Shown here piece after piece: positions 1-64,000 of a DNA stretch of 64,000 nucleotides. This DNA is from Clostridiales bacterium (GTDB taxonomy: Bacteria; Bacillota; Clostridia; Saccharofermentanales; Saccharofermentanaceae): contig JAGCVX010000007.1 in NCBI GenBank assembly GCA_017962145.1, positions 1 to 64,000 on the forward strand, written 5' to 3'. The translations under genes and the position numbers were made by a program. A model generated the notes under the pieces. It was not told the origin of the DNA. It made no database searches and saw only the letters and a list, made by a program, of their open reading frames with translations. Position 1 is the stretch's first letter. Each line of letters begins with the position of its first letter.

Positions 1-2322
1 GTCGAAGTAGGTCTTATACAGAACTTCTACGAACTCGTCATCGGTCAGGTTTCTGCCTAAGAACTCTTGTGCACCCAGCATGAAGAATCTTGCGCAATCC
101 GCACCTGTAAAACCATTCTTCACAACCTGCTCTACCCAGTATGCTTTTCCTTCAGGCTCGGAAGCACGGCCGAGTGCTACTGTATAAAGGCGCTCTACGA
201 ATTCTTCGAAAGACGGATCCTTGCCCGGCTGCGGTTCCGGTGTACCCGTTCCAGGTGCCGGAGTTCCGGATCCCGGTACCGGTGTATCTGTGCCCGGTGC
301 CGGCGTTCCCGTTCCCGGCGCAGGGGTTCCTGTGCCCGGTCCCGGTTCACCCTCGCTGGGCCATTCGGAAAAAGGTATTACTGACGGAGTCCACGAAGGC
401 GCTGTTTCACCGTCTTTCAACGGGATGCAGGCCACACAGATCGTCGTATTTTGAGTATTGGTCAGATGAATAGCAAGCTTTTTATATTCATCGTTTTTCG
501 CTGCACCCGGCACATACATGGATGTCGGAAGAGGCTCAGCATTCATCGCGGTTAACTGACCGCCCTCACTTAGCAGTCCTACCCACAATCTTTCAGAATC
601 GACGGTTACGATAGCACTTCTGCCGTCAGCTGCAACATCGATCTTTCCTTTCGTGTGTGCGAACCAGTAGATCTCACCCGGTGCATTTAAAGAGATCTCA
701 TCCTGGACGATCACGCATTCTTTGTCCTTGATCATTTTCAGACCACGGACTACGCTTTTTGCACCGCTTGGACCATATGCATCCGTCAGGTCTGTGGTGG
801 CGTAAGCTATATTTCCGCTTTTACTACTGGTGATAACACAGTTTGCTCCATCACGCTGGTCGATATCCTCTGTCGGATTGATGACAAGCGTATTGTGGCC
901 CTCCGCCTTAAGGCGGTACGAATACTCACGGTTCGGAAGTTCGTAATCTTCATTTCCAAGATCAGTAAAAAAGCGCTTACCGTTTGATTCGATATAAAAC
1001 GATCCCAGATCATAGTGTCCGTGATAGAAATAATCATTCACGCCTGTATGAAGTGCCGCCACAATAGCTTCCGGCCCCCATGAGGTTCGGAAGCTTGCGT
1101 TGGACGCTCCGAGAATTGCCCAATCGGTATCTCTATACGGTTCCTGAGCAATATATCTGCTCTCGTCCATCCACAAAATATCGAAATAACTGTACGTGGT
1201 AGTTGAAGCTAAGTATCTGATGCGGACCGAGGATAATTCCGATGCATCAAACTGCTCGCCAAGCCACAGGAAAACGGCCCAGGCTGAATTTCTGTCCTCG
1301 CGGTCATCACCGAAACTGAAAGACAACGGAATGTTGGAACTCATATAGCGTACAAAAAAAGCAGATTTATAAACGCCTTCGTAATCAGCCAGACCATAGT
1401 CCGTTCCTGTTGTACTTTTCAGTGCAGAAGATTGCAGACCGAGATAATATGTGGCGTAATCCCAATATCCCAGACTCTCTTTGTACGTTCCGTCTATGGT
1501 GCTGTAAGCATGGCGGACAAATGTGTACGCTCTCTCGTAACCATAGGTAAGCACTTTGGAAGCGACATCTTTCGCATCGGATTCGTCGCAGATAGCAAGT
1601 GCTGCCAGATTCGTGCCTCCGGTGCACACGAGCTGCCAGTTGTCTCCATCGTCATCCTGATACCATTTGTAAGTACGCGTGCGGTTTGCGGGAGTGTCGG
1701 TGTAATCCTCCATGACCTGATTTAAGCCCTTTTTGATCATGTTGGTTCGAATCGTATCCCTCTGTGCAGGAGTCAACCAGTGATAGAGCCAGTCATACCC
1801 GTAAGCAAAAGCTGTACACATTTCAGCGGTATCCAGAAAATGTTTCGGACTCCAATCCGGATACGTACACGCTTTTTTCAGGAATAAGTAGGCGCGTTCG
1901 GCATACTTCTCATCGCCCAAAATATTGTATGCCAGCGCAAGTGTAGCTACATGGCGCTGGATGGCTTTTGACGTTTCGAGAAGATGCTTTGTGCCATATG
2001 CATCGTACTCCGGAATCTCTTCGTCTTTAATGATTCTGTCTGCTTCCTTCCGGAGTTTGTCGAGAAGACTGCCCGTCACCGAATTTTCCCCAATGTGTGT
2101 TTTCAGCTCATCAATCTTCTCTTGTGTAATGATAATTCTCGGATGAACATTCATTCCGCTGTGATTGATCAGATCACTGATGACGTGATCTCCATCTACA
2201 AAACTTCCGTAACTGCCTCCATCTGAACTATCGTTTGCCAAATCGTTTGCCAACACGCTGGTCGGCATCATTCCGATCATCATCACAATGACAATCAGAA
2301 CGCATAAAAAGTGTTTCCTCAT
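1..2322 (-). CDS. Secreted heparinase II/III-like polysaccharide lyase with C-terminal DUF4214 (3' end outside window)
   Basis: The reading frame is open from an ATG at 2322 to the window edge (774 codons), so the C-terminus is missing. The start has a gggggagaaaggg ribosome binding site and is followed by a signal peptide ending near residue 25. An N-terminal segment around residues 50-70 (MNVHPRIIITQEKIDELK) is the entry motif of heparinase II/III-type alpha-toroid lyases, and a stretch near residue 450 (HYDLGSFYIESNGKRFFTDL) is the typical beta-sandwich motif of the family. Around residues 655-695 lies a Pro/Gly/Thr linker of PGTGTPAPG-like repeats, followed by a DUF4214 unit. I infer extracellular cleavage of an acidic polysaccharide; the substrate cannot be told. 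The DUF4214 part is very close to that of the gene at 24500-27085. Confidence 0.85.
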   Translation of the reverse strand, partial: MRKHFLCVLIVIVMMIGMMPTSVLANDLANDSSDGGSYGSFVDGDHVISDLINHSGMNVHPRIIITQEKIDELKTHIGENSVTGSLLDKLRKEADRIIKDEEIPEYDAYGTKHLLETSKAIQRHVATLALAYNILGDEKYAERAYLFLKKACTYPDWSPKHFLDTAEMCTAFAYGYDWLYHWLTPAQRDTIRTNMIKKGLNQVMEDYTDTPANRTRTYKWYQDDDGDNWQLVCTGGTNLAALAICDESDAKDVASKVLTYGYERAYTFVRHAYSTIDGTYKESLGYWDYATYYLGLQSSALKSTTGTDYGLADYEGVYKSAFFVRYMSSNIPLSFSFGDDREDRNSAWAVFLWLGEQFDASELSSVRIRYLASTTTYSYFDILWMDESRYIAQEPYRDTDWAILGASNASFRTSWGPEAIVAALHTGVNDYFYHGHYDLGSFYIESNGKRFFTDLGNEDYELPNREYSYRLKAEGHNTLVINPTEDIDQRDGANCVITSSKSGNIAYATTDLTDAYGPSGAKSVVRGLKMIKDKECVIVQDEISLNAPGEIYWFAHTKGKIDVAADGRSAIVTVDSERLWVGLLSEGGQLTAMNAEPLPTSMYVPGAAKNDEYKKLAIHLTNTQNTTICVACIPLKDGETAPSWTPSVIPFSEWPSEGEPGPGTGTPAPGTGTPAPGTDTPVPGSGTPAPGTGTPEPQPGKDPSFEEFVERLYTVALGRASEPEGKAYWVEQVVKNGFTGADCARFFMLGAQEFLGRNLTDDEFVEVLYKTYFD

Positions 2323-2874
2323 GACATACCCTTTCTCCCCCGAGAAACTACAACCAGAAGAATACCATAGAAACTGCGGGAAATAAAGTATTTGTGATAT
2401 AAGTTTCAAATCAGCCAAAAGTCCTAAATCAGGCGTTTTTTTGCAGATGCAGGATGACCCGTTTCTCCCGCAGGCGAATGGTATAATCGGTCTACCAGTA
2501 TCGGATTATTATTCCATGATCACAACATGTATACCCCAAAACGGTGAGGTTACCAAAAATCTGGATGTGATAAAAAGACAGATCCTGGGAAATCCTGAGA
2601 TGGAGCTTAGCATTGTTGTTATTGTTGTCTTATCCTAATTGAAAAGAGGCGATTCATTATGAAAGACGCGGTTGATAAACTCATCATCCGCGACCAGGAT
2701 ATGTCTTTTGCCATCAACAAAACTATCATTTGAACGTTTCACGATATATGCCCCCTCCATAAGTCATAGTCGTGCTTTTGGAGTATACTTCTCTGGGCAT
2801 ATTATTTCATAGTAATTTGACAATGATGACCCCAATGATGTTCAGACAGTGCATTTCACACGGTATTTGTCTGA
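2323..2874. other. Intergenic region, no convincing gene
   Basis: This stretch separates the lyase from the next minus-strand gene. It is AT-richer than its flanks. It holds a 65-codon plus-strand frame (2441-2638) without a good ribosome binding site and a 24-codon frame starting at 2659 preceded by aagaggcg. Neither resembles a known family and they may be remnants of a decayed gene. The lyase promoter must lie on the minus strand here; a TTGAAA-like element is present near 2405 but I could not pair it with a convincing -10 box. Confidence 0.5.
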
Positions 2875-4179
2875 TTAGCTGGTCGGGCTCGGTTCAGGTG
2901 TGATGTTCGCGTCGACCTGTTTTTCGAGATTGTCCTCGCAGATCCAGCCTGTCGCCTCTTTATGCTGGATATGTTCCCGAAGCTCTTCGATCGTGCCGGG
3001 AGCGTCTGCCCAGTCCGACAGCGTCCAGGGATCATAGACCGTATTCTCACCGAGTCTGGTCTGGATCTCTCCTCCGTCAAATGCACCGCCGAAGGCAACA
3101 TACCAGTAGATCGTCCGGCTTTCCGGCGGATCTACGTTTTTATCTGTGATGTCGACTTTATACACAACATATACACAGTTCTGCGCTTTGTTGTTTGAAA
3201 CAGTAAAGATCAGTCCGGCGTATTCTACGGCATCGACATGTATGCCTTTTTCCTCTGCTCCGGGGATGACACGTCCGATCTCCAGCCAATCCTCGGCGCC
3301 TTTTTTGTACCCATCTTCCATTGCAGGCGTGATCTGATCGATCGATTTGACCAGAGACTGCTCCTCCTGCTCCTCGCCTTCAAACGGCTGAATAAGAGAA
3401 TAGTCGATCCCGTCCTCCATCAAGGGACACCGGTTTTCTGCCTGACGCAGAAGTCGCTTGATATCCAGACTTCCTTGCGGAGACCAGTTATCAAAGCAGA
3501 TCATATCCATCATCGGTTCCGTCATCTCAGGATCGATCGATCCATCACGATACACGTTCATAAACCCGTACATCCAGAAGAACTGGCGCTTCACAGGTGT
3601 ATCTCCGGTGTTGTCGGTCACCTGTACCTGATAGACCAGCTGCACCATGTCATGTTCATCATCCGGAATGGGCGAATACTCCAGACATTGACGAAGCATA
3701 CCGATGCAATACATGCCGTCGATCGTCACTTCATCCGGGATCCCGTATCCGTCTTCTCGGATATAATCCCGCGCCAGTTGATCCATAAACTCAAACTGTT
3801 TATCGCTGATCTGATCTAACGAAATGATCGATTTGTGCGGAGTATCCGATTCCGTCGTCGGATCCGAACTGCTCGTAGTTTCAGTCTCTTCAGATGTATC
3901 CTCTGTCGTTTCTGCACTTGTGCCTGCCGCATTCTTTTTGGAAAATGCACCGGTCTTTACCAGTACCGTCAGCGCCACGGCGCATGCAAGAAGCAGCGTA
4001 GCAACGGAACCGATCAGGAACTTCATGCTCAACTGATTTTCTGAAGATTTTTGTTTCTTTTCTTTGGAAGAAGCCACCTCATCTGAAGGAATTGCCGGTT
4101 CCCTCTTTTCCGGTGTCAGGATGTCCGGCGTCAATATCGGCGCCTGCGGTAGCTTTCCGTTAGGGTCTTTCTCACTCAT
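2875..4179 (-). CDS. Membrane-anchored extracytoplasmic protein with a duplicated domain, function unknown
   Basis: The frame extends upstream to a GTG at 4278 that overlaps the TetR stop, but the ATG at 4179 has a clear agagggaggg site, giving 434 residues. A Pro-rich cytoplasmic head (1-50) is followed by one transmembrane segment (about 54-74), a Ser/Thr/Glu linker (about 82-110) and an outer region. The outer region looks like two related modules: each has an LDQIS/IDQIT entry, a strand such as LVYQVQVTDNTGD or VVYKVDITDKNVD, an aromatic FWMYGF or IYWYVAF strand and a closing helix. It is the third gene of the hydrolase-TetR operon, so it may be under the same operators. I do not recognise the family. 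Confidence 0.75.
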   Translation of the reverse strand: MSEKDPNGKLPQAPILTPDILTPEKREPAIPSDEVASSKEKKQKSSENQLSMKFLIGSVATLLLACAVALTVLVKTGAFSKKNAAGTSAETTEDTSEETETTSSSDPTTESDTPHKSIISLDQISDKQFEFMDQLARDYIREDGYGIPDEVTIDGMYCIGMLRQCLEYSPIPDDEHDMVQLVYQVQVTDNTGDTPVKRQFFWMYGFMNVYRDGSIDPEMTEPMMDMICFDNWSPQGSLDIKRLLRQAENRCPLMEDGIDYSLIQPFEGEEQEEQSLVKSIDQITPAMEDGYKKGAEDWLEIGRVIPGAEEKGIHVDAVEYAGLIFTVSNNKAQNCVYVVYKVDITDKNVDPPESRTIYWYVAFGGAFDGGEIQTRLGENTVYDPWTLSDWADAPGTIEELREHIQHKEATGWICEDNLEKQVDANITPEPSPTS

Positions 4180-4274
4180 GATCTTGCCCTCCCTCTTGTT
4201 GCTGCCTATTTCATTCTCCTCATCCTGATTATAGTATGGTGGCTTCCGGAATTTCCCTACAATATTGTCACTTT

Positions 4275-4856
4275 TCACCGCAGAAGCTCTTCTGTTGATA
4301 TCTTCTTTTCCCAGTCAAATGAAACTTCAACGCCGGACATGCATGCGATGGATGCCAGGCCGTGAGCAGATGCCCATAGTTTTAGTATGTCCACTTCCTG
4401 CTCGTCTTTGGTCCGCTTGATCCCATTCTCGTTTATGTAATCCAGATATGTATTTTTCAGCAGTACGAATGGCGGATAATCCTCCGGGTGATCTTTTCCC
4501 GGCTGGATATGCGCAACGATATTCTGCCCGCTGAAAAGGAACTTGAAATAGTCCGGTCTTCGCATGAAAAATGCCACATAACTTCTGCCCATATCGACCA
4601 GTGCCTTTTCCGAAGTCGGTGCTTCGTTTACGGCCTTTTCCAGCTCCTTCATGAACTGATCCGTAACGTGTGACTGGATCGCTTCGATCAGTTCCTCTTT
4701 GTCCTTGAAATGCGCATACGGAGCAGCATGAGATACTTCGCAGAGCGCGGCAACTTTTCGAAGAGAAAGAGTTTCTTCGCCGCTTTCGTTGATGATCTTC
4801 ATGCCGGCATCGATCAATGCCTGTCGCAGGTTTCCATGATGGTAACTGTCACTCAT
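4275..4856 (-). CDS. TetR/AcrR family transcriptional regulator
   Basis: This 193-residue protein has a TetR helix-turn-helix at residues 7-55: an ALIDAGMKIINESGEETLSL helix followed by a recognition region with the AAPYAHFKDKEELIEAI signature. The C-terminal ligand domain resembles the WHG type of TetR proteins. Its start overlaps the end of the upstream hydrolase gene (4849-4856), showing translational coupling. Two near-identical 15-bp palindromes on the promoter of the operon (5954-5968 and 5985-5999) are the likely binding sites, which would make the operon autoregulated. The inducer is unknown; a substrate of the hydrolase is the simplest guess. Confidence 0.93.
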   Translation of the reverse strand: MSDSYHHGNLRQALIDAGMKIINESGEETLSLRKVAALCEVSHAAPYAHFKDKEELIEAIQSHVTDQFMKELEKAVNEAPTSEKALVDMGRSYVAFFMRRPDYFKFLFSGQNIVAHIQPGKDHPEDYPPFVLLKNTYLDYINENGIKRTKDEQEVDILKLWASAHGLASIACMSGVEVSFDWEKKISTEELLR

Positions 4857-5937
4857 CCGATGTCATCTCCTTTATTTTTCTAAGTATATCACACGTCACA
4901 TCCGGATTTTCCCAGAGCGGGCTGTGCGCCGCTTCCGGAACAAGGAATAATTCTTTCGAAGGAGCATCCAGGATCGAGCAGTATTCCTCGACGAGTTCCC
5001 ACGGACAGTTATAGTCATATTCGCCACTGATAAAGAAGACCGGGATCGAAAGCTCCGTGATCTCTTCTCTATAATCGAAATTCTCTGTTTCTTTCGAAAG
5101 CGGTGCATTTCTATACATCTTCATGCCGCGGATGTAGTTGATCTTTTCGGGGATCGTGTAGCAACGCGCAAAGATGATCGGAAGAACGATACCTTCGAAC
5201 TCCGTCTTGTTCCGGATCGTTCCGCCACCTGCGTCATGCACGAGATTTACATAGTCGATCCATGCCGCAGTATACTTCACTGTCCCATCCTGCAGATGCT
5301 CCACCATACCCTCTAGTTTTTTCAGTGAGGCGTTATCTTTCCTTTCGGCAAATACGTTCTTCATGAATTCATACATCAAGGTATCTCGATCTGTTGAGTC
5401 CGTCACCGCCTGCGCCATACAGATCAGTGCGGCATAGTCCTGCGGATACTCTTTGGCCGCGCGAAGCGCGATATGCGTGCCGCCCGAAAAGCCCATGATG
5501 TAGATCTTCTCTTTCCCGAATCTTTCCTTCAGATATTCGGTCACCACATGGGTATCTTTCAGAAGATTCTCCATCGTGATACTACTGACATCGATATCAC
5601 TGTCGTAAGCAATTCCCATACCACGATAGTCCCAGTACACCACTGTGTAATCTTCTTCCAGCCGCATATCTTTATACTTGTCCGTGAAGACATAGTCATC
5701 TGTGCCGGGTCCGCTCGATACCAGAAGCAATACCGGATTATCCGTATTCTCACTGTTGATGAAAAAGCCGTTCGGCGCACCGTTGATATCCATCACGAAC
5801 TTCTCCGACAAACTCTTTTCACCTTTATATGTCCGAATCTTACCCGGGCTCATTATCAGCCAGACAACCAACAATATCACGATGATCCCCAGAAGGATTC
5901 CTGCTATGATCAGCATTATCTTTCCCGCCTTCTTCAT
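4849..5937 (-). CDS. Membrane-anchored alpha/beta hydrolase (prolyl aminopeptidase-like fold)
   Basis: The ATG at 5937 is preceded at good distance by ggag; a TTG at 5952 is an alternative. The 362-residue product starts with a Lys-rich stub and one transmembrane helix (about residues 5-28), so the catalytic domain should lie outside the membrane. It carries a nucleophile elbow MGFSGGTH (GxSxG), a glycine-rich oxyanion segment SSGPGTDDY, an acid candidate in ISGEYDYNCPW and a histidine in EAAHSPLW, so the triad looks complete. The SGPG motif before the elbow is typical of proline iminopeptidase-like enzymes. It is the first gene of an operon with the TetR regulator. Natural substrate (peptide or ester) is unknown. 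Confidence 0.85.
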   Translation of the reverse strand: MKKAGKIMLIIAGILLGIIVILLVVWLIMSPGKIRTYKGEKSLSEKFVMDINGAPNGFFINSENTDNPVLLLVSSGPGTDDYVFTDKYKDMRLEEDYTVVYWDYRGMGIAYDSDIDVSSITMENLLKDTHVVTEYLKERFGKEKIYIMGFSGGTHIALRAAKEYPQDYAALICMAQAVTDSTDRDTLMYEFMKNVFAERKDNASLKKLEGMVEHLQDGTVKYTAAWIDYVNLVHDAGGGTIRNKTEFEGIVLPIIFARCYTIPEKINYIRGMKMYRNAPLSKETENFDYREEITELSIPVFFISGEYDYNCPWELVEEYCSILDAPSKELFLVPEAAHSPLWENPDVTCDILRKIKEMTSDE

Positions 5938-5953
5938 GCGCACATGCTCCAAT

Positions 5954-5999
5954 CTTTACACTGTAAAGTTATTATAGCACGCATCTTTACACTGTCAAG
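5954..5999 (-). promoter_or_regulatory. Promoter with two TetR-type palindromic operators
   Basis: On the minus strand a consensus -35 TTGACA (5993-5998) and a consensus -10 TATAAT (5971-5976) are separated by 16 bp. A perfect 15-bp palindrome CTTTACACTGTAAAG occupies 5954-5968, just downstream of the -10, and a copy with one mismatch occupies 5985-5999, over the -35. The centres are 31 bp apart, close to three helical turns, so two dimers would sit on the same face and block polymerase. The adjacent TetR gene is the obvious candidate repressor. Confidence 0.85.
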
Positions 6000-6089
6000 A
6001 TAGCCGCAAATAATAATCTCATCTGATACATCTCCAAGCTTCTACGAGCCGCTCCGGCGCAACACATCATGTTGCACAGTCGGACTGCA

Positions 6090-6869
6090 TTATATCTGCG
6101 TTTTCACAGCCCTCGTTGCCATAGATGTATTGATGTACTCGTCCAGAGCATAGCACCCGCGGTCTTCGTAGAAGCCGGTGATCACGAAGCCGGCATCGAT
6201 CTGTCCCTGGATCTGATTCTCGATCGGATGTCCCCATGAATAGCCTTCTGCCTCTGCGATCTCTTTTACCTTCGGATCATCGAGATGATCGATGTCCGCA
6301 TAAGGGATCGAATACTTCAGTTCCAGTTCGCCTCTTTCGAGTTTGGCCGGATCGAAGATATACTCGAGCGGCGTGCCGAATCCGGAGATCAGGATCCCTC
6401 CGTTTTTCAGGACGCGGGCACACTCTCTCCATACCGGAAGAATGTCATTGACGTAGTTATTGGACCATGGGTGGACGATGATATCGAAGGATTCATCTTC
6501 GAACATGGGAAGCGTCTGCATGTTGCCCTGCACGGTATGGATCGTAAGTCCGTCCCGCTGCGCCGCCATCTGGTCTTTCTCCAGCTGTCTGGTACTGTTG
6601 TCAAAGACTGTCACGTCTGCACCTGTCGCGGCAAGGACCGGACCCTGCTGGCCACCGCCACTCGCGAGGCAAAGGATCTTCTTTCCTTTCATCTCTTCCG
6701 GGAACCAGTTTCTCGGCACACGTTTTACCGGAGTGACGAAAATACTCCAGTTTCCTTTCTTCGCTTCCGCGATCTCCTCTTCCGTTACCGGGATCGACCA
6801 CTGATCGTTGTTCTCCGATCGTTTATCCCAGGCACGCTCATTATCTTTAATATACTGTTCGTTATTCAT
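6090..6869 (-). CDS. Class I SAM-dependent methyltransferase
   Basis: The ATG at 6869 has a GAGGAAAG site and lies 7 bp after the stop of the glycosidase gene, so the two are co-transcribed. The 259-residue product has motif I as ILCLASGGGQQGPVLA (about residue 65), the acidic end of strand 2 as VTVFDNS, a motif around FDIIVHPWSNNYV and the post-motif RVLKNGGILISGFG. This is the small-molecule methyltransferase fold of the UbiE/Methyltransf_11 type. The N-terminal NNEQYIKDNERAWDKRSEN is common in clostridial members of unknown substrate. Its pairing with a GH39 enzyme gives no clear clue to substrate. Confidence 0.88.
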   Translation of the reverse strand: MNNEQYIKDNERAWDKRSENNDQWSIPVTEEEIAEAKKGNWSIFVTPVKRVPRNWFPEEMKGKKILCLASGGGQQGPVLAATGADVTVFDNSTRQLEKDQMAAQRDGLTIHTVQGNMQTLPMFEDESFDIIVHPWSNNYVNDILPVWRECARVLKNGGILISGFGTPLEYIFDPAKLERGELELKYSIPYADIDHLDDPKVKEIAEAEGYSWGHPIENQIQGQIDAGFVITGFYEDRGCYALDEYINTSMATRAVKTQI

Positions 6870-6876
6870 TCTTTCC

Positions 6877-8373
6877 TCACTTTGATCCGCGCGCAACTCT
6901 GGCGTAATCGTAGCCCTGATCCGAAGTCATCTCGCAAGGCGTCAGTGTGAAATACTCTACACCAAAACCTCTGATGCTAAAGTCGAGTTTGACCTCACCC
7001 TGTGGTGCCGTCAGGATCTTCGATGTAACACATGGCGAATCGACTTTTTTCAGAAGATCGATCTGTTCTTTCGAAGGCGCTGCCGGCTCTCCGATATCGT
7101 GCCAGAGCTTCAGCGGATTCGTCGTGACCGGATCCACTGTATGGCGGATCATGGTCAGTTTCTTGTCCTTCACCGGTAACGTGAAATCCTTCTTCAACGT
7201 CTTCTTGCCTCTGTTCCAGACGATACCACGCACTTCTTTCTTTTCGCTGCTTTCAACGATCACGCAGTCCTCATCCTTATAGATGCAGCGGCCCGACACT
7301 TCCTGAAGTCTCTTAAAGAATGCGAATGTCCAGAACGTCGGTTTTCTGACGCAGCCTGCCGCAACAAGACCGAAACCGCCATGGAAATACGTATGCGGGA
7401 TACCGGCTTCTTCGAAAACATCGCCGAATGTCCAGTAGGAATAGGACTCGTTCACATCGCCCAGATGTGAAAGCTGGTGCGCGATATATGCCGCATTTTC
7501 ATTCGTATCGTGGATCGGATTGGTCGGTGTATATGACGTATTGAACTCCGTGATGTGGATCGGAAGACCCTTGAATTCCTTATAGGAATCGATCGCCACA
7601 CGAGACGTTTTCAGGTTGTCGAAACCAAGGAACGGATCGGACAACTGCTGATATGTAAAGTGTCCTTTGAACTGCGGCATTTCCGTCGTGTAATGATGTC
7701 TGGTGATAAAGTCGGGAGACAGTTTTTCCTTCTTACAGAAATCCAGAAAACTTCTGATCCAGAACTCATCTTTTACACCGCATACCGCAGGACCACCGAC
7801 CGTAAAACGCGGGTCGACTTTCTTGACCGCGTTATAAGTGATCTTAAAGAGCTTAAAGTATTCCTCCATGTCGGCATCTTTCCAGAAGCCCGGAAGGTTC
7901 GGTTCATTCCACACTTCAACAGGCCAGGTCACGACACGGTCGCGGCCATATCTGTCGCAAAGATGGGTAAGCGTCGTGCTGACCAGTTCAGCCCATTTCT
8001 CATAGCTCTTCGGAGGAGTAACGTTGCCTTTCCATACGAATATAGTCTGCTCTCCGGAAGCGAGTGCTTCGGGCATAAAACCAAGTTCAAGGAATGGTTC
8101 GAGACCCTGCTCGATATAGCTGTCCATGACACGGTCAAGATAGGTGAAATTATAGCAGAAATATGTTTTCTTTCCGAATCTTCTTTCTTCGTAGATGCCC
8201 ATGTCGGCGCAGAAAAGACCATGTCCGCGGATATGCTTGAATCCGATTTCTTCCTGCACGATCTTAAGCTCGTCCTGATATTCCTTGGCAAGAGCCAGGC
8301 CCATACGTCCCGTTCCTACGCAGTAGTCTACATTGTTATGAAATGCATAGGTCTTCTTTCTGTCAATTCTCAT
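6877..8373 (-). CDS. Glycoside hydrolase family 39 (beta-xylosidase-like)
   Basis: The 498-residue protein has no signal peptide, so it acts in the cytoplasm on imported oligosaccharides. It shows the GH39 pattern of a (beta/alpha)8 barrel: an FKHIRGHGLF strand, the acid/base Glu in VEVWNEPNLPGFW (about residue 160) and the nucleophile Glu in HITEFNTSY (about residue 278), followed by the accessory beta domain. Xylosidases and related enzymes of this family retain configuration. It begins after a CAGGAGGAA ribosome binding site, about 50 bp past the terminator of the AraC-type regulator gene. Exact sugar specificity (xylose or other) cannot be read from the sequence. Confidence 0.92.
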   Translation of the reverse strand: MRIDRKKTYAFHNNVDYCVGTGRMGLALAKEYQDELKIVQEEIGFKHIRGHGLFCADMGIYEERRFGKKTYFCYNFTYLDRVMDSYIEQGLEPFLELGFMPEALASGEQTIFVWKGNVTPPKSYEKWAELVSTTLTHLCDRYGRDRVVTWPVEVWNEPNLPGFWKDADMEEYFKLFKITYNAVKKVDPRFTVGGPAVCGVKDEFWIRSFLDFCKKEKLSPDFITRHHYTTEMPQFKGHFTYQQLSDPFLGFDNLKTSRVAIDSYKEFKGLPIHITEFNTSYTPTNPIHDTNENAAYIAHQLSHLGDVNESYSYWTFGDVFEEAGIPHTYFHGGFGLVAAGCVRKPTFWTFAFFKRLQEVSGRCIYKDEDCVIVESSEKKEVRGIVWNRGKKTLKKDFTLPVKDKKLTMIRHTVDPVTTNPLKLWHDIGEPAAPSKEQIDLLKKVDSPCVTSKILTAPQGEVKLDFSIRGFGVEYFTLTPCEMTSDQGYDYARVARGSK

Positions 8374-8425
8374 AAGTGTTCCTCCTGTCGGCCATACGGC
8401 TTCTCAACCATTGTACACAAAAACC

Positions 8426-8456
8426 GGTCCGTCTGAACATAGTGTTCAAACGGACC
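8426..8456 (-). terminator. Rho-independent terminator after the AraC-type regulator gene
   Basis: On the minus strand GGTCCGTTTGAAC and GTTCAGACGGACC form a 13-bp stem with one G-T pair and a 5-nt loop, followed by a GGTTTTTG run. It lies between the regulator stop and the glycosidase start. Confidence 0.85.
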
Positions 8457-8462
8457 TTAGGA

Positions 8463-9359
8463 TCATTTCTTGCGGATCGGGATCCACAGCTCGCATATCA
8501 GTCCCGGACGGCCCTTGGCATCATCGAAATAGAGCTCATAGTCTGTCTCATCTTCTGCCTCATATCCGCTCTGCGGCAGGAACTCCTTATAGAACTTCTC
8601 CCAGGTCTGCCCGATCACATCAGCATTCTCGCCGACGCAGTCGAATACGACATATGTTCCGGGTTTTACATCCCAGATGCGGAAGCCTTTTTCCTTCAGT
8701 GCTTCCTCATCGAAATCGGGAGTATTCTCATCGATCAGGATGCCGATGCCGTAGTCAAATGTAGTCGAGCCTTCCGGTGTCGGTGTGCAAAGACCATAAA
8801 GGTCACGGTCGCCGTCTTCTTTGAGCATCCAGATCGGATGAAGCATCTGGTTGCGGTTACATTCCGCCCAGAAATCCGGGATCTCGTGGTTGTCCTCGTC
8901 GTTAATGATCTCCGTCTTAAATGTTCTTGTAAGTGCGATAAACTTCTTTGCTTGTGTTTGTACGATACGATAATCCATACTTTTACCTCCATCAACAGTG
9001 AGTCTGATATTCAGGGGACTGAACAGTACGAGTTTTCCGGATCCTTCTCTGGCGGCTGTCGGCGCGATGCCGTGAAATCTCGTGAACGCTTTGGTGAAGC
9101 TCTCCGGTGTCTCATAGCCGTACTTCAGAGCGATGTCCGTGATCTTCCCATCGGTCTCGACGATCTCTCTTCCTGCCAGGGAAAGTTTTCTGTTTCGGAT
9201 GTATGCATTGGCCGTGATCCCCGTAAGAAAACTGAATGCTCTATGAAACTCGTAAGCAGAAGTGTGCACGTGCTTCGCCACGTCTTCATAGTTGATCTCT
9301 AGAAGGAGATGCTCTTCCATATAGGTGATTGCTTCCTGCATTGCTGCGATCCATTCCAT
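8463..9359 (-). CDS. AraC family regulator with GyrI-like effector-binding domain
   Basis: The start at 9359 has an aggagg site. Residues 8-107 form the double helix-turn-helix of AraC proteins, with YEDVAKHVHTSAYEFHRAF in the first helix-turn-helix and ITDIALKYGYETPESFTKAF in the second, the latter being the most conserved part of the family. From about residue 130 to the end there is a GyrI-like/AraC_E_bind domain that binds small, often cationic or aromatic, ligands; the strand ending DYELYFDD and the final ELWIPIRKK are typical. Such proteins often control multidrug or detoxification genes. Its terminator separates it from the GH39 gene, so direct operon control is not shown. Confidence 0.92.
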   Translation of the reverse strand: MEWIAAMQEAITYMEEHLLLEINYEDVAKHVHTSAYEFHRAFSFLTGITANAYIRNRKLSLAGREIVETDGKITDIALKYGYETPESFTKAFTRFHGIAPTAAREGSGKLVLFSPLNIRLTVDGGKSMDYRIVQTQAKKFIALTRTFKTEIINDEDNHEIPDFWAECNRNQMLHPIWMLKEDGDRDLYGLCTPTPEGSTTFDYGIGILIDENTPDFDEEALKEKGFRIWDVKPGTYVVFDCVGENADVIGQTWEKFYKEFLPQSGYEAEDETDYELYFDDAKGRPGLICELWIPIRKK

Positions 9360-9432
9360 ACTTTCGTCCTCCTGTTGATGCTATTGTACGGAATATCCGT
9401 GGACGGTACATTTCCTGCTTTGCGAAGTTCTG

Positions 9433-10362
9433 TCAGGTCTCTTCTTTATTGGGTCTCTTCCAGAATGTCCAGTGAAAACCTTTTCCATAACCGATCTTCT
9501 CGTAGAACGGATCTGCGCCACCGGTCATATGTGTCGCACCAAGAGCCTTCATGCGACGATAGTGAAGCGTTAGCGCAGATGCCGCGAGACCTTTTCTTCT
9601 ATGGTCCGGATGCGTGCAGAGCGGCTCCATGTACGCGAGGTGATTTTCCGGGACCCACCACATGCCGGCATAGCAGACATATTCGCCATTACTGTCTTCG
9701 ATGATGACATCGTAATCATGTGTCTGATGCAATGAAAGGTCCTGCGCGGATTCCACGAAGGCGCGGTACTGCTTGGCCGGCGTCCAGTCGTCCGAATCAT
9801 CTTCCTCATCCCAGTTCACAAATTCTCCCCTTTCCGAATGGCCGAATCCATACCAGCAGAGCTTGGCCAGTTTCAGAATATCCACCTTGTCCGGCTCGAC
9901 GAACCGGTAGCCTTCGGGAAGCTCATAACTCAGTTCGTTTTCAAAATCGTAGACTTTGTCTTCGTACTCAAATACCTGTTTGTACCCACGCTTCTCAGCG
10001 GCTTTCTTCAGGCATTCCTGACCGCCGAAAAGGACAAACTGCTGCTGGTCATCGAAGTTCGGCATTTTCGCGATCGCGTAGTCGATCATCTCGTCTGCGA
10101 GGAACTCATAGCCTTTTCGTATATTAAAGAAAATGTTCGTCACCGGATCTTCGTAGAATACAAGTGCCACGACCTTATCTCCGTCAAACCACAGTCTGTC
10201 GAGATCCGTGTACGACTTATCCATCCAGTTGGAATGCATGGCGTACTCGAAGAAAGGAGCGGCCACACCATTATCCGCGCCTTTCTCATACATATCGGTC
10301 AGAAAATCCCATACAAGAGGGAGATCCTCCGATAATTGAAATTGTTTCGTTGTGATACTCAT
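9433..10362 (-). CDS. GNAT family N-acetyltransferase
   Basis: The 309-residue protein has two GNAT-like halves. The C-terminal half has the acetyl-CoA pyrophosphate-binding loop HPDHRRKGLAASAL (about residue 245) and the following YRRMKALGATHMTGGADP segment. The N-terminal half (FDGDKVVALVFYEDPVTNIFF) is a degenerate copy. The start has a gaggag site and lies 34 bp downstream of an extended -10 element. The protein is probably a small-molecule or peptide acetyltransferase; the acceptor is unknown. Confidence 0.88.
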   Translation of the reverse strand: MSITTKQFQLSEDLPLVWDFLTDMYEKGADNGVAAPFFEYAMHSNWMDKSYTDLDRLWFDGDKVVALVFYEDPVTNIFFNIRKGYEFLADEMIDYAIAKMPNFDDQQQFVLFGGQECLKKAAEKRGYKQVFEYEDKVYDFENELSYELPEGYRFVEPDKVDILKLAKLCWYGFGHSERGEFVNWDEEDDSDDWTPAKQYRAFVESAQDLSLHQTHDYDVIIEDSNGEYVCYAGMWWVPENHLAYMEPLCTHPDHRRKGLAASALTLHYRRMKALGATHMTGGADPFYEKIGYGKGFHWTFWKRPNKEET

Positions 10363-10395
10363 ATTCGTAACTCCTCGACAATACCAAGTAATTTC

Positions 10396-10401
10396 ATTAT
10401 A
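10396..10401 (-). promoter_or_regulatory. Extended -10 promoter of the GNAT gene
   Basis: The minus strand reads TGCTATAAT, a consensus extended -10, in the divergent region between the GNAT and NUDIX genes. No good -35 is seen at 17 bp, which extended -10 promoters tolerate. Confidence 0.6.
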
Positions 10402-10519
10402 GCAGTGCAGATCTTCGAAGGACTATAGACGGATGGTATACACGAGCAGTTTTTCTGATAATATATTCTTTGAAACATGAGTAGCTGATTCATCAACAGA
10501 AACGTACGAGGAAAATATA

Positions 10520-10969
10520 ATGGAACGAAGAGAACAGGTTATCCTTACCAATATTTGCATGATCTATGACGGATCGAAAGTCCTGGTAGAAGAGAAAGTC
10601 GGCAAAGGTGCGGACGGGATCATCTTCCCCGGCGGACACGTGGAGGAACACGAGCCGATCGTGGATTCCGTGATCCGGGAGATGAAGGAAGAAACAGGAT
10701 TAACGATCGAAAATCCACAGCTCTGCGGTGTGAAAGAATGGTTCAACGAAGATGGTTCCCGCTATATTGTTTTTCTTTTTAAAACGAATTGTTTCTCAGG
10801 TGAACTCGTCTCTTCTGAGGAAGGAAAAGTTTTCTGGATGGAGAAAGACGAAATACTCAAGTCTAACTGGATCTGGCACATGGATTACCTGCTGCGGATC
10901 ATGGTCGACGGCGAATACACAGAGCTGTATCTGGATGATGCCGATGACTGGAAACCGGTACTGAAGTGA
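10520..10969 (+). CDS. NUDIX hydrolase (MutT-like)
   Basis: The 149-residue product carries a complete NUDIX box at about residues 38-60: GGHVEEHEPIV then REMKEETGL, matching GX5EX7REUXEEXGU. These residues bind Mg2+ and hydrolyse a nucleoside diphosphate linked to a variable group. The short length and the ILTNICMIYD start fit MutT/8-oxo-dGTP-type members, but substrate is uncertain in this family. It begins after an aggaaa site. Its stop codon (10967-10969) directly abuts the stop of the convergent histidine kinase gene (10970), so there is no room for a terminator between them. Confidence 0.92.
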   Translation: MERREQVILTNICMIYDGSKVLVEEKVGKGADGIIFPGGHVEEHEPIVDSVIREMKEETGLTIENPQLCGVKEWFNEDGSRYIVFLFKTNCFSGELVSSEEGKVFWMEKDEILKSNWIWHMDYLLRIMVDGEYTELYLDDADDWKPVLK

Positions 10970-12376
10970 TTAGGACGGAGAGTTTCGAGGTATAAGGAAG
11001 ACGATATCTGATCGGAATTCGTATCCGTAGGGTCTCTCTTCGCAGGAGATGGTCAGTTCGCCATTGTAGTTTTCCACGGCGCTTCGGATATTCTTCAGAC
11101 CGAACCCGTGATTTCGGGAATCTTCTTTACTGGTTTTCACCATTCCATCTACGATCTTCACTTTCTCCGCACAGGGATTGGTTACGCTGATCAGGAAGAA
11201 TTTGTCTGTCTTTTTCAACTCCAGGACGATCTTTCTGTAAGCAGGATCCAAGTCACGAAGCCGTTCATCCGAAGTCGCCTCGATGGCATTGTCCAGAAGA
11301 TTCGCAAGCATCTTGCACATATCTTGAGGCGTGATACTGATACCGGAAATGACACCACTGGTGGTAAGAGTGATCCCGTGTTCTTCTGCTTCAGTTCTTT
11401 TCGCGGAGATAATGGCATCGGCGATCACATCTCCTGTATGGGCGGAGATCTCCGTACTTTGCAGTTTCTCCGTCATCTCACTTAAATATTCGCCCATCTG
11501 CTCGTATTCCTTATTCCCCAGAAGGATCTTTAAAACCTGAATGTTATTTTTCATGTCGTGACGGATTGCTCGGATCTCGGAATCGGCTTTGACCGTTGCT
11601 TCGTAATAACGTGTCTGGGAAGCAACCAGTTCTTCATTTACACTGTTGAGTTCTCTGAGCGTATCACGCTCTTTTTTTGTCGCGCGGACGTAGAAAAGGA
11701 TAATGACCGCCAGAAGACCTGCCAGAAGCGTAAAAACCAACATCGTCTTCTGCGTGGGGTCGAGTCTGGAAAAATCCATAGCGCCATATTCTGTACTGTA
11801 CTCGCTTGTTTGAATGACAAAGACAGCCTCGAAGAGTTCGACAATAAAGGAAAACGCAAGCAGATACCGTATGGGAAGCGGTGTGTCATCGTGCTTGCTG
11901 CGGATCTTGTCGATCAGAACGAAGATCCCGATCTCAAGAAGTGTCATAAGGATATCAAGAAGGAGTAATATGACAGCTTTCTGGACACGGGTTTCTATCG
12001 GAAGAGACATATAGATGATCTCCCTGCTAGCTGTGAAGATCTCATAAAAAGATTGAAGCATGATGTCACTAAGAAAGAAAACGATCAGTTTCTTCCACCA
12101 CTTTTCCTTCATGTTCGCAAGCATCAGCACCAGTACACTTAAAGCGAGAATCATGGTAACGATATCGTAGTTCAGTGTGAATCTGGGTTTACCGTCTTCG
12201 TCTAAACAGGTAACAACAGCCACCACAGAAGCGACTACCGATATCACCGCCGCGATGATATATGCCAGTTTACGGTTTTTGAACTTGTACTTCAGAACAG
12301 AGTCGATGAAGTACACCTCCATAGGTGCATTGACTAATATGGGCAGCATGAAAAGACAATATATAAGGGCTCTCAT
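10970..12376 (-). CDS. GHKL-type sensor histidine kinase (AgrC-like)
   Basis: The 468-residue protein has about six hydrophobic segments in residues 1-230, then a coiled-coil linker, a phosphoacceptor motif IRAIRHDMKNNIQVL (His near residue 275) and an ATPase domain with the N box NLLDNAIEATSDE and a glycine-rich HGFGLKNIRS. This is the HPK10 class, whose members sense peptides or membrane signals. It overlaps the response regulator gene by 4 bp and is the last gene of the M13 peptidase-ABC operon, which suggests that it senses a peptide handled by that system. The stop abuts the convergent NUDIX gene. Confidence 0.93.
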   Translation of the reverse strand: MRALIYCLFMLPILVNAPMEVYFIDSVLKYKFKNRKLAYIIAAVISVVASVVAVVTCLDEDGKPRFTLNYDIVTMILALSVLVLMLANMKEKWWKKLIVFFLSDIMLQSFYEIFTASREIIYMSLPIETRVQKAVILLLLDILMTLLEIGIFVLIDKIRSKHDDTPLPIRYLLAFSFIVELFEAVFVIQTSEYSTEYGAMDFSRLDPTQKTMLVFTLLAGLLAVIILFYVRATKKERDTLRELNSVNEELVASQTRYYEATVKADSEIRAIRHDMKNNIQVLKILLGNKEYEQMGEYLSEMTEKLQSTEISAHTGDVIADAIISAKRTEAEEHGITLTTSGVISGISITPQDMCKMLANLLDNAIEATSDERLRDLDPAYRKIVLELKKTDKFFLISVTNPCAEKVKIVDGMVKTSKEDSRNHGFGLKNIRSAVENYNGELTISCEERPYGYEFRSDIVFLIPRNSPS

Positions 12377-13083
12377 CTTCCGTTGCTCCTTATATACTCA
12401 AGAAGTTTCTTCTTTGCATCCGCTCCCATACCTCTTGCGATAGGAAGTGTTTCCCCATTATCCATAAGTACGTCTGTGGTACCCATTTTTACCACATGCC
12501 CGAGGTGGATATAGTAAGACCGGTGGATCTTGAAAAAGCCTTCGGTAAGACTATCGATCAAGGTCATCGCCTCGGAAAAGCGCATGCGCTGTTCCACTTC
12601 GTTCTCCGGGAAAACAAACCGCACGGAGTTATTCGATGCCTCCGCATAGATGAGATCGGAAACCGGAAAGATCACGTCCTCTCCATCTTTACGAAGCACG
12701 ATCTTCTCTTCCACTTTCAGTTTCTTCTCCAGATCTGAAAGCGCCTGACGGAGTTTGCTCTCGTCGATGGGTTTGGCCAGAAAGCGGAATGCATCGACCT
12801 CATAGCCTTCGAGCGCCATCTCGGTGTGGCTCGTAGTGAAGATGATCGGGATGTCTTTACTGTACTTTCGGACGAGTTTTGCCGTGCTCATGCCATCGAG
12901 TTCTTTCATCTCGATATCAAGGAAAACCGCATCCAGCTGAAATCCGTTTTCGAAGCTTCGGACCAGTTCATTTCCATCCGAAAAAAGAAAGCAGCTTACG
13001 TTTTCCCGGCCGTAGAGCGAGGTGATCTGATCGACAATTGCCTGCCGAAATACTCTCTCGTCATCCACAACGGCTATCCGCAT
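12373..13083 (-). CDS. LytTR-type response regulator (AgrA-like)
   Basis: The 236-residue protein has a receiver domain (residues 1-120) with acidic pair VVDDER, phosphoacceptor Asp in AVFLDIEM (about residue 57), TTSH and FLAKPI. Residues 135-234 form a LytTR DNA-binding domain, with DLIYAEASNNSVRF and FFKIHRSYYIHL. Such regulators bind pairs of short direct repeats near -35 boxes; I did not find a certain pair at the head of the operon. The start has a gggggag site. It pairs with the kinase downstream (4-bp overlap) and lies 44 bp after the ABC ATPase gene. Confidence 0.94.
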   Translation of the reverse strand: MRIAVVDDERVFRQAIVDQITSLYGRENVSCFLFSDGNELVRSFENGFQLDAVFLDIEMKELDGMSTAKLVRKYSKDIPIIFTTSHTEMALEGYEVDAFRFLAKPIDESKLRQALSDLEKKLKVEEKIVLRKDGEDVIFPVSDLIYAEASNNSVRFVFPENEVEQRMRFSEAMTLIDSLTEGFFKIHRSYYIHLGHVVKMGTTDVLMDNGETLPIARGMGADAKKKLLEYIRSNGR

Positions 13084-13127
13084 ACCTGCTCTCCCCCAAA
13101 AGACCTATACTCTTTTAAGTGTATCAC

Positions 13128-13802
13128 TTATCCGACGGTCTTTCCATTTTCCAGCACCACGATCCTGGTTCCGTAGGAAGCGCATTTTTCGGAGTGGGTG
13201 ACCTGAAGGATCGTCAATCCCTTTTCCTGATTCAGTCTTCTGAAAAGTTCCATGATCTCGCGGCTGGAATTGGAATCGAGGTTTCCCGTGGGTTCGTCGG
13301 CCAGGATCACTTTCGGGTTTCCGAGGACCGCGCGGGCGATCGCGACACGTTGCTGCTGACCGCCGGAAAGCTTGGCCGGCATGGCCTTTCTCTTTTCCGT
13401 AAGACCGGTGATCTCCAGGATCTCATCGAGTTCTCTTTTCAACTCCGACTTCTTTCTGCCGTTCATCGTCAGCGGAAGAAGGATGTTGTCTTCTACGTTC
13501 AGGTTCATGACCAGATTATAAAACTGGAAAACGAATCCGATGTTGTCGAGACGAAGCTTCGAAAGTTTTCCGTCTTTCAGGGCGCCGATGTTTTCCCCGC
13601 AGAGGGAAATGTTGCCCTGGAAGTCCCGATCCAGACCGCCAATGAGATATAGGAGGGTGCTTTTACCGGAGCCGGATGCGCCCATCAGGGAAACGAACTC
13701 GCCTTCCGAAACATACATGCATGCATCGTCGAGCACGCGGTTGATATTCGTTCCTTTTCCAAATGTTTTGCTTACGTTATTTACTTCGATGATCGTGTTC
13801 AT
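13128..13802 (-). CDS. ABC transporter ATP-binding protein (MacB/LolD type)
   Basis: The ATG at 13802 follows GGAGGAGA; an upstream in-frame start at 13832 would overlap the permease gene and has no such site. The 224-residue ATPase has Walker A GASGSGKST, a Q loop around FVFQFYNLV, signature LSGGQQQR, Walker B VILADEPTGNLD and switch His in VTHSEK. FQFYNL and the EPTGNLD sequence are typical of ATPases paired with FtsX-like permeases, which act by mechanotransmission on envelope substrates instead of true transport. It follows the permease gene by 22 bp. Confidence 0.95.
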   Translation of the reverse strand: MNTIIEVNNVSKTFGKGTNINRVLDDACMYVSEGEFVSLMGASGSGKSTLLYLIGGLDRDFQGNISLCGENIGALKDGKLSKLRLDNIGFVFQFYNLVMNLNVEDNILLPLTMNGRKKSELKRELDEILEITGLTEKRKAMPAKLSGGQQQRVAIARAVLGNPKVILADEPTGNLDSNSSREIMELFRRLNQEKGLTILQVTHSEKCASYGTRIVVLENGKTVG

Positions 13803-13824
13803 ATCTGTCTCCTCCGTTATGACA

Positions 13825-16287
13825 TTATTCATACTTGATCTGCTCGGATATCTTCATCTTCCTAAGACTTCTTATGGGAAAAAGCACTGTCAGTGAGAAC
13901 AGCACCACAAGGATCAGGAAGAAAGTGATCGACCGTCCGGCATCCGCTTCGATATAAAGACCGATGCTTGCCGCGTGGTTGATGGCGTCGCCGATGATTT
14001 TTGTCAGGATATGGCCTGTCAGTGCGCCGATACCTGCAGCGGCGATGGACGTGATCAGCACTTCCTTAAAAAGGATCCCCGCAAGTTTTTTCTTACTCAT
14101 CGCGGTCGAAAGCATGACGGCGCATTCTTTCTTTCGTCCCGTAAAGCCGATGAGCTGGTTGCTGATCGCACCGATATAGGTCATGCCGAGCGCACCGATG
14201 ATCACGAAGCTCATGATCGTCGTAAGCTGGGCCATCTCTGCTTTCGCGGATGCGACGGCTTCCTGATAAGTGACTGCTTCGGAAACCGTATCTGCTGCAT
14301 AGGTCTTGACCGTGGCTACCAGTTCTTCCGGATTGTCGCACTTGATGAGAATCTGGCACGGATTGTCGTTCAGAAGGAGTTTATACTCCTCTTCAGACAG
14401 GAAGATACAGGCCTTTCCGCCCTCGAGTCTGGCAGACTTGATGACTTTCGCGATCTCGTATTCTTTTGTGATCGGAAGCAGCCAGTCCGGGTGGAGCGTG
14501 ATCTTGATCTTATCTCCGGCTTTATATCCTGCGTTTGCTGCATAACGGCTGTCGATCAGGATCGTGCCGGGTTCGATCTTTTCCGGCATATCCTCGTAGT
14601 TTTTGTCGAGACGGTATCCGCCGTCCGGATAACCTTCAAACATCGCGGCAAAGGATTCCGGATCGTCTCCTACGCAGATCGTTTCCAGCGAAGAATAGAT
14701 CCTCTCCGTCTCGGTTACGCCTTCCAGATGATCTACATACGTGTAGTATTTTCCCGCCTTGCTGCATGAAAGGATCGCGTCGCAGCGGTAGGTAACTTCG
14801 CCCATGACTTCCGCCATCGAGCCGGCCATCGAGAAGATGATCAGACACATCGCGCTCGCGGTCGCAAGAAGCACGCCGCTTCCGACTGTACTTTTTCTCG
14901 AGATGCTTTCCACCGCAGCCAGAGACCAGGATGCACTTCCCGCTTTTTCCGCTATCTTTCCGATTCCTTTTGAAATGCACTTGAGCACGATCGGAAACAG
15001 CAGCGCCAGAGAGGTAACTCCGCAAAGGAGGCATACCGTCGCCCAGAGAAGATTGGTACGCAGGAAGAATGCGATCACGGCGATCAGAAAGAAGACCACG
15101 CCTGCGATCGAAAGGATCGTGCTGAAGCGGTATTCGGTATCGCGGTTATCGAAGATGATATCGCGGATCGATGTTTTCAGCGCCTGAAGGATCGAACGAA
15201 GCGGGATCAGACACTCGATCAGGACTGCGCCGATCACGACACAGATCGGAAGAGCGATCGACAATCCGGGAAGGGTAAAGCTCACCGCGCCTGAATCGCT
15301 TTGCACCGTAAACATCGATTGCATCATGGAGTCACGGATCGGAAGATAAAGGAGCGTGGCCGGAACACTTCCGAGAAGCGCATAAAGAACATTTTCCAGG
15401 ATCAGTATCAGAGCCGTTTTTCTCGTGCTCATACCGAGGCTACGGAGCGTACCGATAAAAGACATTCTTTCGCTGACGATACGGTTACTGACCGATGCCG
15501 TCACGAAGATCACAAGCAGGAAAAGGATCGCGAAAATGAGATACAGAAACGCTTTCACTTCACCGATCGTCTCCATGTCTTCGCCCGAAAGCGTCAAATC
15601 ATCCAAGTACGCATCCGGATAGTGTTCTTCGATGCTTTTCTTCGCTTCTTCGATCTTGCTGTTGTCTTTGATATCGATCAGCACGATAGATGTAACTGCT
15701 TCTCCTCCGGAAAGCATCTCGCCTGTTTTCGCATTGACTACGCCTTTATAGCCTTCCAGGATCGGATTCTGACCGTTTCTCGGAAGGATCGATGCGACTT
15801 TCAGCGTCACTTCGTTTTTGGCTTTGTCATGGACGACGATGGTATCGCCGGCTTTATATCCGAATTTCGTGGCAAACACACTGCTCAAGACGATCTCGCC
15901 GTCTCCTGCCTGTACGCCTTTGAGAAAACCTACCTTCTCCGCTGCCTCGGTATCCATACCGTAGATGTGAAGATTCGTGGTAGATGCGTAGTTATATTCG
16001 CCCTCGATGTCCGTATAGATGATCTCGTTGTTGGCGCTGATCGAAAGGATATCGGCCTGAGGAAGTACATCGGCGATATTCGAGATATCCATGCCTCCGG
16101 AAGTTACGGCGAGATCCGCCGTGGTGATCGATGCCACCAGAGACGTGGCCAGATCTTCGATGGTATTTCCGATATCGAAGCACAGATATCCGCAGAAGGA
16201 ACAAGCGAAGATCGCCAGCACGATCAAAAGCGTCCGGAAAGGTTTTCCGAATATGTTTTTAAAAGAGTTTTTCAGGATAATATTCAT
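13825..16287 (-). CDS. FtsX/MacB-like ABC transporter permease
   Basis: The 820-residue protein has the layout of long two-lobed FtsX permeases: an N-terminal helix (LIVLAIFACSFCGYLCF), a large outer domain, three helices near residues 250-370, a second helix at about 435, a second outer domain and three final helices around 690-810 ending with SLRKMKISEQIKYE. The FIGTLRSLGMS motif is the characteristic cytoplasmic coupling helix. It starts after a gaggtg site, 14 bp downstream of the M13 peptidase gene, and feeds into the ATPase gene. Likely role: lipoprotein or peptide release, or antimicrobial peptide resistance or sensing, at the membrane. Confidence 0.93.
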   Translation of the reverse strand: MNIILKNSFKNIFGKPFRTLLIVLAIFACSFCGYLCFDIGNTIEDLATSLVASITTADLAVTSGGMDISNIADVLPQADILSISANNEIIYTDIEGEYNYASTTNLHIYGMDTEAAEKVGFLKGVQAGDGEIVLSSVFATKFGYKAGDTIVVHDKAKNEVTLKVASILPRNGQNPILEGYKGVVNAKTGEMLSGGEAVTSIVLIDIKDNSKIEEAKKSIEEHYPDAYLDDLTLSGEDMETIGEVKAFLYLIFAILFLLVIFVTASVSNRIVSERMSFIGTLRSLGMSTRKTALILILENVLYALLGSVPATLLYLPIRDSMMQSMFTVQSDSGAVSFTLPGLSIALPICVVIGAVLIECLIPLRSILQALKTSIRDIIFDNRDTEYRFSTILSIAGVVFFLIAVIAFFLRTNLLWATVCLLCGVTSLALLFPIVLKCISKGIGKIAEKAGSASWSLAAVESISRKSTVGSGVLLATASAMCLIIFSMAGSMAEVMGEVTYRCDAILSCSKAGKYYTYVDHLEGVTETERIYSSLETICVGDDPESFAAMFEGYPDGGYRLDKNYEDMPEKIEPGTILIDSRYAANAGYKAGDKIKITLHPDWLLPITKEYEIAKVIKSARLEGGKACIFLSEEEYKLLLNDNPCQILIKCDNPEELVATVKTYAADTVSEAVTYQEAVASAKAEMAQLTTIMSFVIIGALGMTYIGAISNQLIGFTGRKKECAVMLSTAMSKKKLAGILFKEVLITSIAAAGIGALTGHILTKIIGDAINHAASIGLYIEADAGRSITFFLILVVLFSLTVLFPIRSLRKMKISEQIKYE

Positions 16288-16301
16288 CGTCGTTCACCTC
16301 A

Positions 16302-18302
16302 TCAATGCCATCTGGAGATGCGCTCTTGTGGCGCGATATACATACCATCGCCCTCTTTGACGTCGTAGAGTTCGTAGAAAGCATCCAGCGTGGAAAGGAT
16401 CGCATTTACACGCAGGACCTCCGGACTGTGTACGTCATACGCAAGCTGGTCGATGATGGCCATATCCGTCTTCTTCTCACACCAGATCCGGGCATAGTTT
16501 TCAAAGATCCGCATCAGTTCTTCGTCATTTGTCGCAAGAGTCGTGATGCACTCCAGACCGCCCAGATCCGCGTAGTTTTCACCCAGCGTCTTATCGCCGT
16601 CCACATGGTAGATACCGAACACGATAAAGTTCTGCTCGAAATACTCCGAAGCCTTTTTGTTTCTTTCCTCAAGCTGTTTCATATCTTCTTCTTTGATCCA
16701 CGACGGATCGTAGATGCCATCCTTTGTAAAAAGGATTCCTTCGCTGTCAAAAGCATGTCCCATCTCATGTCCGATGACCGCGCCGAGTCCGCCCAGATTG
16801 GTGTAGTAGTCCGCGGACAGATCAAAGAAAGGCGCGTTCATGATCGCCACCGTAATGATGATGCGGTTGCAGTACGGATCGTAGCAGGCATTGAACATCT
16901 GCATGGGCATATCGATGGATTTTCTGTCTACCGGTTCCGTAAAACTTGCGATGGATCTTTTCCAGCCGACACGCTGATAGGAAAGAAGGAAATCGTAGTA
17001 GCTGCCTGCATTCAGATTCGCGTACTCTGAATTATCATGGCGCTTCAGATCGCCTCCCGTTACATAACAGATACCTTCGAGTTTGGTAAGAAGCGCGGCG
17101 CGGGTCTCTTCGGAAAGCCAGGTCGCACTGCCGATGAGATTTCTGTATCCTTCCTTGATGTCATCGCACATCGAAATGAGTGCCGCATCCATCTCGTCGG
17201 AATAGTAACGCTCGACGTAGAGCGGATCCGATTCCTCATAGAACACTTCGCGGATCTCAGTCAGCGCCTGCTTTTCCAGATCAGAATAATCCTGCTGCAC
17301 GAAGCCGGAGAGTTCCTCGTATGCGGGAGCCAGGAAGGTTCTGTACTTTGTGAAAAATCTTCCCAGTTCCCAGGTCTTCAGCGCTTCGATATGCTCATCC
17401 GAAAATACATCAGAAAGACCCGCAAATTGTTTCTCATCCTGGATGTTGAAAGATGTCACTGCACTTTCCGGAAATCCGATGTCAGTGATATATTTCTTCA
17501 GATCGAAAGATGTGAAGTTTGCGTAGACATCCGAAGCGGAATAGGACTTGATGGTAGAAACACCGAGAAGATCGTCCATGACCGAAAGATCCGTCACACC
17601 GAAAAGCTGAAGTCCCAGATAAGCCAGTTCCTTTCCCTCGGCTTCCGCTTCATCGGAGCCAAGACCCATCGCGTGGCGGACGAGTTTTCCGTCCGATACC
17701 AGGTCGTTGAGCGCCGAGTTGTCTTCTCGTACAGCGGCAAATTCTACGCTCAGCACACCCGTGATCTGACTAAACTGCAGTGCTTTCTTATCGGAATCGA
17801 AAGGATCTCTTCCCGTCGAAAGACCGAGGATACTTCCGACACCGTAATCGCGGACGAGCTTCGCATCGATCTCCATCAGTTCACTTACGGAAGTCGCGGC
17901 ATAGATACGCTCGGCCATATCGACCAGCTCCTGCGGCACTGCTGAAGAGGAAAAATCGTATTCCATATAAAGCTGATACGCGCGCTTGAGGATATCTTCT
18001 TCCGAACCTGCCTCATAGCCGCTTCCGGCCACCACTTCTTTGATGATGCCGAATACCTGGTCTTCGATAATCTGCTCGTCGAAAGAGGACGCCGTGGATG
18101 TCGCGCCATATTCAAACTTCGCCTGATCCAGACGTTCTTTATTGATGTAATAGTAATAATCGTCCTGGGGACGCACCTCCTGATCCGGTGCAGCTTCTGT
18201 CACTTCGGTCGAAGGACGGGGTAAGGGCTTCGTTACTTTTACGCATCCGACTGCGGAAAGAGTGATGCACCCCGCCAGAGCCAATCCTAAAAATCTTCGC
18301 AT
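16302..18302 (-). CDS. M13 family metallopeptidase lipoprotein (PepO/neprilysin-like)
   Basis: The ATG at 18302 has GAGGAG 7 bp upstream and gives a lipoprotein signal with Cys near residue 20 (TLSAVGC); the frame runs on upstream but without a site. The 666-residue product has the zinc motif IGHEMGHAFDSEG (HExxH, about residue 511) and the third ligand in GENYADLGG (about residue 577). The NAPFFD and N-terminal all-helical cap are also M13 features. It should cut small peptides on the outer face of the membrane. Being first in an operon with an ABC system and a peptide-type two-component pair suggests processing or removal of a signal or antimicrobial peptide. Confidence 0.93.
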   Translation of the reverse strand: MRRFLGLALAGCITLSAVGCVKVTKPLPRPSTEVTEAAPDQEVRPQDDYYYYINKERLDQAKFEYGATSTASSFDEQIIEDQVFGIIKEVVAGSGYEAGSEEDILKRAYQLYMEYDFSSSAVPQELVDMAERIYAATSVSELMEIDAKLVRDYGVGSILGLSTGRDPFDSDKKALQFSQITGVLSVEFAAVREDNSALNDLVSDGKLVRHAMGLGSDEAEAEGKELAYLGLQLFGVTDLSVMDDLLGVSTIKSYSASDVYANFTSFDLKKYITDIGFPESAVTSFNIQDEKQFAGLSDVFSDEHIEALKTWELGRFFTKYRTFLAPAYEELSGFVQQDYSDLEKQALTEIREVFYEESDPLYVERYYSDEMDAALISMCDDIKEGYRNLIGSATWLSEETRAALLTKLEGICYVTGGDLKRHDNSEYANLNAGSYYDFLLSYQRVGWKRSIASFTEPVDRKSIDMPMQMFNACYDPYCNRIIITVAIMNAPFFDLSADYYTNLGGLGAVIGHEMGHAFDSEGILFTKDGIYDPSWIKEEDMKQLEERNKKASEYFEQNFIVFGIYHVDGDKTLGENYADLGGLECITTLATNDEELMRIFENYARIWCEKKTDMAIIDQLAYDVHSPEVLRVNAILSTLDAFYELYDVKEGDGMYIAPQERISRWH

Positions 18303-18378
18303 AGTCGTTCTCCTCATTTTGATGTCTTGATGAGATAGTATCACCGAAAATGCACCCCTGCGCGTCCTGCGTGGTGGA

Positions 18379-18408
18379 TTGCATCCGCAGCGTGGTGAAT
18401 GGTAAAAT
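18379..18408 (+). promoter_or_regulatory. Candidate promoter of the lipoprotein gene
   Basis: TTGCAT (18379-18384) and TAAAAT (18403-18408) are separated by 18 bp, about 40 bp upstream of the lipoprotein start in the divergent region shared with the M13 operon. Confidence 0.5.
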
Positions 18409-18449
18409 CAGACATGGGGATGGCAGATATTTTCCGGGAGGAAACCTCT

Positions 18450-20204
18450 ATGAAAAAGTTCATTTCGATACTTCTGGGTATGTGTATGGTGCTTTCCATG
18501 ACCGGCTGCACCAAGGAAACCGAAGAAACAAAGAAGAAAAAGAAGACGAAAAAGACGAAGGATACAGAGGTCACAGAGACGCAGGAAGATCCGACGGACG
18601 AACCCTCTGGCACAGAAACAGATCCTTCGGATACAGAGCCTTCCGATACTGATCCGGATCCGAGTGCATTTCCGGAAGGTTACGGCGAGCCCACATATAT
18701 TTCTCTTGAAGCAGACAGTATCGCATTTACGCTTCTCGACTCTTCCCGAGTATACGGCGCCAAAGATCCGGCCGAGGAAGCCGCCAGTGGCAAAAGCGTG
18801 CTGCTTCGCACGAATTACATCAACATCTTATCTCCTGAATATGAAGATCTGATCGAAACCGTAGACAACTACCAGAACCCTCGCGTGCGGGATATCCAGG
18901 TTTTCTACGAAACACTTCGCGATGAATTCATCAAGGCCGAAAAGAACGGAGATGAGCTCAAAAATACACTCTTAGAAACCCGCTACAGAGTATTTCGCGC
19001 GGACAGCCGGTTCTTCTCATTTGCAGCTTTAGATGATACGGACAACAGTTACGGAACCGTAAAGACGATGACGATCTGTTCAGACTGCGGTGAAGAGATT
19101 CTGCTTTCCGATCTCGTTCTTTTCAAAGACGACTTCATCGAGTATGTCAACGAGGTCATCGAAAGTTACGACAATGAATACTATTCCTCACAGGTGGAAT
19201 TCATCACGGAACTGATCGAAGCCGACCAGCTTCCTTTTGTGATGGTTTACGACGGCATCGTCATCCCGCTGGTGCATCAGGACTGGGGCAGCTACTACGA
19301 TGACGTCGAGGAGCATGATGCCTACGACTACATCAAGATCCCGATCCCGATGGACAGAGATATTTTCAACATGTTTTACTTCGATTCGGTTCCGTCCGAA
19401 TACATGCTGATGGTAAACGGCGACAAGTCTCTTCTTTGGGATCTAAGCGAAGACGGAAAGATGGATTATCTTTCGATCGAACCGATCTACGGCGACGTGG
19501 ATTATGAATATATCGAGACACTTCAGATCTCTCTGAACGGAGAGGTATACGAGTTCACGGCAGACGATCTTGACTGGCTCGACACCACCACTTACAGCTA
19601 TGCATTTCTTCTGAAACACAACTCCGAATGGTATCTGCATGTCGCGTGCGAAGGCCTTGAGTCTTACTGGCTGAATACACACATCTTCAAGATCACGTCT
19701 TCCGGGATCACCCCGGTCGGAAGTTACACAGGATGGTACGATCACGACAACTTCATGAAGCCGGTCCCGCCGTCCTTCATCGATCCGACCAGCCTGCGTC
19801 TTTATGAGATCGGGATCTGGTGGGGCACCTTCTGGAACATGTATATGCCTTGCTACATCGACGATACCGGCGCGGTCGTCCCTTATCACGGAGATGACGG
19901 GATCTATCTGGGACAGGGCATCCCGCTCTTTACGTCGAAGGTGGAGTTCGAAGCGAAAGAATATGATATGGAAAATGAACTGGAGCTCGACATGATCAAG
20001 ATCCCGGCAGATACGACATTCTCCTTAGTGGAGAGTTCCGTAGATCCCAACGATCCGCAGGCGCACATAATCCTTCAGATCATGACGGAAGATCCGGCGG
20101 ACACATATTATATCTACCTGGATCTGACGTTCGAAGATTACACGACGTTCTATGGAGATACGAATATACGAGATCTGTTCTACTACATTCTTATGGGAGA
20201 TTGA
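18450..20204 (+). CDS. Lipoprotein with acidic linker, function unknown
   Basis: The ATG at 18450 follows ggaggaaacc; the frame opens earlier but without signals. The 584-residue product has a lipobox (VLSMTGC, Cys at about 20), then a Lys-rich and Asp/Glu/Thr/Pro-rich tether (20-70). The following domain (about 75-320), with LRTNYINILSPEYEDL and LSDLVLFKDDFIEYV, resembles the DUF3298/RsiV-like fold found in clostridial surface proteins. The C-terminal 250 residues contain short beta-strand repeats I do not recognise. It stands divergent to the M13 operon and upstream of the papain-like enzyme gene, with a 48-bp gap, so the two may be co-transcribed. Confidence 0.8.
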   Translation: MKKFISILLGMCMVLSMTGCTKETEETKKKKKTKKTKDTEVTETQEDPTDEPSGTETDPSDTEPSDTDPDPSAFPEGYGEPTYISLEADSIAFTLLDSSRVYGAKDPAEEAASGKSVLLRTNYINILSPEYEDLIETVDNYQNPRVRDIQVFYETLRDEFIKAEKNGDELKNTLLETRYRVFRADSRFFSFAALDDTDNSYGTVKTMTICSDCGEEILLSDLVLFKDDFIEYVNEVIESYDNEYYSSQVEFITELIEADQLPFVMVYDGIVIPLVHQDWGSYYDDVEEHDAYDYIKIPIPMDRDIFNMFYFDSVPSEYMLMVNGDKSLLWDLSEDGKMDYLSIEPIYGDVDYEYIETLQISLNGEVYEFTADDLDWLDTTTYSYAFLLKHNSEWYLHVACEGLESYWLNTHIFKITSSGITPVGSYTGWYDHDNFMKPVPPSFIDPTSLRLYEIGIWWGTFWNMYMPCYIDDTGAVVPYHGDDGIYLGQGIPLFTSKVEFEAKEYDMENELELDMIKIPADTTFSLVESSVDPNDPQAHIILQIMTEDPADTYYIYLDLTFEDYTTFYGDTNIRDLFYYILMGD

Positions 20205-20252
20205 TTTGATTGGACAACAGGCTGTTTACGGGGATAGAAAACGGAGGATTTT

Positions 20253-21257
20253 ATGGCTAAAACAATTACTCTGCAGGAACTCAAACCCGGTGATCTTATG
20301 CTTTTGCATAAGCCGAAGGGATCGTGGATCTCCGTGATCATCTCGGTCCTTACATGCTCAAAGGTCAGCCACACCGCGATGGTCGACTATAATCCTGCGT
20401 TCTTCCTCGAAGAAGGACAGCACGGAGCAAGCCAGGCCAAGCTGATCGATGTGCAGGAAAACAGAGAGATCTATATCCGAAGATTGAAAAATGAACCGGA
20501 CACATCCAAGGTCGTAGATATCGCAAGAGAGTACATCAAGGAAGGTCATCCGTATCCCTTTTCCAACCTGATCTTCATGGGTCTTTATATGCTCGCCAGT
20601 GATTTCATCCCGGACACGGTAGAAGGCGATCTTATAAAAGAAGTTCTCAAGCTTGCGACCTACGAACTCATGCGTCTTTTTAACAAAAAGCAGCAGCCCG
20701 GCACCAAGCTTCCGCCGATGGTCTGCTCGCAGTTTGCGGCATTCTGCTATGACGAAGCAGCTTTGGAATTCGGACCGCAGTATAAGATCCGGTATAAAGA
20801 AGGCATCCTTTCCGAGGCCAATCTTTTACAGAAGATCTTAGATCAGCTCAGCGGAAATACCGATAAGGTCTATCCTCTCGAAAAACCGGAACACGGACTT
20901 CTTCTTGCCATAGAAGATTCATTTGCGGCGGCAGAAGGATACTGCGAAAAACTCGTCGAACATATCGAGCAGAAGAATCTGCTATCCCGTCCGTCGGAAG
21001 TGTCCGAGTCCGTGATCACAGCTATGTATCAGTACGCAAGAGCATTTCTCAAGGTATTCGATGACAAAGACTATCCGGATAAAGATCACGCGACGGCAGA
21101 CGAGATCAAGGAAGTCCTGAGCGCACTTCTTCAGTTCCAGGAAGCATTTATCTCACCCGGCGATCTTCTGTCGAACACGACGAACCTCGAGGATATGGGC
21201 ACGCTGACCTATACCGAGGAAGAACTTCGAAAATACATGAATGAGAATGCGGATTGA
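20253..21257 (+). CDS. Permuted papain-like amidase/peptidase (YiiX/YaeF type)
   Basis: The 334-residue protein has no signal peptide. It begins with the ELKPGDLMLLHKP strand of the permuted NlpC/P60 fold, followed by the catalytic His in KVSHTAMVDY (about residue 37) and the nucleophile Cys in MVCSQFAAFCYDEA (about residue 158). Members are thought to cut amide or ester bonds in lipids or peptides. The C-terminal 120 residues form a helical extension without a known match. A good acggagg site precedes the start. Confidence 0.75.
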   Translation: MAKTITLQELKPGDLMLLHKPKGSWISVIISVLTCSKVSHTAMVDYNPAFFLEEGQHGASQAKLIDVQENREIYIRRLKNEPDTSKVVDIAREYIKEGHPYPFSNLIFMGLYMLASDFIPDTVEGDLIKEVLKLATYELMRLFNKKQQPGTKLPPMVCSQFAAFCYDEAALEFGPQYKIRYKEGILSEANLLQKILDQLSGNTDKVYPLEKPEHGLLLAIEDSFAAAEGYCEKLVEHIEQKNLLSRPSEVSESVITAMYQYARAFLKVFDDKDYPDKDHATADEIKEVLSALLQFQEAFISPGDLLSNTTNLEDMGTLTYTEEELRKYMNENAD

Positions 21258-21291
21258 TTCGGTTTCTCCTTTCGTAAAACAAAACCCATAC

Positions 21292-21322
21292 TGCCAGTAG
21301 AAATAAAAATCTTCTATTGGCA
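21292..21322 (+). terminator. Hairpin between the papain-like gene and the XRE gene
   Basis: TGCCA-TAGAA pairs with TTCTA-TGGCA around a loop of about 9 nt, with one mismatched position. No strong U-tract follows, so it could be a weak terminator or an operator for the next gene. Confidence 0.45.
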
Positions 21323-21396
21323 TTGGTAGTCTGTTTCATTTCAAGCGGAATCCTTGTATCATAAAGTCAGAAAGCAACGAAAGGAGCGAAACCGAA

Positions 21397-22470
21397 ATGG
21401 AACTCAAGCTCGCTGAAAATATAAGAAGACTTCGCAAGGAAAAGCCGATGACGCAGGAGGCGCTCGCTGATGCACTGGGCGTGACAGTCGGAGCCGTTTA
21501 TAAGTGGGAAGCCGATCTTTCGACTCCGGAACTCCCGATGCTCGTTAAGCTGGCGGAACTCTTCGACACCTCTGTGGATACCCTGATCGGTTACGAATCC
21601 ACCGACAACAGCAAACAGGTGATCATCGACCGCATATACGGATATTCTGCCAAAAAGGACAGAAAAGCGATCGAAGAAGCGGATCTCGCTCTCGCGAAAT
21701 ACCCGAACGATTACTGGGTGGTCCTCGCAGCCGCAAACATCTATTCCAATTTCGGTGTAGAAGAAAAGCCGAAGAACAAGGCCATGATCCGAAAGGCGAT
21801 CGCTCTTTTTGAAAAAGCTGCCCGCATCGTCCCGCACGACGCGGATCCGAAATACGGCAAGCTCGCGGCACTGGGAAGCAGCGCGACACTTTACTACTTC
21901 ATCGACGAGAAAGACAAGGCGCTCACCATGCTCAAAAAACATAACGAAGCCGGTATATTTGACGCAAGGATCGTGGCGATGATGACGATGAACGGTGACA
22001 CGAGTGATAACTGTCAGTGGCGGATCGTAGACAGTTTCTGGAGAACATGTTCGGATATTTTCAACACATCTAACGCACTTCTTCTCTTTTATAAAAACCG
22101 CGGTGAGCTGGAGCGGATCAAGACGCTCGCCCGCTGGAGCATCGAATATGTCACCAGTATTCGCAAAAATGATGATCCGTGTTTCCTCGATAAGATGATC
22201 GCCTCATTTACGATGGCGGAAAGCTACGCTTACTTTAAGGGCGGAGATCCGGACAAAGCCCTAAATCTTATGAAGAAAGCAAAAGAAATCGGCGACCGTT
22301 TCGACCAGGCACCAAACTACGGTACCGACATCATCAAACTCTTCGATAACAAATCCGAAGGCACGCTGGTCGACGTACTCGGAAAGACCGCCCATGAATC
22401 CATAGAGAATCTCCTCGAGATCATCGGCGACAAGAAGTTCTCCTCCGCCTGGAGAAATCTCAACAAATAA
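21397..22470 (+). CDS. XRE family helix-turn-helix regulator with helical sensor domain
   Basis: The 357-residue protein has an N-terminal Cro/CI-type helix-turn-helix (residues 4-60: MTQEALADALGVTVGAVYKW and STPELPMLVKLAELF) and a long alpha-helical, TPR-like C-terminal region. It has the same length as the regulator at 52820-53893 and shares the pattern TMLKKHNEAGIFDARI / KMLKEHNAGGIFNISI, so they are paralogs. The start follows a gaaaggag site. The stop is 12 bp before the ABC exporter gene, so it most likely controls this exporter within one operon. The ligand is unknown; TPR-type XRE proteins often bind peptides. Confidence 0.9.
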   Translation: MELKLAENIRRLRKEKPMTQEALADALGVTVGAVYKWEADLSTPELPMLVKLAELFDTSVDTLIGYESTDNSKQVIIDRIYGYSAKKDRKAIEEADLALAKYPNDYWVVLAAANIYSNFGVEEKPKNKAMIRKAIALFEKAARIVPHDADPKYGKLAALGSSATLYYFIDEKDKALTMLKKHNEAGIFDARIVAMMTMNGDTSDNCQWRIVDSFWRTCSDIFNTSNALLLFYKNRGELERIKTLARWSIEYVTSIRKNDDPCFLDKMIASFTMAESYAYFKGGDPDKALNLMKKAKEIGDRFDQAPNYGTDIIKLFDNKSEGTLVDVLGKTAHESIENLLEIIGDKKFSSAWRNLNK

Positions 22471-22482
22471 AGGAGCAGAAAA

Positions 22483-24201
22483 ATGAAAACGAAAAACTTA
22501 TATGTGGAACTGAAATCTCAGTTCCATAAGGACAACTATACCTTTTTTATCCTCGCAGTAGCCGGATCTCTTCTCTCCGCCTTCCTCGGTCTGGGCATTT
22601 CCTGGCTCACAAAAGAACTCATCGATACCGCAGCCGGAACCGGAAGATGGACCATCTCACAGTTGGCGGTCATCACCGCGGGCGTCGCTCTTTTCTTCCT
22701 CTTCACAACTTTTCTGACTTATATATCGCAGCCGAGATATATAAGAAAAGCCATGCAGAACTATAAGGAAACGCTCTTTTCCAAACTGACGGAAAAGAAC
22801 ATCACTTCGTTCCGCTCCGAAAGCACTTCCACATATCTTTCCGCGCTGACGAACGACAGCATCTCCGTCGAGACGAACTACCTGGAAAAGGAGTTTTCGT
22901 TCATCAACCGCATGACTTCATTTGTCGCATCGCTGGCCATGATGATCCTGTACTCCCCGCTTCTGACTCTGATCGCAGTCGTCGTGACGATCCTTCCTCT
23001 TGTCGTATCGCTTCTTACCGGCAAAAAACTCGCTTCGGAAGAAGTAGTCGTATCGGATAAAAACAAGAACTTTACCGCCATGATCGGCGACTGCCTGAAC
23101 GGCTTTTCCGTAGTCAAAAGCTTCCGCGCCGAAAAAGAGATCTTCAAGCTCTTTTCCAGCGAAAATACCAAGCTCGAAAACTCGAAATTCATCCGAAGAA
23201 AGCTTCAGATCCTGATCAGTTCTCTCGGTCTTCTGTCCGGATTTCTCGCACAGATCGGCGTCTTCTTCGCAGGCACCTATCTCGCAGTTTCCGGAAAAGG
23301 CATGACCGCCGGTACCGTCATCATGTTCGTAAACCTCATGAACTTCGTCATCCAGCCCGTTGCCGAACTCCCCGGTCTTCTCGCTGCACGCCGTGCTTCC
23401 AAAGCACTCATCCAGAAGATCTCGGATTCTCTCATGAAGAGTTCTTTCTGCGGCGGAAACGAAAAGCTCAGCAAGCTCGATTCCGGCATCCGCGTGAAAA
23501 ACGTATCCTTCTCCTACGAGGAAGGAAAAGAAGTTCTCCACGATGTATCTGTTAATTTCGAAGCCGGTAAATCCTACGCGATCGTCGGCGGATCCGGAAG
23601 CGGCAAGTCCACTCTTTTGAATCTCCTGGTATCCAGCACATGCGGTGCCGAGTATGACGGTTCGATCATGTGGGACAACATGGATCTTAAGAGCGCGTCT
23701 TCCGACTCTCTCTTTGAGCAGGTATCCTCGATCGAGCAGAATGTATTCGTATTCAATTCTTCCATCAGCGATAACATCACGATGTTCCGTGATTTCCCGA
23801 AAGCGGAAGTAGACGAGGCGATCGCCCGCGCGAACTTGCGCAAGCTCATAGACGAACGGGGGCAGAACTATCTGTGCGGTGAAAACGGCAGCGGTCTGTC
23901 CGGCGGTGAGAAACAGAGAATCTCGATCGCGAGAAGCCTCCTCAAAAAATCTTCTGTTCTCCTCGCAGACGAGATCACAGCTGCGCTCGACGCACAGACT
24001 GCCTACCGCGTCTCCTCCGACATCTTAGACCTGTCGGGCATCACCAGGATCGTTGTCACACACGCACTCGATGAAAACCTCCTGCGCAGATATGACAAGA
24101 TCCTCGTTATGAAAGACGGACGACTTCAGGAAGAAGGAACATTTGACGAACTGATGGCCAAAAAGCAGTACTTCCACGCACTGTACACGGTCGCCGAGTA
24201 A
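22483..24201 (+). CDS. ABC exporter, fused permease and ATPase
   Basis: The 572-residue half-transporter has six transmembrane helices in residues 20-310 and an ATPase domain with Walker A GGSGSGKST (about residue 370), signature LSGGEKQR, Walker B VLLADEITAALD and switch His in VTHALDE. This is the MsbA/LmrA-like exporter class working as a homodimer or with a partner not seen here. In Walker B the usual Glu-Pro-Thr/Ser is Glu-Ile-Thr. It sits 12 bp behind the XRE regulator gene and probably exports a peptide or lipid-like compound to which the regulator responds. Confidence 0.93.
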   Translation: MKTKNLYVELKSQFHKDNYTFFILAVAGSLLSAFLGLGISWLTKELIDTAAGTGRWTISQLAVITAGVALFFLFTTFLTYISQPRYIRKAMQNYKETLFSKLTEKNITSFRSESTSTYLSALTNDSISVETNYLEKEFSFINRMTSFVASLAMMILYSPLLTLIAVVVTILPLVVSLLTGKKLASEEVVVSDKNKNFTAMIGDCLNGFSVVKSFRAEKEIFKLFSSENTKLENSKFIRRKLQILISSLGLLSGFLAQIGVFFAGTYLAVSGKGMTAGTVIMFVNLMNFVIQPVAELPGLLAARRASKALIQKISDSLMKSSFCGGNEKLSKLDSGIRVKNVSFSYEEGKEVLHDVSVNFEAGKSYAIVGGSGSGKSTLLNLLVSSTCGAEYDGSIMWDNMDLKSASSDSLFEQVSSIEQNVFVFNSSISDNITMFRDFPKAEVDEAIARANLRKLIDERGQNYLCGENGSGLSGGEKQRISIARSLLKKSSVLLADEITAALDAQTAYRVSSDILDLSGITRIVVTHALDENLLRRYDKILVMKDGRLQEEGTFDELMAKKQYFHALYTVAE

Positions 24202-24263
24202 AGGATCATGTCCTTCTTCTTACGGCATAGAGGAATTCTCCACTGTTAGAGCAATTATGGTGT

Positions 24264-24438
24264 GTTCTAGGATTCGCTCTATAATCACCCCTTGAGATAG
24301 AGCGAAATATAGAACAAGGGGCAAAATTCTATGATTCGTTCTATCTCTAGGCCTCCTGGTAGAACGAAATGTAGAACAAAGCCACATGTTCTGCTAAGCG
24401 CTCTGCGACAGCTTCATTTAGAGAACGAATGGCAGAAC
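24264..24438. repeat. Three tandem 62-bp repeats, each an inverted repeat (hairpin)
   Basis: Three inverted repeats start at 24264, 24326 and 24388, exactly 62 bp apart. Each is 51-52 bp long with arms of about 19 nt. The left arm follows TTCTANNATTCGYTCTAT and the right arm ATAGARCGAAATRTAGAAC; the loop is about 14 nt. The third copy is the most diverged. The unit lies between the stop of the ABC exporter gene and the convergent surface-protein gene. It does not code for protein. I see a decayed half-copy before the first unit (about 24246-24262). Confidence 0.8.
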
Positions 24439-24470
24439 AAAAAAGAAGGAGATCCCTCTCGGAACCTCCT
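24439..24470 (-). terminator. Terminator of the LRR/DUF4214 surface protein gene
   Basis: On the minus strand AGGAG-TTCC pairs with GGA-CTCCT (24447-24470), followed by a TTCTTTTTT run (24439-24446). It is 30 bp beyond the stop codon. Confidence 0.65.
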
Positions 24471-24499
24471 CCTCTCAAAATGCACTGTAGCAATTACCC

Positions 24500-27085
24500 T
24501 TAGATCTCGCCTCTGACAATACCGTACTGGTTGCAGATCTCCTGGAACTCAGGGCAGCCTGCGAATGCCTTCATGACATCGTTTCTGTCCGTGCCGCCCT
24601 TGAGGAGGCCGAGCCAGTAGTTGAATCCGTCTGTTTCCGGATCACGGCCCATGAATGTCTTATAAAGACGTGTCAGGTATTCTTCATCTGTGGTCTTGAG
24701 ACCTACGAACTCAGGGAGTGTGAAGAAGCAGCTTGCTGCCTGATAACCGGAAACCTCGAGGTTGGTAAGAGCGAGGGACCAGTACTGCAGGCCATCTGCC
24801 TCCGGATCACGACCGAGGCAGCAGGTGTAAAGACGAGTCGCAAAATTCACTGCATTTGCAGATGCGATCGTAGCCTTGTGGTAAAGAGCACCGGACTTGA
24901 CGCCGTAAGTTGCGCAGACGTTGCACCACTCGACGGACTCGATGAACTCTTCTACCAGAACGGCACGCTCTGTGCCGGAAGAGAGGCGGCCCAGCCAGTA
25001 AGCCTTACCGTCCGGCTCGGAATCACGGTCGAAATATGTCTTGTAGAGTACTTCTACAAACTGATCATCAGAAAGCTTTCTTTCCAGGAACTCAGGAGCG
25101 CCGAGCATGAAGAATCTTGCGCAGTCTGCACCGGTGAAGCCGTCTTTTACGACCTTCTCGACCCAGTACTGCTTACCTTCTGTTTCAGAAGAACGGCCGA
25201 GAGCAACAGTGTAAAGACGCTCTACGAAATCTTCGAAAGAAGGATTCTTGGACGGATCCGGGTTGCCGGGATTGCCAGGATTACTCGGATTGCCGGGCTG
25301 GCCGGGGTTACCCGGGTTTCCGGGATTACCGGGGTTTCCGGGATTACCGGGGTTACCCGGATTGCTCGGGTCACCGGGAGCGCCGAAGTTACCGCCGACT
25401 CTCTTGGAATAAGATGCACCCTCATCGAGGTTGAAGATCGTGTCGACACCCTTTGCCAGTTCATCAAGTGTGATTCTTCCACGCGGATAGCAGTATTCAT
25501 CGCCTTTTCCGACATAGACAACTCCCCACTGTACCGCCCATGTAAACGGAACCCATGCGTAGAAGTCGATCTCCATGTAGTCTTTGAACCAGTCTGTGCG
25601 GCCATAGTCGCAAGCCGTACCCAGATCAAGAAAATCTGCATATCTATGCGCCATGAGCGAGAAATCCTGTCTGGTGATCAGCTCATCCGGGCAGAATGTA
25701 TCGGAGCAGATGTTCGGGTAACCGAAGCAGATATTGCGATCCTCGGCCCACTTTACAGCGTCTGCGTACTTAGAGCCCGGAGTAATATCTGTAAATCTGG
25801 AAGTTCCGCTAACGGCCGGGCTTCCGATCGCCTCGTAAAGAGCCAGCAGCGCTTCGCCTCTTGTTGCAAACTGTTCGGAGTTGGAACGGCCGTCGTTCGG
25901 ATTGATCACGCTGTCCGGAACTTTGTTGTTTCCGTTATAGGTTCCGTGGATCACGGCGCGGTCGTCGAAAGCGACGCAGTGTCTGAGCTGATCGAAAGGA
26001 TCCTCACTTCCGCCGTAATCAATAGTCATGGAATATACATAACCAAGTTTTTCGGTTTCATGTACATATACGCCTTCGTTATAAGCTTTGCAAAGACGTT
26101 CGTTGTTGCTGATATCGATCTCATCGATGCTGCTCAGACCGAATGCCAGCAGGTAGTAAAGTCTCGGGTTATGAGACAGATCCAGGGATTTGAGCGAAAC
26201 ATCGCACTCAACAGCCAGATAGGCCAACTTCGGGTTATGGGAAAGATCGATATACTCGATCTCTTCGTTATAGTTGCAGCACAGTTCCAAAAGTTCCGGG
26301 TTGTGCGACAGATCGATCGATGTGCACTTGGTGTTACCTAAGTTATAGTACTGAAGATCCGGAAGATTGGAAACGTCGATATTGACCAGATTCTCGTTAT
26401 CCCAGATGTCCAGTCTCTTCAGACATGTGTTGTTGGAAACATCGAGATAGGTCAGCTTATTCTTAAATGCCGCCAGTTCGCAAAGAAGCGGGCAGTTCGA
26501 AAGATCCAGAGTTGTCAGACCACACTCACTGCAGAAGAGATTCTCCAGCTTGTAGTTCTTGGACAGATCCAGTTCTTTCAGATTCGGGTTCGCGTTGCAC
26601 TCGATAAATGCCATCTCCGGGTTGTTTTTGACGATCAGGGTATCCAGATTGCAGTTAAAGCAATATACCCACTCCAGTTCCGGGCAGTCGGAAAAATCCA
26701 GATACGTGATCGGGTTATAGGAACACCAGATACCCTTCAGTCCGGGATTTCCGGAAAGATCGAGGGATGTGATGTTGTTTCCCTTACACCACAGGCCCTT
26801 CAGATACGGGAAATGCTCTATACCCTTTACCGAGTACACGCCCATGTTTTCACAGTGAACATTCCAGATCAAAAAGAGCTCGTCGTCATCGAGAAACCAG
26901 TTTCCGTCCTTGTCGAAATCCGCATGGACGTAAGCTCTGAAGATATCATCCGGAAAGTTGGCAGCATTGATCTCAACACCACCGGCAGCCGAAACTTTTT
27001 TCGTGCCCAGTCCGCCCAGGGCAAAGTTCGGCAGGATAACCGCCACACCTAGTAATGCGGCAAAAACCTTAGATAAGCTTTTCAT
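24500..27085 (-). CDS. Secreted LRR / SLH-like / DUF4214 surface protein
   Basis: The 861-residue protein has a signal peptide (1-33), an EF-hand-like segment ([14 protein letters not shown], about 57-70), about ten irregular leucine-rich repeats (90-330) of the type LDLSHNPKL, an SLH-like region (about 405-560) with [20 protein letters not shown] and [19 protein letters not shown], and a collagen-like GNP-repeat linker (about 567-613). The tail has two DUF4214 units, each with two RLYTxxLGRxPExDGxxYW half-repeats. The SLH-like part could bind cell-wall polymers, the LRRs a partner or host ligand. The DUF4214 part matches that of the lyase at 1-2322, including the motif [12 protein letters not shown]. 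The function is not known beyond surface display. Confidence 0.9.
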
Positions 27086-27349
27086 TTGTTGTCCTTCCTC
27101 TTACTGTCTTAAGTTATGTCTTCTACACTCTTATATAAGAATGTCGATTGCATTTTATCATCTGAACATAAAAATATACAGAGAAAATTAAGATACATTT
27201 TATACAAGAATTATCGTGATGCATTAGTGAAATAGTCCAAAATGCTGTCAAAACCGTTCGCAAAACCATAGATGCGACAGTGCATTTCTATTAATGAAAT
27301 CTTCAAATTCTATTTTCATTGCGTACAAGAAGCGAACTTTTTGACATGC

Positions 27350-27355
27350 TATAAT
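27350..27355 (+). promoter_or_regulatory. Extended -10 promoter immediately upstream of a start codon
   Basis: TGCTATAAT ends 6 bp before the ATG at 27362. Transcription from this element would start at or next to the A of the start codon, so the mRNA may be leaderless. No Shine-Dalgarno site is present ahead of that ATG. Confidence 0.55.
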
Positions 27356-27361
27356 CGCACT

Positions 27362-28525
27362 ATGGAGATGAATTACACATTTTTTTACATAGAGGCGAAC
27401 GTCGTGTGCATCATTATCTTTATGATGATGCTTATGAGAGATTTGGGCACGGTCGGACGCCAGACCAAGCAGATCATCTTCGTAAACATCACGATCAGCC
27501 ACATGCTGTACTTTATCAGCGACATCCTGTGGGTCCTGGTGCAGGCGGGATATATTCCGCATACCCGGATTTCCGCCGCGTGCGTAAATATCACGAATGC
27601 CATTTTCTTAAGCGCGATCACCAGCATGTGGTTTTTATACGTTGAACTTTCTCAGGGGGAAGAATACATCACGCACGCCAAGGCCAGGTTCTACGCGCTC
27701 ATCCCGGCGATAGTCGAAGTGCTCGCCATGCTCGTTCTTTTCACATTCTTCCCGGATCTCATGATCGATCAAAACCGGGAAATGACATACATCTACTACC
27801 TCGTATTCATCGGAATCCCGGTCCTCTATATCTGCGTCAGCGCAGGAAGATCCTTCGCCAGAGCATTTCGAAAAGAAAACTTCGCGGTCAGAAGACAGTA
27901 CCTCGTCTGTGCGATCTATCCCGTGATCATCTCCATATTCGGCGTCTGGCAGACCATGTGGCTGCACGCGCCGCTGTTCTGTTTCGGCTGTACGATCATC
28001 ATGATCTATGTCTACATCGTCTCCCTTACCGATCAGGTATCGATCGACGAGCTCACGCGTCTGAACAACAGAACGCAGCTGACGAAATTCATCATAAGCG
28101 AGCATGCCAGAGCCGGCAACGATCAGATCGTCCGCTATGTTCTCATGATCGACCTTAACAAGTTCAAATTCATCAACGATCATTTCGGACATGTCGAGGG
28201 CGACCGCGCGCTCAAGAGAGTCTCCGACGCACTCAAGTCCGCCTGCGGAGAAAACCCGCTTAGAACATTTATCGCCAGATACGGCGGCGACGAATTCATC
28301 ATCATCGTCAGATCCGATGACGAAAAGCAGGTGAAAGCACTTTGTCAGAGCATCCGCGAGAATATCGAGCAGAAAAATGACGAAGCCGGCGCGAAATACG
28401 AGCTTTCTGCCAGCATCGGTTACTGCAGTTACAGCGGGGATTACAAGGACTTCCAGACTGCGCTTGCAAAAGCCGACGAAGAGCTTTATAAAGAAAAAGC
28501 CGCACGGCGCACAAAAGCGGAGTAG
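27362..28525 (+). CDS. Membrane diguanylate cyclase (GGDEF)
   Basis: The 387-residue product has about six to seven transmembrane segments (1-210) starting directly with MNYTFFYIEANVVCIIIF, then a GGDEF domain: DELTRLNNRTQL, MIDLNKFKFINDHFGH, and the active-site loop RYGGDEFIIIV. The GGDEF signature is intact, so it should make cyclic di-GMP from two GTP. The RxxD inhibitory site expected five residues upstream is absent (LRTFIARYGGDEF). The start is chosen because the first helix is normal for this family; no ribosome binding site precedes it and a -10 box overlaps the position. A later GTG with gagg would remove the first helix. Confidence 0.92.
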   Translation: MEMNYTFFYIEANVVCIIIFMMMLMRDLGTVGRQTKQIIFVNITISHMLYFISDILWVLVQAGYIPHTRISAACVNITNAIFLSAITSMWFLYVELSQGEEYITHAKARFYALIPAIVEVLAMLVLFTFFPDLMIDQNREMTYIYYLVFIGIPVLYICVSAGRSFARAFRKENFAVRRQYLVCAIYPVIISIFGVWQTMWLHAPLFCFGCTIIMIYVYIVSLTDQVSIDELTRLNNRTQLTKFIISEHARAGNDQIVRYVLMIDLNKFKFINDHFGHVEGDRALKRVSDALKSACGENPLRTFIARYGGDEFIIIVRSDDEKQVKALCQSIRENIEQKNDEAGAKYELSASIGYCSYSGDYKDFQTALAKADEELYKEKAARRTKAE

Positions 28526-28552
28526 AGGAGATGTGATTTTCAGGGTAAAGTC

Positions 28553-29257
28553 TTACTTCTTGAGAAATGACGGTTCGTCGAAAACAAATCCGTTATCTAA
28601 AAGCAGATCGATGAGCGTTCTGTAATAATTCGGCACGAGTTCTTCGGTCTCATCGTGCGCGTGGATGATGATCAGGTGGCTTCCGTTTTCGTCGGTCAGC
28701 AGGGACTTTCCGAGCTCGGGATTGACCATCGAAGGGCGCTTTAAGATATCCTCCATCGTTACGCCGCTTCCCGGACGGATCTCATATTCACCGAAGTCAA
28801 ACGTCCAGAATGTATCGATGTCTTTATCGAGCCCCATCTCTTTCCAGATCGCATACGGGATCTGGTCATCTTTTACTTTATCGAAACCATGCGTGCGGAA
28901 ATATTCCTGCAGTGCTTCTTTATTTTCACCGCCCTTATCGCCATACGGGAAACGGAACGGACGGTAGGTTCTCGGAACACCGGCGTCCTTATAGAGCTTG
29001 TCGAGGATCGCTTCGTTCTTCTCGATCTCCTCGATTGCTTCTTGCAGCGTCAGCTTGGAAAAGAACGGATGGGAGTAACTGTGATTTCCGACGATCATGC
29101 CGTTTTTCACAGCGTACAGTGCATTTTCATAATTCTCTTCGACTCTTTGGCCCCACGCAAACATGATCGCCGGGATCTTCTTTTCGAGAAGATAATCCAC
29201 GAACGGGCGGGTATTTTTCGAAGCAATATCGTCGATCGTAAGAACTGCATGTATCAT
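28553..29257 (-). CDS. Polysaccharide deacetylase (NodB homology)
   Basis: The 234-residue protein shows the carbohydrate esterase 4 motifs: TIDDIAS with the metal/catalytic Asp pair (residues 7-9), GNHSYSHP with the two metal-binding His (about 60), and RFPYGDKGG (about 100). No signal peptide is present, so it is cytoplasmic or secreted by another way. It lies 21 bp after the GGDEF gene and is the last gene of the FIST-EAL operon, which links envelope or exopolysaccharide modification to cyclic-di-GMP signalling. The likely reaction is N-deacetylation of peptidoglycan or a related glycan. Confidence 0.87.
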   Translation of the reverse strand: MIHAVLTIDDIASKNTRPFVDYLLEKKIPAIMFAWGQRVEENYENALYAVKNGMIVGNHSYSHPFFSKLTLQEAIEEIEKNEAILDKLYKDAGVPRTYRPFRFPYGDKGGENKEALQEYFRTHGFDKVKDDQIPYAIWKEMGLDKDIDTFWTFDFGEYEIRPGSGVTMEDILKRPSMVNPELGKSLLTDENGSHLIIIHAHDETEELVPNYYRTLIDLLLDNGFVFDEPSFLKK

Positions 29258-29278
29258 AAATATCTGGATTAACCTTTC

Positions 29279-30667
29279 TTATCTGTATTTTCTCTCCGGA
29301 TATTTATCATAATACTCTTTTTTGCTCTCGTACATACGCTCGTCGGCAACATGCATCGCGGTACGGATGTCTTCGCCTTCCGTAACGATATAGGTTCCGA
29401 CCGAAAGATGCACATTCTCTTCTTCCGAGATCTCGTCCATCGCCTGGAGTCTTTCTTTCAGCGCCGCCTCATCCGTCGCCGGAGCGATGATCATGAATTC
29501 GTCACCTCCGGCACGATAGATCTGTGCCTCGGGAAATGCACTTTTGAGGACATTTGCAGCGGTACGAAGGAGATTGTCTCCCTTGTCGTGACCCTTCTCA
29601 TCGTTGACGCGCTTAAGGCCGTTCAGATCGATAAACAGGAGCGAATACGGATACGGGATCTGCGTCTTCCCGGCGATGATATCACTGACGTTATTGTTCA
29701 TCGCATTACGATTCAAAACTCCGGTCAGCATGTCGAGCGTACCCATCTTTTCGAGACGCTTGAGAAGGTTCTGGTTCGCGATCTCCGACGCGATAAAGAA
29801 CGTCGTCAGCTCGAGTGTCTCCTTGATCTTGATGGTATTTTCCGTATTGAAATTGACGGCCCACATGTAGCCCTGCGTGACGTCGTTATAGTTCAGCGGG
29901 AACAAAACGATGTTCTTTACAAATGCACCGGTGAGGGATGCGTGCCACAAAGGATTGACGCTCTTGAGCCAGTCCATGTCGTTTTGATCTTTGATGATGA
30001 TGCATGTACTGTCACCAAGCGTTCCCTTCCAGGTCAGCATGATGTCGTAGAATCCTTCGTCGAGATAGGTATCCATCGGAAGAAGTCCGCTGCCTTCGCG
30101 GATCGCTTCACCGAAAGTAGAGCATCTTCTCGTCTCGTCATCGGCGACCAGGATGCAGCAGTGATCGGACTGACAGATCTTTCGGATATCTTCGACGACC
30201 TCAGTGAACGTCTGGTGGATATTCGTACTTCCGCGAAGTTTGATGCAAGTCTGTAAAACGGAATTCGAGATATCCGCCGACAGATTCGCTCTCTGCTCGG
30301 TATCCGCGTTCGGTGTGACATCGTAAGAATAGATGCAGTATCCGGTTCCTTCTTTATTCGACTCCAGAGGAAGCAGGAACATATTCAGCCAAAGGTTCAT
30401 CTGCGGAAGACGGACATATGCGTGAAGCGGCTGACCGAGGATCGCGCAGCGGTAGCAGTAATCTTCGAAGTTCTTATCCTTCGGGAAATACGCCTCATAA
30501 GGAGAGTCGGGCACGAAAGGACGGCGCATCGTCTGCAGCATATCGTCATAGTGCGCCTTGTTGCCCTCCACGATGCGGATGTTGCCGAACTGACCGTCAG
30601 CCAGCAGATCGACCGACATGATACAAGTCTTATTCTTATATCCGGAAAGTAGTATTTCAAAATACAT
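29279..30667 (-). CDS. GGDEF protein with N-terminal PAS- and GAF-like sensor regions
   Basis: The ATG at 30667 follows GGAGAG; the frame reads further upstream but without support. In the 462-residue product the N-terminal 130 residues (YFEILLSGYKNKT and the conserved ARLP-type middle) form a PAS-like region, residues 150-300 a GAF-like region (IHQTFTEVVEDIRKICQSDHCCILV), and residues 305-460 a GGDEF domain with DMLTGVLNRNAM, LFIDLNGLKRVND and an intact RAGGDEFMIIA. It should synthesise cyclic di-GMP; no RxxD inhibitory site is seen. There is no transmembrane segment. It follows the LacI-like sensor gene by 41 bp. Confidence 0.9.
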   Translation of the reverse strand: MYFEILLSGYKNKTCIMSVDLLADGQFGNIRIVEGNKAHYDDMLQTMRRPFVPDSPYEAYFPKDKNFEDYCYRCAILGQPLHAYVRLPQMNLWLNMFLLPLESNKEGTGYCIYSYDVTPNADTEQRANLSADISNSVLQTCIKLRGSTNIHQTFTEVVEDIRKICQSDHCCILVADDETRRCSTFGEAIREGSGLLPMDTYLDEGFYDIMLTWKGTLGDSTCIIIKDQNDMDWLKSVNPLWHASLTGAFVKNIVLFPLNYNDVTQGYMWAVNFNTENTIKIKETLELTTFFIASEIANQNLLKRLEKMGTLDMLTGVLNRNAMNNNVSDIIAGKTQIPYPYSLLFIDLNGLKRVNDEKGHDKGDNLLRTAANVLKSAFPEAQIYRAGGDEFMIIAPATDEAALKERLQAMDEISEEENVHLSVGTYIVTEGEDIRTAMHVADERMYESKKEYYDKYPERKYR

Positions 30668-30708
30668 GTTTTCTCTCCTTTCGCGATACGAAATGATCGG
30701 GAACTTTT

Positions 30709-32460
30709 TTATTTCTCTTCCGCAACACACAGAAGTCTTGCCAGCTGGTCGGCAAGAAATTCACCGGATGTGGAAATATCTTTATTCATCTCGGCTACCA
30801 GGAAGCCGTAGTATTTCGTCTTATAGAAGATCGGGAACGCCGCCATACCGGCACTCTGCGGAGGAAGCTCCACGCGTCGGAACATCTCTCTCGTCAGGCC
30901 TCTCTGGCGCTCCTTCGGAAGTACATACAGTTCGCCTGCCTTGGTAACACAGCGCAGCATGATCGTCTCCGGGAACAGGTCATCCTTTTCACCCTTATAC
31001 TCCACTTCCTCATCGAAAAGATAAAGTGCAGCGTTCGGGATGCCGAGCTTATCGAAATGCTTTACGACACGGCTGACCGTATCTTCTCCTGTTTCGAAAA
31101 AGTCGGTTGCCTCGACGAGGAAATCCTGCATGTTCTGACGACTGTCGATAAGGATCTCATCGTTTCGGATCAATACGTCGGAAAGTGCCAGGATCGCGGC
31201 GTCACGCATATGGGTGAAGATGCGGTTGATATGCATGCTCTGGCTTCCCGTGAGCATACTCTGCGCGACATTGACACTGCCCTGCAGTCTTTCGATACTG
31301 CGAAGAAGTTTACCTGCATCGGTATACTGCATCGCGCCGTTTTCGAAAAAGATATCGATCAGTTCATTTGCATCTTTCATATCCTCGTCGCTGATATATC
31401 TCTGCTTCAAGGCAGTCAGGATCATGCTGATAAATTCTTCGAAGAGTCTTTTCAGATTTACAGACTCGCGGCTGATATGCGCATAGCGGTAACGATAGAA
31501 ACAGTCATCAAACATGCGGTCGATGAAATCCGGATCGACGTTGAGCATCTCCATCGTGGTATATTCGTACATCTCATAGTTAAACGATTCACGGCCGTAA
31601 AGACGTGTCGGGATCTTGACCGATTCCACGCGTTCGCCGCTCATCAGAGCCAGAAGCGTCTCCAGTGATTTTTTACCGAGCGTCGTATCGTCCGGACCGA
31701 CCGATGCGAGAGTCGGGATCATGCGTCCCGCCATCTTCGTGTTATCAAATCCGAATACCAGTATGTCGCGACCCGGCTGCAGGTGGCGCTCTTCCATGAC
31801 CTCGAAAAGGCCTGCGCCGACAGAATCGTTGATGCAGAAGATCGCCTGCACATCGGGGTTTCTGTCCAGAAGGCGTCTTGCTTCATCTTTGCAGTTTACG
31901 GACATGTCCGTCGCCTCATAGTTATTCTCGTCAAATGGAATGCCGCTTTCAGAAAGAAGATCCGTATAGATCTCTCTTCGCAGACGGGCATCGACATTAT
32001 CCGGACGGCCGCCCAGCATGCAGAAGTGTGTGAAACCATGCACATTGACCAGGCAGTCTACTGCTTCTCGGATACCTTTTTCGTTATCGTAATTAACGGA
32101 GATATATTCCGTCTCTCCCTCCGTAACGGAGAACACACGCGGGACACCTCCGAGTTTCGTCGTAAAACGTCCCTCGAATCTCTCACGGTTCATGTGCGCC
32201 ATACTTCCGAGGCAGATGATGATACCGTCGAAACGGCACAGATGCTCGAGCTGATAGCTCAGGTTATACATCTCCTGATAGAAATGAAAACGCGGATCTT
32301 TATCCTTGATGCCGTCAAATTTGCCGGAGATCACGACGAGCTTGAGGTCCTTGCGCTGACGGACGCCTGCCAGAACATTCTCGACAAATTCCTCACCGAA
32401 ATCCGTGAAGAGATTTTCGATTACCAGTGCGATGGTTTTCGTTCTTCTGTCATCGTTCAT
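30709..32460 (-). CDS. LacI-type ligand-binding protein lacking a DNA-binding domain
   Basis: The 583-residue protein begins directly with TKTIALVIENLFTDFGEEFV, the first strand of a periplasmic-binding-protein fold, with no helix-turn-helix and no signal peptide. Residues 1-290 carry LacI landmarks: DGIIICLGSMAH, HGFTHFCMLGGRPDN, AIFCINDSVGAGLFEVM and ILVFGFDNTKMAGRMIPTLASV. The C-terminal half has helical and GAF-like parts (RVVKHFDKLGIPNAALYLFDE). In many clostridia this sensor is fused to GGDEF; here it is a separate gene 41 bp before one and 21 bp after an EAL gene. I infer a cytoplasmic sugar-type sensor that controls cyclic-di-GMP turnover by protein contact. Confidence 0.85.
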   Translation of the reverse strand: MNDDRRTKTIALVIENLFTDFGEEFVENVLAGVRQRKDLKLVVISGKFDGIKDKDPRFHFYQEMYNLSYQLEHLCRFDGIIICLGSMAHMNRERFEGRFTTKLGGVPRVFSVTEGETEYISVNYDNEKGIREAVDCLVNVHGFTHFCMLGGRPDNVDARLRREIYTDLLSESGIPFDENNYEATDMSVNCKDEARRLLDRNPDVQAIFCINDSVGAGLFEVMEERHLQPGRDILVFGFDNTKMAGRMIPTLASVGPDDTTLGKKSLETLLALMSGERVESVKIPTRLYGRESFNYEMYEYTTMEMLNVDPDFIDRMFDDCFYRYRYAHISRESVNLKRLFEEFISMILTALKQRYISDEDMKDANELIDIFFENGAMQYTDAGKLLRSIERLQGSVNVAQSMLTGSQSMHINRIFTHMRDAAILALSDVLIRNDEILIDSRQNMQDFLVEATDFFETGEDTVSRVVKHFDKLGIPNAALYLFDEEVEYKGEKDDLFPETIMLRCVTKAGELYVLPKERQRGLTREMFRRVELPPQSAGMAAFPIFYKTKYYGFLVAEMNKDISTSGEFLADQLARLLCVAEEK

Positions 32461-32481
32461 GGTGCCGCCCCTTCCCGTCCT

Positions 32482-35115
32482 TTACTCTTTCGTTTCAGGC
32501 AGGTCGAGCAGCTCAGAAGCCGGCTTCGAGAAAAGATAGCCCTGGGAGAAATCCACACCATAACTGACCAGCTTGTCCTGGATGTCCTGGTTCTCCACAT
32601 ATTCCGCCACGATACTGATCTGATGGCTCGACAGTTTTTTCCAGCCGGTGATCAGGGCGATGATATTTTCCGAATCTTTATTCACGCAGCATTTGCGGAT
32701 GATGGATCCGTCGATCTTGATAAAATCGGAGTGAATACTCAGGATATGCTGCAGGTTCGAAAAACCGCTGCCGAAATCATCGATGGCGATCTTGCCGCCG
32801 AGCTCGTGCACACGGTCGGCAAAAGCAACGAGAACGTTATAGTCTTCGATCTCTTCGTTTTCGAGGATCTCGAATGTGAAATTCTCCGGGTGCTTGGCCT
32901 GGGACAGACAGTCATAGATCAGTTCGAGGACTTCTTTATTCAGGATGTCTCGAAGGCCGATGTTGATGCTCACGGATCTTTCGGTCTCATCACGGAACCG
33001 CTCGAATACTTTCCGGATCATGATCTTCGACATCTCGTCGTAAAATACACCGTAGCTTCGGGCGATATCGAGGAAGCTGTTCGGATAGTAGATCCGTCCG
33101 TTTTCATCGAGGATACGCATCAGGGATTCGTAGTGATGGATCGTCTTTTTCTCATTGTCATAGATGCCCTGGAAATACGGCACGACTTTGTTGTGCGTGA
33201 TCGCGTAGTGGATAACATTTACCATGTGGTAACGCTCGCGGATCGCGTCCTCATCGATGTTGACTTCTTCTGCCGCATCACAGACGAAGAACTGGATATT
33301 CTTATTCATCATCTCCACATACGAAGAGTAATACATCGATCTAAGATTGTCCGCGGTGCATCCGTCGATAACGCAGAAGATCGGCACGATCGCGATCAGC
33401 TCCTCTTTGAACTCAAAAAGTTCCTTCTGCAGCGCGCTCATATCCTCCACGAACTGCGACAGCGAAACGCGGTAGGAGGGCTCGGCAAATGCGATCTGCC
33501 ACTCGTTGATCATGTACAGGTGATACTTCTTCGCCTTGGCAAAATTCATGCACGTACTGAGATAATTCTTATATGTCATGTCGATCTGGCGCTCGGGAAA
33601 TACACTTTCCATCTCCGCTCTTTCGGTGATGTTGATCACGCACACGCGGTCGTGTTCCTTCGCCTTGACGTCGAGATACAGCGCCGCCTCGTTCGGAATC
33701 TCTTCACTCTCCGAATAAAGGATCTTCTTCTCACAGTCGCGCACGAATGCCAGAAGATTATCGATATCTTTCTGATCTTTTCCGGCGGTGAGTCTTTCTT
33801 CGGTATCCATCAGGTGGTTCAAAATCCTCGGATTCTCTCTTGCGAGCGCCTCACTTCTTGAAAATGCATACGGGTTATATTCCTGCGAATACGGTTTTTC
33901 GCCGATCGCCGATACGACAAATGCACCGTGGCCGAACGCGTTCTTTCCGTCCGCATATACGATCTCGCCTTCCGTGATGCATCCGCACATGTTGGTGTTT
34001 TCATAAGGATACAGTTCCCACTTGACGCAATCTGAATAGATCGAGGATCGGGCCATGCTGGAGTAAGCGAAAAGTGTCTCGGCTTTTTCGAAGTTCTCGA
34101 TCTTCTGGAACAGCGAACGGTTATCCGCGACGATCTTTCCGTCATATATAAATGCTCTTTTGAGTTTCTTTCCTATTTTGACGTTATGGTTCGCCAGGAT
34201 CTTCTCGCCTCTTACCTTCACATCCAGATCCGGTCTCATGGCATATTCTTTTTCATTTTCCGGATCGGCAGCCGGGAACAGTTCGGCGATGCAGCCGTCC
34301 TGCACATAGTTCAGAAGGATCGGTACCGACTCGGAATCCGTATATACATACGGGAACAGGTGCAGAAGTTCCGGATGATCGTAAAGCGCATGATCGAGTC
34401 CCATCTGATACACATCGACGGCGTCTTTTCCGTCGATGGAAAGGATACAGGATTTGAAAGAATCGGTGATCTCGACTTCCTCGCCGATCGCCTGTACTCC
34501 GGTCGCAAACGAAGTCATATTCTCCAGTTCCTTTCCCGAGAAGGAAGCGATGATCATCGCACGGTCGGAAAAACCATCGTCGTTAAAAACAAATCCGCGG
34601 GTCTCGCTTTTTTTGCCGCTGGTCAGCGGAAGCGATACCACACCGCCGGTCATCGGAACGGTCGGGAAGAAATCGTTGCAGCGCTCTACAAAGTGGTATG
34701 CATCTTTAAACTGTCCGGAGAAGAACGTCATAAGCAGACGTGTATTATCGGTCACGATCTCTTTTCTGATCTGACCGCACAGCATATCTACCGGAAGCGG
34801 AGTTCCGGAATACTCGTCAAAGAGCGGGATCATCTCGCAGCGGATGCTGCTTTCTTCGAAAGTAGTTACGGAGATCACGCACTGGTTGAGGGAATAACGG
34901 CCGCGGTTAATGACCGCAGAACAACTCGTTCCGAAGATAAATGCCTTCGGAACCAGGTTCTTTATGAAGCGCGCCAGCTCCACTGCCTCTTCTGAGGAAT
35001 GGATCGCGGTATGAATCCGGATCAGGATATCGCCCTGATTTGCCGACAGATTCAACTGCTTCAGTGTGCTCGAAAGCCGCGCTTTGGAGATGTACTGGAA
35101 ATTCCAGGTAAACAT
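32482..35115 (-). CDS. FIST - EAL domain cyclic-di-GMP phosphodiesterase
   Basis: The 877-residue protein starts with a FIST_N domain (about 20-215: IRIHTAIHSSEEAVELARFI, FIFGTSCSAVINRGRYS) and FIST_C (about 225-385), a small-ligand sensor fold. Residues about 450-620 look like a degenerate GGDEF. The EAL domain (640-870) has ESL in place of EAL (YESLMRI), IN in SINIGLRD, FEILENEEIED, AIDDFGSGFSNL, FIKIDGSI, AEYVEN and FSQGYLFSKP, so most metal and catalytic residues are present and activity is likely. It heads an operon with the LacI-like sensor, GGDEF protein and deacetylase. Confidence 0.9.
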   Translation of the reverse strand: MFTWNFQYISKARLSSTLKQLNLSANQGDILIRIHTAIHSSEEAVELARFIKNLVPKAFIFGTSCSAVINRGRYSLNQCVISVTTFEESSIRCEMIPLFDEYSGTPLPVDMLCGQIRKEIVTDNTRLLMTFFSGQFKDAYHFVERCNDFFPTVPMTGGVVSLPLTSGKKSETRGFVFNDDGFSDRAMIIASFSGKELENMTSFATGVQAIGEEVEITDSFKSCILSIDGKDAVDVYQMGLDHALYDHPELLHLFPYVYTDSESVPILLNYVQDGCIAELFPAADPENEKEYAMRPDLDVKVRGEKILANHNVKIGKKLKRAFIYDGKIVADNRSLFQKIENFEKAETLFAYSSMARSSIYSDCVKWELYPYENTNMCGCITEGEIVYADGKNAFGHGAFVVSAIGEKPYSQEYNPYAFSRSEALARENPRILNHLMDTEERLTAGKDQKDIDNLLAFVRDCEKKILYSESEEIPNEAALYLDVKAKEHDRVCVINITERAEMESVFPERQIDMTYKNYLSTCMNFAKAKKYHLYMINEWQIAFAEPSYRVSLSQFVEDMSALQKELFEFKEELIAIVPIFCVIDGCTADNLRSMYYSSYVEMMNKNIQFFVCDAAEEVNIDEDAIRERYHMVNVIHYAITHNKVVPYFQGIYDNEKKTIHHYESLMRILDENGRIYYPNSFLDIARSYGVFYDEMSKIMIRKVFERFRDETERSVSINIGLRDILNKEVLELIYDCLSQAKHPENFTFEILENEEIEDYNVLVAFADRVHELGGKIAIDDFGSGFSNLQHILSIHSDFIKIDGSIIRKCCVNKDSENIIALITGWKKLSSHQISIVAEYVENQDIQDKLVSYGVDFSQGYLFSKPASELLDLPETKE

Positions 35116-35151
35116 GCCAATTGCACCCTCCCAACAACTAATTCCAATATA

Positions 35152-35157
35152 ATTATA
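35152..35157 (-). promoter_or_regulatory. -10 box of the FIST-EAL operon
   Basis: The minus strand carries TATAAT here, about 40 bp upstream of the start. A weak -35 TGAAAT lies 16 bp further upstream. Confidence 0.5.
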
Positions 35158-35255
35158 CAGCGGTCAGGGTGCAATTTCAGCATGTTTATCAAAAAGATTT
35201 GCAAATATTACGTGAACAAATCCATTTGCATTTTTCTTACTCAACGTTTTTCTTC

Positions 35256-37652
35256 TTACTCGACGTTCTTCAGCGCGTCTGCCAGCGGGATCTTCTTGAT
35301 GCGGTGCATGTCGAAGAAGGCCACGATACCATAGGACAGCAGGAGGATACCGATCATCTTCGCGATTCCCATGGGGCTCACATATACATCGAACCAGCCG
35401 TTCAGGGAACCCATGTAGAGGCGGAATACGCCGGCCAGACCCAGGATCGCGAGCGCGGATGTCAAGATCGCGCTCACCACGACCACGATAGAAGTCAGGA
35501 GAACATAGAGGCTGTTGATCTCACCATTCTCATAGCCCAGGACCTTGATCATGGAGATCGATCCCGCATTCTTTTCGATGATGATCTTCGTCAAAAGATA
35601 CATGATCAGTACTGCCATGATGAGGCACACATAGCCCACCATATCCATCATGCCGCCCATGGAGTGATCCAGCTGCGTCGCGATGCTCATGATGTCTTCC
35701 AGCGTGATGACGCTGTAGATCATTTTCGCGTCGATATCCGAGATGGTATTCTGCGAAAAGAATCCGGAAAACGCATCTTCATCCAGATCGAATGTCCGGT
35801 TGAAGTTTATTTGAGGCATAAAGACACAGAGTCCTCCGTCGTAGTCGTAGATCCCCTTTACTACGAATGTGTAGGAGGTATCTTCGTACTTTTCCTTCAG
35901 CGTGATCTCATCGCCGACTTTCAAAAGGAACTTCTTCTGGTATGGCGAGGAGATGTACACTTCTGCATCGCCCAGCGTCTCACTGATCTTCACGTAGCGG
36001 CTGCCCTCGGCATAGCCATAGACTGATATTTCTTCTCCCACGTGCGCGCCGTCAATGGTCTCCAGGGACGTCACGGAATAGGGCTCCGCTGTGTCTTCCG
36101 ATGTGGTGATGACATTTTCGTCCTCATCTTTATAGTCCTTGAGGATGTACTGATAATTGCTGATCAGGTTCTGGTCCAGATTCTCCTTATAGTGATTCAG
36201 CGTCTGCGGAAGGCCGGTGGAGAAGCTCAGGAGCAGCATGACAAATGCGATACCGCAGAAGAGGACGATATAGCCGCCGGCATTATCCAGGAAGATACGA
36301 AGACGGAAACGGTTCAGGAATCTCCAGGAAGGAAGGCGCATGGCTTTCTTTCTCTTGGAGGTACTGAGGTCTCTTCGTAAGAACTTCAATGGTGACAGAC
36401 GGAGTTTTCGGAAGATCACGATAAAGTTCACGATGGCCATCAGGATGATGGGCATCACGGTCGTGACCAGGAAAGCGTTCATGTTCCAGCGTGTCTGATA
36501 CGTCATCAGGCTATAGCTGTTGTAGTACAGCGCCACCGCCGTATCCTTGAAATAGGTGTAGCCAAGCACGTTCCCGGCTACGGACGCAAGCAATGTGACA
36601 ATGATCGGAAGCAGGATGTAGTGCCGTAACAGCTCGCCACGAGTGTATCCCGTAGAACGAAGGGTACCGATGACCGCCGCTTCGTTGGTGATGGTGTTAC
36701 TTGTAGTGATCGCGAAGATAAACGCCAGAACTGCAATGAAGATATACACCAGGACATTTGTCATGGCTTTATCGCCACCCATATCATCCGGTGCGAAATG
36801 GATGGCCTGGTTGGCGTATTCCGGAACAAAGTCCATCAGTTCGTTGATGCTGTCTTTGTTCTTCAAAACTTCCATCATAAGAGCCGGATCATTCTTAATG
36901 GTCATGGCCAGTTCCTTGTCATCAGTATATCCGCCGGTGGCTGCGAGCACGGCGATGCGCTCCATGAGTTTTTCCGACAATTCTCTGTCTTCCGAAGCAT
37001 CCGATGGCACCGTCTTATACTTATATGCATACTGGTAGATCACGCTCTGCGGCAGGCTCTCCCAGCCCTCTTCGGTCATAACGGCAATATCAAAATCAAC
37101 CGCATTGAACATGAAATCCGAATTCTTTTTGAAGAGGGTGGTATAGTCTGAAGACGAGATCAATGCCGAAACGGTAAATGGCATGCCGCTGATGTAGAGG
37201 GTATCGCCGACCTTGATCTTGTTGGTGGTGGCATGGTTCATATCGATGGCGATCTCCGTCGCGGTTTCCGGCATGTGCCCCTTCATGACGCAGGCCTTGT
37301 TCACTTCGGTGCGGATTTTAAAAATACGTACGGAAACTTCCTTCTCGTCTTTGCCGCTTCTCTGCTTCTCGGTCTGCTGCACCGCATCTTTATAGAACTG
37401 TTCGTATAGTGTGATTTCTTCCGGCATGGAAGAAAGCAGTGCTTCGGTGGGTTCGTTCTTCAGTTCGAAGTGTCCGTTTTCAATATTGTATTTCTCGTAC
37501 GATTCGTCGATGGCAGCCATCATGCTGTCGTTACCGACGTTCACGCCGGAGGCCAGACCGATCATGAAGGTCATCAGAAGAAAGAGCACGAAGTATTTTT
37601 TCCAGTCTGTTTTCAATTCGCGGAACAGACGTTTTGCAAGTGGGTTTTTCAT
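35256..37652 (-). CDS. FtsX/MacB-like ABC transporter permease
   Basis: The 798-residue protein has an N-terminal helix (YFVLFLLMTFMIGLASG), a large outer domain, three helices around residues 290-410, a mid helix (IVLFCGIAFVMLLLSF), a second outer domain and three closing helices, ending with the cytoplasmic FFDMHRIKKIPLADALKNVE. The IGTLRSTGYT coupling helix is present. It begins 12 bp after the ATPase gene. Two outer domains and the ATPase type point to a mechanotransmitting system for an envelope protein or peptide. It is the second of three such systems in the window; this one is preceded by a palindromic operator. Confidence 0.93.
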   Translation of the reverse strand: MKNPLAKRLFRELKTDWKKYFVLFLLMTFMIGLASGVNVGNDSMMAAIDESYEKYNIENGHFELKNEPTEALLSSMPEEITLYEQFYKDAVQQTEKQRSGKDEKEVSVRIFKIRTEVNKACVMKGHMPETATEIAIDMNHATTNKIKVGDTLYISGMPFTVSALISSSDYTTLFKKNSDFMFNAVDFDIAVMTEEGWESLPQSVIYQYAYKYKTVPSDASEDRELSEKLMERIAVLAATGGYTDDKELAMTIKNDPALMMEVLKNKDSINELMDFVPEYANQAIHFAPDDMGGDKAMTNVLVYIFIAVLAFIFAITTSNTITNEAAVIGTLRSTGYTRGELLRHYILLPIIVTLLASVAGNVLGYTYFKDTAVALYYNSYSLMTYQTRWNMNAFLVTTVMPIILMAIVNFIVIFRKLRLSPLKFLRRDLSTSKRKKAMRLPSWRFLNRFRLRIFLDNAGGYIVLFCGIAFVMLLLSFSTGLPQTLNHYKENLDQNLISNYQYILKDYKDEDENVITTSEDTAEPYSVTSLETIDGAHVGEEISVYGYAEGSRYVKISETLGDAEVYISSPYQKKFLLKVGDEITLKEKYEDTSYTFVVKGIYDYDGGLCVFMPQINFNRTFDLDEDAFSGFFSQNTISDIDAKMIYSVITLEDIMSIATQLDHSMGGMMDMVGYVCLIMAVLIMYLLTKIIIEKNAGSISMIKVLGYENGEINSLYVLLTSIVVVVSAILTSALAILGLAGVFRLYMGSLNGWFDVYVSPMGIAKMIGILLLSYGIVAFFDMHRIKKIPLADALKNVE

Positions 37653-37664
37653 GTTGATATCTCC

Positions 37665-38375
37665 TTACCAGTCAAGTTCCATCGCGCTGATCTTGTTTTC
37701 GTTGATGATGTTCTTTCTGACCTTGCCGTCACGAAGTTTAATTGTGTGGTCGGCCATATCGGAGATGGCGTTGTTGTGCGTGACCATAATGACTGTATTT
37801 CCATACTTCTGGTTGACGTCTTCGATGAGTTTTAAGATCTCTTTGGAAGTGTTGTAATCGAGGGCACCGGTCGGCTCGTCACACAAAAGGATGTCCGGAT
37901 TTTTCACGATTGCGCGACCGATGGATGTTCTCTGCTGCTGGCCGCCACTGAGCTGATTCGGAAGTTTGTATCGGTGCTCCCAAAGACCAAGTGTGTGGAG
38001 GAGTTCGTCGATCTCGAGCGGCTTGTCGGAAAGATACGCGCCGACTTCGATGTTTTCTTTTACGTTCAGATTCGGGATCAGGTTATAAAGCTGGAACACA
38101 TAACCCAGGTGCTTTCTTCTATAGCGGGTCAGTGCTTTTTCATCCATGTCGCGGAGCTTGTCGCCGGCGATCGCGATGTACCCGTCGTCTGCCTGGTCGA
38201 TGCCGCCGATGATATTCAGGAGAGTGGACTTGCCGGAACCGGATGGTCCGAGGAGTACGCAGAACTCGCCTTTTGCTACGGTGAAATCCATCCCGCGCAG
38301 GACCTCCTGTCTGCTGTCGCCTTCCCCATACGCCTTACATACATTACTTACTGTCAGAAATTCTTCTTTTGTCAT
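37665..38375 (-). CDS. ABC transporter ATP-binding protein (MacB/LolD type)
   Basis: The 236-residue ATPase has Walker A GPSGSGKST, FVFQLYNLI in the Q loop, signature LSGGQQQR, Walker [13 protein letters not shown] and switch His in VTHNNA. It starts after a gagagga site and precedes the permease gene by 12 bp. The promoter 70-100 bp upstream carries a perfect inverted repeat over the start region, so a repressor should control this pair. No regulator gene is adjacent. Confidence 0.95.
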   Translation of the reverse strand: MTKEEFLTVSNVCKAYGEGDSRQEVLRGMDFTVAKGEFCVLLGPSGSGKSTLLNIIGGIDQADDGYIAIAGDKLRDMDEKALTRYRRKHLGYVFQLYNLIPNLNVKENIEVGAYLSDKPLEIDELLHTLGLWEHRYKLPNQLSGGQQQRTSIGRAIVKNPDILLCDEPTGALDYNTSKEILKLIEDVNQKYGNTVIMVTHNNAISDMADHTIKLRDGKVRKNIINENKISAMELDW

Positions 38376-38426
38376 GGTTTTATCCTCTCTTTATGTGTCG
38401 CCCTTGCATCGGGTTAAATATGAACG

Positions 38427-38476
38427 TATGAACGGTTGTTCATATGTATTGTAGTTTATAAGTCTTGCTTTTTCAA
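38427..38476 (-). promoter_or_regulatory. Promoter and palindromic operator of the second ABC system
   Basis: On the minus strand TTGAAA (38471-38476) and TACAAT (38448-38453) are separated by 17 bp. Next to the -10, at 38427-38444, lies the perfect inverted repeat TATGAAC-GGTT-GTTCATA. A further half-site (ATATGAAC, 38418-38425) follows directly. The position over the transcription start fits a TetR-like repressor. Confidence 0.75.
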
Positions 38477-38479
38477 TAC

Positions 38480-38946
38480 TCTTTAGTTAGGCATGACATA
38501 CAACTTTGCGCGAAACATTCATGACACTTATGGAGAATTCTTCCAACAACAACGCCGCGCGTCTTTATTTCTTACGTTTTTTCCACGGAAAACAGAACGG
38601 GTCATCTCGCCACCTCCTTTGTCGGGCAACAAAAAACGAGCTTTTTGCTGCATCAAAATGCAGTAAAAGTCTCGCTTCTCCCAACATATCCCGGGGAACG
38701 GATCCGAATTCAAAGTCGGAGTTCGAGGTTCGCTCCCGAGCTGACGAAATATGTCACATACGATGGCTTCGGCCAGGGCATGCAAGCTACTCCCGATTAC
38801 TTTTCCAGTGTAACCCCGTGCTAACCGATATGACAACCCCATTTAGGCGGCTTATTTGCCGAGATAGACGGGGGCGAGTCGGCAAAAAAGGCAGGTTTTG
38901 CTCAAGATCTTCCTTTTTCCCTTCATCGCAGGAATACTCTGATCGA
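38480..38946. other. Intergenic region with strong hairpins and no clear gene
   Basis: About 470 bp with no convincing coding sequence. It holds an imperfect hairpin at 38637-38674 (CTGCAT / ATGCAG core, flanked by TTTT / AAAA and CGAG / CTCG) and a second inverted repeat at 38855-38888 (TTTGCCGA / TCGGCAAA with a 16-nt loop). A 25-codon minus-strand frame (38528-38605) has a strong aggaggtgg site and ends before the ABC promoter; I cannot tell if it is translated. A longer plus-strand frame across the region has no such site and looks accidental. Confidence 0.5.
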
Positions 38947-39987
38947 TCAAACGATGCGTTGGTTATAATCGAACATTCCGGCCAGGTCGGCCATGCTGAC
39001 TGAACCATCACTGTCCAGCACCACGATATACAAGACATCGTCATCGCCCACGGCCGTCACGGCCCAGTGGTTGGTGACGGTGTCCTTATCGATTTCATCC
39101 ACCGTAATCATCACCAACGAGTAGAGCCCGGTGGTCACTTTCCTGGATACTACCGAGTATTCATATCCCCGGCTCTCTATGGCCTCTTCCAGTTGTGAAA
39201 CATAGTCATATAGCACTTCCATGGCTTCGTCGGAATTCACATCCACGTGCCCGTAATAGTTAACACTCATGGAAACACGGCACATTTCGGAGTCATCGGC
39301 ATACAGCATCATGTTGTCCGGATTGCCGTTCTCCATAATGTAATGTAGAGGCTGGTAATCCGCGTCCCGGAAATGGATCTGCGGCACCAGAGTCAGGGCG
39401 ATGCCGGTACCGGGAAGGACGGTCGTATCCTCTTTCGGGCAGTAATAATCAAATCCATAAGGTGCGGGAATGGCTATTAATACGCTGTTTTCCGACTTTG
39501 CAATTTTGTACGCATGAACACTCACTTCCAGAAAGCACGTGTCATTATAATCGTAGAAAATGAAATTATATATTCCGCTTGGCAGTTTCTGGCACCCGGC
39601 ATCATAGGTCGCGATCAGTTTCCGGGGATTCTCCGCCACACAATCCTCGGAGGAGAACACCATCTCTCCGTCACAGGTCACGTCATAGCGGTAATTCCAT
39701 TGGATCTTCTGCCCGTCCCCATTCACGTCCACAGACAGAAGGATCTCCGAAGCCTCGTAGTAGCTTGCGTCCTTCTCGTCAAAAGAACTGCCCTCGAAAG
39801 ATGCTTTGCCGACATACGCCACATAATCCGCGGCAAATGCATACGCCGGCTTTTCAGAACCGATTGCGCCTTCTGTTTCTACACTGACGGTCGTTGTCGT
39901 CGTTGTCTTTGTCGACGCCTTGCACCCACATGTCCCCAGCACCATCGCCAGGCTTACCGCCATCCCGGCAAATCTTTTCATCTGCAT
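38947..39987 (-). CDS. Lipoprotein, function unknown
   Basis: The ATG at 39987 follows GAGGTGG; the 346-residue product has a lipoprotein signal with a short Cys-rich cleavage site (VLGTCGC) followed by a Thr-rich tether (STKTTTTTTVSVE). The rest is a soluble outer domain with strands such as IQWNYRYDVTCDGEMVF and IYNFIFYDYNDTCFLEVSV. The last 130 residues (VNYYGHVDVNSDEAMEV and YSLVMITVDEI) form a second domain ending at DYNQRIV. I do not recognise either. It is transcribed divergently from the butyrate kinase gene. Confidence 0.8.
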   Translation of the reverse strand: MQMKRFAGMAVSLAMVLGTCGCKASTKTTTTTTVSVETEGAIGSEKPAYAFAADYVAYVGKASFEGSSFDEKDASYYEASEILLSVDVNGDGQKIQWNYRYDVTCDGEMVFSSEDCVAENPRKLIATYDAGCQKLPSGIYNFIFYDYNDTCFLEVSVHAYKIAKSENSVLIAIPAPYGFDYYCPKEDTTVLPGTGIALTLVPQIHFRDADYQPLHYIMENGNPDNMMLYADDSEMCRVSMSVNYYGHVDVNSDEAMEVLYDYVSQLEEAIESRGYEYSVVSRKVTTGLYSLVMITVDEIDKDTVTNHWAVTAVGDDDVLYIVVLDSDGSVSMADLAGMFDYNQRIV

Positions 39988-40079
39988 CTTCGCCACCTCA
40001 TTCCCAAGGCATCCTGCTTTCACCCAAAGTGTACCACATCCGAGGAAATCCGTGCATCACTGCCAAAGCCTTCCAAAAA

Positions 40080-40101
40080 CCGTCAGAAAACCGTCAGAAA
40101 A
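40080..40101. repeat. Tandem 11-bp repeat upstream of buk
   Basis: The unit CCGTCAGAAAA occurs twice in direct contact (40080-40090 and 40091-40101), about one helical turn apart and 40-60 bp upstream of the buk -35. It could be a regulator site or chance. Confidence 0.4.
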
Positions 40102-40138
40102 CGCCCACCTTTTCTGCCCTGAAACAGCGTCTTCTGCC

Positions 40139-40168
40139 TTGTATTGCGTAATCCCGAGATGATACAAT
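40139..40168 (+). promoter_or_regulatory. Promoter of the buk-pta operon
   Basis: TTGTAT (40139-40144) and TACAAT (40163-40168) are separated by 18 bp, 35 bp upstream of the buk start. Confidence 0.6.
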
Positions 40169-40203
40169 AAGCGCGTTATCAATCAATGTGAGGACATATT
40201 AAT

Positions 40204-41328
40204 ATGAGTGACACAGAGAAAAAGTTCAAGCTTCTGATCATCAACCCGGGCTCCACATCCACGAAAGTGAGCCTTTTTGAGAATGAAACATCCCTCTTTG
40301 AAAAGAGTCTTTTCCACGACGCGGACGTGCTTTTGGAGTTCGCCCACGTCAACGACCAGATGCCCTTCCGCTACGGCGTGATCCTTGACATGCTCAAGGA
40401 CGAGGGCTATGCACCGGAAGATATTGACGTATTCGTCGGTCGCGGCGGCTCGGCTCACACTCAGCCCGGCGGCATCACGAAGATCGACCAGCGTCTTTAC
40501 GACGACACGGTCGCGGCTGTCGGCGGCAGCGAGCACCCGGCCAAGCTCGGCGTTATGCTGGCCTGGAAGTTCGCGCAGGAATTCCATAAGCCGGCCTTCA
40601 CGCTGAACCCCACAAACGTTGACGAGTACGGCGACTATGCCCGTCTCACAGGTATCAAGGGCATCTACCGCGTATCCCACTCCCACGTGCTGAACCAGAA
40701 AGCCGTTGCCGAGTATCATGCGGAAAATGCACTGAAGAAGAGATACGAAGACTGTAATTTCGTCGTTGCGCATATCGACGGCGGCATCACGGTCAGCGCG
40801 CACGACCACGGCAAGATGGTCGACGGAAACATGGGTGCCGACGGCGAAGGCGCATTTACCCCGACAAGAATCGGAAGCGTGCCGGTACTGGCCCTTCTCG
40901 ACTATATCGAAGAACATTCCGTCGCAGACGTACGCCTGCGCTGCTCCCGCGCCGGCGGATTTGTCGATCTCTTCGGCACCGCGAACGCAGATACGATCCA
41001 CGAGCTTCTTGAAAAAGGCGATAAGAAAGCCGACCTCGTCTGGAACACGATGCTCTACCAGATCTGCAAGATGATCGGCGAGATGAGCTGCGTGCTCTGC
41101 GGTAAAGTAGACGGCATCCTTCTGACCGGCGGTCTCCTCCGCTTTGCCGACGTCAAAGAGACGATCGAAAAACGCTGCGGCTGGATCGCTCCGATCAGCG
41201 TATATCCGGGTGAGATGGAGCAGGAAGCACTGGCTATCCCGGCATTGAAAGTCATGCAGGGCAAGCTCGAGCCGCTGACGTATTCCGGCGAAGATGTATG
41301 GCAGGGATTCCCCGGCGTTGAATTCTAA
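40204..41328 (+). CDS. buk: Butyrate kinase
   Basis: The 374-residue protein belongs to the acetate/butyrate kinase (ASKHA) family and matches the butyrate kinase branch: LLIINPGSTSTKVSLF at the start (phosphate 1 loop), VFVGRGGSAHTQPGG, and SHSHVLNQKAVAEYHA, then VVAHIDGGITVSAHDHGKMVDG and LLTGGLL. The reaction is acyl phosphate + ADP to acid + ATP, usually butyryl phosphate. It starts after a gtgagg site and is followed 36 bp later by a phosphotransacetylase gene of the acetate type instead of phosphotransbutyrylase, so its acyl substrate in this organism is worth testing. Confidence 0.95.
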   Translation: MSDTEKKFKLLIINPGSTSTKVSLFENETSLFEKSLFHDADVLLEFAHVNDQMPFRYGVILDMLKDEGYAPEDIDVFVGRGGSAHTQPGGITKIDQRLYDDTVAAVGGSEHPAKLGVMLAWKFAQEFHKPAFTLNPTNVDEYGDYARLTGIKGIYRVSHSHVLNQKAVAEYHAENALKKRYEDCNFVVAHIDGGITVSAHDHGKMVDGNMGADGEGAFTPTRIGSVPVLALLDYIEEHSVADVRLRCSRAGGFVDLFGTANADTIHELLEKGDKKADLVWNTMLYQICKMIGEMSCVLCGKVDGILLTGGLLRFADVKETIEKRCGWIAPISVYPGEMEQEALAIPALKVMQGKLEPLTYSGEDVWQGFPGVEF

Positions 41329-41364
41329 TTCACGAAAGATAAAACAGAAAGTGAGGACTTACCT

Positions 41365-42357
41365 ATGAGTTTAATCGAGAAAATCAGAGCCAAAGCACAA
41401 TCCGATGTAAAGAAGATCGTTTTGCCGGAAGGCGACGAGCCCCGTACAGTCAAAGCCGCCGAGCTGATCCGCAAGGATAACCTCGCCGAGCCGATCCTCT
41501 TAGGTAATCCCGACGCCATCGCAAAGGTTGCTTCCGAGCAGGGCGCAAACATTGACGGCATCGAGATCGTAGATCCTTGTAACAGTGTGAAATCCGAAGA
41601 GTACGCCGCAGCTCTCTACGAGCTTCGTAAGGCAAAGGGCGTCACCGAAGAAGACGCCAAGAAGATCGTAACCGACCCGATGTACTACGGCATCATGATG
41701 GTCAAGCTCGGCGATGCAGACGGACTCGTTTCCGGCGCCGTACATACCACAGGCGACATGCTCCGCCCGGCACTGCAGATCATCAAGGCAAAGCCCGGCA
41801 TGTCCATCGTATCGAGCAGCTTCCTGATGGAATGCCCGAACAAAGACCTCGGTGAAGACGGCCTTCTTGTTTATGCAGACTGCGTTGTAAATCCTTGTCC
41901 AAATGCACAGGAGACCGCACAGATCGCGGTATCCGCTGCGGAGACGGCGAAAGTCCTCTGCGGTATCGAAGAGCCGAGAGTTGCGCTTCTTTCCTTCTCC
42001 ACGAAGGGCAGCGCAAAGCACGACCTCGTGACAAAGATGCAGGAAGCCACCAAGATCGCACACGAACTCGCACCGGACCTTCTTCTTGACGGCGAGATGC
42101 AGTTTGACGCCGCACTGGTTCCGGAGATCGGCGCTTCCAAAGCACCGGGCAGCCCGGTTGCCGGCCGTGCCAATGTCCTGATCTTCCCGGATCTTCAGGC
42201 AGGTAACATCGGATATAAGATCACCCAGAGAATCGGCGGTGCGGATTGCTTCGCAGTTCTCCAGGGTCTGGCAAAGCCTTGTAACGACCTGTCCCGCGGC
42301 TGCTCCGTAGAAGACATCGTCAACACCGTTGCCATGACGGCAGTACAGGCTCAGTGA
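41365..42357 (+). CDS. pta: Phosphate acetyltransferase
   Basis: The 330-residue protein fits short class I phosphotransacetylase along its whole length: IVLPEGDEPRTVKAAELI at the start, DGLVSGAVHTTGDMLRPALQII in the middle, VNPCPNAQETAQIA, and the diagnostic C-terminal GNIGYKITQRIGGADCF and KPCNDLSRGCSVEDIV. Phosphotransbutyrylase lacks this start and tail and is shorter. It converts acetyl-CoA and phosphate into acetyl phosphate and CoA. It lies directly behind buk; the usual partners are pta-ackA or ptb-buk, so this pair is mixed. Confidence 0.9.
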   Translation: MSLIEKIRAKAQSDVKKIVLPEGDEPRTVKAAELIRKDNLAEPILLGNPDAIAKVASEQGANIDGIEIVDPCNSVKSEEYAAALYELRKAKGVTEEDAKKIVTDPMYYGIMMVKLGDADGLVSGAVHTTGDMLRPALQIIKAKPGMSIVSSSFLMECPNKDLGEDGLLVYADCVVNPCPNAQETAQIAVSAAETAKVLCGIEEPRVALLSFSTKGSAKHDLVTKMQEATKIAHELAPDLLLDGEMQFDAALVPEIGASKAPGSPVAGRANVLIFPDLQAGNIGYKITQRIGGADCFAVLQGLAKPCNDLSRGCSVEDIVNTVAMTAVQAQ

Positions 42358-42360
42358 TCT

Positions 42361-42846
42361 ATGACTAAATATTTCGTATGCTCAGATATTCACGGCGCGG
42401 AACTCCGACTGGAGTCCGCGCTTTCTGCGCATCCGGACATCGATACCGTCATCGTCTGCGGCGACATGGAATTTGAAGTATACGATATCGAAGAGATCAT
42501 CCGAAGAAACACGTCCCGCAACATGGATATCCGCATGGTGCGCGGCAACTGCGATTCGTGGTTTTCCTCCGCGTCCCGCATCCCCGACCAGCTCATCATC
42601 CCCTTGTCTTCTTCGTCAAAGGCACTGGTGCTCCATGGTCATCTTTATCATGCAAGTATCGAGCTGATGGCCTACGCCGCCAAAGAACAGGGCTGCAATA
42701 CCGTCATCTTCGGACACATACACAGACAGGTGGACAGAGAACAGTACGGCATCCGTTTCCTCAACCCCGGCGCCATGAAAAACCGAAACTACATGACCAT
42801 CGAAACGAAAGAAGACGGAAGCCTCAACGTCAAGATGTTCGAGTGA
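42361..42846 (+). CDS. YfcE/MJ0936-type metallophosphodiesterase
   Basis: The 161-residue protein has the metallophosphoesterase motifs in order: FVCSDIHGAE (DxH), VCGDMEF (GD), VRGNCDS (GNCD), LVLHGHLYHA (GH) and VIFGHIHRQV (GHxH). This is the small two-metal YfcE class acting on phosphodiesters. It begins 3 bp after the pta stop without a visible ribosome binding site, so it is probably translated by coupling. No link to acyl phosphate metabolism is known. Confidence 0.92.
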   Translation: MTKYFVCSDIHGAELRLESALSAHPDIDTVIVCGDMEFEVYDIEEIIRRNTSRNMDIRMVRGNCDSWFSSASRIPDQLIIPLSSSSKALVLHGHLYHASIELMAYAAKEQGCNTVIFGHIHRQVDREQYGIRFLNPGAMKNRNYMTIETKEDGSLNVKMFE

Positions 42847-42920
42847 CGCCCAAAAACGCCCGCGCTCATGCATTTTTCTGCAGAAAATTTGCACGATTTT
42901 GCCAATATGCCTTTCTCTCC

Positions 42921-42950
42921 TTGAAAACACACGCGTATAAAAAGTATAAT
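42921..42950 (+). promoter_or_regulatory. Promoter of the small membrane protein - lar operon
   Basis: TTGAAA (42921-42926) and TATAAT (42945-42950) are separated by 18 bp. The first gene begins 65 bp downstream. Confidence 0.7.
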
Positions 42951-43014
42951 TGACGCATAAGTTTATATGTGGAATTGCGTGATTTTGCGCATCCCAATAA
43001 CAGGAGGGAATCAT

Positions 43015-43413
43015 ATGGCATGTTTTATCGTTCCGGCAACGGAAGCAATCGTGACCACTATCGCAGCAAAAGTACTGGCGAAGAAAGAAATGAATACGGA
43101 GATCCATCACGAGGGAAGCTCCGAGATCATCGAAAAGACAGGTTTTTCCAGAAAACTGAACTGGTTGAATAATATGCTCTGGGGTGGTTCTGCACTCCTG
43201 GCACTTGAGCACGTATGGCACGGCGAAGTCGTACCGTGGTTCCCGTTCCTGACAGCGGCAGCCGATGCGGCAGACCGCGCGGAGATGTTCCACGAGATGG
43301 CCACCGTCGGCGTATCCATGGCCGCTCTGGTTACCGTAACCTGGGGCATCATGGTCCTCGTTTCTTCCCGTCTCGAAAAGCGCGCGACAAAGACCGCGAC
43401 ACAGAAGAACTGA
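43015..43413 (+). CDS. Small membrane protein, function unknown
   Basis: The ATG at 43015 follows acaggaggg; an earlier in-frame ATG has no such site. The 132-residue product has a hydrophobic start (CFIVPATEAIVTTIAAKVLA), a central helix pair around WLNNMLWGGSALLALEHVWHG and VVPWFPFL, and a last helix (VSMAALVTVTWGIMVLVSS) followed by a basic tail. Three His residues and several Glu in the LEHVWHGE and FHEM segments could bind a metal. It is followed 9 bp later by another small membrane gene and then by larB-larC. Confidence 0.8.
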   Translation: MACFIVPATEAIVTTIAAKVLAKKEMNTEIHHEGSSEIIEKTGFSRKLNWLNNMLWGGSALLALEHVWHGEVVPWFPFLTAAADAADRAEMFHEMATVGVSMAALVTVTWGIMVLVSSRLEKRATKTATQKN

Positions 43414-43422
43414 GGTGATCCC

Positions 43423-43743
43423 ATGACATTATTGATCTCTGTTTTCGCCGCGATCATCGCGACGATCGTATGGTATAAAAATGCACCGAAAGATGAGTGG
43501 AACACCGGCATGCTGGCCCTGATGTACTGGGGCGCTTCCCTGATGTGGATGTGCGACGCCATCTTCGAATACGCGGAGCTGAAGGATGAGTTCTTCAACC
43601 CGGCCGTCGCCGACATGATCAACGACTCCTTTTTAGGACTCACCGTTGTCGCACTCGGACTGGTCATCTGGCTGGTCGCACTTCTGGTCAAAGATCCGAA
43701 GGGCGTTTTGAAAGCCAAGTTCCAGACAAAGAAAATCAACTGA
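43423..43743 (+). CDS. Small membrane protein, function unknown
   Basis: The 106-residue protein has about three hydrophobic segments: TLLISVFAAIIATIVWY, MLALMYWGASLMWMCDAIFEY and FLGLTVVALGLVIWLVALLV, with a basic C-terminus. A gaggtg site precedes the start, 9 bp after the preceding membrane gene, so the two probably form a complex. Their position in front of larB-larC suggests a role in metal or substrate transport, but this is only inferred from context. Confidence 0.78.
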   Translation: MTLLISVFAAIIATIVWYKNAPKDEWNTGMLALMYWGASLMWMCDAIFEYAELKDEFFNPAVADMINDSFLGLTVVALGLVIWLVALLVKDPKGVLKAKFQTKKIN

Positions 43744-43749
43744 TCACCA

Positions 43750-43776
43750 CGGGCTGTCCCAGAAACGGACAGCCCG
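43750..43776 (+). terminator. Hairpin between the membrane genes and larB
   Basis: CGGGCTGTCC and GGACAGCCCG form a perfect 10-bp stem with a 7-nt loop. Only a short ATTTG follows, so it may end some transcripts and let others through into larB. Confidence 0.6.
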
Positions 43777-43794
43777 ATTTGCAGAGGGCGAGTT

Positions 43795-44550
43795 ATGAAC
43801 ACGCAAGTTAAGCAGATTCTGGAAGCGGTGGAGCGCGGAGAGATGACTTCCGAAGAAGCACTTCTCAAACTCAAGACCGCGCCATTTGAAGACCTGGGCT
43901 ATGCCAAAGTGGATCACCACCGAAGCATCCTGCAGGGTGTTCCCGAAGTGATCTACGGCGCCGGAAAAACTCCGGAGCAGGTCGCGGGGATCCTCGAGGC
44001 CATGCGTAACCGCGGTCAGGAAAAAGTCCTCATCACACGTCTTTCCAAAGACGCCGCCGAAAAGATCCAGGAGACTGCTGAGATCGAGTATTTCGAGCAG
44101 GCAAAGATCGCGTATTTCGGACCGGCAAGAAAACCCGACGGCATCGGAAAAATCGTTGTCGCAACAGGCGGCACCAGCGACATGCCGGTTGCCGAAGAAG
44201 CGGCACTCACCGCCGAGTATTACGGTAACGACGTCGTGCGTCTTTACGACGTCGGCGTGGCCGGACTGCACCGACTTCTTTCCCACAAAGAAGAGATCAT
44301 GACCGCCAGCGTCATCATCGCGATCGCCGGGATGGAAGGCGCGCTTGCCAGTGTCATCGGCGGACTAGCCGACTGCCCTGTCATCGCCGTACCCACCAGC
44401 GTCGGCTACGGTGCCGCATTTGAAGGACTGTCCGCACTCTTATCCATGCTCAATTCCTGTGCCAGCGGCGTGTCCGTCGTCAACATCGACAACGGATTCG
44501 GAGCCGGTTATCTGGCCAGCATGATCAATCATATGGAGGCAAAATCATGA
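43795..44550 (+). CDS. larB: Nickel pincer cofactor biosynthesis protein LarB
   Basis: The 251-residue protein matches LarB: N-terminal MTSEEALLKLKTAPFEDLGYAKVDHHR, then EVIYGAGKTPEQVAGIL, the AIR-carboxylase-like core with VATGGTSDMPVAEEAALTAE, DVGVAGLHRLLSH and the C-terminal PVIAVPTSVGYGAAFEGLSA. LarB carboxylates nicotinic acid adenine dinucleotide at C5 and hydrolyses it to the mononucleotide. It overlaps larC by 4 bp. LarE, needed for sulfur insertion, is not in the window. Confidence 0.95.
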   Translation: MNTQVKQILEAVERGEMTSEEALLKLKTAPFEDLGYAKVDHHRSILQGVPEVIYGAGKTPEQVAGILEAMRNRGQEKVLITRLSKDAAEKIQETAEIEYFEQAKIAYFGPARKPDGIGKIVVATGGTSDMPVAEEAALTAEYYGNDVVRLYDVGVAGLHRLLSHKEEIMTASVIIAIAGMEGALASVIGGLADCPVIAVPTSVGYGAAFEGLSALLSMLNSCASGVSVVNIDNGFGAGYLASMINHMEAKS

Positions 44551-45866
44551 AGGTACTTTACATCGACTGCTCTATGGGCGCCGCCGGTGACATGCTCACC
44601 GCCGCTCTCTGGGAACTCCTTCCCGCATCCGACCGCGAAGCCATGCTGGAAAAGCTCAACTCCCTGGGCATCCCCGGCGTGAAGTATACGATCACCCCCT
44701 CCGTCAAGTGCGGCATCACCGGGTCGCACGTCACCGTCACCATCGACGGTGAGGAAGAATGCGAGTGCATGCACGACCACCATCACGAGCACGGCGAGGC
44801 GCACGAACATGAGCATCACCACGATCATGACCATGAACATGAGCACACCCATTCTCACGAAGAGGGCGCGCACCATCACCATCACAGCCTCCACGACATC
44901 GAGCACATCGTCAGCGAGCACTTGAGTCTTCCGACCATGGTCGCCCTGGATGTGATGGCAGTCTATCAAGAGATCGCCGAGGCCGAGAGCCACGTACACG
45001 GAAGACCCGTGGATCAGATCCACTTCCACGAAGTAGGCTCCATGGACGCTGTTGCGGACATCGCCGCGGTATGTCTTCTCATGAAAAAACTCTCTCCGGA
45101 TAAAGTCGTTGTTTCCCCGATTCACGTCGGTTCCGGAACCGTCCGCTGCGCGCACGGCATCCTGCCTGTTCCCGCACCGGCAACGGCATTTATCTTAAAC
45201 GGCATCCCGACCTATGGCGGAAAGATCGACGGCGAGCTGTGCACCCCGACCGGTGCCGCGCTCCTTAAGCATTTCGCCACGAGCTTTGATCACCAGCCCC
45301 TGATGCGCACGACCGCCATCGGATACGGCATGGGAAAGAAAGATTTCCCGCAGGCAAACTGCGTCCGTGCGATGATCGGAGAAGCCGTAGAAGCGGCCCC
45401 TGAAACAAAGAACGCGCAGGTCGAAAACACCTGCTGCAACAACAGCATCGTGGAACTGTCCTGCAACGTTGACGACATGACCGGAGAAGCCATCGGATTT
45501 GCGATGGAACGTCTTTTTGAAGCCGGTGCAAATGAAGTCTACACCGTGCCCTGCGGCATGAAAAAATCCCGACCGGGCATCCTTTTGAGAGTGCTCTGCA
45601 AGCAGGAAGACCGCGAGAAGATGGTCAAGCTTCTGTTTACCCACACCACGACGATCGGCATCCGTGAACTGCAGTATCAGCGCTACACGCTCGACCGCAC
45701 GATCGAAACACTCGAGACGTCATACGGACCGGTAAGAAAGAAGATCTCTTCGGGATATGGTGTGAAACGCGTCAAATATGAGCACGACGATCTGGCGCGC
45801 ATCGCAAAAGAACAGGGCATCTCCCTGTCTGAAGCCATGCTGAAAGTACATCTGGAAGAAAAATAA
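44547..45866 (+). CDS. larC: Nickel pincer cofactor insertion protein LarC, unsplit, with His-rich segment
   Basis: The 439-residue LarC begins VLYIDCSMGAAGDMLTAAL and shows the family motifs FHEVGSMDAVADI, CTPTGAALLKHFA, VELSCNVDDMTGEAIGFAMERL and MKKSRPGILLRVLC. It is the CTP-dependent cyclometallase that places nickel in the pincer cofactor. In Lactiplantibacillus the protein depends on a programmed frameshift; here it is one continuous frame. Between about residues 75 and 115 there is a dense run of His, Glu and Asp, likely a nickel store. The start overlaps the larB stop. Its client (LarA or another enzyme) is not in the window. Confidence 0.96.
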   Translation: MKVLYIDCSMGAAGDMLTAALWELLPASDREAMLEKLNSLGIPGVKYTITPSVKCGITGSHVTVTIDGEEECECMHDHHHEHGEAHEHEHHHDHDHEHEHTHSHEEGAHHHHHSLHDIEHIVSEHLSLPTMVALDVMAVYQEIAEAESHVHGRPVDQIHFHEVGSMDAVADIAAVCLLMKKLSPDKVVVSPIHVGSGTVRCAHGILPVPAPATAFILNGIPTYGGKIDGELCTPTGAALLKHFATSFDHQPLMRTTAIGYGMGKKDFPQANCVRAMIGEAVEAAPETKNAQVENTCCNNSIVELSCNVDDMTGEAIGFAMERLFEAGANEVYTVPCGMKKSRPGILLRVLCKQEDREKMVKLLFTHTTTIGIRELQYQRYTLDRTIETLETSYGPVRKKISSGYGVKRVKYEHDDLARIAKEQGISLSEAMLKVHLEEK

Positions 45867-45867
45867 A

Positions 45868-45893
45868 GCGCCTGCTCGAACCACGAGCGGCGC
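45868..45893 (+). terminator. Terminator-like hairpin after larC
   Basis: GCGCC-GCTCG pairs with CGAGC-GGCGC around a 5-nt loop with one bulge, starting directly after the larC stop. A short GGTTT follows; the convergent esterase gene ends 5 bp further on, so it may serve both. Confidence 0.6.
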
Positions 45894-45897
45894 CGGT

Positions 45898-47016
45898 TTA
45901 CAGATCCCCGTTGATGAACTGCGCGATCAAACGTCTCGCGGTATAGCCCTCCGGGGTATTCCACTCTGAATAAAAATGATAAAGGCCTTCGCCGTAGATG
46001 AGGCGGACATCCATGTCGCCTTCTTTCATGCGCGAATAAAGATCCATCACGTCCGGATAGAAGATCTCTTCAGTACCCGTCAGGATCAAGGTCTTCGGCA
46101 GATCGTGGATCTCGCCGTAGATCGGGCTGATGCGGTAGTCCTTGGGATCGAGATCGCCGGCCCACATCTCACCTAAGATGCGAAGACCGTAGGTACCAAG
46201 AAGGATATCTCTTTCCTCATAGTTCGGGACCTCGGGATTTGAAAGCGTGACGTCCAGCCAGGGGCAGTTCAGAACGATCTTGTCGGGAAGTTCCATGCCC
46301 AGCGTCTGAATATATTCCACAAAGCCCAGTGCCAGACCGCCGCCGGAAGAATCGCCGACCAGAACGAGCTCGTGGTCGTCTTCCAGAAGATCCTTATAGA
46401 CCTCGAGGATGAGATCGTAAGCTTCCTTATATGTGCCGCCGAAAACCGGCTGGAAAAGCGGGATACAAAGGCGGGCGTCGCACCAGTCCACCATCTCGCG
46501 GAATGAGTCGCGGTACGTGATATCCATCAGATACGCACCACCGTGGATGATCAGGATGTTGCGCGAATATTCGTCGGGGTGATCTTTACTTGTCGCATAG
46601 TAGACTTTACTTCCCTGGATCTCCCGGCACTCCAGATGATCCGGACAATTCGCGACATTGTCCTTTGGGAAATCCGACAGCGGACGGTCTTTATAGGCTG
46701 CCAGAAGTTCATCTTCGAGTTTTCCTTCTTCGTAGTAGCTGCGGCCGACATCCGGAGAATTCTTTTTTTCCTCGATACGCGCTTTCTGCGCTTCCTGGAT
46801 CTCGATGACGATCACGTCCGGATCGTCGCCGGTCTTCGTTTGAAGCGTCTCGGTCACGATCGCTTCGGTCTCAGACGGTGCAGAAGAAGCATCGCCTCCG
46901 GAAATCTTTTTGCGAAGCATTTTCGAGAGAAAGAGGCACGCAAAGCAGATCACGATTACCGAAAAGACGATGATCGTATAGGTGATCACTTTTCTTCTGC
47001 TTACGCCCTGATCCAT
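45898..47016 (-). CDS. Membrane-anchored alpha/beta hydrolase (HSL-type esterase)
   Basis: The 372-residue protein has a membrane helix at residues 10-30 (ITYTIIVFSVIVICFACLFL) and an outer linker. The catalytic domain has the hormone-sensitive-lipase oxyanion motif IIHGGAYLMD, nucleophile elbow VGDSSGGGLAL and a C-terminal LYHFYSEW with the His; the acid is probably in the segment MDVRLIY. Substrates of the family are short acyl esters. It could deacetylate surface glycans or import-derived esters. It is the second gene behind the tartrate dehydratase pair with a 25-bp gap, so it may be co-transcribed. Confidence 0.87.
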   Translation of the reverse strand: MDQGVSRRKVITYTIIVFSVIVICFACLFLSKMLRKKISGGDASSAPSETEAIVTETLQTKTGDDPDVIVIEIQEAQKARIEEKKNSPDVGRSYYEEGKLEDELLAAYKDRPLSDFPKDNVANCPDHLECREIQGSKVYYATSKDHPDEYSRNILIIHGGAYLMDITYRDSFREMVDWCDARLCIPLFQPVFGGTYKEAYDLILEVYKDLLEDDHELVLVGDSSGGGLALGFVEYIQTLGMELPDKIVLNCPWLDVTLSNPEVPNYEERDILLGTYGLRILGEMWAGDLDPKDYRISPIYGEIHDLPKTLILTGTEEIFYPDVMDLYSRMKEGDMDVRLIYGEGLYHFYSEWNTPEGYTARRLIAQFINGDL

Positions 47017-47041
47017 CCTCCGGCCTTTCTGCTCCCTGCTG

Positions 47042-47620
47042 TCAGATGAGCTTGTCCATGCGCTCCTTGAAGATCTTCTTGTTGTTCTCGAAAAGGTTGT
47101 TGCCCTGGGTGTCGATGGAAACGATCAGCGGACCGAATTCCTTGACCTTCATGATCCAAAGTGCCTCCGGCATACCAAAATCCATCCACTCGACATCAGA
47201 GATCTCTTCAACTTCCTGAGCCGCCACTACGGCACATCCTCCCGGAAATGCACAGTGGATGGCGCCGAATTTCTTACAGGCTTCGGTGGTCTTTTCCATC
47301 ATGCCGCCCTTACCGATGATCAGGCGCACGCCTGTCTGCTCGATAAAGTCCGCTTCCGCAGCCTCCATACGACGGCTGGTCGTCGGTCCGATGGAGACCA
47401 TATACTGCTTGCCGTTTTCATCTTTGCCGACGATCGGACCGGCGTGGAAGATCGCGCCTTCTTTCAGGTCGATCTTTTCCGGCATGATCTTATCTTTTAC
47501 GACACGGCGGTGGCCGCTGTCACGACAAGTCGCCAGCATGCCGGTCAGGTATACGGTATCACCGATCTTGAGATCTTTGATCTGTTCGTAGGAAATAGGA
47601 GTGGTCAGTACTTTCTTCAT
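47042..47620 (-). CDS. ttdB: L(+)-tartrate dehydratase / class I fumarase, beta subunit
   Basis: The 192-residue protein carries the beta-subunit motifs [61 protein letters not shown] and [18 protein letters not shown]. It resembles E. coli TtdB most closely in the parts I can recall (CRD-HRR, MPEALW, VSIDT-GNNL). Split Fe-S hydro-lyases of this kind act on tartrate or fumarate/malate; the sequence alone does not settle which. It starts after an aggtg site, 4 bp behind the alpha-subunit gene. Confidence 0.9.
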
Positions 47621-47624
47621 GTTC

Positions 47625-48524
47625 TTACACCTCCAGGGACTTTCTGTGGGAAAGGATCTCCGATGTGAGATCCGCGTGGATGATCATGTCGCCGCGACGG
47701 GTTGCCCAGCAGCCGGTCGAGATACCGACACCCAGGGTCGCCGGGTGATGCGCGGCCGCTTCGATATTGACGCCGAGCACGGTCTGGCTTCCGCCGAATC
47801 CCAGCGGTGCGATACCGAGGGAATTGAGACCTTCGCGGATCTCATCTTCCAGCTTTGCGACTTCCGGATAGGAAGAGTGCGTGCCGATCGGACGCAAAAG
47901 TGCTTTTTTCGAAAGCATCGCGGAAGTTGCGGCACAGGTACCCAGGCCGATACCTACGCAAAGCGGCGGGCAGGCATTGACACCCCAGTCCAGGATGGTC
48001 TGGTAGACGAATTTCTTGACGCCCTCGACGCCCTCAAGAGGCATCAGGACTTTACTTCTGCCCGGAAGCGAACATCCGCCGCCGGCCATATACATGCGAA
48101 GGCGAAGATCCGAGCTTCCCGGAACGAGTTCGTATTCGATATACGGTGCACCGTAGCCGGTATTGTCACCGGTATTGTGCTCACCTAAAGGTTCGACAAC
48201 ATTCGGACGAAGAGGTGTATTGAGCGTTGCATTTCGAGCAGCGGTAACCAGGATCTCCGGGATCTCTGCCTGATACGGAAACTCCGTACCGACTTCGACG
48301 AAATACTGGATCACGCCTGTGTCCTGACAGAGCGGACGATGCAGCTCCTTTGCCAAAGAAAGATCCTTCAGCATGCAGTCGTACATGGTCTTTGCGTTCG
48401 CGATCGTCTCCTGTTCGGCCATCTCACGAAGGCGGGCCTCCACGTCATCCGGCAGATAGATGCCCGTCATCCCGGTAAACTCTTCCACCGTCTTGATAAA
48501 CTTCTGCTTCAAAGACTCTTCCAT
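47625..48524 (-). CDS. ttdA: L(+)-tartrate dehydratase / class I fumarase, alpha subunit
   Basis: The 299-residue alpha subunit has the [4Fe-4S] cysteine motifs of the family: [36 protein letters not shown] and [18 protein letters not shown]. The reaction adds or removes water on a dicarboxylic acid and is oxygen-sensitive, fitting an anaerobe. The [16 protein letters not shown] and STGCWA segments are very TtdA-like, whereas typical fumarase alpha subunits differ there. The start follows an agggagg site, 38 bp downstream of the promoter. Role: oxaloacetate from tartrate, or fumarate-malate interconversion. Confidence 0.9.
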
Positions 48525-48561
48525 ATGGTTTCCTCCCTTACGCCCTTAAATAGCATTAAAG

Positions 48562-48590
48562 AGTATCACATAAAAGAGGGCAAATTTCAA
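48562..48590 (-). promoter_or_regulatory. Promoter of the ttdAB operon
   Basis: On the minus strand TTGAAA (48585-48590) and GATACT (48562-48567) are separated by 17 bp. Confidence 0.6.
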
Positions 48591-48619
48591 ATCCGTCACT
48601 TTTTCTTTTCTCAATATTT

Positions 48620-48625
48620 TATAAT
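48620..48625 (+). promoter_or_regulatory. -10 box of the PS-10-like peptidase gene
   Basis: TATAAT lies 61 bp upstream of the peptidase start. The -35 is weak, in a T-rich stretch. Confidence 0.5.
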
Positions 48626-48685
48626 GGGTTTCATGAAAGAAAGATGGTCGCATCGGAAAAGATGCGCGAAGTAAAGGAGAAGGAA

Positions 48686-50308
48686 ATGAAGCACAAAAAA
48701 CTACTCGCCGCGATCCTGGCTGCGTCCATGGTCCTCCCTCTTGTAGGTTGCAAGAAGGCGGAAGAGACCAAAGCCAAGAAGCGCAAATCCACGAAAAAGA
48801 CGACGATCGAAGAAACAGAGACCGAAGACACCGAGCCGTCTGAGTCCGAAACGACCGAACCGACCGAGGACACGAAGACTTCCGAGACCTCTTCTGCCAT
48901 CGATAAAGAAACCTACGAAGGCGCGAAGATCCCGCTCGATCCGGCTGCAGGATTCGGAACCGGAGAGCAGGATGACCTCACCGCGAAGCTTCTCGAAGAC
49001 GACCGCGTCGTCGCCGCCGAAAAGCGCACGGCTTACGCGGATATGCTCGATCACGACAAGTATGTCGTCTTCTGGTCGATGCCGCTTGACTGGGAAGATC
49101 CGGATGCCGGTGAGTTCCTCCTTCGAAGCGAGCTGGTCCTTGCCGACATCGACGGCCCGAACACATTCATCTGCGACGGCTACATGCTGGCCGGCTATTT
49201 CGATTTCGATTTCCGAAATGATTTCGCCGAGACTTTCGACACGAACGTGATCGAGTGCGAGCACCGCTTCTTCGGCTACTCCGTACCGGAAGGTCTTTCG
49301 AACGATTCGACCGATCTTTGGCAGTATCTTACCGATGAAAATGCCGCGGCGGACTTCCACTACATCATCGAGACATATAAGACGATCCTCTCCGGCAAAT
49401 GGGCTTTTACCGGCGGCAGCAAGGGCGGCCAGCTGACCCACATGCAGTCGCATTTCTATCCGGACGACGCCGACATCTACGTTTCATTTGTCGCACCGGG
49501 CGGATGCGCACAGGATGCCCCGGACTTCTTCGACTTCATCTATACCGCGATCGGAAATGAAGCATATGGTGAAGCAAAAGCCGAAGAATACAGAAATCTG
49601 GTCCTGGAGTTCCAGGTCGAAGCCATGAAGCTCAAGGACAAACTGGCAGACCGCTACTATCAGTACGGCATCCAAAACGGCAGCGAATTTAACGACTTCA
49701 CCACACCGGAGATCCTCTACGATATGTGCGTTCTGGAATTTGCCACCACATTCTGGCAGTATTTCCCGGACTTCGATATGCTCGAGGATATCCTCGCCAT
49801 GGATCGAAGCAGCGACAAATTCGCCGACAAAGTTTTTAACTATCTCGTCGTTACAAATGAACCGGATATCTGGGCGACCACATCCGTCTACTTCCCGTAT
49901 TACGTACAGGCTGCCAAGCAGAACGGCGAGCACGAATACGACTTCTCGTTCCTTCGCGCCGCACTGGCCGAGCAGGGCCTGGAAGATCTTCTGACAGTCA
50001 CGGAAGACATGGAAGAAGGACTTCTCTACCGCATGGTCTTCACGGACGAACAGCTCGAGACTTTCACCTTCGATGATTCACTTTATAACGACATGGTCGA
50101 GTGGTCCCATACCACAGACTGTACGGTGATCATGATCTACGGCGCCCGTGATGTATGGTACTCCATGCGTCTTCCGGATGTCACCGACAACCCGAACATC
50201 CATATCTATGTCGGTGAAAATGCTTCCCACATGGCAAACCTGCAGATGGTTACTTCCACCGAGCGTGCCGAGATCGAAAGACTCGTCAAAGAAGCACTGG
50301 GCATCTAA
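48686..50308 (+). CDS. Serine peptidase lipoprotein (PS-10/S37-like)
   Basis: The ATG at 48686 has aaggagaagg; the 540-residue product has a lipobox (LPLVGC), a Lys-rich then Thr/Glu-rich tether and an alpha/beta hydrolase domain. The nucleophile is in FTGGSKGGQLTHM, the pattern of the S28/S37 aminopeptidases, and the pre-motif IECEHRFFGYS is also typical. The acid and histidine are likely in IYGARDVWYS and ENASHMANL. Members release di- or tripeptides after proline from peptides. It is divergent to ttdAB and followed by a bidirectional terminator, so it stands alone. Confidence 0.85.
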   Translation: MKHKKLLAAILAASMVLPLVGCKKAEETKAKKRKSTKKTTIEETETEDTEPSESETTEPTEDTKTSETSSAIDKETYEGAKIPLDPAAGFGTGEQDDLTAKLLEDDRVVAAEKRTAYADMLDHDKYVVFWSMPLDWEDPDAGEFLLRSELVLADIDGPNTFICDGYMLAGYFDFDFRNDFAETFDTNVIECEHRFFGYSVPEGLSNDSTDLWQYLTDENAAADFHYIIETYKTILSGKWAFTGGSKGGQLTHMQSHFYPDDADIYVSFVAPGGCAQDAPDFFDFIYTAIGNEAYGEAKAEEYRNLVLEFQVEAMKLKDKLADRYYQYGIQNGSEFNDFTTPEILYDMCVLEFATTFWQYFPDFDMLEDILAMDRSSDKFADKVFNYLVVTNEPDIWATTSVYFPYYVQAAKQNGEHEYDFSFLRAALAEQGLEDLLTVTEDMEEGLLYRMVFTDEQLETFTFDDSLYNDMVEWSHTTDCTVIMIYGARDVWYSMRLPDVTDNPNIHIYVGENASHMANLQMVTSTERAEIERLVKEALGI

Positions 50309-50343
50309 ATTCGGGAGAGAATCTGATCAGAAATAACGAGCAT

Positions 50344-50382
50344 AAAAGAGCGCGGCTTCCGTTTCGGAGACCGCGCTTTTTT
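50344..50382. terminator. Bidirectional terminator between convergent genes
   Basis: GCGCGG and CCGCGC form the base of the stem, with TCC / GGA nearer the loop, flanked by AAAAGA on one side and TTTTTTATT on the other. It serves the peptidase gene and the opposing solute-binding-protein gene. Confidence 0.85.
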
Positions 50383-50388
50383 ATTCAT

Positions 50389-52746
50389 TTATCTTTCCTG
50401 TACGACAGTCTGCGTCCGGTTCTGTATCGTCTTACAGACCGCATCGAGAGTCTGCTGGCCGGTAAAGAAGGCGGGCGCTTCTTCGATGATGATCAGAAGC
50501 ACTGTCGGGTCCGACTTTTTGACCGTTCCCACACTCTCCACCAGAGTCACAAGCTCCGTCGTGTGTTCTTTCGTGATCTCGACCGGCCGGGTGTTTGGAT
50601 CCTCGGAGTACTCTTCCCAGGTTTTCAGCCTCTCCTCGTAACGACGGATCAAGGCTTCGTTTTCCTTTTCCAGGGCACTTCTTGATATCGGGATCTCAGA
50701 AAGTGCTGTCCCTTCACTCTCCTGTGTCTGCAGGATATACCGGATGAAGTCCCACGATTCTTTCTGATTCGCCGAGTATTTGGAAACGCCGATAGTCAGA
50801 TTCATATTCGCGGCAAGCGCGCCTCCCGAACTGCTCGGTACACCGCAGAAGACCTCCGGTCCGTCCAGTTTATTTCGAAAATTCACATAATCCTGCACAT
50901 TGAACATCCAAAGATACGGATACCAGGCCTGACGGCCATTTTCAAACATAAGATAAGACTCGTAAAAATCCTCATCCTGCATCCTCTGCGCATATGTCCT
51001 CGGAGAACCATACTTTTTCACGAAAGTAAGCAGCTCCTTAAACTCATCGCTTTCGAAGTTTACGGTTTTTCCCGAATAGTCGATGAAGTGTTCGTTAGAC
51101 TCGGAAAGAAGAAGTTCCAAAAGCTCCTTATACTCCATCTCCTGGATCACGGAAATATCCGGTGAAAGCGAGGCGGCTTGTTGATCGAACTTTTCATAGG
51201 TCCAGGACGTATCGGATCCAAGAAGCGTTGCATTTCCCAAAAAACCGACGATACCGAACGTGATCGGCATATGGTAAAGCTTTCCGCCTTCTTCCGAAGC
51301 ACGAAGGATATTATCGAAATAAAGACTTCTGTCCAGTCCCGTTCCGTCGGTTGCGTCGATCAAAGGATTTAAGTCCACCATGACCTGATCCGAGTTAAAC
51401 TGGGAAAACTGCGAGAAATTCACCAACATGTCCGGGCCGTTTCCGGAAACGATATCGAGATAGATCTTGTCCGACAGCGCGGCGTCTTTATTCATATAGT
51501 CCCCGCTCATATGCAGATCCGCCGAATAATCATGCACCATGATGCGGCTTTGGGCGTCCGGGTTCGTGTTATAGCGGATGACGTCGTCAAGATTCATCGT
51601 AGTTTCACAGGTTCCGATCGTCAGGATCTTCTTTCCCGCATAGGGATTCTTTTCCGCCTTGACCGCATGCACGAGCGATACCGTCGTGACATATCCGTCG
51701 CCTTCTTCCTTCAAAGTCGAATTCAGAAAATAAATCTCCTGATCCGAGATGATCCGAGGTTCCGACCCGCGCATATTCATGTAGTTATAGTCCGTGTTGG
51801 TCCAGGAGAAGATCTCTTCATCCTTCGTAGCATCGATGAGATCCGCCTTGATAATGCCGTTCGAATTCACATAGTAAAGGCCACCCGCGGCCTTGACCAG
51901 AGAATAACCGTGGTTGCACTGAATCTTATCTCCGACGAAATTGAAAGTGTTGAGGTCGTATTCCTGAAGATAGTGATAATTGTTGGCTTCGTCATCGAAG
52001 TCGTGATGATAGCACGAGGCATAGAGTTTCCCGTCCTGATAGAAGACCTGACCGTTAAATTCCTCGATATATGCACTATTTAGGAGTTTTCCGTCTGACC
52101 CGATCACGCAGATCCCGTCATAGTGTCCGACGACGATCCTTCCATCCGGGAGCATAACTGCATCTGACTCGACGCCGCCGGCATACTCGACCGTCATGAC
52201 CTGCTCCATCTGCCCGTTATCCAGAACTTTTTCAAGGTATGTCGTACCCTCCCGGTTTACCAGAGCCATCGTCTCGCCTTTATCATTTTCAAATGACGTC
52301 AGGATATATTCTTCGTAACTTACGCCTTCGTCTCCGCCGGAAAGCGCAGCCTTCCGGATCAGATTGCCATCCAGGTCAAAGAGCACAGAGAACCTTTCCG
52401 AGTACTGTCTTTGCACTTCCATAAACTCATCATATTCCATATTCGGCATTTGCTTTTTCAGTTCGGCGGGCATCTTATAGTGGACACTGCAATACGGGAT
52501 CGAGATCATATTCCCGACAAAGCGGATCTCTGTCTGATCGATATCGATCGTCTCGACATCTCTTCCCTCTTCGGTCGGGATCACAATATGCATCTCCGAA
52601 ACATCGAAGAACGGATCTGTCTCTTTTACCGTCGGCACTTCTGCTTTCGCTTTTTTCTTACATCCCGCAAGACCTGAAAGGAGAAGCGCAAGACTGAGCA
52701 CAAGCGCTGCGGGAGCCGTATATTTTCTGGAGGCAGCTTTTTTCAT
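50389..52746 (-). CDS. Lipoprotein solute-binding protein with large N-terminal extension
   Basis: The 785-residue protein has a lipobox (LLSGLAGC) and a Lys-rich stub. Residues about 40-350 form an extra region with repeated short beta motifs (DGKLLNSAYIEEF, GGLYYVNSNGIIKADL) that looks like a beta-propeller. From about residue 370 there is a type-1 sugar-binding-protein domain: ILTIGTCETTMNLDDVIRYN, DIVSGNGPDMLVNFS, ALSDKIYLD, and the late ESWDFIRYILQ. No permease or ATPase genes are nearby, so it works with distant transport parts or as a sensor. Alone among window lipoproteins it exceeds 700 residues. Confidence 0.85.
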   Translation of the reverse strand: MKKAASRKYTAPAALVLSLALLLSGLAGCKKKAKAEVPTVKETDPFFDVSEMHIVIPTEEGRDVETIDIDQTEIRFVGNMISIPYCSVHYKMPAELKKQMPNMEYDEFMEVQRQYSERFSVLFDLDGNLIRKAALSGGDEGVSYEEYILTSFENDKGETMALVNREGTTYLEKVLDNGQMEQVMTVEYAGGVESDAVMLPDGRIVVGHYDGICVIGSDGKLLNSAYIEEFNGQVFYQDGKLYASCYHHDFDDEANNYHYLQEYDLNTFNFVGDKIQCNHGYSLVKAAGGLYYVNSNGIIKADLIDATKDEEIFSWTNTDYNYMNMRGSEPRIISDQEIYFLNSTLKEEGDGYVTTVSLVHAVKAEKNPYAGKKILTIGTCETTMNLDDVIRYNTNPDAQSRIMVHDYSADLHMSGDYMNKDAALSDKIYLDIVSGNGPDMLVNFSQFSQFNSDQVMVDLNPLIDATDGTGLDRSLYFDNILRASEEGGKLYHMPITFGIVGFLGNATLLGSDTSWTYEKFDQQAASLSPDISVIQEMEYKELLELLLSESNEHFIDYSGKTVNFESDEFKELLTFVKKYGSPRTYAQRMQDEDFYESYLMFENGRQAWYPYLWMFNVQDYVNFRNKLDGPEVFCGVPSSSGGALAANMNLTIGVSKYSANQKESWDFIRYILQTQESEGTALSEIPISRSALEKENEALIRRYEERLKTWEEYSEDPNTRPVEITKEHTTELVTLVESVGTVKKSDPTVLLIIIEEAPAFFTGQQTLDAVCKTIQNRTQTVVQER

Positions 52747-52819
52747 CTTTCTATTCTCCCAAAAAGACAGGTATACTATTTACAGCATACCACGTTTTAG
52801 TAATGAAGGAGCACATCGC

Positions 52820-53893
52820 ATGAAGACCAATCTCGCCAACAACATCCGTACTTTCCGTAAAGAACGAGGCCTGACCCAGGAGCAGCTCTCCGAGGTCTTC
52901 GGTGTTTCCGTCGGTGCCGTGCACAAATGGGAGACGGGTCTGTCGACTCCGGAACTTCCGATCATCCTCGAGATGGCCGACTTTTTCGACCTGTCGCTCG
53001 ATGTCATGATCGGCTTCGACCTCAAGGACAACAGCATGAAGGAGACCGCCCGCCGGCTCCGTCAGCTCAAAGATGCGCTCGATCCCGACGCGATCATCGA
53101 GGCGGAAAAGGCACTGAAGCGCTTCCCGCACAGTTTTGAGATCGTACGTGAGTGCGCGTGGATCTACTCCTCCTTCGGTTCATTTCTAAAGATCAACAAG
53201 AAATATCTCAACCGCTCAAAAGAGCTCTACTTTCAGGCACTCCGCCTCATCTCGCAAAACTCCGATCCGAACGTAAACGAAGCCGTACTCTATGGCGAAC
53301 TCTCGGGCGTATACCAGCTTCTCGGCGATACGAAGACCGCTCTGAAGATGCTCAAAGAACATAACGCCGGCGGTATCTTCAACATCTCCATCGGCCAGAT
53401 GCTCGCGATGCAAAAAGACCAGGAAGACGCCGACATCTACCTGTCCTACGCCCTTCTGATCAAGCTCGGCGAGATCTGTAACCTCATCATCTCGAAGATC
53501 TACGTGTTTGCCAGAACCGGCCAGTTCGAGGACGCCCGCGACCTTCTCGAGTGGGGCATCCAGACAAATCTTGCGATGAAAAAAGACGGCATGCCGATCT
53601 TCCTTGATAAGATCAGCTGCCTCTACCTGACCTGCATGGCCTGGGTCGAACTGCGGATGGATCACAAAAAGAAGGCAGCACAGTACTTAAAAGAAGCCAT
53701 CGAGACCGCGGATGCATTTGACGCGAATCCGGATTACGATGGCAAGAATCTGAAGTTCGTCGCCCTGAACCAGAGCTGCAAGATGTTCGAAAACACCGGC
53801 GAAACCGCCCGCATGAGCGTCGAAAACTGCGTCACCGAGATCCAGGATCCAGAATTTGACCAGTTCTGGAAAGAGTTCCAAAAGAAAAACTGA
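52820..53893 (+). CDS. XRE family helix-turn-helix regulator with helical sensor domain
   Basis: The 357-residue protein has an N-terminal Cro/CI-type domain (GLTQEQLSEVFGVSVGAVHK, ELPIILEMADFF) and a TPR-like helical C-terminal region. It has the same length and matching motifs as the regulator at 21397-22470 (KMLKEHNAGGIFNI, FLDKISCLYLTCMAWVELR). An aaggag site precedes the start. It has host-like base composition, while the AT-rich gene island starts 350 bp downstream. It may regulate that island, the divergent solute-binding protein, or other targets; the sequence does not decide. Confidence 0.9.
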   Translation: MKTNLANNIRTFRKERGLTQEQLSEVFGVSVGAVHKWETGLSTPELPIILEMADFFDLSLDVMIGFDLKDNSMKETARRLRQLKDALDPDAIIEAEKALKRFPHSFEIVRECAWIYSSFGSFLKINKKYLNRSKELYFQALRLISQNSDPNVNEAVLYGELSGVYQLLGDTKTALKMLKEHNAGGIFNISIGQMLAMQKDQEDADIYLSYALLIKLGEICNLIISKIYVFARTGQFEDARDLLEWGIQTNLAMKKDGMPIFLDKISCLYLTCMAWVELRMDHKKKAAQYLKEAIETADAFDANPDYDGKNLKFVALNQSCKMFENTGETARMSVENCVTEIQDPEFDQFWKEFQKKN

Positions 53894-54174
53894 TAGAGCT
53901 ATTGTGTAGCATGAATCTATTGTTTTTCGTATGTATCAATTCTACACAAATTCTACATGTCGGATATTAATATAACGATTATCCGGCATATTATTGCCGT
54001 TCAAAAATCAATTGTTCCTTCTTTTACGATTGCCTAAAAGATTCTGATAATACAAAATTACCAATAGGATAACAATTATATAATCAGCATGTAGCATTTT
54101 ACTCATACCTCAGTATTACATTTTTTGTGCTTTTGAAAACCTAGTGATTTTTTATCTGTTTTACACATCTGTTG
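53894..54174. other. AT-rich intergenic region in front of the gene island
   Basis: About 280 bp of markedly AT-rich DNA without a coding frame. It holds a 7-bp inverted repeat TGTGTAG / CTACACA (53903-53909 and 53942-53948), a CGGATA / TATCCG inverted repeat (about 53959-53983), and the 8-mer TGTAGCAT twice (about 53905 and 54091). No terminator is obvious for the XRE gene. It marks the composition change at the left edge of the island. Confidence 0.55.
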
Positions 54175-54203
54175 TTGACAAATTATTTTCGATGTTATAC
54201 TAT
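54175..54203 (+). promoter_or_regulatory. Strong promoter of the AT-rich island operon
   Basis: A consensus -35 TTGACA (54175-54180) and -10 TACTAT (54198-54203) are separated by exactly 17 bp. The first island gene starts 42 bp further on with a gaggtgg site. Confidence 0.8.
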
Positions 54204-54245
54204 GCAGTTGTAAAAATCTATTCATTTCCACGAGGTGGCTTGAGA

Positions 54246-54641
54246 ATGAATTACAATTTTGACTGGGACATTGTTAGCGAGGGCGCTCCTTATGTGACCA
54301 TCAGCAGCTTGGGGCTTGCCTTTAATATGGCATCAGTGAAAAAACTGGATACGCCCGAGTATGTTATGCTCGGATTTGACTGTAACCAGATGGTAATCGG
54401 AGTGAAACCAGTTACGGGAGTGGATGAAACCGAAAAGAACGTGTATCAGTTTAAAGGGAGAGTTAAAAACAACTGGGTGCGAATCGGATGCAAAGATTTT
54501 GTTAAATACCTTGAGAAACTATCAGGAGAGGACTATACAAAATCCAAGCGCTATATGGCTGATTTCGACTCGGATAATGACCTGCTGATCGTGAAGGTTT
54601 CCGAGGAAGGAGATGATGACATGACAGAAGAAAACATATAA
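54246..54641 (+). CDS. Unknown 131-residue protein, island gene A
   Basis: The ATG at 54246 follows CGAGGTGG; a longer frame starting at 54144 includes the promoter and is rejected. The protein has strands NFDWDIVSEGAPYVTIS, YVMLGFDCNQMVIGVKP and NWVRIGCKDFVKYLEKL and a very acidic C-terminal tail (EEGDDDMTEEN). No signal peptide or membrane helix. I do not recognise the family; it has some similarity of layout to small phage-type proteins. Codon and base composition are AT-rich like the rest of the island. Confidence 0.8.
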   Translation: MNYNFDWDIVSEGAPYVTISSLGLAFNMASVKKLDTPEYVMLGFDCNQMVIGVKPVTGVDETEKNVYQFKGRVKNNWVRIGCKDFVKYLEKLSGEDYTKSKRYMADFDSDNDLLIVKVSEEGDDDMTEENI

Positions 54642-54645
54642 GAAA

Positions 54646-54682
54646 ACACATCATCAACTACTGGTACTAGTTGGTGATGTGT
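54646..54682 (+). other. Strong RNA hairpin after island gene A
   Basis: ACACATCATCAACTA and TAGTTGGTGATGTGT pair over 15 positions (one T-G wobble) around a 7-nt loop. It begins 4 nt after the stop codon of gene A. No U-tract follows, so it is not a classic terminator; it could protect the mRNA end, attenuate reading into gene B or be part of an RNA. Confidence 0.7.
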
Positions 54683-54690
54683 ATAAGTTG

Positions 54691-54732
54691 TGTGCTATGA
54701 TTATAGCCTTCCAACATCTATATCATAGCACA
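54691..54732 (+). other. Second RNA hairpin between island genes A and B
   Basis: TGTGCTATGAT and ATCATAGCACA pair perfectly over 11 positions around a 20-nt loop; the pairing continues partly into the loop. It starts 8 nt after the first hairpin. Again there is no U-tract. Gene B begins 44 nt further on. Confidence 0.65.
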
Positions 54733-54776
54733 CCATTTCACTTTAGAATATTACATTTTTGGAGGACGGTGATGCT

Positions 54777-55454
54777 ATGATAGGTTCTATCATTGATATC
54801 TTCGAAATTGAACGTATCTACAGAAAATACTTGTTAGAACGAGATGTTAAGTTTGACAAACTCGGACGTCCAATCTTTCAGGCTTCTATGTTTTTGAAAA
54901 GTGCCCCTGATATGATTGTAACGTTCGGGTGCCGAAATAATCCTCGATTGGTTAAAGACCCTCTTAAAACTGCAATTTGTTTTTTTGCACCGGATTCTGA
55001 TTTATACCCTCGTCTTGAGAAGGTATTTGATGAGTTGGACGAGTACAAAAGGTTTTTGGCTGTTGTTACTATGGATCTTACGTTTACTGCCGACATGGAT
55101 GTTGAATTGCAGCACCTCATAGTTTCTATAAATCAGTTGTTTTCAATGATACTTGCAATCAATGGGATAAAACTAATACAAAATACCCGTTCCGGCGGGC
55201 TGAATTGTACTTATGCGTTTACTAATGTTCCAACAGGCATTTCTGTTGCTTCGGGATTCTTAGGTTGTTCCATGATATCCGAGAATAATCTATCGTATAT
55301 AAGTAAAATTTTGTTCTTATTACCGAGTCAGATTTTTATCTATGGAAAACATGATGCAGTCGCTGAAGCTCAACTAGATCAGTTTGGGTTTACGTACAGA
55401 AGTTATACAGATATGCACAGACTCATCAAGAATAAGGAGGTCTATTATGGCTGA
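54777..55454 (+). CDS. DUF4417-like protein, island gene B
   Basis: The ATG at 54777 lies behind ggagg; a TTG at 54759 is an alternative. The 225-residue protein resembles DUF4417 proteins, mostly found in phages and mobile elements: a first helix with a PLKTAICFFAPDSDLYPRLE strand, AVVTMDLTFTADMD (in place of TPDFSLY), GIKLIQNTRSGG, FTNVPTGISVASGFLGC and LLPSQIFIYGKHD. The DUF4417 function is unknown. It overlaps gene C by 8 bp. Confidence 0.7.
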   Translation: MIGSIIDIFEIERIYRKYLLERDVKFDKLGRPIFQASMFLKSAPDMIVTFGCRNNPRLVKDPLKTAICFFAPDSDLYPRLEKVFDELDEYKRFLAVVTMDLTFTADMDVELQHLIVSINQLFSMILAINGIKLIQNTRSGGLNCTYAFTNVPTGISVASGFLGCSMISENNLSYISKILFLLPSQIFIYGKHDAVAEAQLDQFGFTYRSYTDMHRLIKNKEVYYG

Positions 55455-55815
55455 TGATAAACCAAAGTACTCTAAAGCATCGAGTACTTTTGTACAAAAA
55501 ACAATCCACGAGTCCAAAACGGACATGGACAGATACGAAAGAAGCAAGGAGAGAGAACGTAAATTTAATGATACCTGGATGCAGAACATGGTTAATCTCA
55601 ATGATATAGTCCATTTGTTCGCACCCAATTCAGAAGGAAAAGTTCATGGGGTAAAATTTGAATTTGAAGGCGACAGGTATATCATAAAAGCAGATATGGC
55701 AAGCGGATATTTGCGAATATATGACAAAATCTTACGTGCTTATGTGAAACTGGATGGCAATCCAGGATCATTGTCGAATACACACTTTAAGATTATGAAA
55801 AGGAGTGAGATGTGA
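55447..55815 (+). CDS. Unknown 122-residue protein, island gene C
   Basis: The ATG at 55447 follows aaggagg and lies inside the end of gene B, so translation is coupled. The N-terminal third (MADDKPKYSKASSTFVQKT, then DMDRYERSKERERKF) is highly charged and probably disordered or coiled-coil. The rest has a strand-rich region, KVHGVKFEFEGDRYIIKAD and YLRIYDKILRAYVKLDG. No known family, signal peptide or membrane helix. Confidence 0.75.
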   Translation: MADDKPKYSKASSTFVQKTIHESKTDMDRYERSKERERKFNDTWMQNMVNLNDIVHLFAPNSEGKVHGVKFEFEGDRYIIKADMASGYLRIYDKILRAYVKLDGNPGSLSNTHFKIMKRSEM

Positions 55816-56165
55816 GTATGAAAGTGTATTTAGCTAAAGACCTAACAGATCTGCCAATGTATGGAGATGTTCCAGATTTGACACAAGCATTGCCCCCAAA
55901 AGTCGTTTCTTTCGAGATTTCAGAAGACGCGGGCAGAAAACTTGATTCTTCGTTCGTAGATTCGACAAATACGTTGTGCGATGCCACATTGGATTTCGGA
56001 GATTATCAATACTATGATCCAAAACAGTGTGGCCTATTGTTGAAATGGGTTGAAAATACTGTAGACAACGCAACAGACCCTTTATTGCTTGAGTTTTATC
56101 ACAACCTGAGAGTATTTCTCGAGTATGCAGTTAGTAACAACACAGGACTTGCGATTGAATTGTGA
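55812..56165 (+). CDS. Unknown 117-residue protein, island gene D
   Basis: A GTG at 55812 overlaps the gene C stop by 4 bp and has ggag at good distance; an ATG at 55818 is the alternative. The product (MKVYLAKDLTDLPMYGDVP at its start) is acidic, with DFGDYQYYDPKQCGLLLKW in the middle and a helical end (EFYHNLRVFLEYAVSNN). No family is recognised. Composition matches the island. Confidence 0.72.
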   Translation: MSMKVYLAKDLTDLPMYGDVPDLTQALPPKVVSFEISEDAGRKLDSSFVDSTNTLCDATLDFGDYQYYDPKQCGLLLKWVENTVDNATDPLLLEFYHNLRVFLEYAVSNNTGLAIEL

Positions 56166-56175
56166 GGTCACTTTG

Positions 56176-56598
56176 ATGAAGACTTCATACAAACTGTTCG
56201 GCATATACTGGGATCATAAAAGCAGCGTTGATTTTCAGGAAATCGCGATTATTCCATACAAGCCAAGGATTGATTACAAGGCAGGCTATTGTTTGTTCGA
56301 TATTATCGGAGAGTTCCGCGCAATAAAATTCAGCGAGTTACTCTCTGTCGAGACAGACGATAAGTGGATTTCCATTTGTACCAAACTTAAAAACATCGGC
56401 AAAATCGCTATAGAAATTGACTACGTGCCTTTCCCGTCAGAAATCTCTTCAGCATTCTTTTTGAAAAAGCTGTGCCAAATCTACTATGCATTACAGCATG
56501 ACAACCCTGACTCTCAGCTCGCTATTCAAATACCTCCAGACAGTTCCGATCCATGGCAAGAAATACTTGCCACAGTATCAACGTGTTCAACACGATAA
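56176..56598 (+). CDS. Unknown 140-residue protein, island gene E
   Basis: The ATG at 56176 follows gtgaggt, 10 bp after gene D; the longer frame from 56125 overlaps gene D and is unlikely. The protein has alternating strands and a helix: YKLFGIYWDHKSSVDFQEIA, LFDIIGEFRAIKFSELLSV, KIAIEIDYVPFPSEISSAFF and FFLKKLCQIYYALQ. The pattern (tyrosine-rich strands, acidic helix) recalls immunity-type or phage accessory proteins, but I cannot place it. A large hairpin follows its stop and ends the island. Confidence 0.74.
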   Translation: MKTSYKLFGIYWDHKSSVDFQEIAIIPYKPRIDYKAGYCLFDIIGEFRAIKFSELLSVETDDKWISICTKLKNIGKIAIEIDYVPFPSEISSAFFLKKLCQIYYALQHDNPDSQLAIQIPPDSSDPWQEILATVSTCSTR

Positions 56599-56673
56599 GA
56601 GAAAAACCTTTCTAAGGCTCTCTCCGCAGACGCATCGCGTCAAGGAGCAGAGCCGGGAAAGGGGTTTTCTCTT
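56597..56673. terminator. Long bidirectional terminator hairpin at the right edge of the island
   Basis: AAGAGAAAA and TTTTCTCTT form the outer stem, then CTTTC / GAAAG, GGCTCT / AGAGCC and GACGC / GCGTC inside. It overlaps the stop of gene E and reaches the stop of the opposing membrane protein gene, so it can end both transcripts. Confidence 0.75.
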
Positions 56674-57304
56674 ACTTCTTGACTCGTTCTTTCACTGCGC
56701 AAACAATCAAACCCACAACATCCAGTCCGAAGAAGTACTGCGTGACCGACATGCCGATCGCGTAAGCTTTTCCGTGCGCGCCGTCCTTTACGCCTTTGAC
56801 CAGGAACGCGATCAGCATCGGCGCGGTGCCTGCCATGGAGATCCAGCCCATTACCGACAGAAATGCGATCGCCGGCGGGGAAACAAAGATCATGAATACG
56901 ATCGGGGTAAAGATCAGAAGGAAAAAGATCACGATGAGCATACCGCCCATGATATAAAACGGGATCAGTGCATACTTGGTGATCCTCGCTGCGATCAGCA
57001 TCTCTCTTCGATTTACATTCTTCGATGTCGCGCAGATGACGATGTTGATGATCGCCAGCAGAAGCGGGATCAGAAGGAACACAAACACCAGGTTCGAGCC
57101 CAGCCCACCGTTCGACTGACGGGCAAATTCATCGTATTGTTCCTGACTCGTGATTGATGCGTCCGGATGCGGCAGCGCATTGACCGCCAGGACCGGATAG
57201 ATATATGTCATCACGACATAGATGATGGACCAGATATAGATCGGCCGAAATCCTCTCTTTTCCGGTATCAGCGTACCGGTACCGTTAAAGTCTCCATTCT
57301 CCAT
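56672..57304 (-). CDS. Membrane protein, function unknown
   Basis: The 210-residue protein has about four to five transmembrane segments: IYIWSIIYVVMTYIYPVLAV, LVFVFLLIPLLLAIINIVIC, ALIPFYIMGGMLIVIFFLLIF, IVFMIFVSPPAIAFLSVMGW and a last one near FFGLDVVGLIVCA. A polar loop (about 40-65) lies outside. It starts after ggagagagatt. The base composition is host-like, unlike the adjacent island. No family name can be given. Confidence 0.83.
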   Translation of the reverse strand: MENGDFNGTGTLIPEKRGFRPIYIWSIIYVVMTYIYPVLAVNALPHPDASITSQEQYDEFARQSNGGLGSNLVFVFLLIPLLLAIINIVICATSKNVNRREMLIAARITKYALIPFYIMGGMLIVIFFLLIFTPIVFMIFVSPPAIAFLSVMGWISMAGTAPMLIAFLVKGVKDGAHGKAYAIGMSVTQYFFGLDVVGLIVCAVKERVKK

Positions 57305-57374
57305 AATCTCTCTCCTCCAAAGATTATCAGATCGTTTTTTCGCCGAAAACTCGGCACCTTAACTGATTCACATC

Positions 57375-57380
57375 ATTATA
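57375..57380 (-). promoter_or_regulatory. Extended -10 promoter of the membrane protein gene
   Basis: The minus strand reads TGCTATAAT, about 70 bp upstream of the start codon. Confidence 0.55.
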
Positions 57381-57437
57381 GCATCCTATTTTTTTCTTTA
57401 CACGAAACTTTCAATTTCCTATTTTTGCTTCCTGTAG

Positions 57438-57443
57438 TATAAT
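57438..57443 (+). promoter_or_regulatory. -10 box of the HerA-like gene
   Basis: TATAAT lies 57 bp upstream of the start, with TTTCCT as a weak -35 at 17 bp. Confidence 0.5.
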
Positions 57444-57499
57444 AGATAAAGGTTCTTTTCGAACTCGACAATATTATTCCACAACTCGGGAGGCTATAA

Positions 57500-59119
57500 A
57501 TGACACTTGAATCACTATACGAGGGCGTAAACCTTCAAGACTACTATATCGGACGCGTCACGCAGACTTTCAGAAGCTGCTGTGTGGCACAGGTCGAAAA
57601 CCTCCCTCTGATGTACGACAGAAGCAAGTTCAACAGATCTTTCCTGCCGAATACCATCAACTACTTTGTACTGATCGAATCCACCGCCGGTATCTTCCTC
57701 GGTGAAGTATTCGAGAACAAAGCGGCGAAGATGGAGAACTTCGACGCAGTCATGAACGGCGAAGAAGCCGACGGATTCCACGAGATCTGCATCGATACGA
57801 TTGCTCTTATGGGACCGAACGCAAACAAGTTCGAGCTCGCCGGTTTTTCGACCCTCGGTATCACCGACAAGGTCTATCTCGCAACCGATCAGGTCTATAC
57901 CCTGTTCCTGCAGTCCCTCGAGTTCGCCCGCGACGATGAAGAGTCGCTCCCCGCTTTCGCAACTTACCTCAACCGTGGTAAGAACGCAGAAGTTATCTTA
58001 AAGCCGAGTACACTTTTCAACCGTCACCTCATGTGCATCGGTGCGACAAACAGTGGTAAGTCTACCACCGCACTGGCTATCCTCGACAAGTTGATCTCCA
58101 CAGGCCGTAAGGCACTGATCATCGACCCGACAGGTGAGTACAGAGACGCTTTTTCCAACCAGGAAGTCACCAAGCTGACCCTCGGTGTCGATACCACGAT
58201 CTCCCCGAGTAAGATCCGTATGGAACAGTGGGAAAAACTTTTCGAAACCGAAAACAGCAGCCAGGGTGCCGTTCTTTCCGAGGCGATCACTTCTCTTCGT
58301 TACATGAAGAAGGTCGGAGATGACTCCTACTACTTCAAAGTCGGTGCCAACATCGACGAAGTTCAGGAAAACCTCGCTTCCGTTTCCAAGGACGATACAG
58401 ACTTTAATATCGAGCTCCTGCCGGAGCAGATCCAGGCTGAGTCCGTATGCGAGCCGGATCGTGACAACAACTACAACTTCAGATATCGTTATGACTCCCT
58501 GAAGGCAAACTCCAACGCTTCCTTCGTACAGAAGATCCAGTATCAGATGACAAACACCCGATTCCTGACCTTCTTCTCGAACGATCCGGGCATGTATAAC
58601 CTTCTCGATGTCGTAGACGATTTCGTACATAACCCGAGCTCGAGCCTTTACATCGACACTTCTTCCCTCGGTGCTGCCGAAGGTATCGGTGGTATGGTCA
58701 TCGACCTCGTAAGTAACTTTGTTATTTCTGAGGACAATGTTTCCCCGTTCGTATTCTTCATCGACGAGGTTCACAGATATTCCAAGTCCAGATATTCCGA
58801 GAAGGAATTCCACGGCGGCCTGACCCTCATCGCAAGAGAAGGTCGTAGAAAGGGTATCTTCCTTTACCTGACATCCCAGAACCCGAAGGACGTATCTCCG
58901 GTTCTCTTTGGTCAGATCGGTACCCTCCTGATCCACAGACTCATGCTCAACGACGAGATCCGCGCCGTAGAGAGCCACCTCGACGATTACGCGATCAAGC
59001 ACGTAAGAAAGCTGAATCAGGGCGAAGTGATCCTCACGAGCGTAAACCTCCTGCATAACGTATTCATCCACGTTAACAAGAGTGCCAGAAAGCAGTACAA
59101 CGATACTCCGCTTCTTTGA
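57500..59119 (+). CDS. HerA-like ATPase (HAS-barrel plus FtsK/VirB4-type motor)
   Basis: The 539-residue protein has an N-terminal HAS-barrel region (residues 1-150: YYIGRVTQTFRSCCVAQVEN), Walker A GATNSGKSTTAL (about 181-192), Walker B FFIDEVHRYSK (about 419), sensor segment LYLTSQNPKDVSP and a C-terminal VFIHVNKSARK. HerA motors form hexamers that pull DNA and usually work with NurA or SIR2-like or DUF4297-type effectors in defence systems. No such partner is adjacent. The codon use is strongly host-like and optimised. A terminator follows, so it is a single-gene unit. Confidence 0.9.
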   Translation: MTLESLYEGVNLQDYYIGRVTQTFRSCCVAQVENLPLMYDRSKFNRSFLPNTINYFVLIESTAGIFLGEVFENKAAKMENFDAVMNGEEADGFHEICIDTIALMGPNANKFELAGFSTLGITDKVYLATDQVYTLFLQSLEFARDDEESLPAFATYLNRGKNAEVILKPSTLFNRHLMCIGATNSGKSTTALAILDKLISTGRKALIIDPTGEYRDAFSNQEVTKLTLGVDTTISPSKIRMEQWEKLFETENSSQGAVLSEAITSLRYMKKVGDDSYYFKVGANIDEVQENLASVSKDDTDFNIELLPEQIQAESVCEPDRDNNYNFRYRYDSLKANSNASFVQKIQYQMTNTRFLTFFSNDPGMYNLLDVVDDFVHNPSSSLYIDTSSLGAAEGIGGMVIDLVSNFVISEDNVSPFVFFIDEVHRYSKSRYSEKEFHGGLTLIAREGRRKGIFLYLTSQNPKDVSPVLFGQIGTLLIHRLMLNDEIRAVESHLDDYAIKHVRKLNQGEVILTSVNLLHNVFIHVNKSARKQYNDTPLL

Positions 59120-59149
59120 TGCAGAGCATTTTCTAAAGCAAAACCCGAA

Positions 59150-59174
59150 GGCTCCTCACACGAGGAGCCTTTTT
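59150..59174 (+). terminator. Rho-independent terminator after the HerA-like gene
   Basis: GGCTCCTC and GAGGAGCC form a perfect 8-bp stem around ACAC, followed by TTTTTG. Confidence 0.88.
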
Positions 59175-59188
59175 GCATCTGTATAGAA

Positions 59189-59217
59189 TTGAAACCACCG
59201 CGTCCGCAAGGTATAAT
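59189..59217 (+). promoter_or_regulatory. Promoter of the third ABC system
   Basis: TTGAAA (59189-59194) and TATAAT (59212-59217) are separated by exactly 17 bp, 25 bp upstream of the ATPase start. Confidence 0.8.
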
Positions 59218-59242
59218 CTCTCATAGAAAGACGGGGATGAAT

Positions 59243-59944
59243 ATGGCATATATCGAGTTTCAAGACGTAAAGAAAATATATAAGTCCGGCGACGTGGAAG
59301 TGCGCGCACTCGACGGAGCGGACTTCTCCATCGAAAAAGGTGAACTGTGCGTGATCCTGGGCCAGTCGGGCGCAGGCAAGACCACGCTTTTAAATATCCT
59401 CGGCGGTATGGATACGCTCACGAGCGGTACCGTCCTTCTCGACGGAAAGAAGATCTCCGACTACCGGGAAAAAGAACTGGCGAACTATCGCCGCGTCGAT
59501 GTCGGCTTCGTATTCCAGTTTTATAACCTGATCCCGAACCTCACTGCGATCGAAAATGTCGAGATGTCCTCGCAGCTCGTCCCCGATCCGATGGATCCGG
59601 ACGTGGTCCTCGAAGATGTCGGACTGTCCGACCGGAAAAAGAACTTTCCGGCACAGCTTTCGGGTGGCGAGCAGCAGCGTGTGGCCATCGCCCGCGCGGT
59701 CGCAAAGAACCCGAAGCTTCTTTTGTGCGACGAACCGACCGGCGCCCTCGATTACCAGACCGGTAAATCGATCCTCCGTCTTCTGGCGCGTCTTTGCACC
59801 GAGCGCCACATGACGGTCGTCATCATCACGCATAACTCCACGCTGGCCGCGATGGCAAACCGCGTCATCCGCATCAAGAACGGCCGGATCGTGAGTAACG
59901 AGATCAACTCCGAACCGAAATCCATAGAAGACATCGAATGGTGA
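59243..59944 (+). CDS. ABC transporter ATP-binding protein (MacB/LolD type)
   Basis: The ATG at 59243 is 6 bp from a GGGG site; the neighbouring ATG at 59237 is too near it. The 233-residue ATPase has Walker [19 protein letters not shown], signature LSGGEQQR, Walker [13 protein letters not shown] and switch His in ITHNST. The signature has Glu instead of the first Gln, as in some LolD-like ATPases. The permease gene starts 7 bp later. It is the third ATPase of this class in the window. Confidence 0.95.
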
Positions 59945-59951
59945 TCCCCAC

Positions 59952-62474
59952 ATGAAGCGCAGTTACTGGAAGATCGTTTTTCGATGCATAAAAGGAAGCC
60001 TGATGCGTTACCTGGCGATACTTTCGATCATCGCCCTGGGCGTGGGATTTTTCGCCGGCTTAAAAAGCACGATGCCGGCATTTTTCGCAACCGGCCAAAA
60101 GTTTGTAAAAGACCAGGCGCTCTTTGACTACCGCCTCCTCTCGACCGTCGGATTTGACGACGAAGACGTCGAGGAACTTAAAAAGATCTCCGGCATCCGC
60201 GCTTGCGAAGGCGCGGCCTATAAAGACGCACTCGTCACAAGAAACCCTCAAGCAGGCGAAGATCCGGACGAGACCGTGTCGGTCGTCCGTTTCCATACGA
60301 TCACGGAAAACGTAAACATCCTCCGCCTTATCGACGGAAGACTTCCTGAAAAGCCGGATGAGATCGTGGTTGACGAATATGTCTGCTCGTCTGACCTGAT
60401 CGGTAAGACACTTCTCCTTTCTGGTTCCGACGGATTCTCCTTCTCGGAATACACTGTCGTCGGTCTGGTGCGCTCTCCTTATTACATGAATTTTCAGAAA
60501 GGTACGTCCGATATCGGAGACGGATCGGTCGACTTCTACGCATATGTCCAAAAAGAAGGTCTGGATTATCCGGCATATTCCGAGGTCTACATCACGACCG
60601 ATTCTGACGTCAAAGCATTTACCGAAGAATACGACACGGCCATGAAGGACTTCGAAAAGACCCTTCGCCCGCAGGTGGAAGATGTGGTCAACGCCCGCTA
60701 CGACCGTCTGAAAGAAGAATACGAAGCACAGCTTGCCTCGATGGCCAATCTCGGCGGACTTTTGCAGATGGACGCCTCCGCGGTCGGAAAAGCATTTCCC
60801 GAATCGGCCGAGACATATATCTTAAAGCGTGACACGAACGTCGGCTATGTCAGTTTTGAAAATGACGCGAAGATCGTTGACGGCATCGCGCAGGTCTTCC
60901 CGATCTTTTTCTTCGCGCTGGCCGCCCTCGTCTGCTCGACGACCATGCAGCGTATGGTCTCGGACGAAAGAAGTGAGATCGGCACGATGCGCGCCGTCGG
61001 CTACTCGAAATTCTCCATCGTTTTGAAATACATCATCTACTCCGGCTCCGCCTCCGTGATCGGCGCCGTCGGTGGATTTGCCGCCGGAACGAAGATCTTT
61101 CCGTTTACGATCTGGAAAGTCTACGAGATGATGTACGGATTTGCGCCCATCACCTTTACAAACGAGATCCCGCTTTTCCTGATCTCTCTTCTCGTATCGC
61201 TTCTTTGCTCCGTGGGTGTCACGGTCGTCACATGCTTTAGTGAATTTACGGAGACACCGGCTGAACTGGTTCGTCCGAAAGCGCCGCCGTCCGGAAAAAG
61301 GATCTTTCTTGAGTACATCACGCCGGTCTGGAAGCGCCTTTCTTTCCTGCATAAAGTTTCCGCGCGAAATATCTTTCGCTTCAAAAAGAGAATGTGGATG
61401 ATGCTCATCGGTATCGCCGGCTGCACGGCCCTTCTCATCACGGGATTCGGTCTTAAAGACTCGATCAACAACCTCATCAACTTCCAGTACGATGAGATCA
61501 TGACCTATGACGTAGCCGTCAACTTCTTCCCCAAAACGGACGTGTCCGATATGGAAGAGATCCTGAAAGAAGCCGACAAGGAGATCGGCGAAGAGACCGA
61601 AAAGATCCTGATCCGCACCGAGCGCGTCAAGCACTCCAGCAAGACCGCGATCCGCGATGTCGAAGTCTTCATCTCGGACGACCCGGCATTTACTTACTTC
61701 ATCAACCCGCATAACGGAAAAGAAGTCTATTCCCTTCCGAAGACCGGCGAGATCGGTATCAGCTTAAAGCTCGCCGAGTCCAACAAACTCAAAGTCGGCG
61801 ACAGTATCACGCTCGAATACGGAGACGAAGGAAGACCGATCACACTGCCGATCGGGTATATCTTCGAAAACTATACCTTTCACTACGCGATCATGGACGC
61901 CGCCACCTACGAAAGTGCATTTGGCGAAGAATATAAACCCGGAACCGCACTGATCCGTCTGTCGGACGGAAAGTCCTACGAATACGGCTCCGCGGTCGGT
62001 TCCGAAGAAAAGATCCAGTCATGGACGATCATGGAGGAAGGCAGAAAGAGCTTTTCGCAGACGATGGAAAAGATGAACTACATCGTCCTTTTAGTCATCC
62101 TTTGTGCCGCGGCGCTGGCCTTCATCGTGCTCTTTAACTTAAATAACATCAATATCTCCGAAAGAACGCGCGAGATCGCAACGCTCAAGGTCCTGGGCTT
62201 TAAAAGAGGCGAGACCGGAAGCTATGTATTCCGAGAAAACTTCATCCTCTGCCTTCTCGGCTTTATCCTCGGCATCCCGCTGGGCGTCCTTTTGCACCGT
62301 TTCGTCATCTCGCAGATCAAGATGGACATCGTGACGTATAAGATCGTCATCCTCCCTCAAAGCTACCTTTACGCCCTGATCCTGGTCATCCTCTTCTCTC
62401 TTGGCGTCGACCTTCTGATGCGCGGCAAGATCCGCGCCATCGACATGACCGAGTCCTTAAAGAGTATCGAGTAA
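59952..62474 (+). CDS. FtsX/MacB-like ABC transporter permease
   Basis: The 840-residue protein has the two-lobed FtsX plan: helix 1 (YLAILSIIALGVGFFAGL), a large outer domain, three helices between about 300 and 430 with the coupling segment IGTMRAVGYS, a mid helix (MWMMLIGIAGCTALLITGFG), a second outer domain and three final helices, ending with the motif DMTESLKSIE. A cytoplasmic segment after helix 4 (PPSGKRIFLEYITPVWKR) is rich in basic residues. It is coupled to the ATPase by a 7-bp gap. The substrate is unknown; alpha/beta hydrolase and LytTR genes follow about 140 bp downstream. Confidence 0.94.
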   Translation: MKRSYWKIVFRCIKGSLMRYLAILSIIALGVGFFAGLKSTMPAFFATGQKFVKDQALFDYRLLSTVGFDDEDVEELKKISGIRACEGAAYKDALVTRNPQAGEDPDETVSVVRFHTITENVNILRLIDGRLPEKPDEIVVDEYVCSSDLIGKTLLLSGSDGFSFSEYTVVGLVRSPYYMNFQKGTSDIGDGSVDFYAYVQKEGLDYPAYSEVYITTDSDVKAFTEEYDTAMKDFEKTLRPQVEDVVNARYDRLKEEYEAQLASMANLGGLLQMDASAVGKAFPESAETYILKRDTNVGYVSFENDAKIVDGIAQVFPIFFFALAALVCSTTMQRMVSDERSEIGTMRAVGYSKFSIVLKYIIYSGSASVIGAVGGFAAGTKIFPFTIWKVYEMMYGFAPITFTNEIPLFLISLLVSLLCSVGVTVVTCFSEFTETPAELVRPKAPPSGKRIFLEYITPVWKRLSFLHKVSARNIFRFKKRMWMMLIGIAGCTALLITGFGLKDSINNLINFQYDEIMTYDVAVNFFPKTDVSDMEEILKEADKEIGEETEKILIRTERVKHSSKTAIRDVEVFISDDPAFTYFINPHNGKEVYSLPKTGEIGISLKLAESNKLKVGDSITLEYGDEGRPITLPIGYIFENYTFHYAIMDAATYESAFGEEYKPGTALIRLSDGKSYEYGSAVGSEEKIQSWTIMEEGRKSFSQTMEKMNYIVLLVILCAAALAFIVLFNLNNINISERTREIATLKVLGFKRGETGSYVFRENFILCLLGFILGIPLGVLLHRFVISQIKMDIVTYKIVILPQSYLYALILVILFSLGVDLLMRGKIRAIDMTESLKSIE

Positions 62475-62570
62475 ACCTCGATCTTTCGGCGCGCACTTCT
62501 CTTTTTTGCAACATAAACATCTCGAAATGCAACTTGTGCAGATTTGCCGACGTGCGGATTTTCCCTTTGC

Positions 62571-62576
62571 TATAGT
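62571..62576 (+). promoter_or_regulatory. Extended -10 promoter of the hydrolase - LytTR pair
   Basis: TGCTATAGT lies 36 bp upstream of the hydrolase start. A -35 at the right distance is not clear. Confidence 0.5.
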
Positions 62577-62612
62577 GAACTCATCAAGACAACAGCAAGG
62601 AGAAACACAAAA

Positions 62613-63575
62613 ATGAAACAGCACAGCAAACTCGTTAAAGGAATCATCATCACAGGATGCGTCATCGCAACACTCGCCATCGGCGGCACCATCGTTTTAA
62701 GCGGTGTGATCTCGGACAAGATCCTGCATCAGAATAAAGATAAAGATACACACAACAACAGCATCAAGCAGCTTGAGGTATGGGGATACGATCTGGAGCA
62801 TTTCAATAATACATATAAGGGAACGGAGATCTCCGCAGAAGCCAAAGACGGCAACGTCGTTCCGGCTACCTTCTTTGATACGGAAAGCGAAAAGTGCGTC
62901 GTACTCGTACACGGCGCCGGCGGAGACAGAGTATGCACCTATCCTCTGGCAGAGCAGTATATCGAAAGAGGTTACGATGTCATCGCCATCGACCAGAGAG
63001 GCTGCGGCAAGAACCCGGACGATAAGGTCACATTCGGTATCCACGAAGCATATGACGTCGAGGCTATGGTCAGCTACGCAAGAGAGACTCTCCACGAAGA
63101 TGAAGTCATCGTTCACGGCCAGTCCATGGGTGCGCAGACCGTCGTCGTATATGCGGCAAATGTCGAAGAAACCAGCAGTTCTGCCGCGGATGCAGTGATC
63201 TGCGACAGCCCGGTCCCGGGTATGGAACTGATCCTGCGCCTGTCCTTTGCAGGAAATGAAGAAGATGCTTATTCACTTTCCAACAACTACCTGGTCGGCA
63301 CCAGCAAGACATTCATGAAGGTATTTGAAAAAGTGGATTTTGACGACGCCGACACCATCGCCATCGCCAAGAATATCCAGATCCCGACCATGATCATCAT
63401 CTCCGACAAAGACGAGGTTTGTCTTCCCAAATACGTGCAGAAGATTTATGATAATATGACTTGTGAAAACCGCACTCTCGTCCATGTGGACAGTGCGCAT
63501 ATTGAGGGGGTAATCGACGATCCGGAAGGATACATGAACAGCGTAGAAGCATTCCTTTCATCCGTCGGTCTTTAA
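62613..63575 (+). CDS. Membrane-anchored alpha/beta hydrolase
   Basis: The ATG at 62613 has a caaggaga site. The 320-residue product has one membrane helix (GIIITGCVIATLAIGGTIVL) and an alpha/beta hydrolase domain with VVLVHGAGGDR (oxyanion), IDQRGCGKN, nucleophile elbow HGQSMGAQ, acid candidate ISDKDEVCLP and His in DSAHIEGV, so the triad looks complete. It belongs to the esterase/lipase (YqkD-like) clade. Its active site should face outward. It lies 3 bp in front of the LytTR gene. Confidence 0.87.
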   Translation: MKQHSKLVKGIIITGCVIATLAIGGTIVLSGVISDKILHQNKDKDTHNNSIKQLEVWGYDLEHFNNTYKGTEISAEAKDGNVVPATFFDTESEKCVVLVHGAGGDRVCTYPLAEQYIERGYDVIAIDQRGCGKNPDDKVTFGIHEAYDVEAMVSYARETLHEDEVIVHGQSMGAQTVVVYAANVEETSSSAADAVICDSPVPGMELILRLSFAGNEEDAYSLSNNYLVGTSKTFMKVFEKVDFDDADTIAIAKNIQIPTMIIISDKDEVCLPKYVQKIYDNMTCENRTLVHVDSAHIEGVIDDPEGYMNSVEAFLSSVGL

Positions 63576-63578
63576 GAA

Positions 63579-64000
63579 ATGAAACTGAATCTGTACGAAG
63601 ATAAGAATAATATGAATGAGCACGTGGACGTATATTACGCAAATATGCGTCCCGTGATCCGTCAGATCATCGACTCGGTCAACAAGGACCGCCCGACACT
63701 TTCCGGACGGCCGGCCGACGAGGATCTCGATGACGGCGAAGAGATGATCCTCGATCCTTCTGAGATCTATTACCTGGATCACATCGAAAGAAAGCTTTTC
63801 GCATATACGAAAGACGGCGTGTTCCGCATCATGAACACCCTGGCCTCATGCGAGGAGATGCTCTGGACCTACGGCTTCGTCCGTGTCTCCAAGTCCAACC
63901 TGATCAATATCTACAAGATCCGCCAGCTCAAGCCCGATCTCAACATGAAGGTCTACGCGTCCTTCGATAACGGCGAGCGGATCTGCATCAACCGAAGCTA
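63579..64000 (+). CDS. LytTR-domain regulator (C-terminal end outside window)
   Basis: An ATG at 63579 opens a frame that runs to the window edge. The first 60 residues are a charged linker without a receiver domain. From about residue 60 a LytTR domain starts: MILDPSEIYYLDHIERKLFA and then FVRVSKSNLINIYKIRQLK, the conserved strand pattern. Single-domain LytTR regulators usually work with a partner membrane protein of the DUF3021 type encoded next door; that gene would lie outside the window. It follows the hydrolase gene by 3 bp. Confidence 0.85.
   Translation, partial: MKLNLYEDKNNMNEHVDVYYANMRPVIRQIIDSVNKDRPTLSGRPADEDLDDGEEMILDPSEIYYLDHIERKLFAYTKDGVFRIMNTLASCEEMLWTYGFVRVSKSNLINIYKIRQLKPDLNMKVYASFDNGERICINRS

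What the first reader, a model, noticed from the sequence alone, without database searches (positions are those of the whole stretch)
53894..56600. AT-rich island of five small unknown genes in one operon
Between host-like genes lies about 2.7 kb of visibly AT-richer DNA with a near-consensus promoter (TTGACA-17-TACTAT) and five compact frames (131, 225, 122, 117 and 140 residues). Three junctions are overlapping or within 10 bp, so expression is coupled. Only one protein (gene B) resembles a known domain, DUF4417, which is found mostly on phages and mobile elements. A terminator hairpin closes the unit. The tight coupling and foreign composition are the pattern of an acquired accessory system, such as phage defence, toxin-immunity or counter-defence, but no known effector domain is visible.
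Basis: partly seen in the sequence, partly recalled or inferred. Interest (0 to 1): 0.8.

Follow-up and report, generated by a model that had tools for sequence, protein, structure and literature searches.

The report
Acquired bacterial toxin-immunity operon with DUF4417
Five small acquired genes form a horizontally moving operon that most likely makes a DNA- or RNA-damaging toxin and its antidote, and its DUF4417 gene turns out to be the constant partner of many ever-changing toxin genes in gut bacteria and in phages, a link I did not find described.

Summary
The island is real: five genes (131, 225, 122, 117, 140 aa) at 37-42% GC against 51% for the window, off-host codon usage, and 8- and 4-bp overlaps. 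The same five genes occur in the same order in one genome of another genus of the family; no other genome of the window's genus has gene D. Gene B is a divergent DUF4417. DUF4417 normally sits directly before a small toxin gene and an immunity gene. In 69 of 79 surveyed loci the next gene starts within about 14 bp and carries one constant glycine-rich leader followed by one of at least eight unrelated domains; SUKH or DUF4926 immunity genes follow some of them. Streptococcus and Mycobacterium phages show the same arrangement. Gene C matches the toxin tip of a PAAR (type VI-like) effector whose next gene is a DMP12 DNA mimic; the model of gene D matches DMP12 best in structure. Best reading: C toxin, D (with E) immunity, B a tRNA-guanine-transglycosylase-fold partner of the toxin, A plus a structured A-B spacer the regulator. 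Not shown: toxicity, what B does, whether the toxin acts inside the cell or is delivered. C lacks the glycine leader, so the operon is an outlying branch.

The parts
54175..54203 (+). candidate sigma-70-type promoter TTGACA-17-TACTAT ahead of gene A
   Evidence: not more than chance by count, placed plausibly
54246..54641 (+). gene A, 131 aa, acidic (pI 4.5); conserved upstream partner of DUF4417, probable regulator
   Evidence: 73% identical orthologue at the head of the same operon in G773 and 48% identical one upstream of DUF4417 in G217; weak phage relatives (phrog_1799 E 4.6e-5)
54642..54776 (+). structured A-B spacer: hairpin 1 (54646-54682) and inverted repeat 54685-54701/54722-54738, whose second arm can also pair with the start region of B
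   Evidence: fold z -6.6; repeats; conserved in G773 with one two-sided pair change; no Rfam match
54777..55454 (+). gene B, 225 aa, divergent DUF4417 (family model has a tRNA-guanine-transglycosylase-like barrel)
   Evidence: PF14386 27.1 bits, orthologue 30.3 bits; keeps the six residues invariant across 55 DUF4417 sequences; fold
55447..55815 (+). gene C, 122 aa, basic (pI 9.25), probable nuclease-type toxin; residues 35-110 match the C-terminal tip of a PAAR-like effector
   Evidence: tblastn E 1e-3 in plasmids, blastp 35% over 74 aa, hhalign probability 95
55812..56165 (+). gene D, 117 aa, strongly acidic (pI 4.1), probable immunity protein of DMP12-like fold
   Evidence: model best matched by DMP12 3w1o, Z 7.0, 99 residues, 4.3 A; DMP12 gene follows the C-like toxin in Psychrobacter; D-E found as orphan pair in G730
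56176..56598 (+). gene E, 140 aa, probable second immunity or accessory protein
   Evidence: 49% identical orthologue in the same place in G773; degraded copy travels with D in G730; no family match
56596..56674 (+). closing hairpin, probable terminator shared with the convergent membrane-protein gene
   Evidence: inverted repeat 26 nt arms, 77% complementary, -45 kcal/mol

Best explanation
The operon is a horizontally moving toxin-immunity cassette of a type built around DUF4417. Gene C is the toxin (probably a nuclease) and is made next to its acidic immunity protein D, probably a DMP12-like nucleic-acid mimic that blocks C's substrate-binding face; E is a second immunity or accessory protein. 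Gene B is the constant partner that handles the toxin: its family is a tRNA-guanine-transglycosylase-fold barrel, translated in step with the toxin, and its clades correspond to the toxin's N-terminal leader while the toxin domains change freely, so it most likely binds or modifies the toxin leader (chaperone, adaptor or loading factor). Gene A with the structured A-B spacer takes the place of the XRE-ImmA/IrrE repressor-protease pair that precedes most other cassettes, and sets when B-C-D-E are made. Shown: gene content, order, overlaps, conservation of the whole operon in a second genus, the general DUF4417-toxin-immunity pattern, and the C and D resemblances. Inferred: toxicity, nuclease activity, D neutralising C, B acting on the leader, A as regulator, and whether the toxin acts inside the cell (for example on phage infection) or is delivered.
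For: Full operon A-B-C-D-E conserved in G773, another genus, at 73/65/64/56/49% identity with the same order and close coupling. In 69 of 79 DUF4417 loci the next gene starts within -14 to +5 bp and has one constant leader followed by variable domains; domains include LHH, Tox-GHH, EndoU, Ntox50, PBECR1, YwqJ-deaminase, and following genes include SUKH 7/39 and DUF4926 3/39. Of 42 proteins taken from just upstream of DUF4417, 18 are ImmA/IrrE-type and 17 XRE-type; 46 of 66 loci have an upstream HExxH gene. Leader type corresponds to DUF4417 clade (10 changes, the minimum; shuffled mean 20.5, 0 of 200 as low). Same arrangement in Streptococcus phage Javan258 and in Mycobacterium phages XianYue, whose gp2 is an annotated VIP2-like ADP-ribosyltransferase toxin starting MGGRGSKGG, and Lewan; an NCBI-annotated polymorphic toxin type 24 follows a DUF4417 remnant on an L. 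salivarius plasmid. C matches a PAAR-effector tip whose next gene is DMP12; D's model matches DMP12 best. C is basic, D acidic. D-E occurs as an orphan pair.
Against: C has no glycine-rich leader and no curated toxin-family match. D is not joined to DMP12 by sequence profile (hhalign probability 2.9), its model is only moderately confident (pLDDT 69), and YfbM matches almost as well (Z 6.9). B is very divergent and its family link to tRNA-guanine transglycosylases is by fold only (hhalign probability 0.1; the position of the TGT nucleophile is not conserved, my reading of the alignment). Only two complete operons of this sub-type were found. No function has been tested.
Confidence: 0.72

Rival explanations
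1. Anti-phage (abortive-infection) system: the toxin acts only inside its own cell, B or A senses infection or damage, and D/E hold C in check until then.
For: Orthologous operon in G773 lies next to RloB and TIR-domain genes and a second DUF4417 cassette; XRE-ImmA/IrrE pairs upstream of most other cassettes are known from prophages and integrative elements to release repression after damage (established knowledge); no secretion genes in the stretches of neighbourhood read here (not an exhaustive search).
Against: No PADLOC match; each DUF4417 clade carries many unrelated toxin types with paired immunity genes, which fits between-cell or between-phage rivalry better than a tuned intracellular sensor; phages themselves carry the cassettes.
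Confidence: 0.3
2. Delivered toxin: B loads the leader-tagged toxin onto phage particles or phage DNA (or a secretion route), so that rivals are poisoned while D/E protect kin.
For: In Streptococcus phages the pair lies directly before terminase, in one case fused to a ParB-like domain, and in XianYue it forms genes 1-3 of the genome; MuF polymorphic toxins lie in the same packaging region (PMC5576092); C's closest relative is a PAAR-effector tip, i.e. a delivered toxin.
Against: The bacterial cassettes read here sit alone in the chromosome with no prophage genes around them; no signal or export domain seen; the window's C lacks the shared leader.
Confidence: 0.3
3. Base-modification system: B is an active transglycosylase-like enzyme acting on DNA or tRNA, and C-D are an associated nuclease and regulator, as in Dpd-type systems.
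For: Fold match to archaeosine TGT (Z 10.4) and to DNA preQ0 insertase DpdA (Z 9.6) and to phage queuine tRNA-ribosyltransferases; invariant aspartates.
Against: No sequence-profile link; nucleophile position not conserved (my reading); the partner is a changing set of toxins, not a fixed restriction enzyme.
Confidence: 0.1
4. Spare toxin-tip cassette that only serves as a recombination donor for larger polymorphic toxins, or a decaying phage remnant.
For: Standalone toxin cassettes as recombination donors are established (PMC3482391); D-E also occur as an orphan pair.
Against: The whole five-gene operon is kept intact in two genera, and DUF4417 cassettes have their own leader, coupling and regulators.
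Confidence: 0.1

Closest known systems
Polymorphic toxin-immunity systems (Zhang et al. 2012, PMC3482391)
   Same: One conserved N-terminal part, interchangeable C-terminal toxin domains of known families, immunity gene directly downstream, orphan immunity genes.
   Different: The constant part is only a leader of about 13-15 residues plus a separate DUF4417 protein encoded immediately upstream; no trafficking domain is fused. The window's own C lacks the shared leader.
MuF polymorphic toxins of temperate phages (Jamet et al. 2017, PMC5576092)
   Same: Phage-carried interchangeable toxins in the DNA-packaging region, with immunity genes.
   Different: No MuF domain was seen in the toxins scanned; DUF4417 cassettes also stand alone in chromosomes with their own regulator pair.
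PAAR/DUF4150 type VI effector with DMP12-family neighbour (Psychrobacter plasmid CP151286)
   Same: C-like toxin tip followed at once by a DMP12-family acidic protein.
   Different: There the tip is fused to a PAAR-like domain; here it is a small separate protein behind DUF4417.
tRNA-guanine transglycosylase / DpdA fold family
   Same: Predicted barrel fold of DUF4417 (Z 10.4 to 1iq8, 9.6 to 7ui4).
   Different: No sequence-profile similarity; nucleophile position not conserved; operon partners are toxins.

Membership tests
DUF4417 (PF14386), gene B | score over the curated Pfam cut-off | tested here: inconclusive
   27.1 against 28.9 bits, E 3e-6; orthologue 30.3 bits
DUF4417 (PF14386), gene B | family-invariant residues kept | tested here: met
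   the six columns invariant in 55 sequences include B
DUF4417 toxin cassette | DUF4417 gene translationally coupled to a small downstream toxin gene and then an immunity gene | tested here: met
   8- and 4-bp overlaps B/C and C/D; C and D resemblances
DUF4417 toxin cassette | glycine-rich leader at the start of the toxin | tested here: not met
   C starts MADDKPKYSKASS, its orthologue MADDKDRYADAS; leader present in 69 of 79 other loci
DUF4417 toxin cassette | XRE + ImmA/IrrE pair upstream | tested here: not met
   gene A is there instead; other cassettes also lack the pair (20 of 66 without an HExxH gene), so it is common, not defining
Polymorphic toxin system | constant N-terminal part with interchangeable toxin domains across relatives | tested here: met
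   met for DUF4417 cassettes as a class; for the window's sub-type only one toxin type was seen
Polymorphic toxin system | export or trafficking of the toxin | not testable with these tools
   no trafficking domain seen; needs experiment
DMP12 (PF16779), gene D | sequence-profile match | tested here: not met
   no Pfam hit, hhalign probability 2.9
DMP12 (PF16779), gene D | same fold | tested here: inconclusive
   top structural match Z 7.0 to 3w1o, on a model with pLDDT 69
tRNA-guanine transglycosylase / DpdA, gene B family | sequence-profile match to TGT | tested here: not met
   hhalign probability 0.1; PDB profile search finds no TGT
tRNA-guanine transglycosylase / DpdA, gene B family | TGT-type barrel | tested here: met
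   Z 10.4 over 174 residues, model pLDDT 91.5; model is of a family member, not of B itself
Known anti-phage defence systems | match to PADLOC models | tested here: not met
   no match for A-E
MuF toxins | MuF domain | tested here: not met
   no Pfam match in A-E and none in 30 toxins scanned

The most novel reading that the evidence does not exclude
DUF4417 defines a separate, phage-spanning class of toxin systems in which a TGT-fold protein specifically recognises, and perhaps chemically modifies or loads onto DNA or virions, a short leader on interchangeable standalone toxins. The window operon is a deeply divergent branch with its own leader, its own regulator (gene A) and an RNA or operator switch ahead of DUF4417.
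Probability: 0.35. Interest if true: 0.86.

Novelty: new variant of a known kind. Interest (0 to 1): 0.72.

Why it matters
DUF4417 has been an orphan domain; the only functional remark found in the searched library is its fusion to ParB-CTPase domains in phages (PMC12704722). Showing that it is the constant partner of small interchangeable toxins in rumen and gut bacteria and in phage genomes gives it a testable role, predicts many unannotated toxins and immunity proteins by position alone, and offers DMP12, so far known as a DNA mimic, a likely natural role as an immunity protein. It also opens the question of how phages and chromosomal islets use the same toxin module.

Tried and rejected
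Direct BLAST of B in phages and plasmids found nothing, and scans of genome or viral contigs with B, E, A or C alone found no relative; the wider family had to be reached through same-genus DUF4417 copies. A weak match of C in G486 (E 1e-4) falls where an ABC transporter ATPase is encoded and was dismissed as chance. HerA, the neighbour at 57500, looked like a defence gene by PADLOC but is core in 23 of 23 genus genomes, so it is not part of the system. Sequence-only link of D to DMP12 failed. Sequence-only link of DUF4417 to TGT failed. No Rfam family matches the structured spacer. Covariation in the A-B spacer rests on two sequences and one clear two-sided change, too little to claim a riboswitch. 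Foldseek alone gave no confident PDB match for either model. The tree has long branches and is used only to show that leader type and DUF4417 clade agree.
Full report
What is there. The island lies between a host-like XRE-TPR regulator gene (52820-53893) and a convergent membrane-protein gene (56672-57304). Each gene is poorer in GC (0.37-0.42 against 0.51) and worse matched to the window's codon usage than any of 37 long background ORFs. The candidate promoter is present, but such sites are no more frequent than by chance; a 26-nt-arm inverted repeat closes the unit. The 135-bp A-B spacer folds far better than shuffles (z -6.6).

Distribution. Gene D was found in 3 of 115 genomes of the family, counting the window's own, and in no other genome of the genus. 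Gene E was found only in the window's own genome among 59 relatives. HerA downstream is core (23 of 23); in the eight relatives examined the DNA upstream of HerA differs and never holds A-E. Genome G773, of another genus of the family, carries the complete operon in the same order with close coupling: A 73%, B 65%, C 64%, D 56%, E 49% identity. There it is followed by a RloB-like gene, a TIR-domain gene and a second DUF4417 cassette. G730 keeps only D and a broken E. The operon is therefore a functional unit that moves, not core genes and not random debris.

The general pattern. The own genome holds four more DUF4417 genes, each followed by a small toxin-like gene, and an immunity-like gene follows in at least three of them. 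A survey with same-genus DUF4417 sequences fetched 80 loci from other species. In 69 of 79 with enough sequence, the next gene starts within -14 to +5 bp of the DUF4417 stop and begins with one leader, M-G-x-G-x-[HYN]-G-G-F-G-x-T-x-G, followed by unrelated domains: LHH, Tox-GHH, EndoU, Ntox50, PBECR1, deaminase, zincin-like and others (a few of these examples belong to other DUF4417 clades with other leaders). The following gene is in several cases a recognised immunity type, SUKH or DUF4926. Upstream there is usually an XRE regulator and an ImmA/IrrE-type protease. Hosts range over Bacillota, Actinomycetota, Spirochaetota, Pseudomonadota and Mycoplasmatota. Other DUF4417 clades carry other leaders, and leader type agrees with clade at the minimum number of changes, while one clade with one leader carries at least eight toxin types (motif typing). 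That is the main reason for proposing that DUF4417 deals with the leader and not with the toxin domain; the label shuffles do not correct fully for relatedness.

Phages. 489 phage records hold a DUF4417. In Streptococcus phages it lies just before terminase, sometimes fused to a ParB-like domain, and in Javan258 is followed with a 4-bp overlap by a relative of a bacterial cassette toxin. In Mycobacterium phage XianYue gene 1 is DUF4417 and gene 2, overlapping it, is annotated as a VIP2-like ADP-ribosyltransferase toxin that starts MGGRGSKGG; in phage Lewan the next gene starts MGGRGGGGG. A degraded cassette on an L. salivarius plasmid has an NCBI-annotated polymorphic toxin type 24.

The window's toxin and immunity genes. 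C residues 35-110 match the C-terminal tip of a PAAR-like effector on a Psychrobacter plasmid. The gene that follows that effector is a DMP12-family DNA mimic. This gave a prediction for D before any fold search. D's model, though made from a single sequence (pLDDT 69), is matched best by DMP12 (Z 7.0, 99 residues) with YfbM next (6.9) and all others at 4.8 or less. C is basic and D strongly acidic. Sequence profiles alone do not join D to DMP12, so this is a supported lead, not a family assignment. E has no relatives outside its operon in the genomes searched and goes with D in G730, hence the guess of a second immunity or accessory protein.

The DUF4417 fold. A confident model of a family member (pLDDT 91.5) aligns best to archaeosine tRNA-guanine transglycosylase (Z 10.4) and to the DNA preQ0 insertase DpdA (9.6), and among viral models to phage queuine tRNA-ribosyltransferases after DUF4417 itself. 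There is no sequence-profile link. Six residues are invariant in the family and kept in B. Judged by order along the barrel, two invariant aspartates fall near TGT's base-binding and acid positions while the nucleophile is missing; this placing is my reading, not a computed alignment.

Regulation. A is conserved upstream of DUF4417 in two further genomes, G773 and G217. The A-B spacer is conserved between the two full operons; one arm (54722-54738) can pair either with an upstream arm or with the start region of B, and one pair changes on both sides between the two genomes. This could be an RNA switch or a protein operator; the data do not decide.

Conclusion. The operon is best read as an acquired toxin-immunity cassette, a deeply divergent member of a DUF4417-centred class that spans bacteria and phages. 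The class pattern is strongly supported; the roles of single proteins are inferences of decreasing strength: C toxin, D immunity, B leader-handling partner, A regulator, E second immunity. Whether it serves phage defence, delivery against rivals, or both is open. Only three papers in the searched open-access library mention DUF4417; the passages read in the one paper opened do not describe this association, the other two were not opened, and subscription journals were not covered.

Noticed in passing
G000:C7:75481-76035, G000:C7:95493-96032, G000:C15:51183-51764, G000:C15:37685-38236: Four further DUF4417 genes in the window's own genome, each followed by a different toxin-like gene (zincin-like, type-24-like, GHH nuclease, SRGA-leader type).
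   Followed up: yes
L187 507-2394 (Mycobacterium phage XianYue): Genes 1-3 are DUF4417, a VIP2-like ADP-ribosyltransferase toxin with a glycine-rich start, and a small possible immunity gene; 369 Mycobacterium and 42 Gordonia phage records hold a DUF4417.
   Followed up: partly
L138 1284-2650 (Psychrobacter plasmid): A DMP12-family DNA-mimic gene directly follows a PAAR-like effector gene, suggesting that DMP12 proteins are immunity proteins.
   Followed up: partly
L144 5719-6906 and L019 8271-9494: A 395-407 aa protein of unknown family (MEFKEIFN..) lies divergently next to DUF4417 cassettes; in L144 it overlaps an orphan D gene by 4 bp.
   Followed up: no
L145 6075-7298: RloB-like and TIR-domain genes directly downstream of the orthologous A-E operon, followed by a second convergent DUF4417 cassette.
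   Followed up: partly
window 57500-59119: HerA-like ATPase that PADLOC scores highly but which is core in the genus (23 of 23 genomes); the DNA upstream of it is variable and looks like an insertion hotspot.
   Followed up: yes
L180 24-716: Orphan gene resembling the zinc-ribbon partner of zincin-type cassette toxins, 6 kb upstream of HerA in a relative.
   Followed up: no
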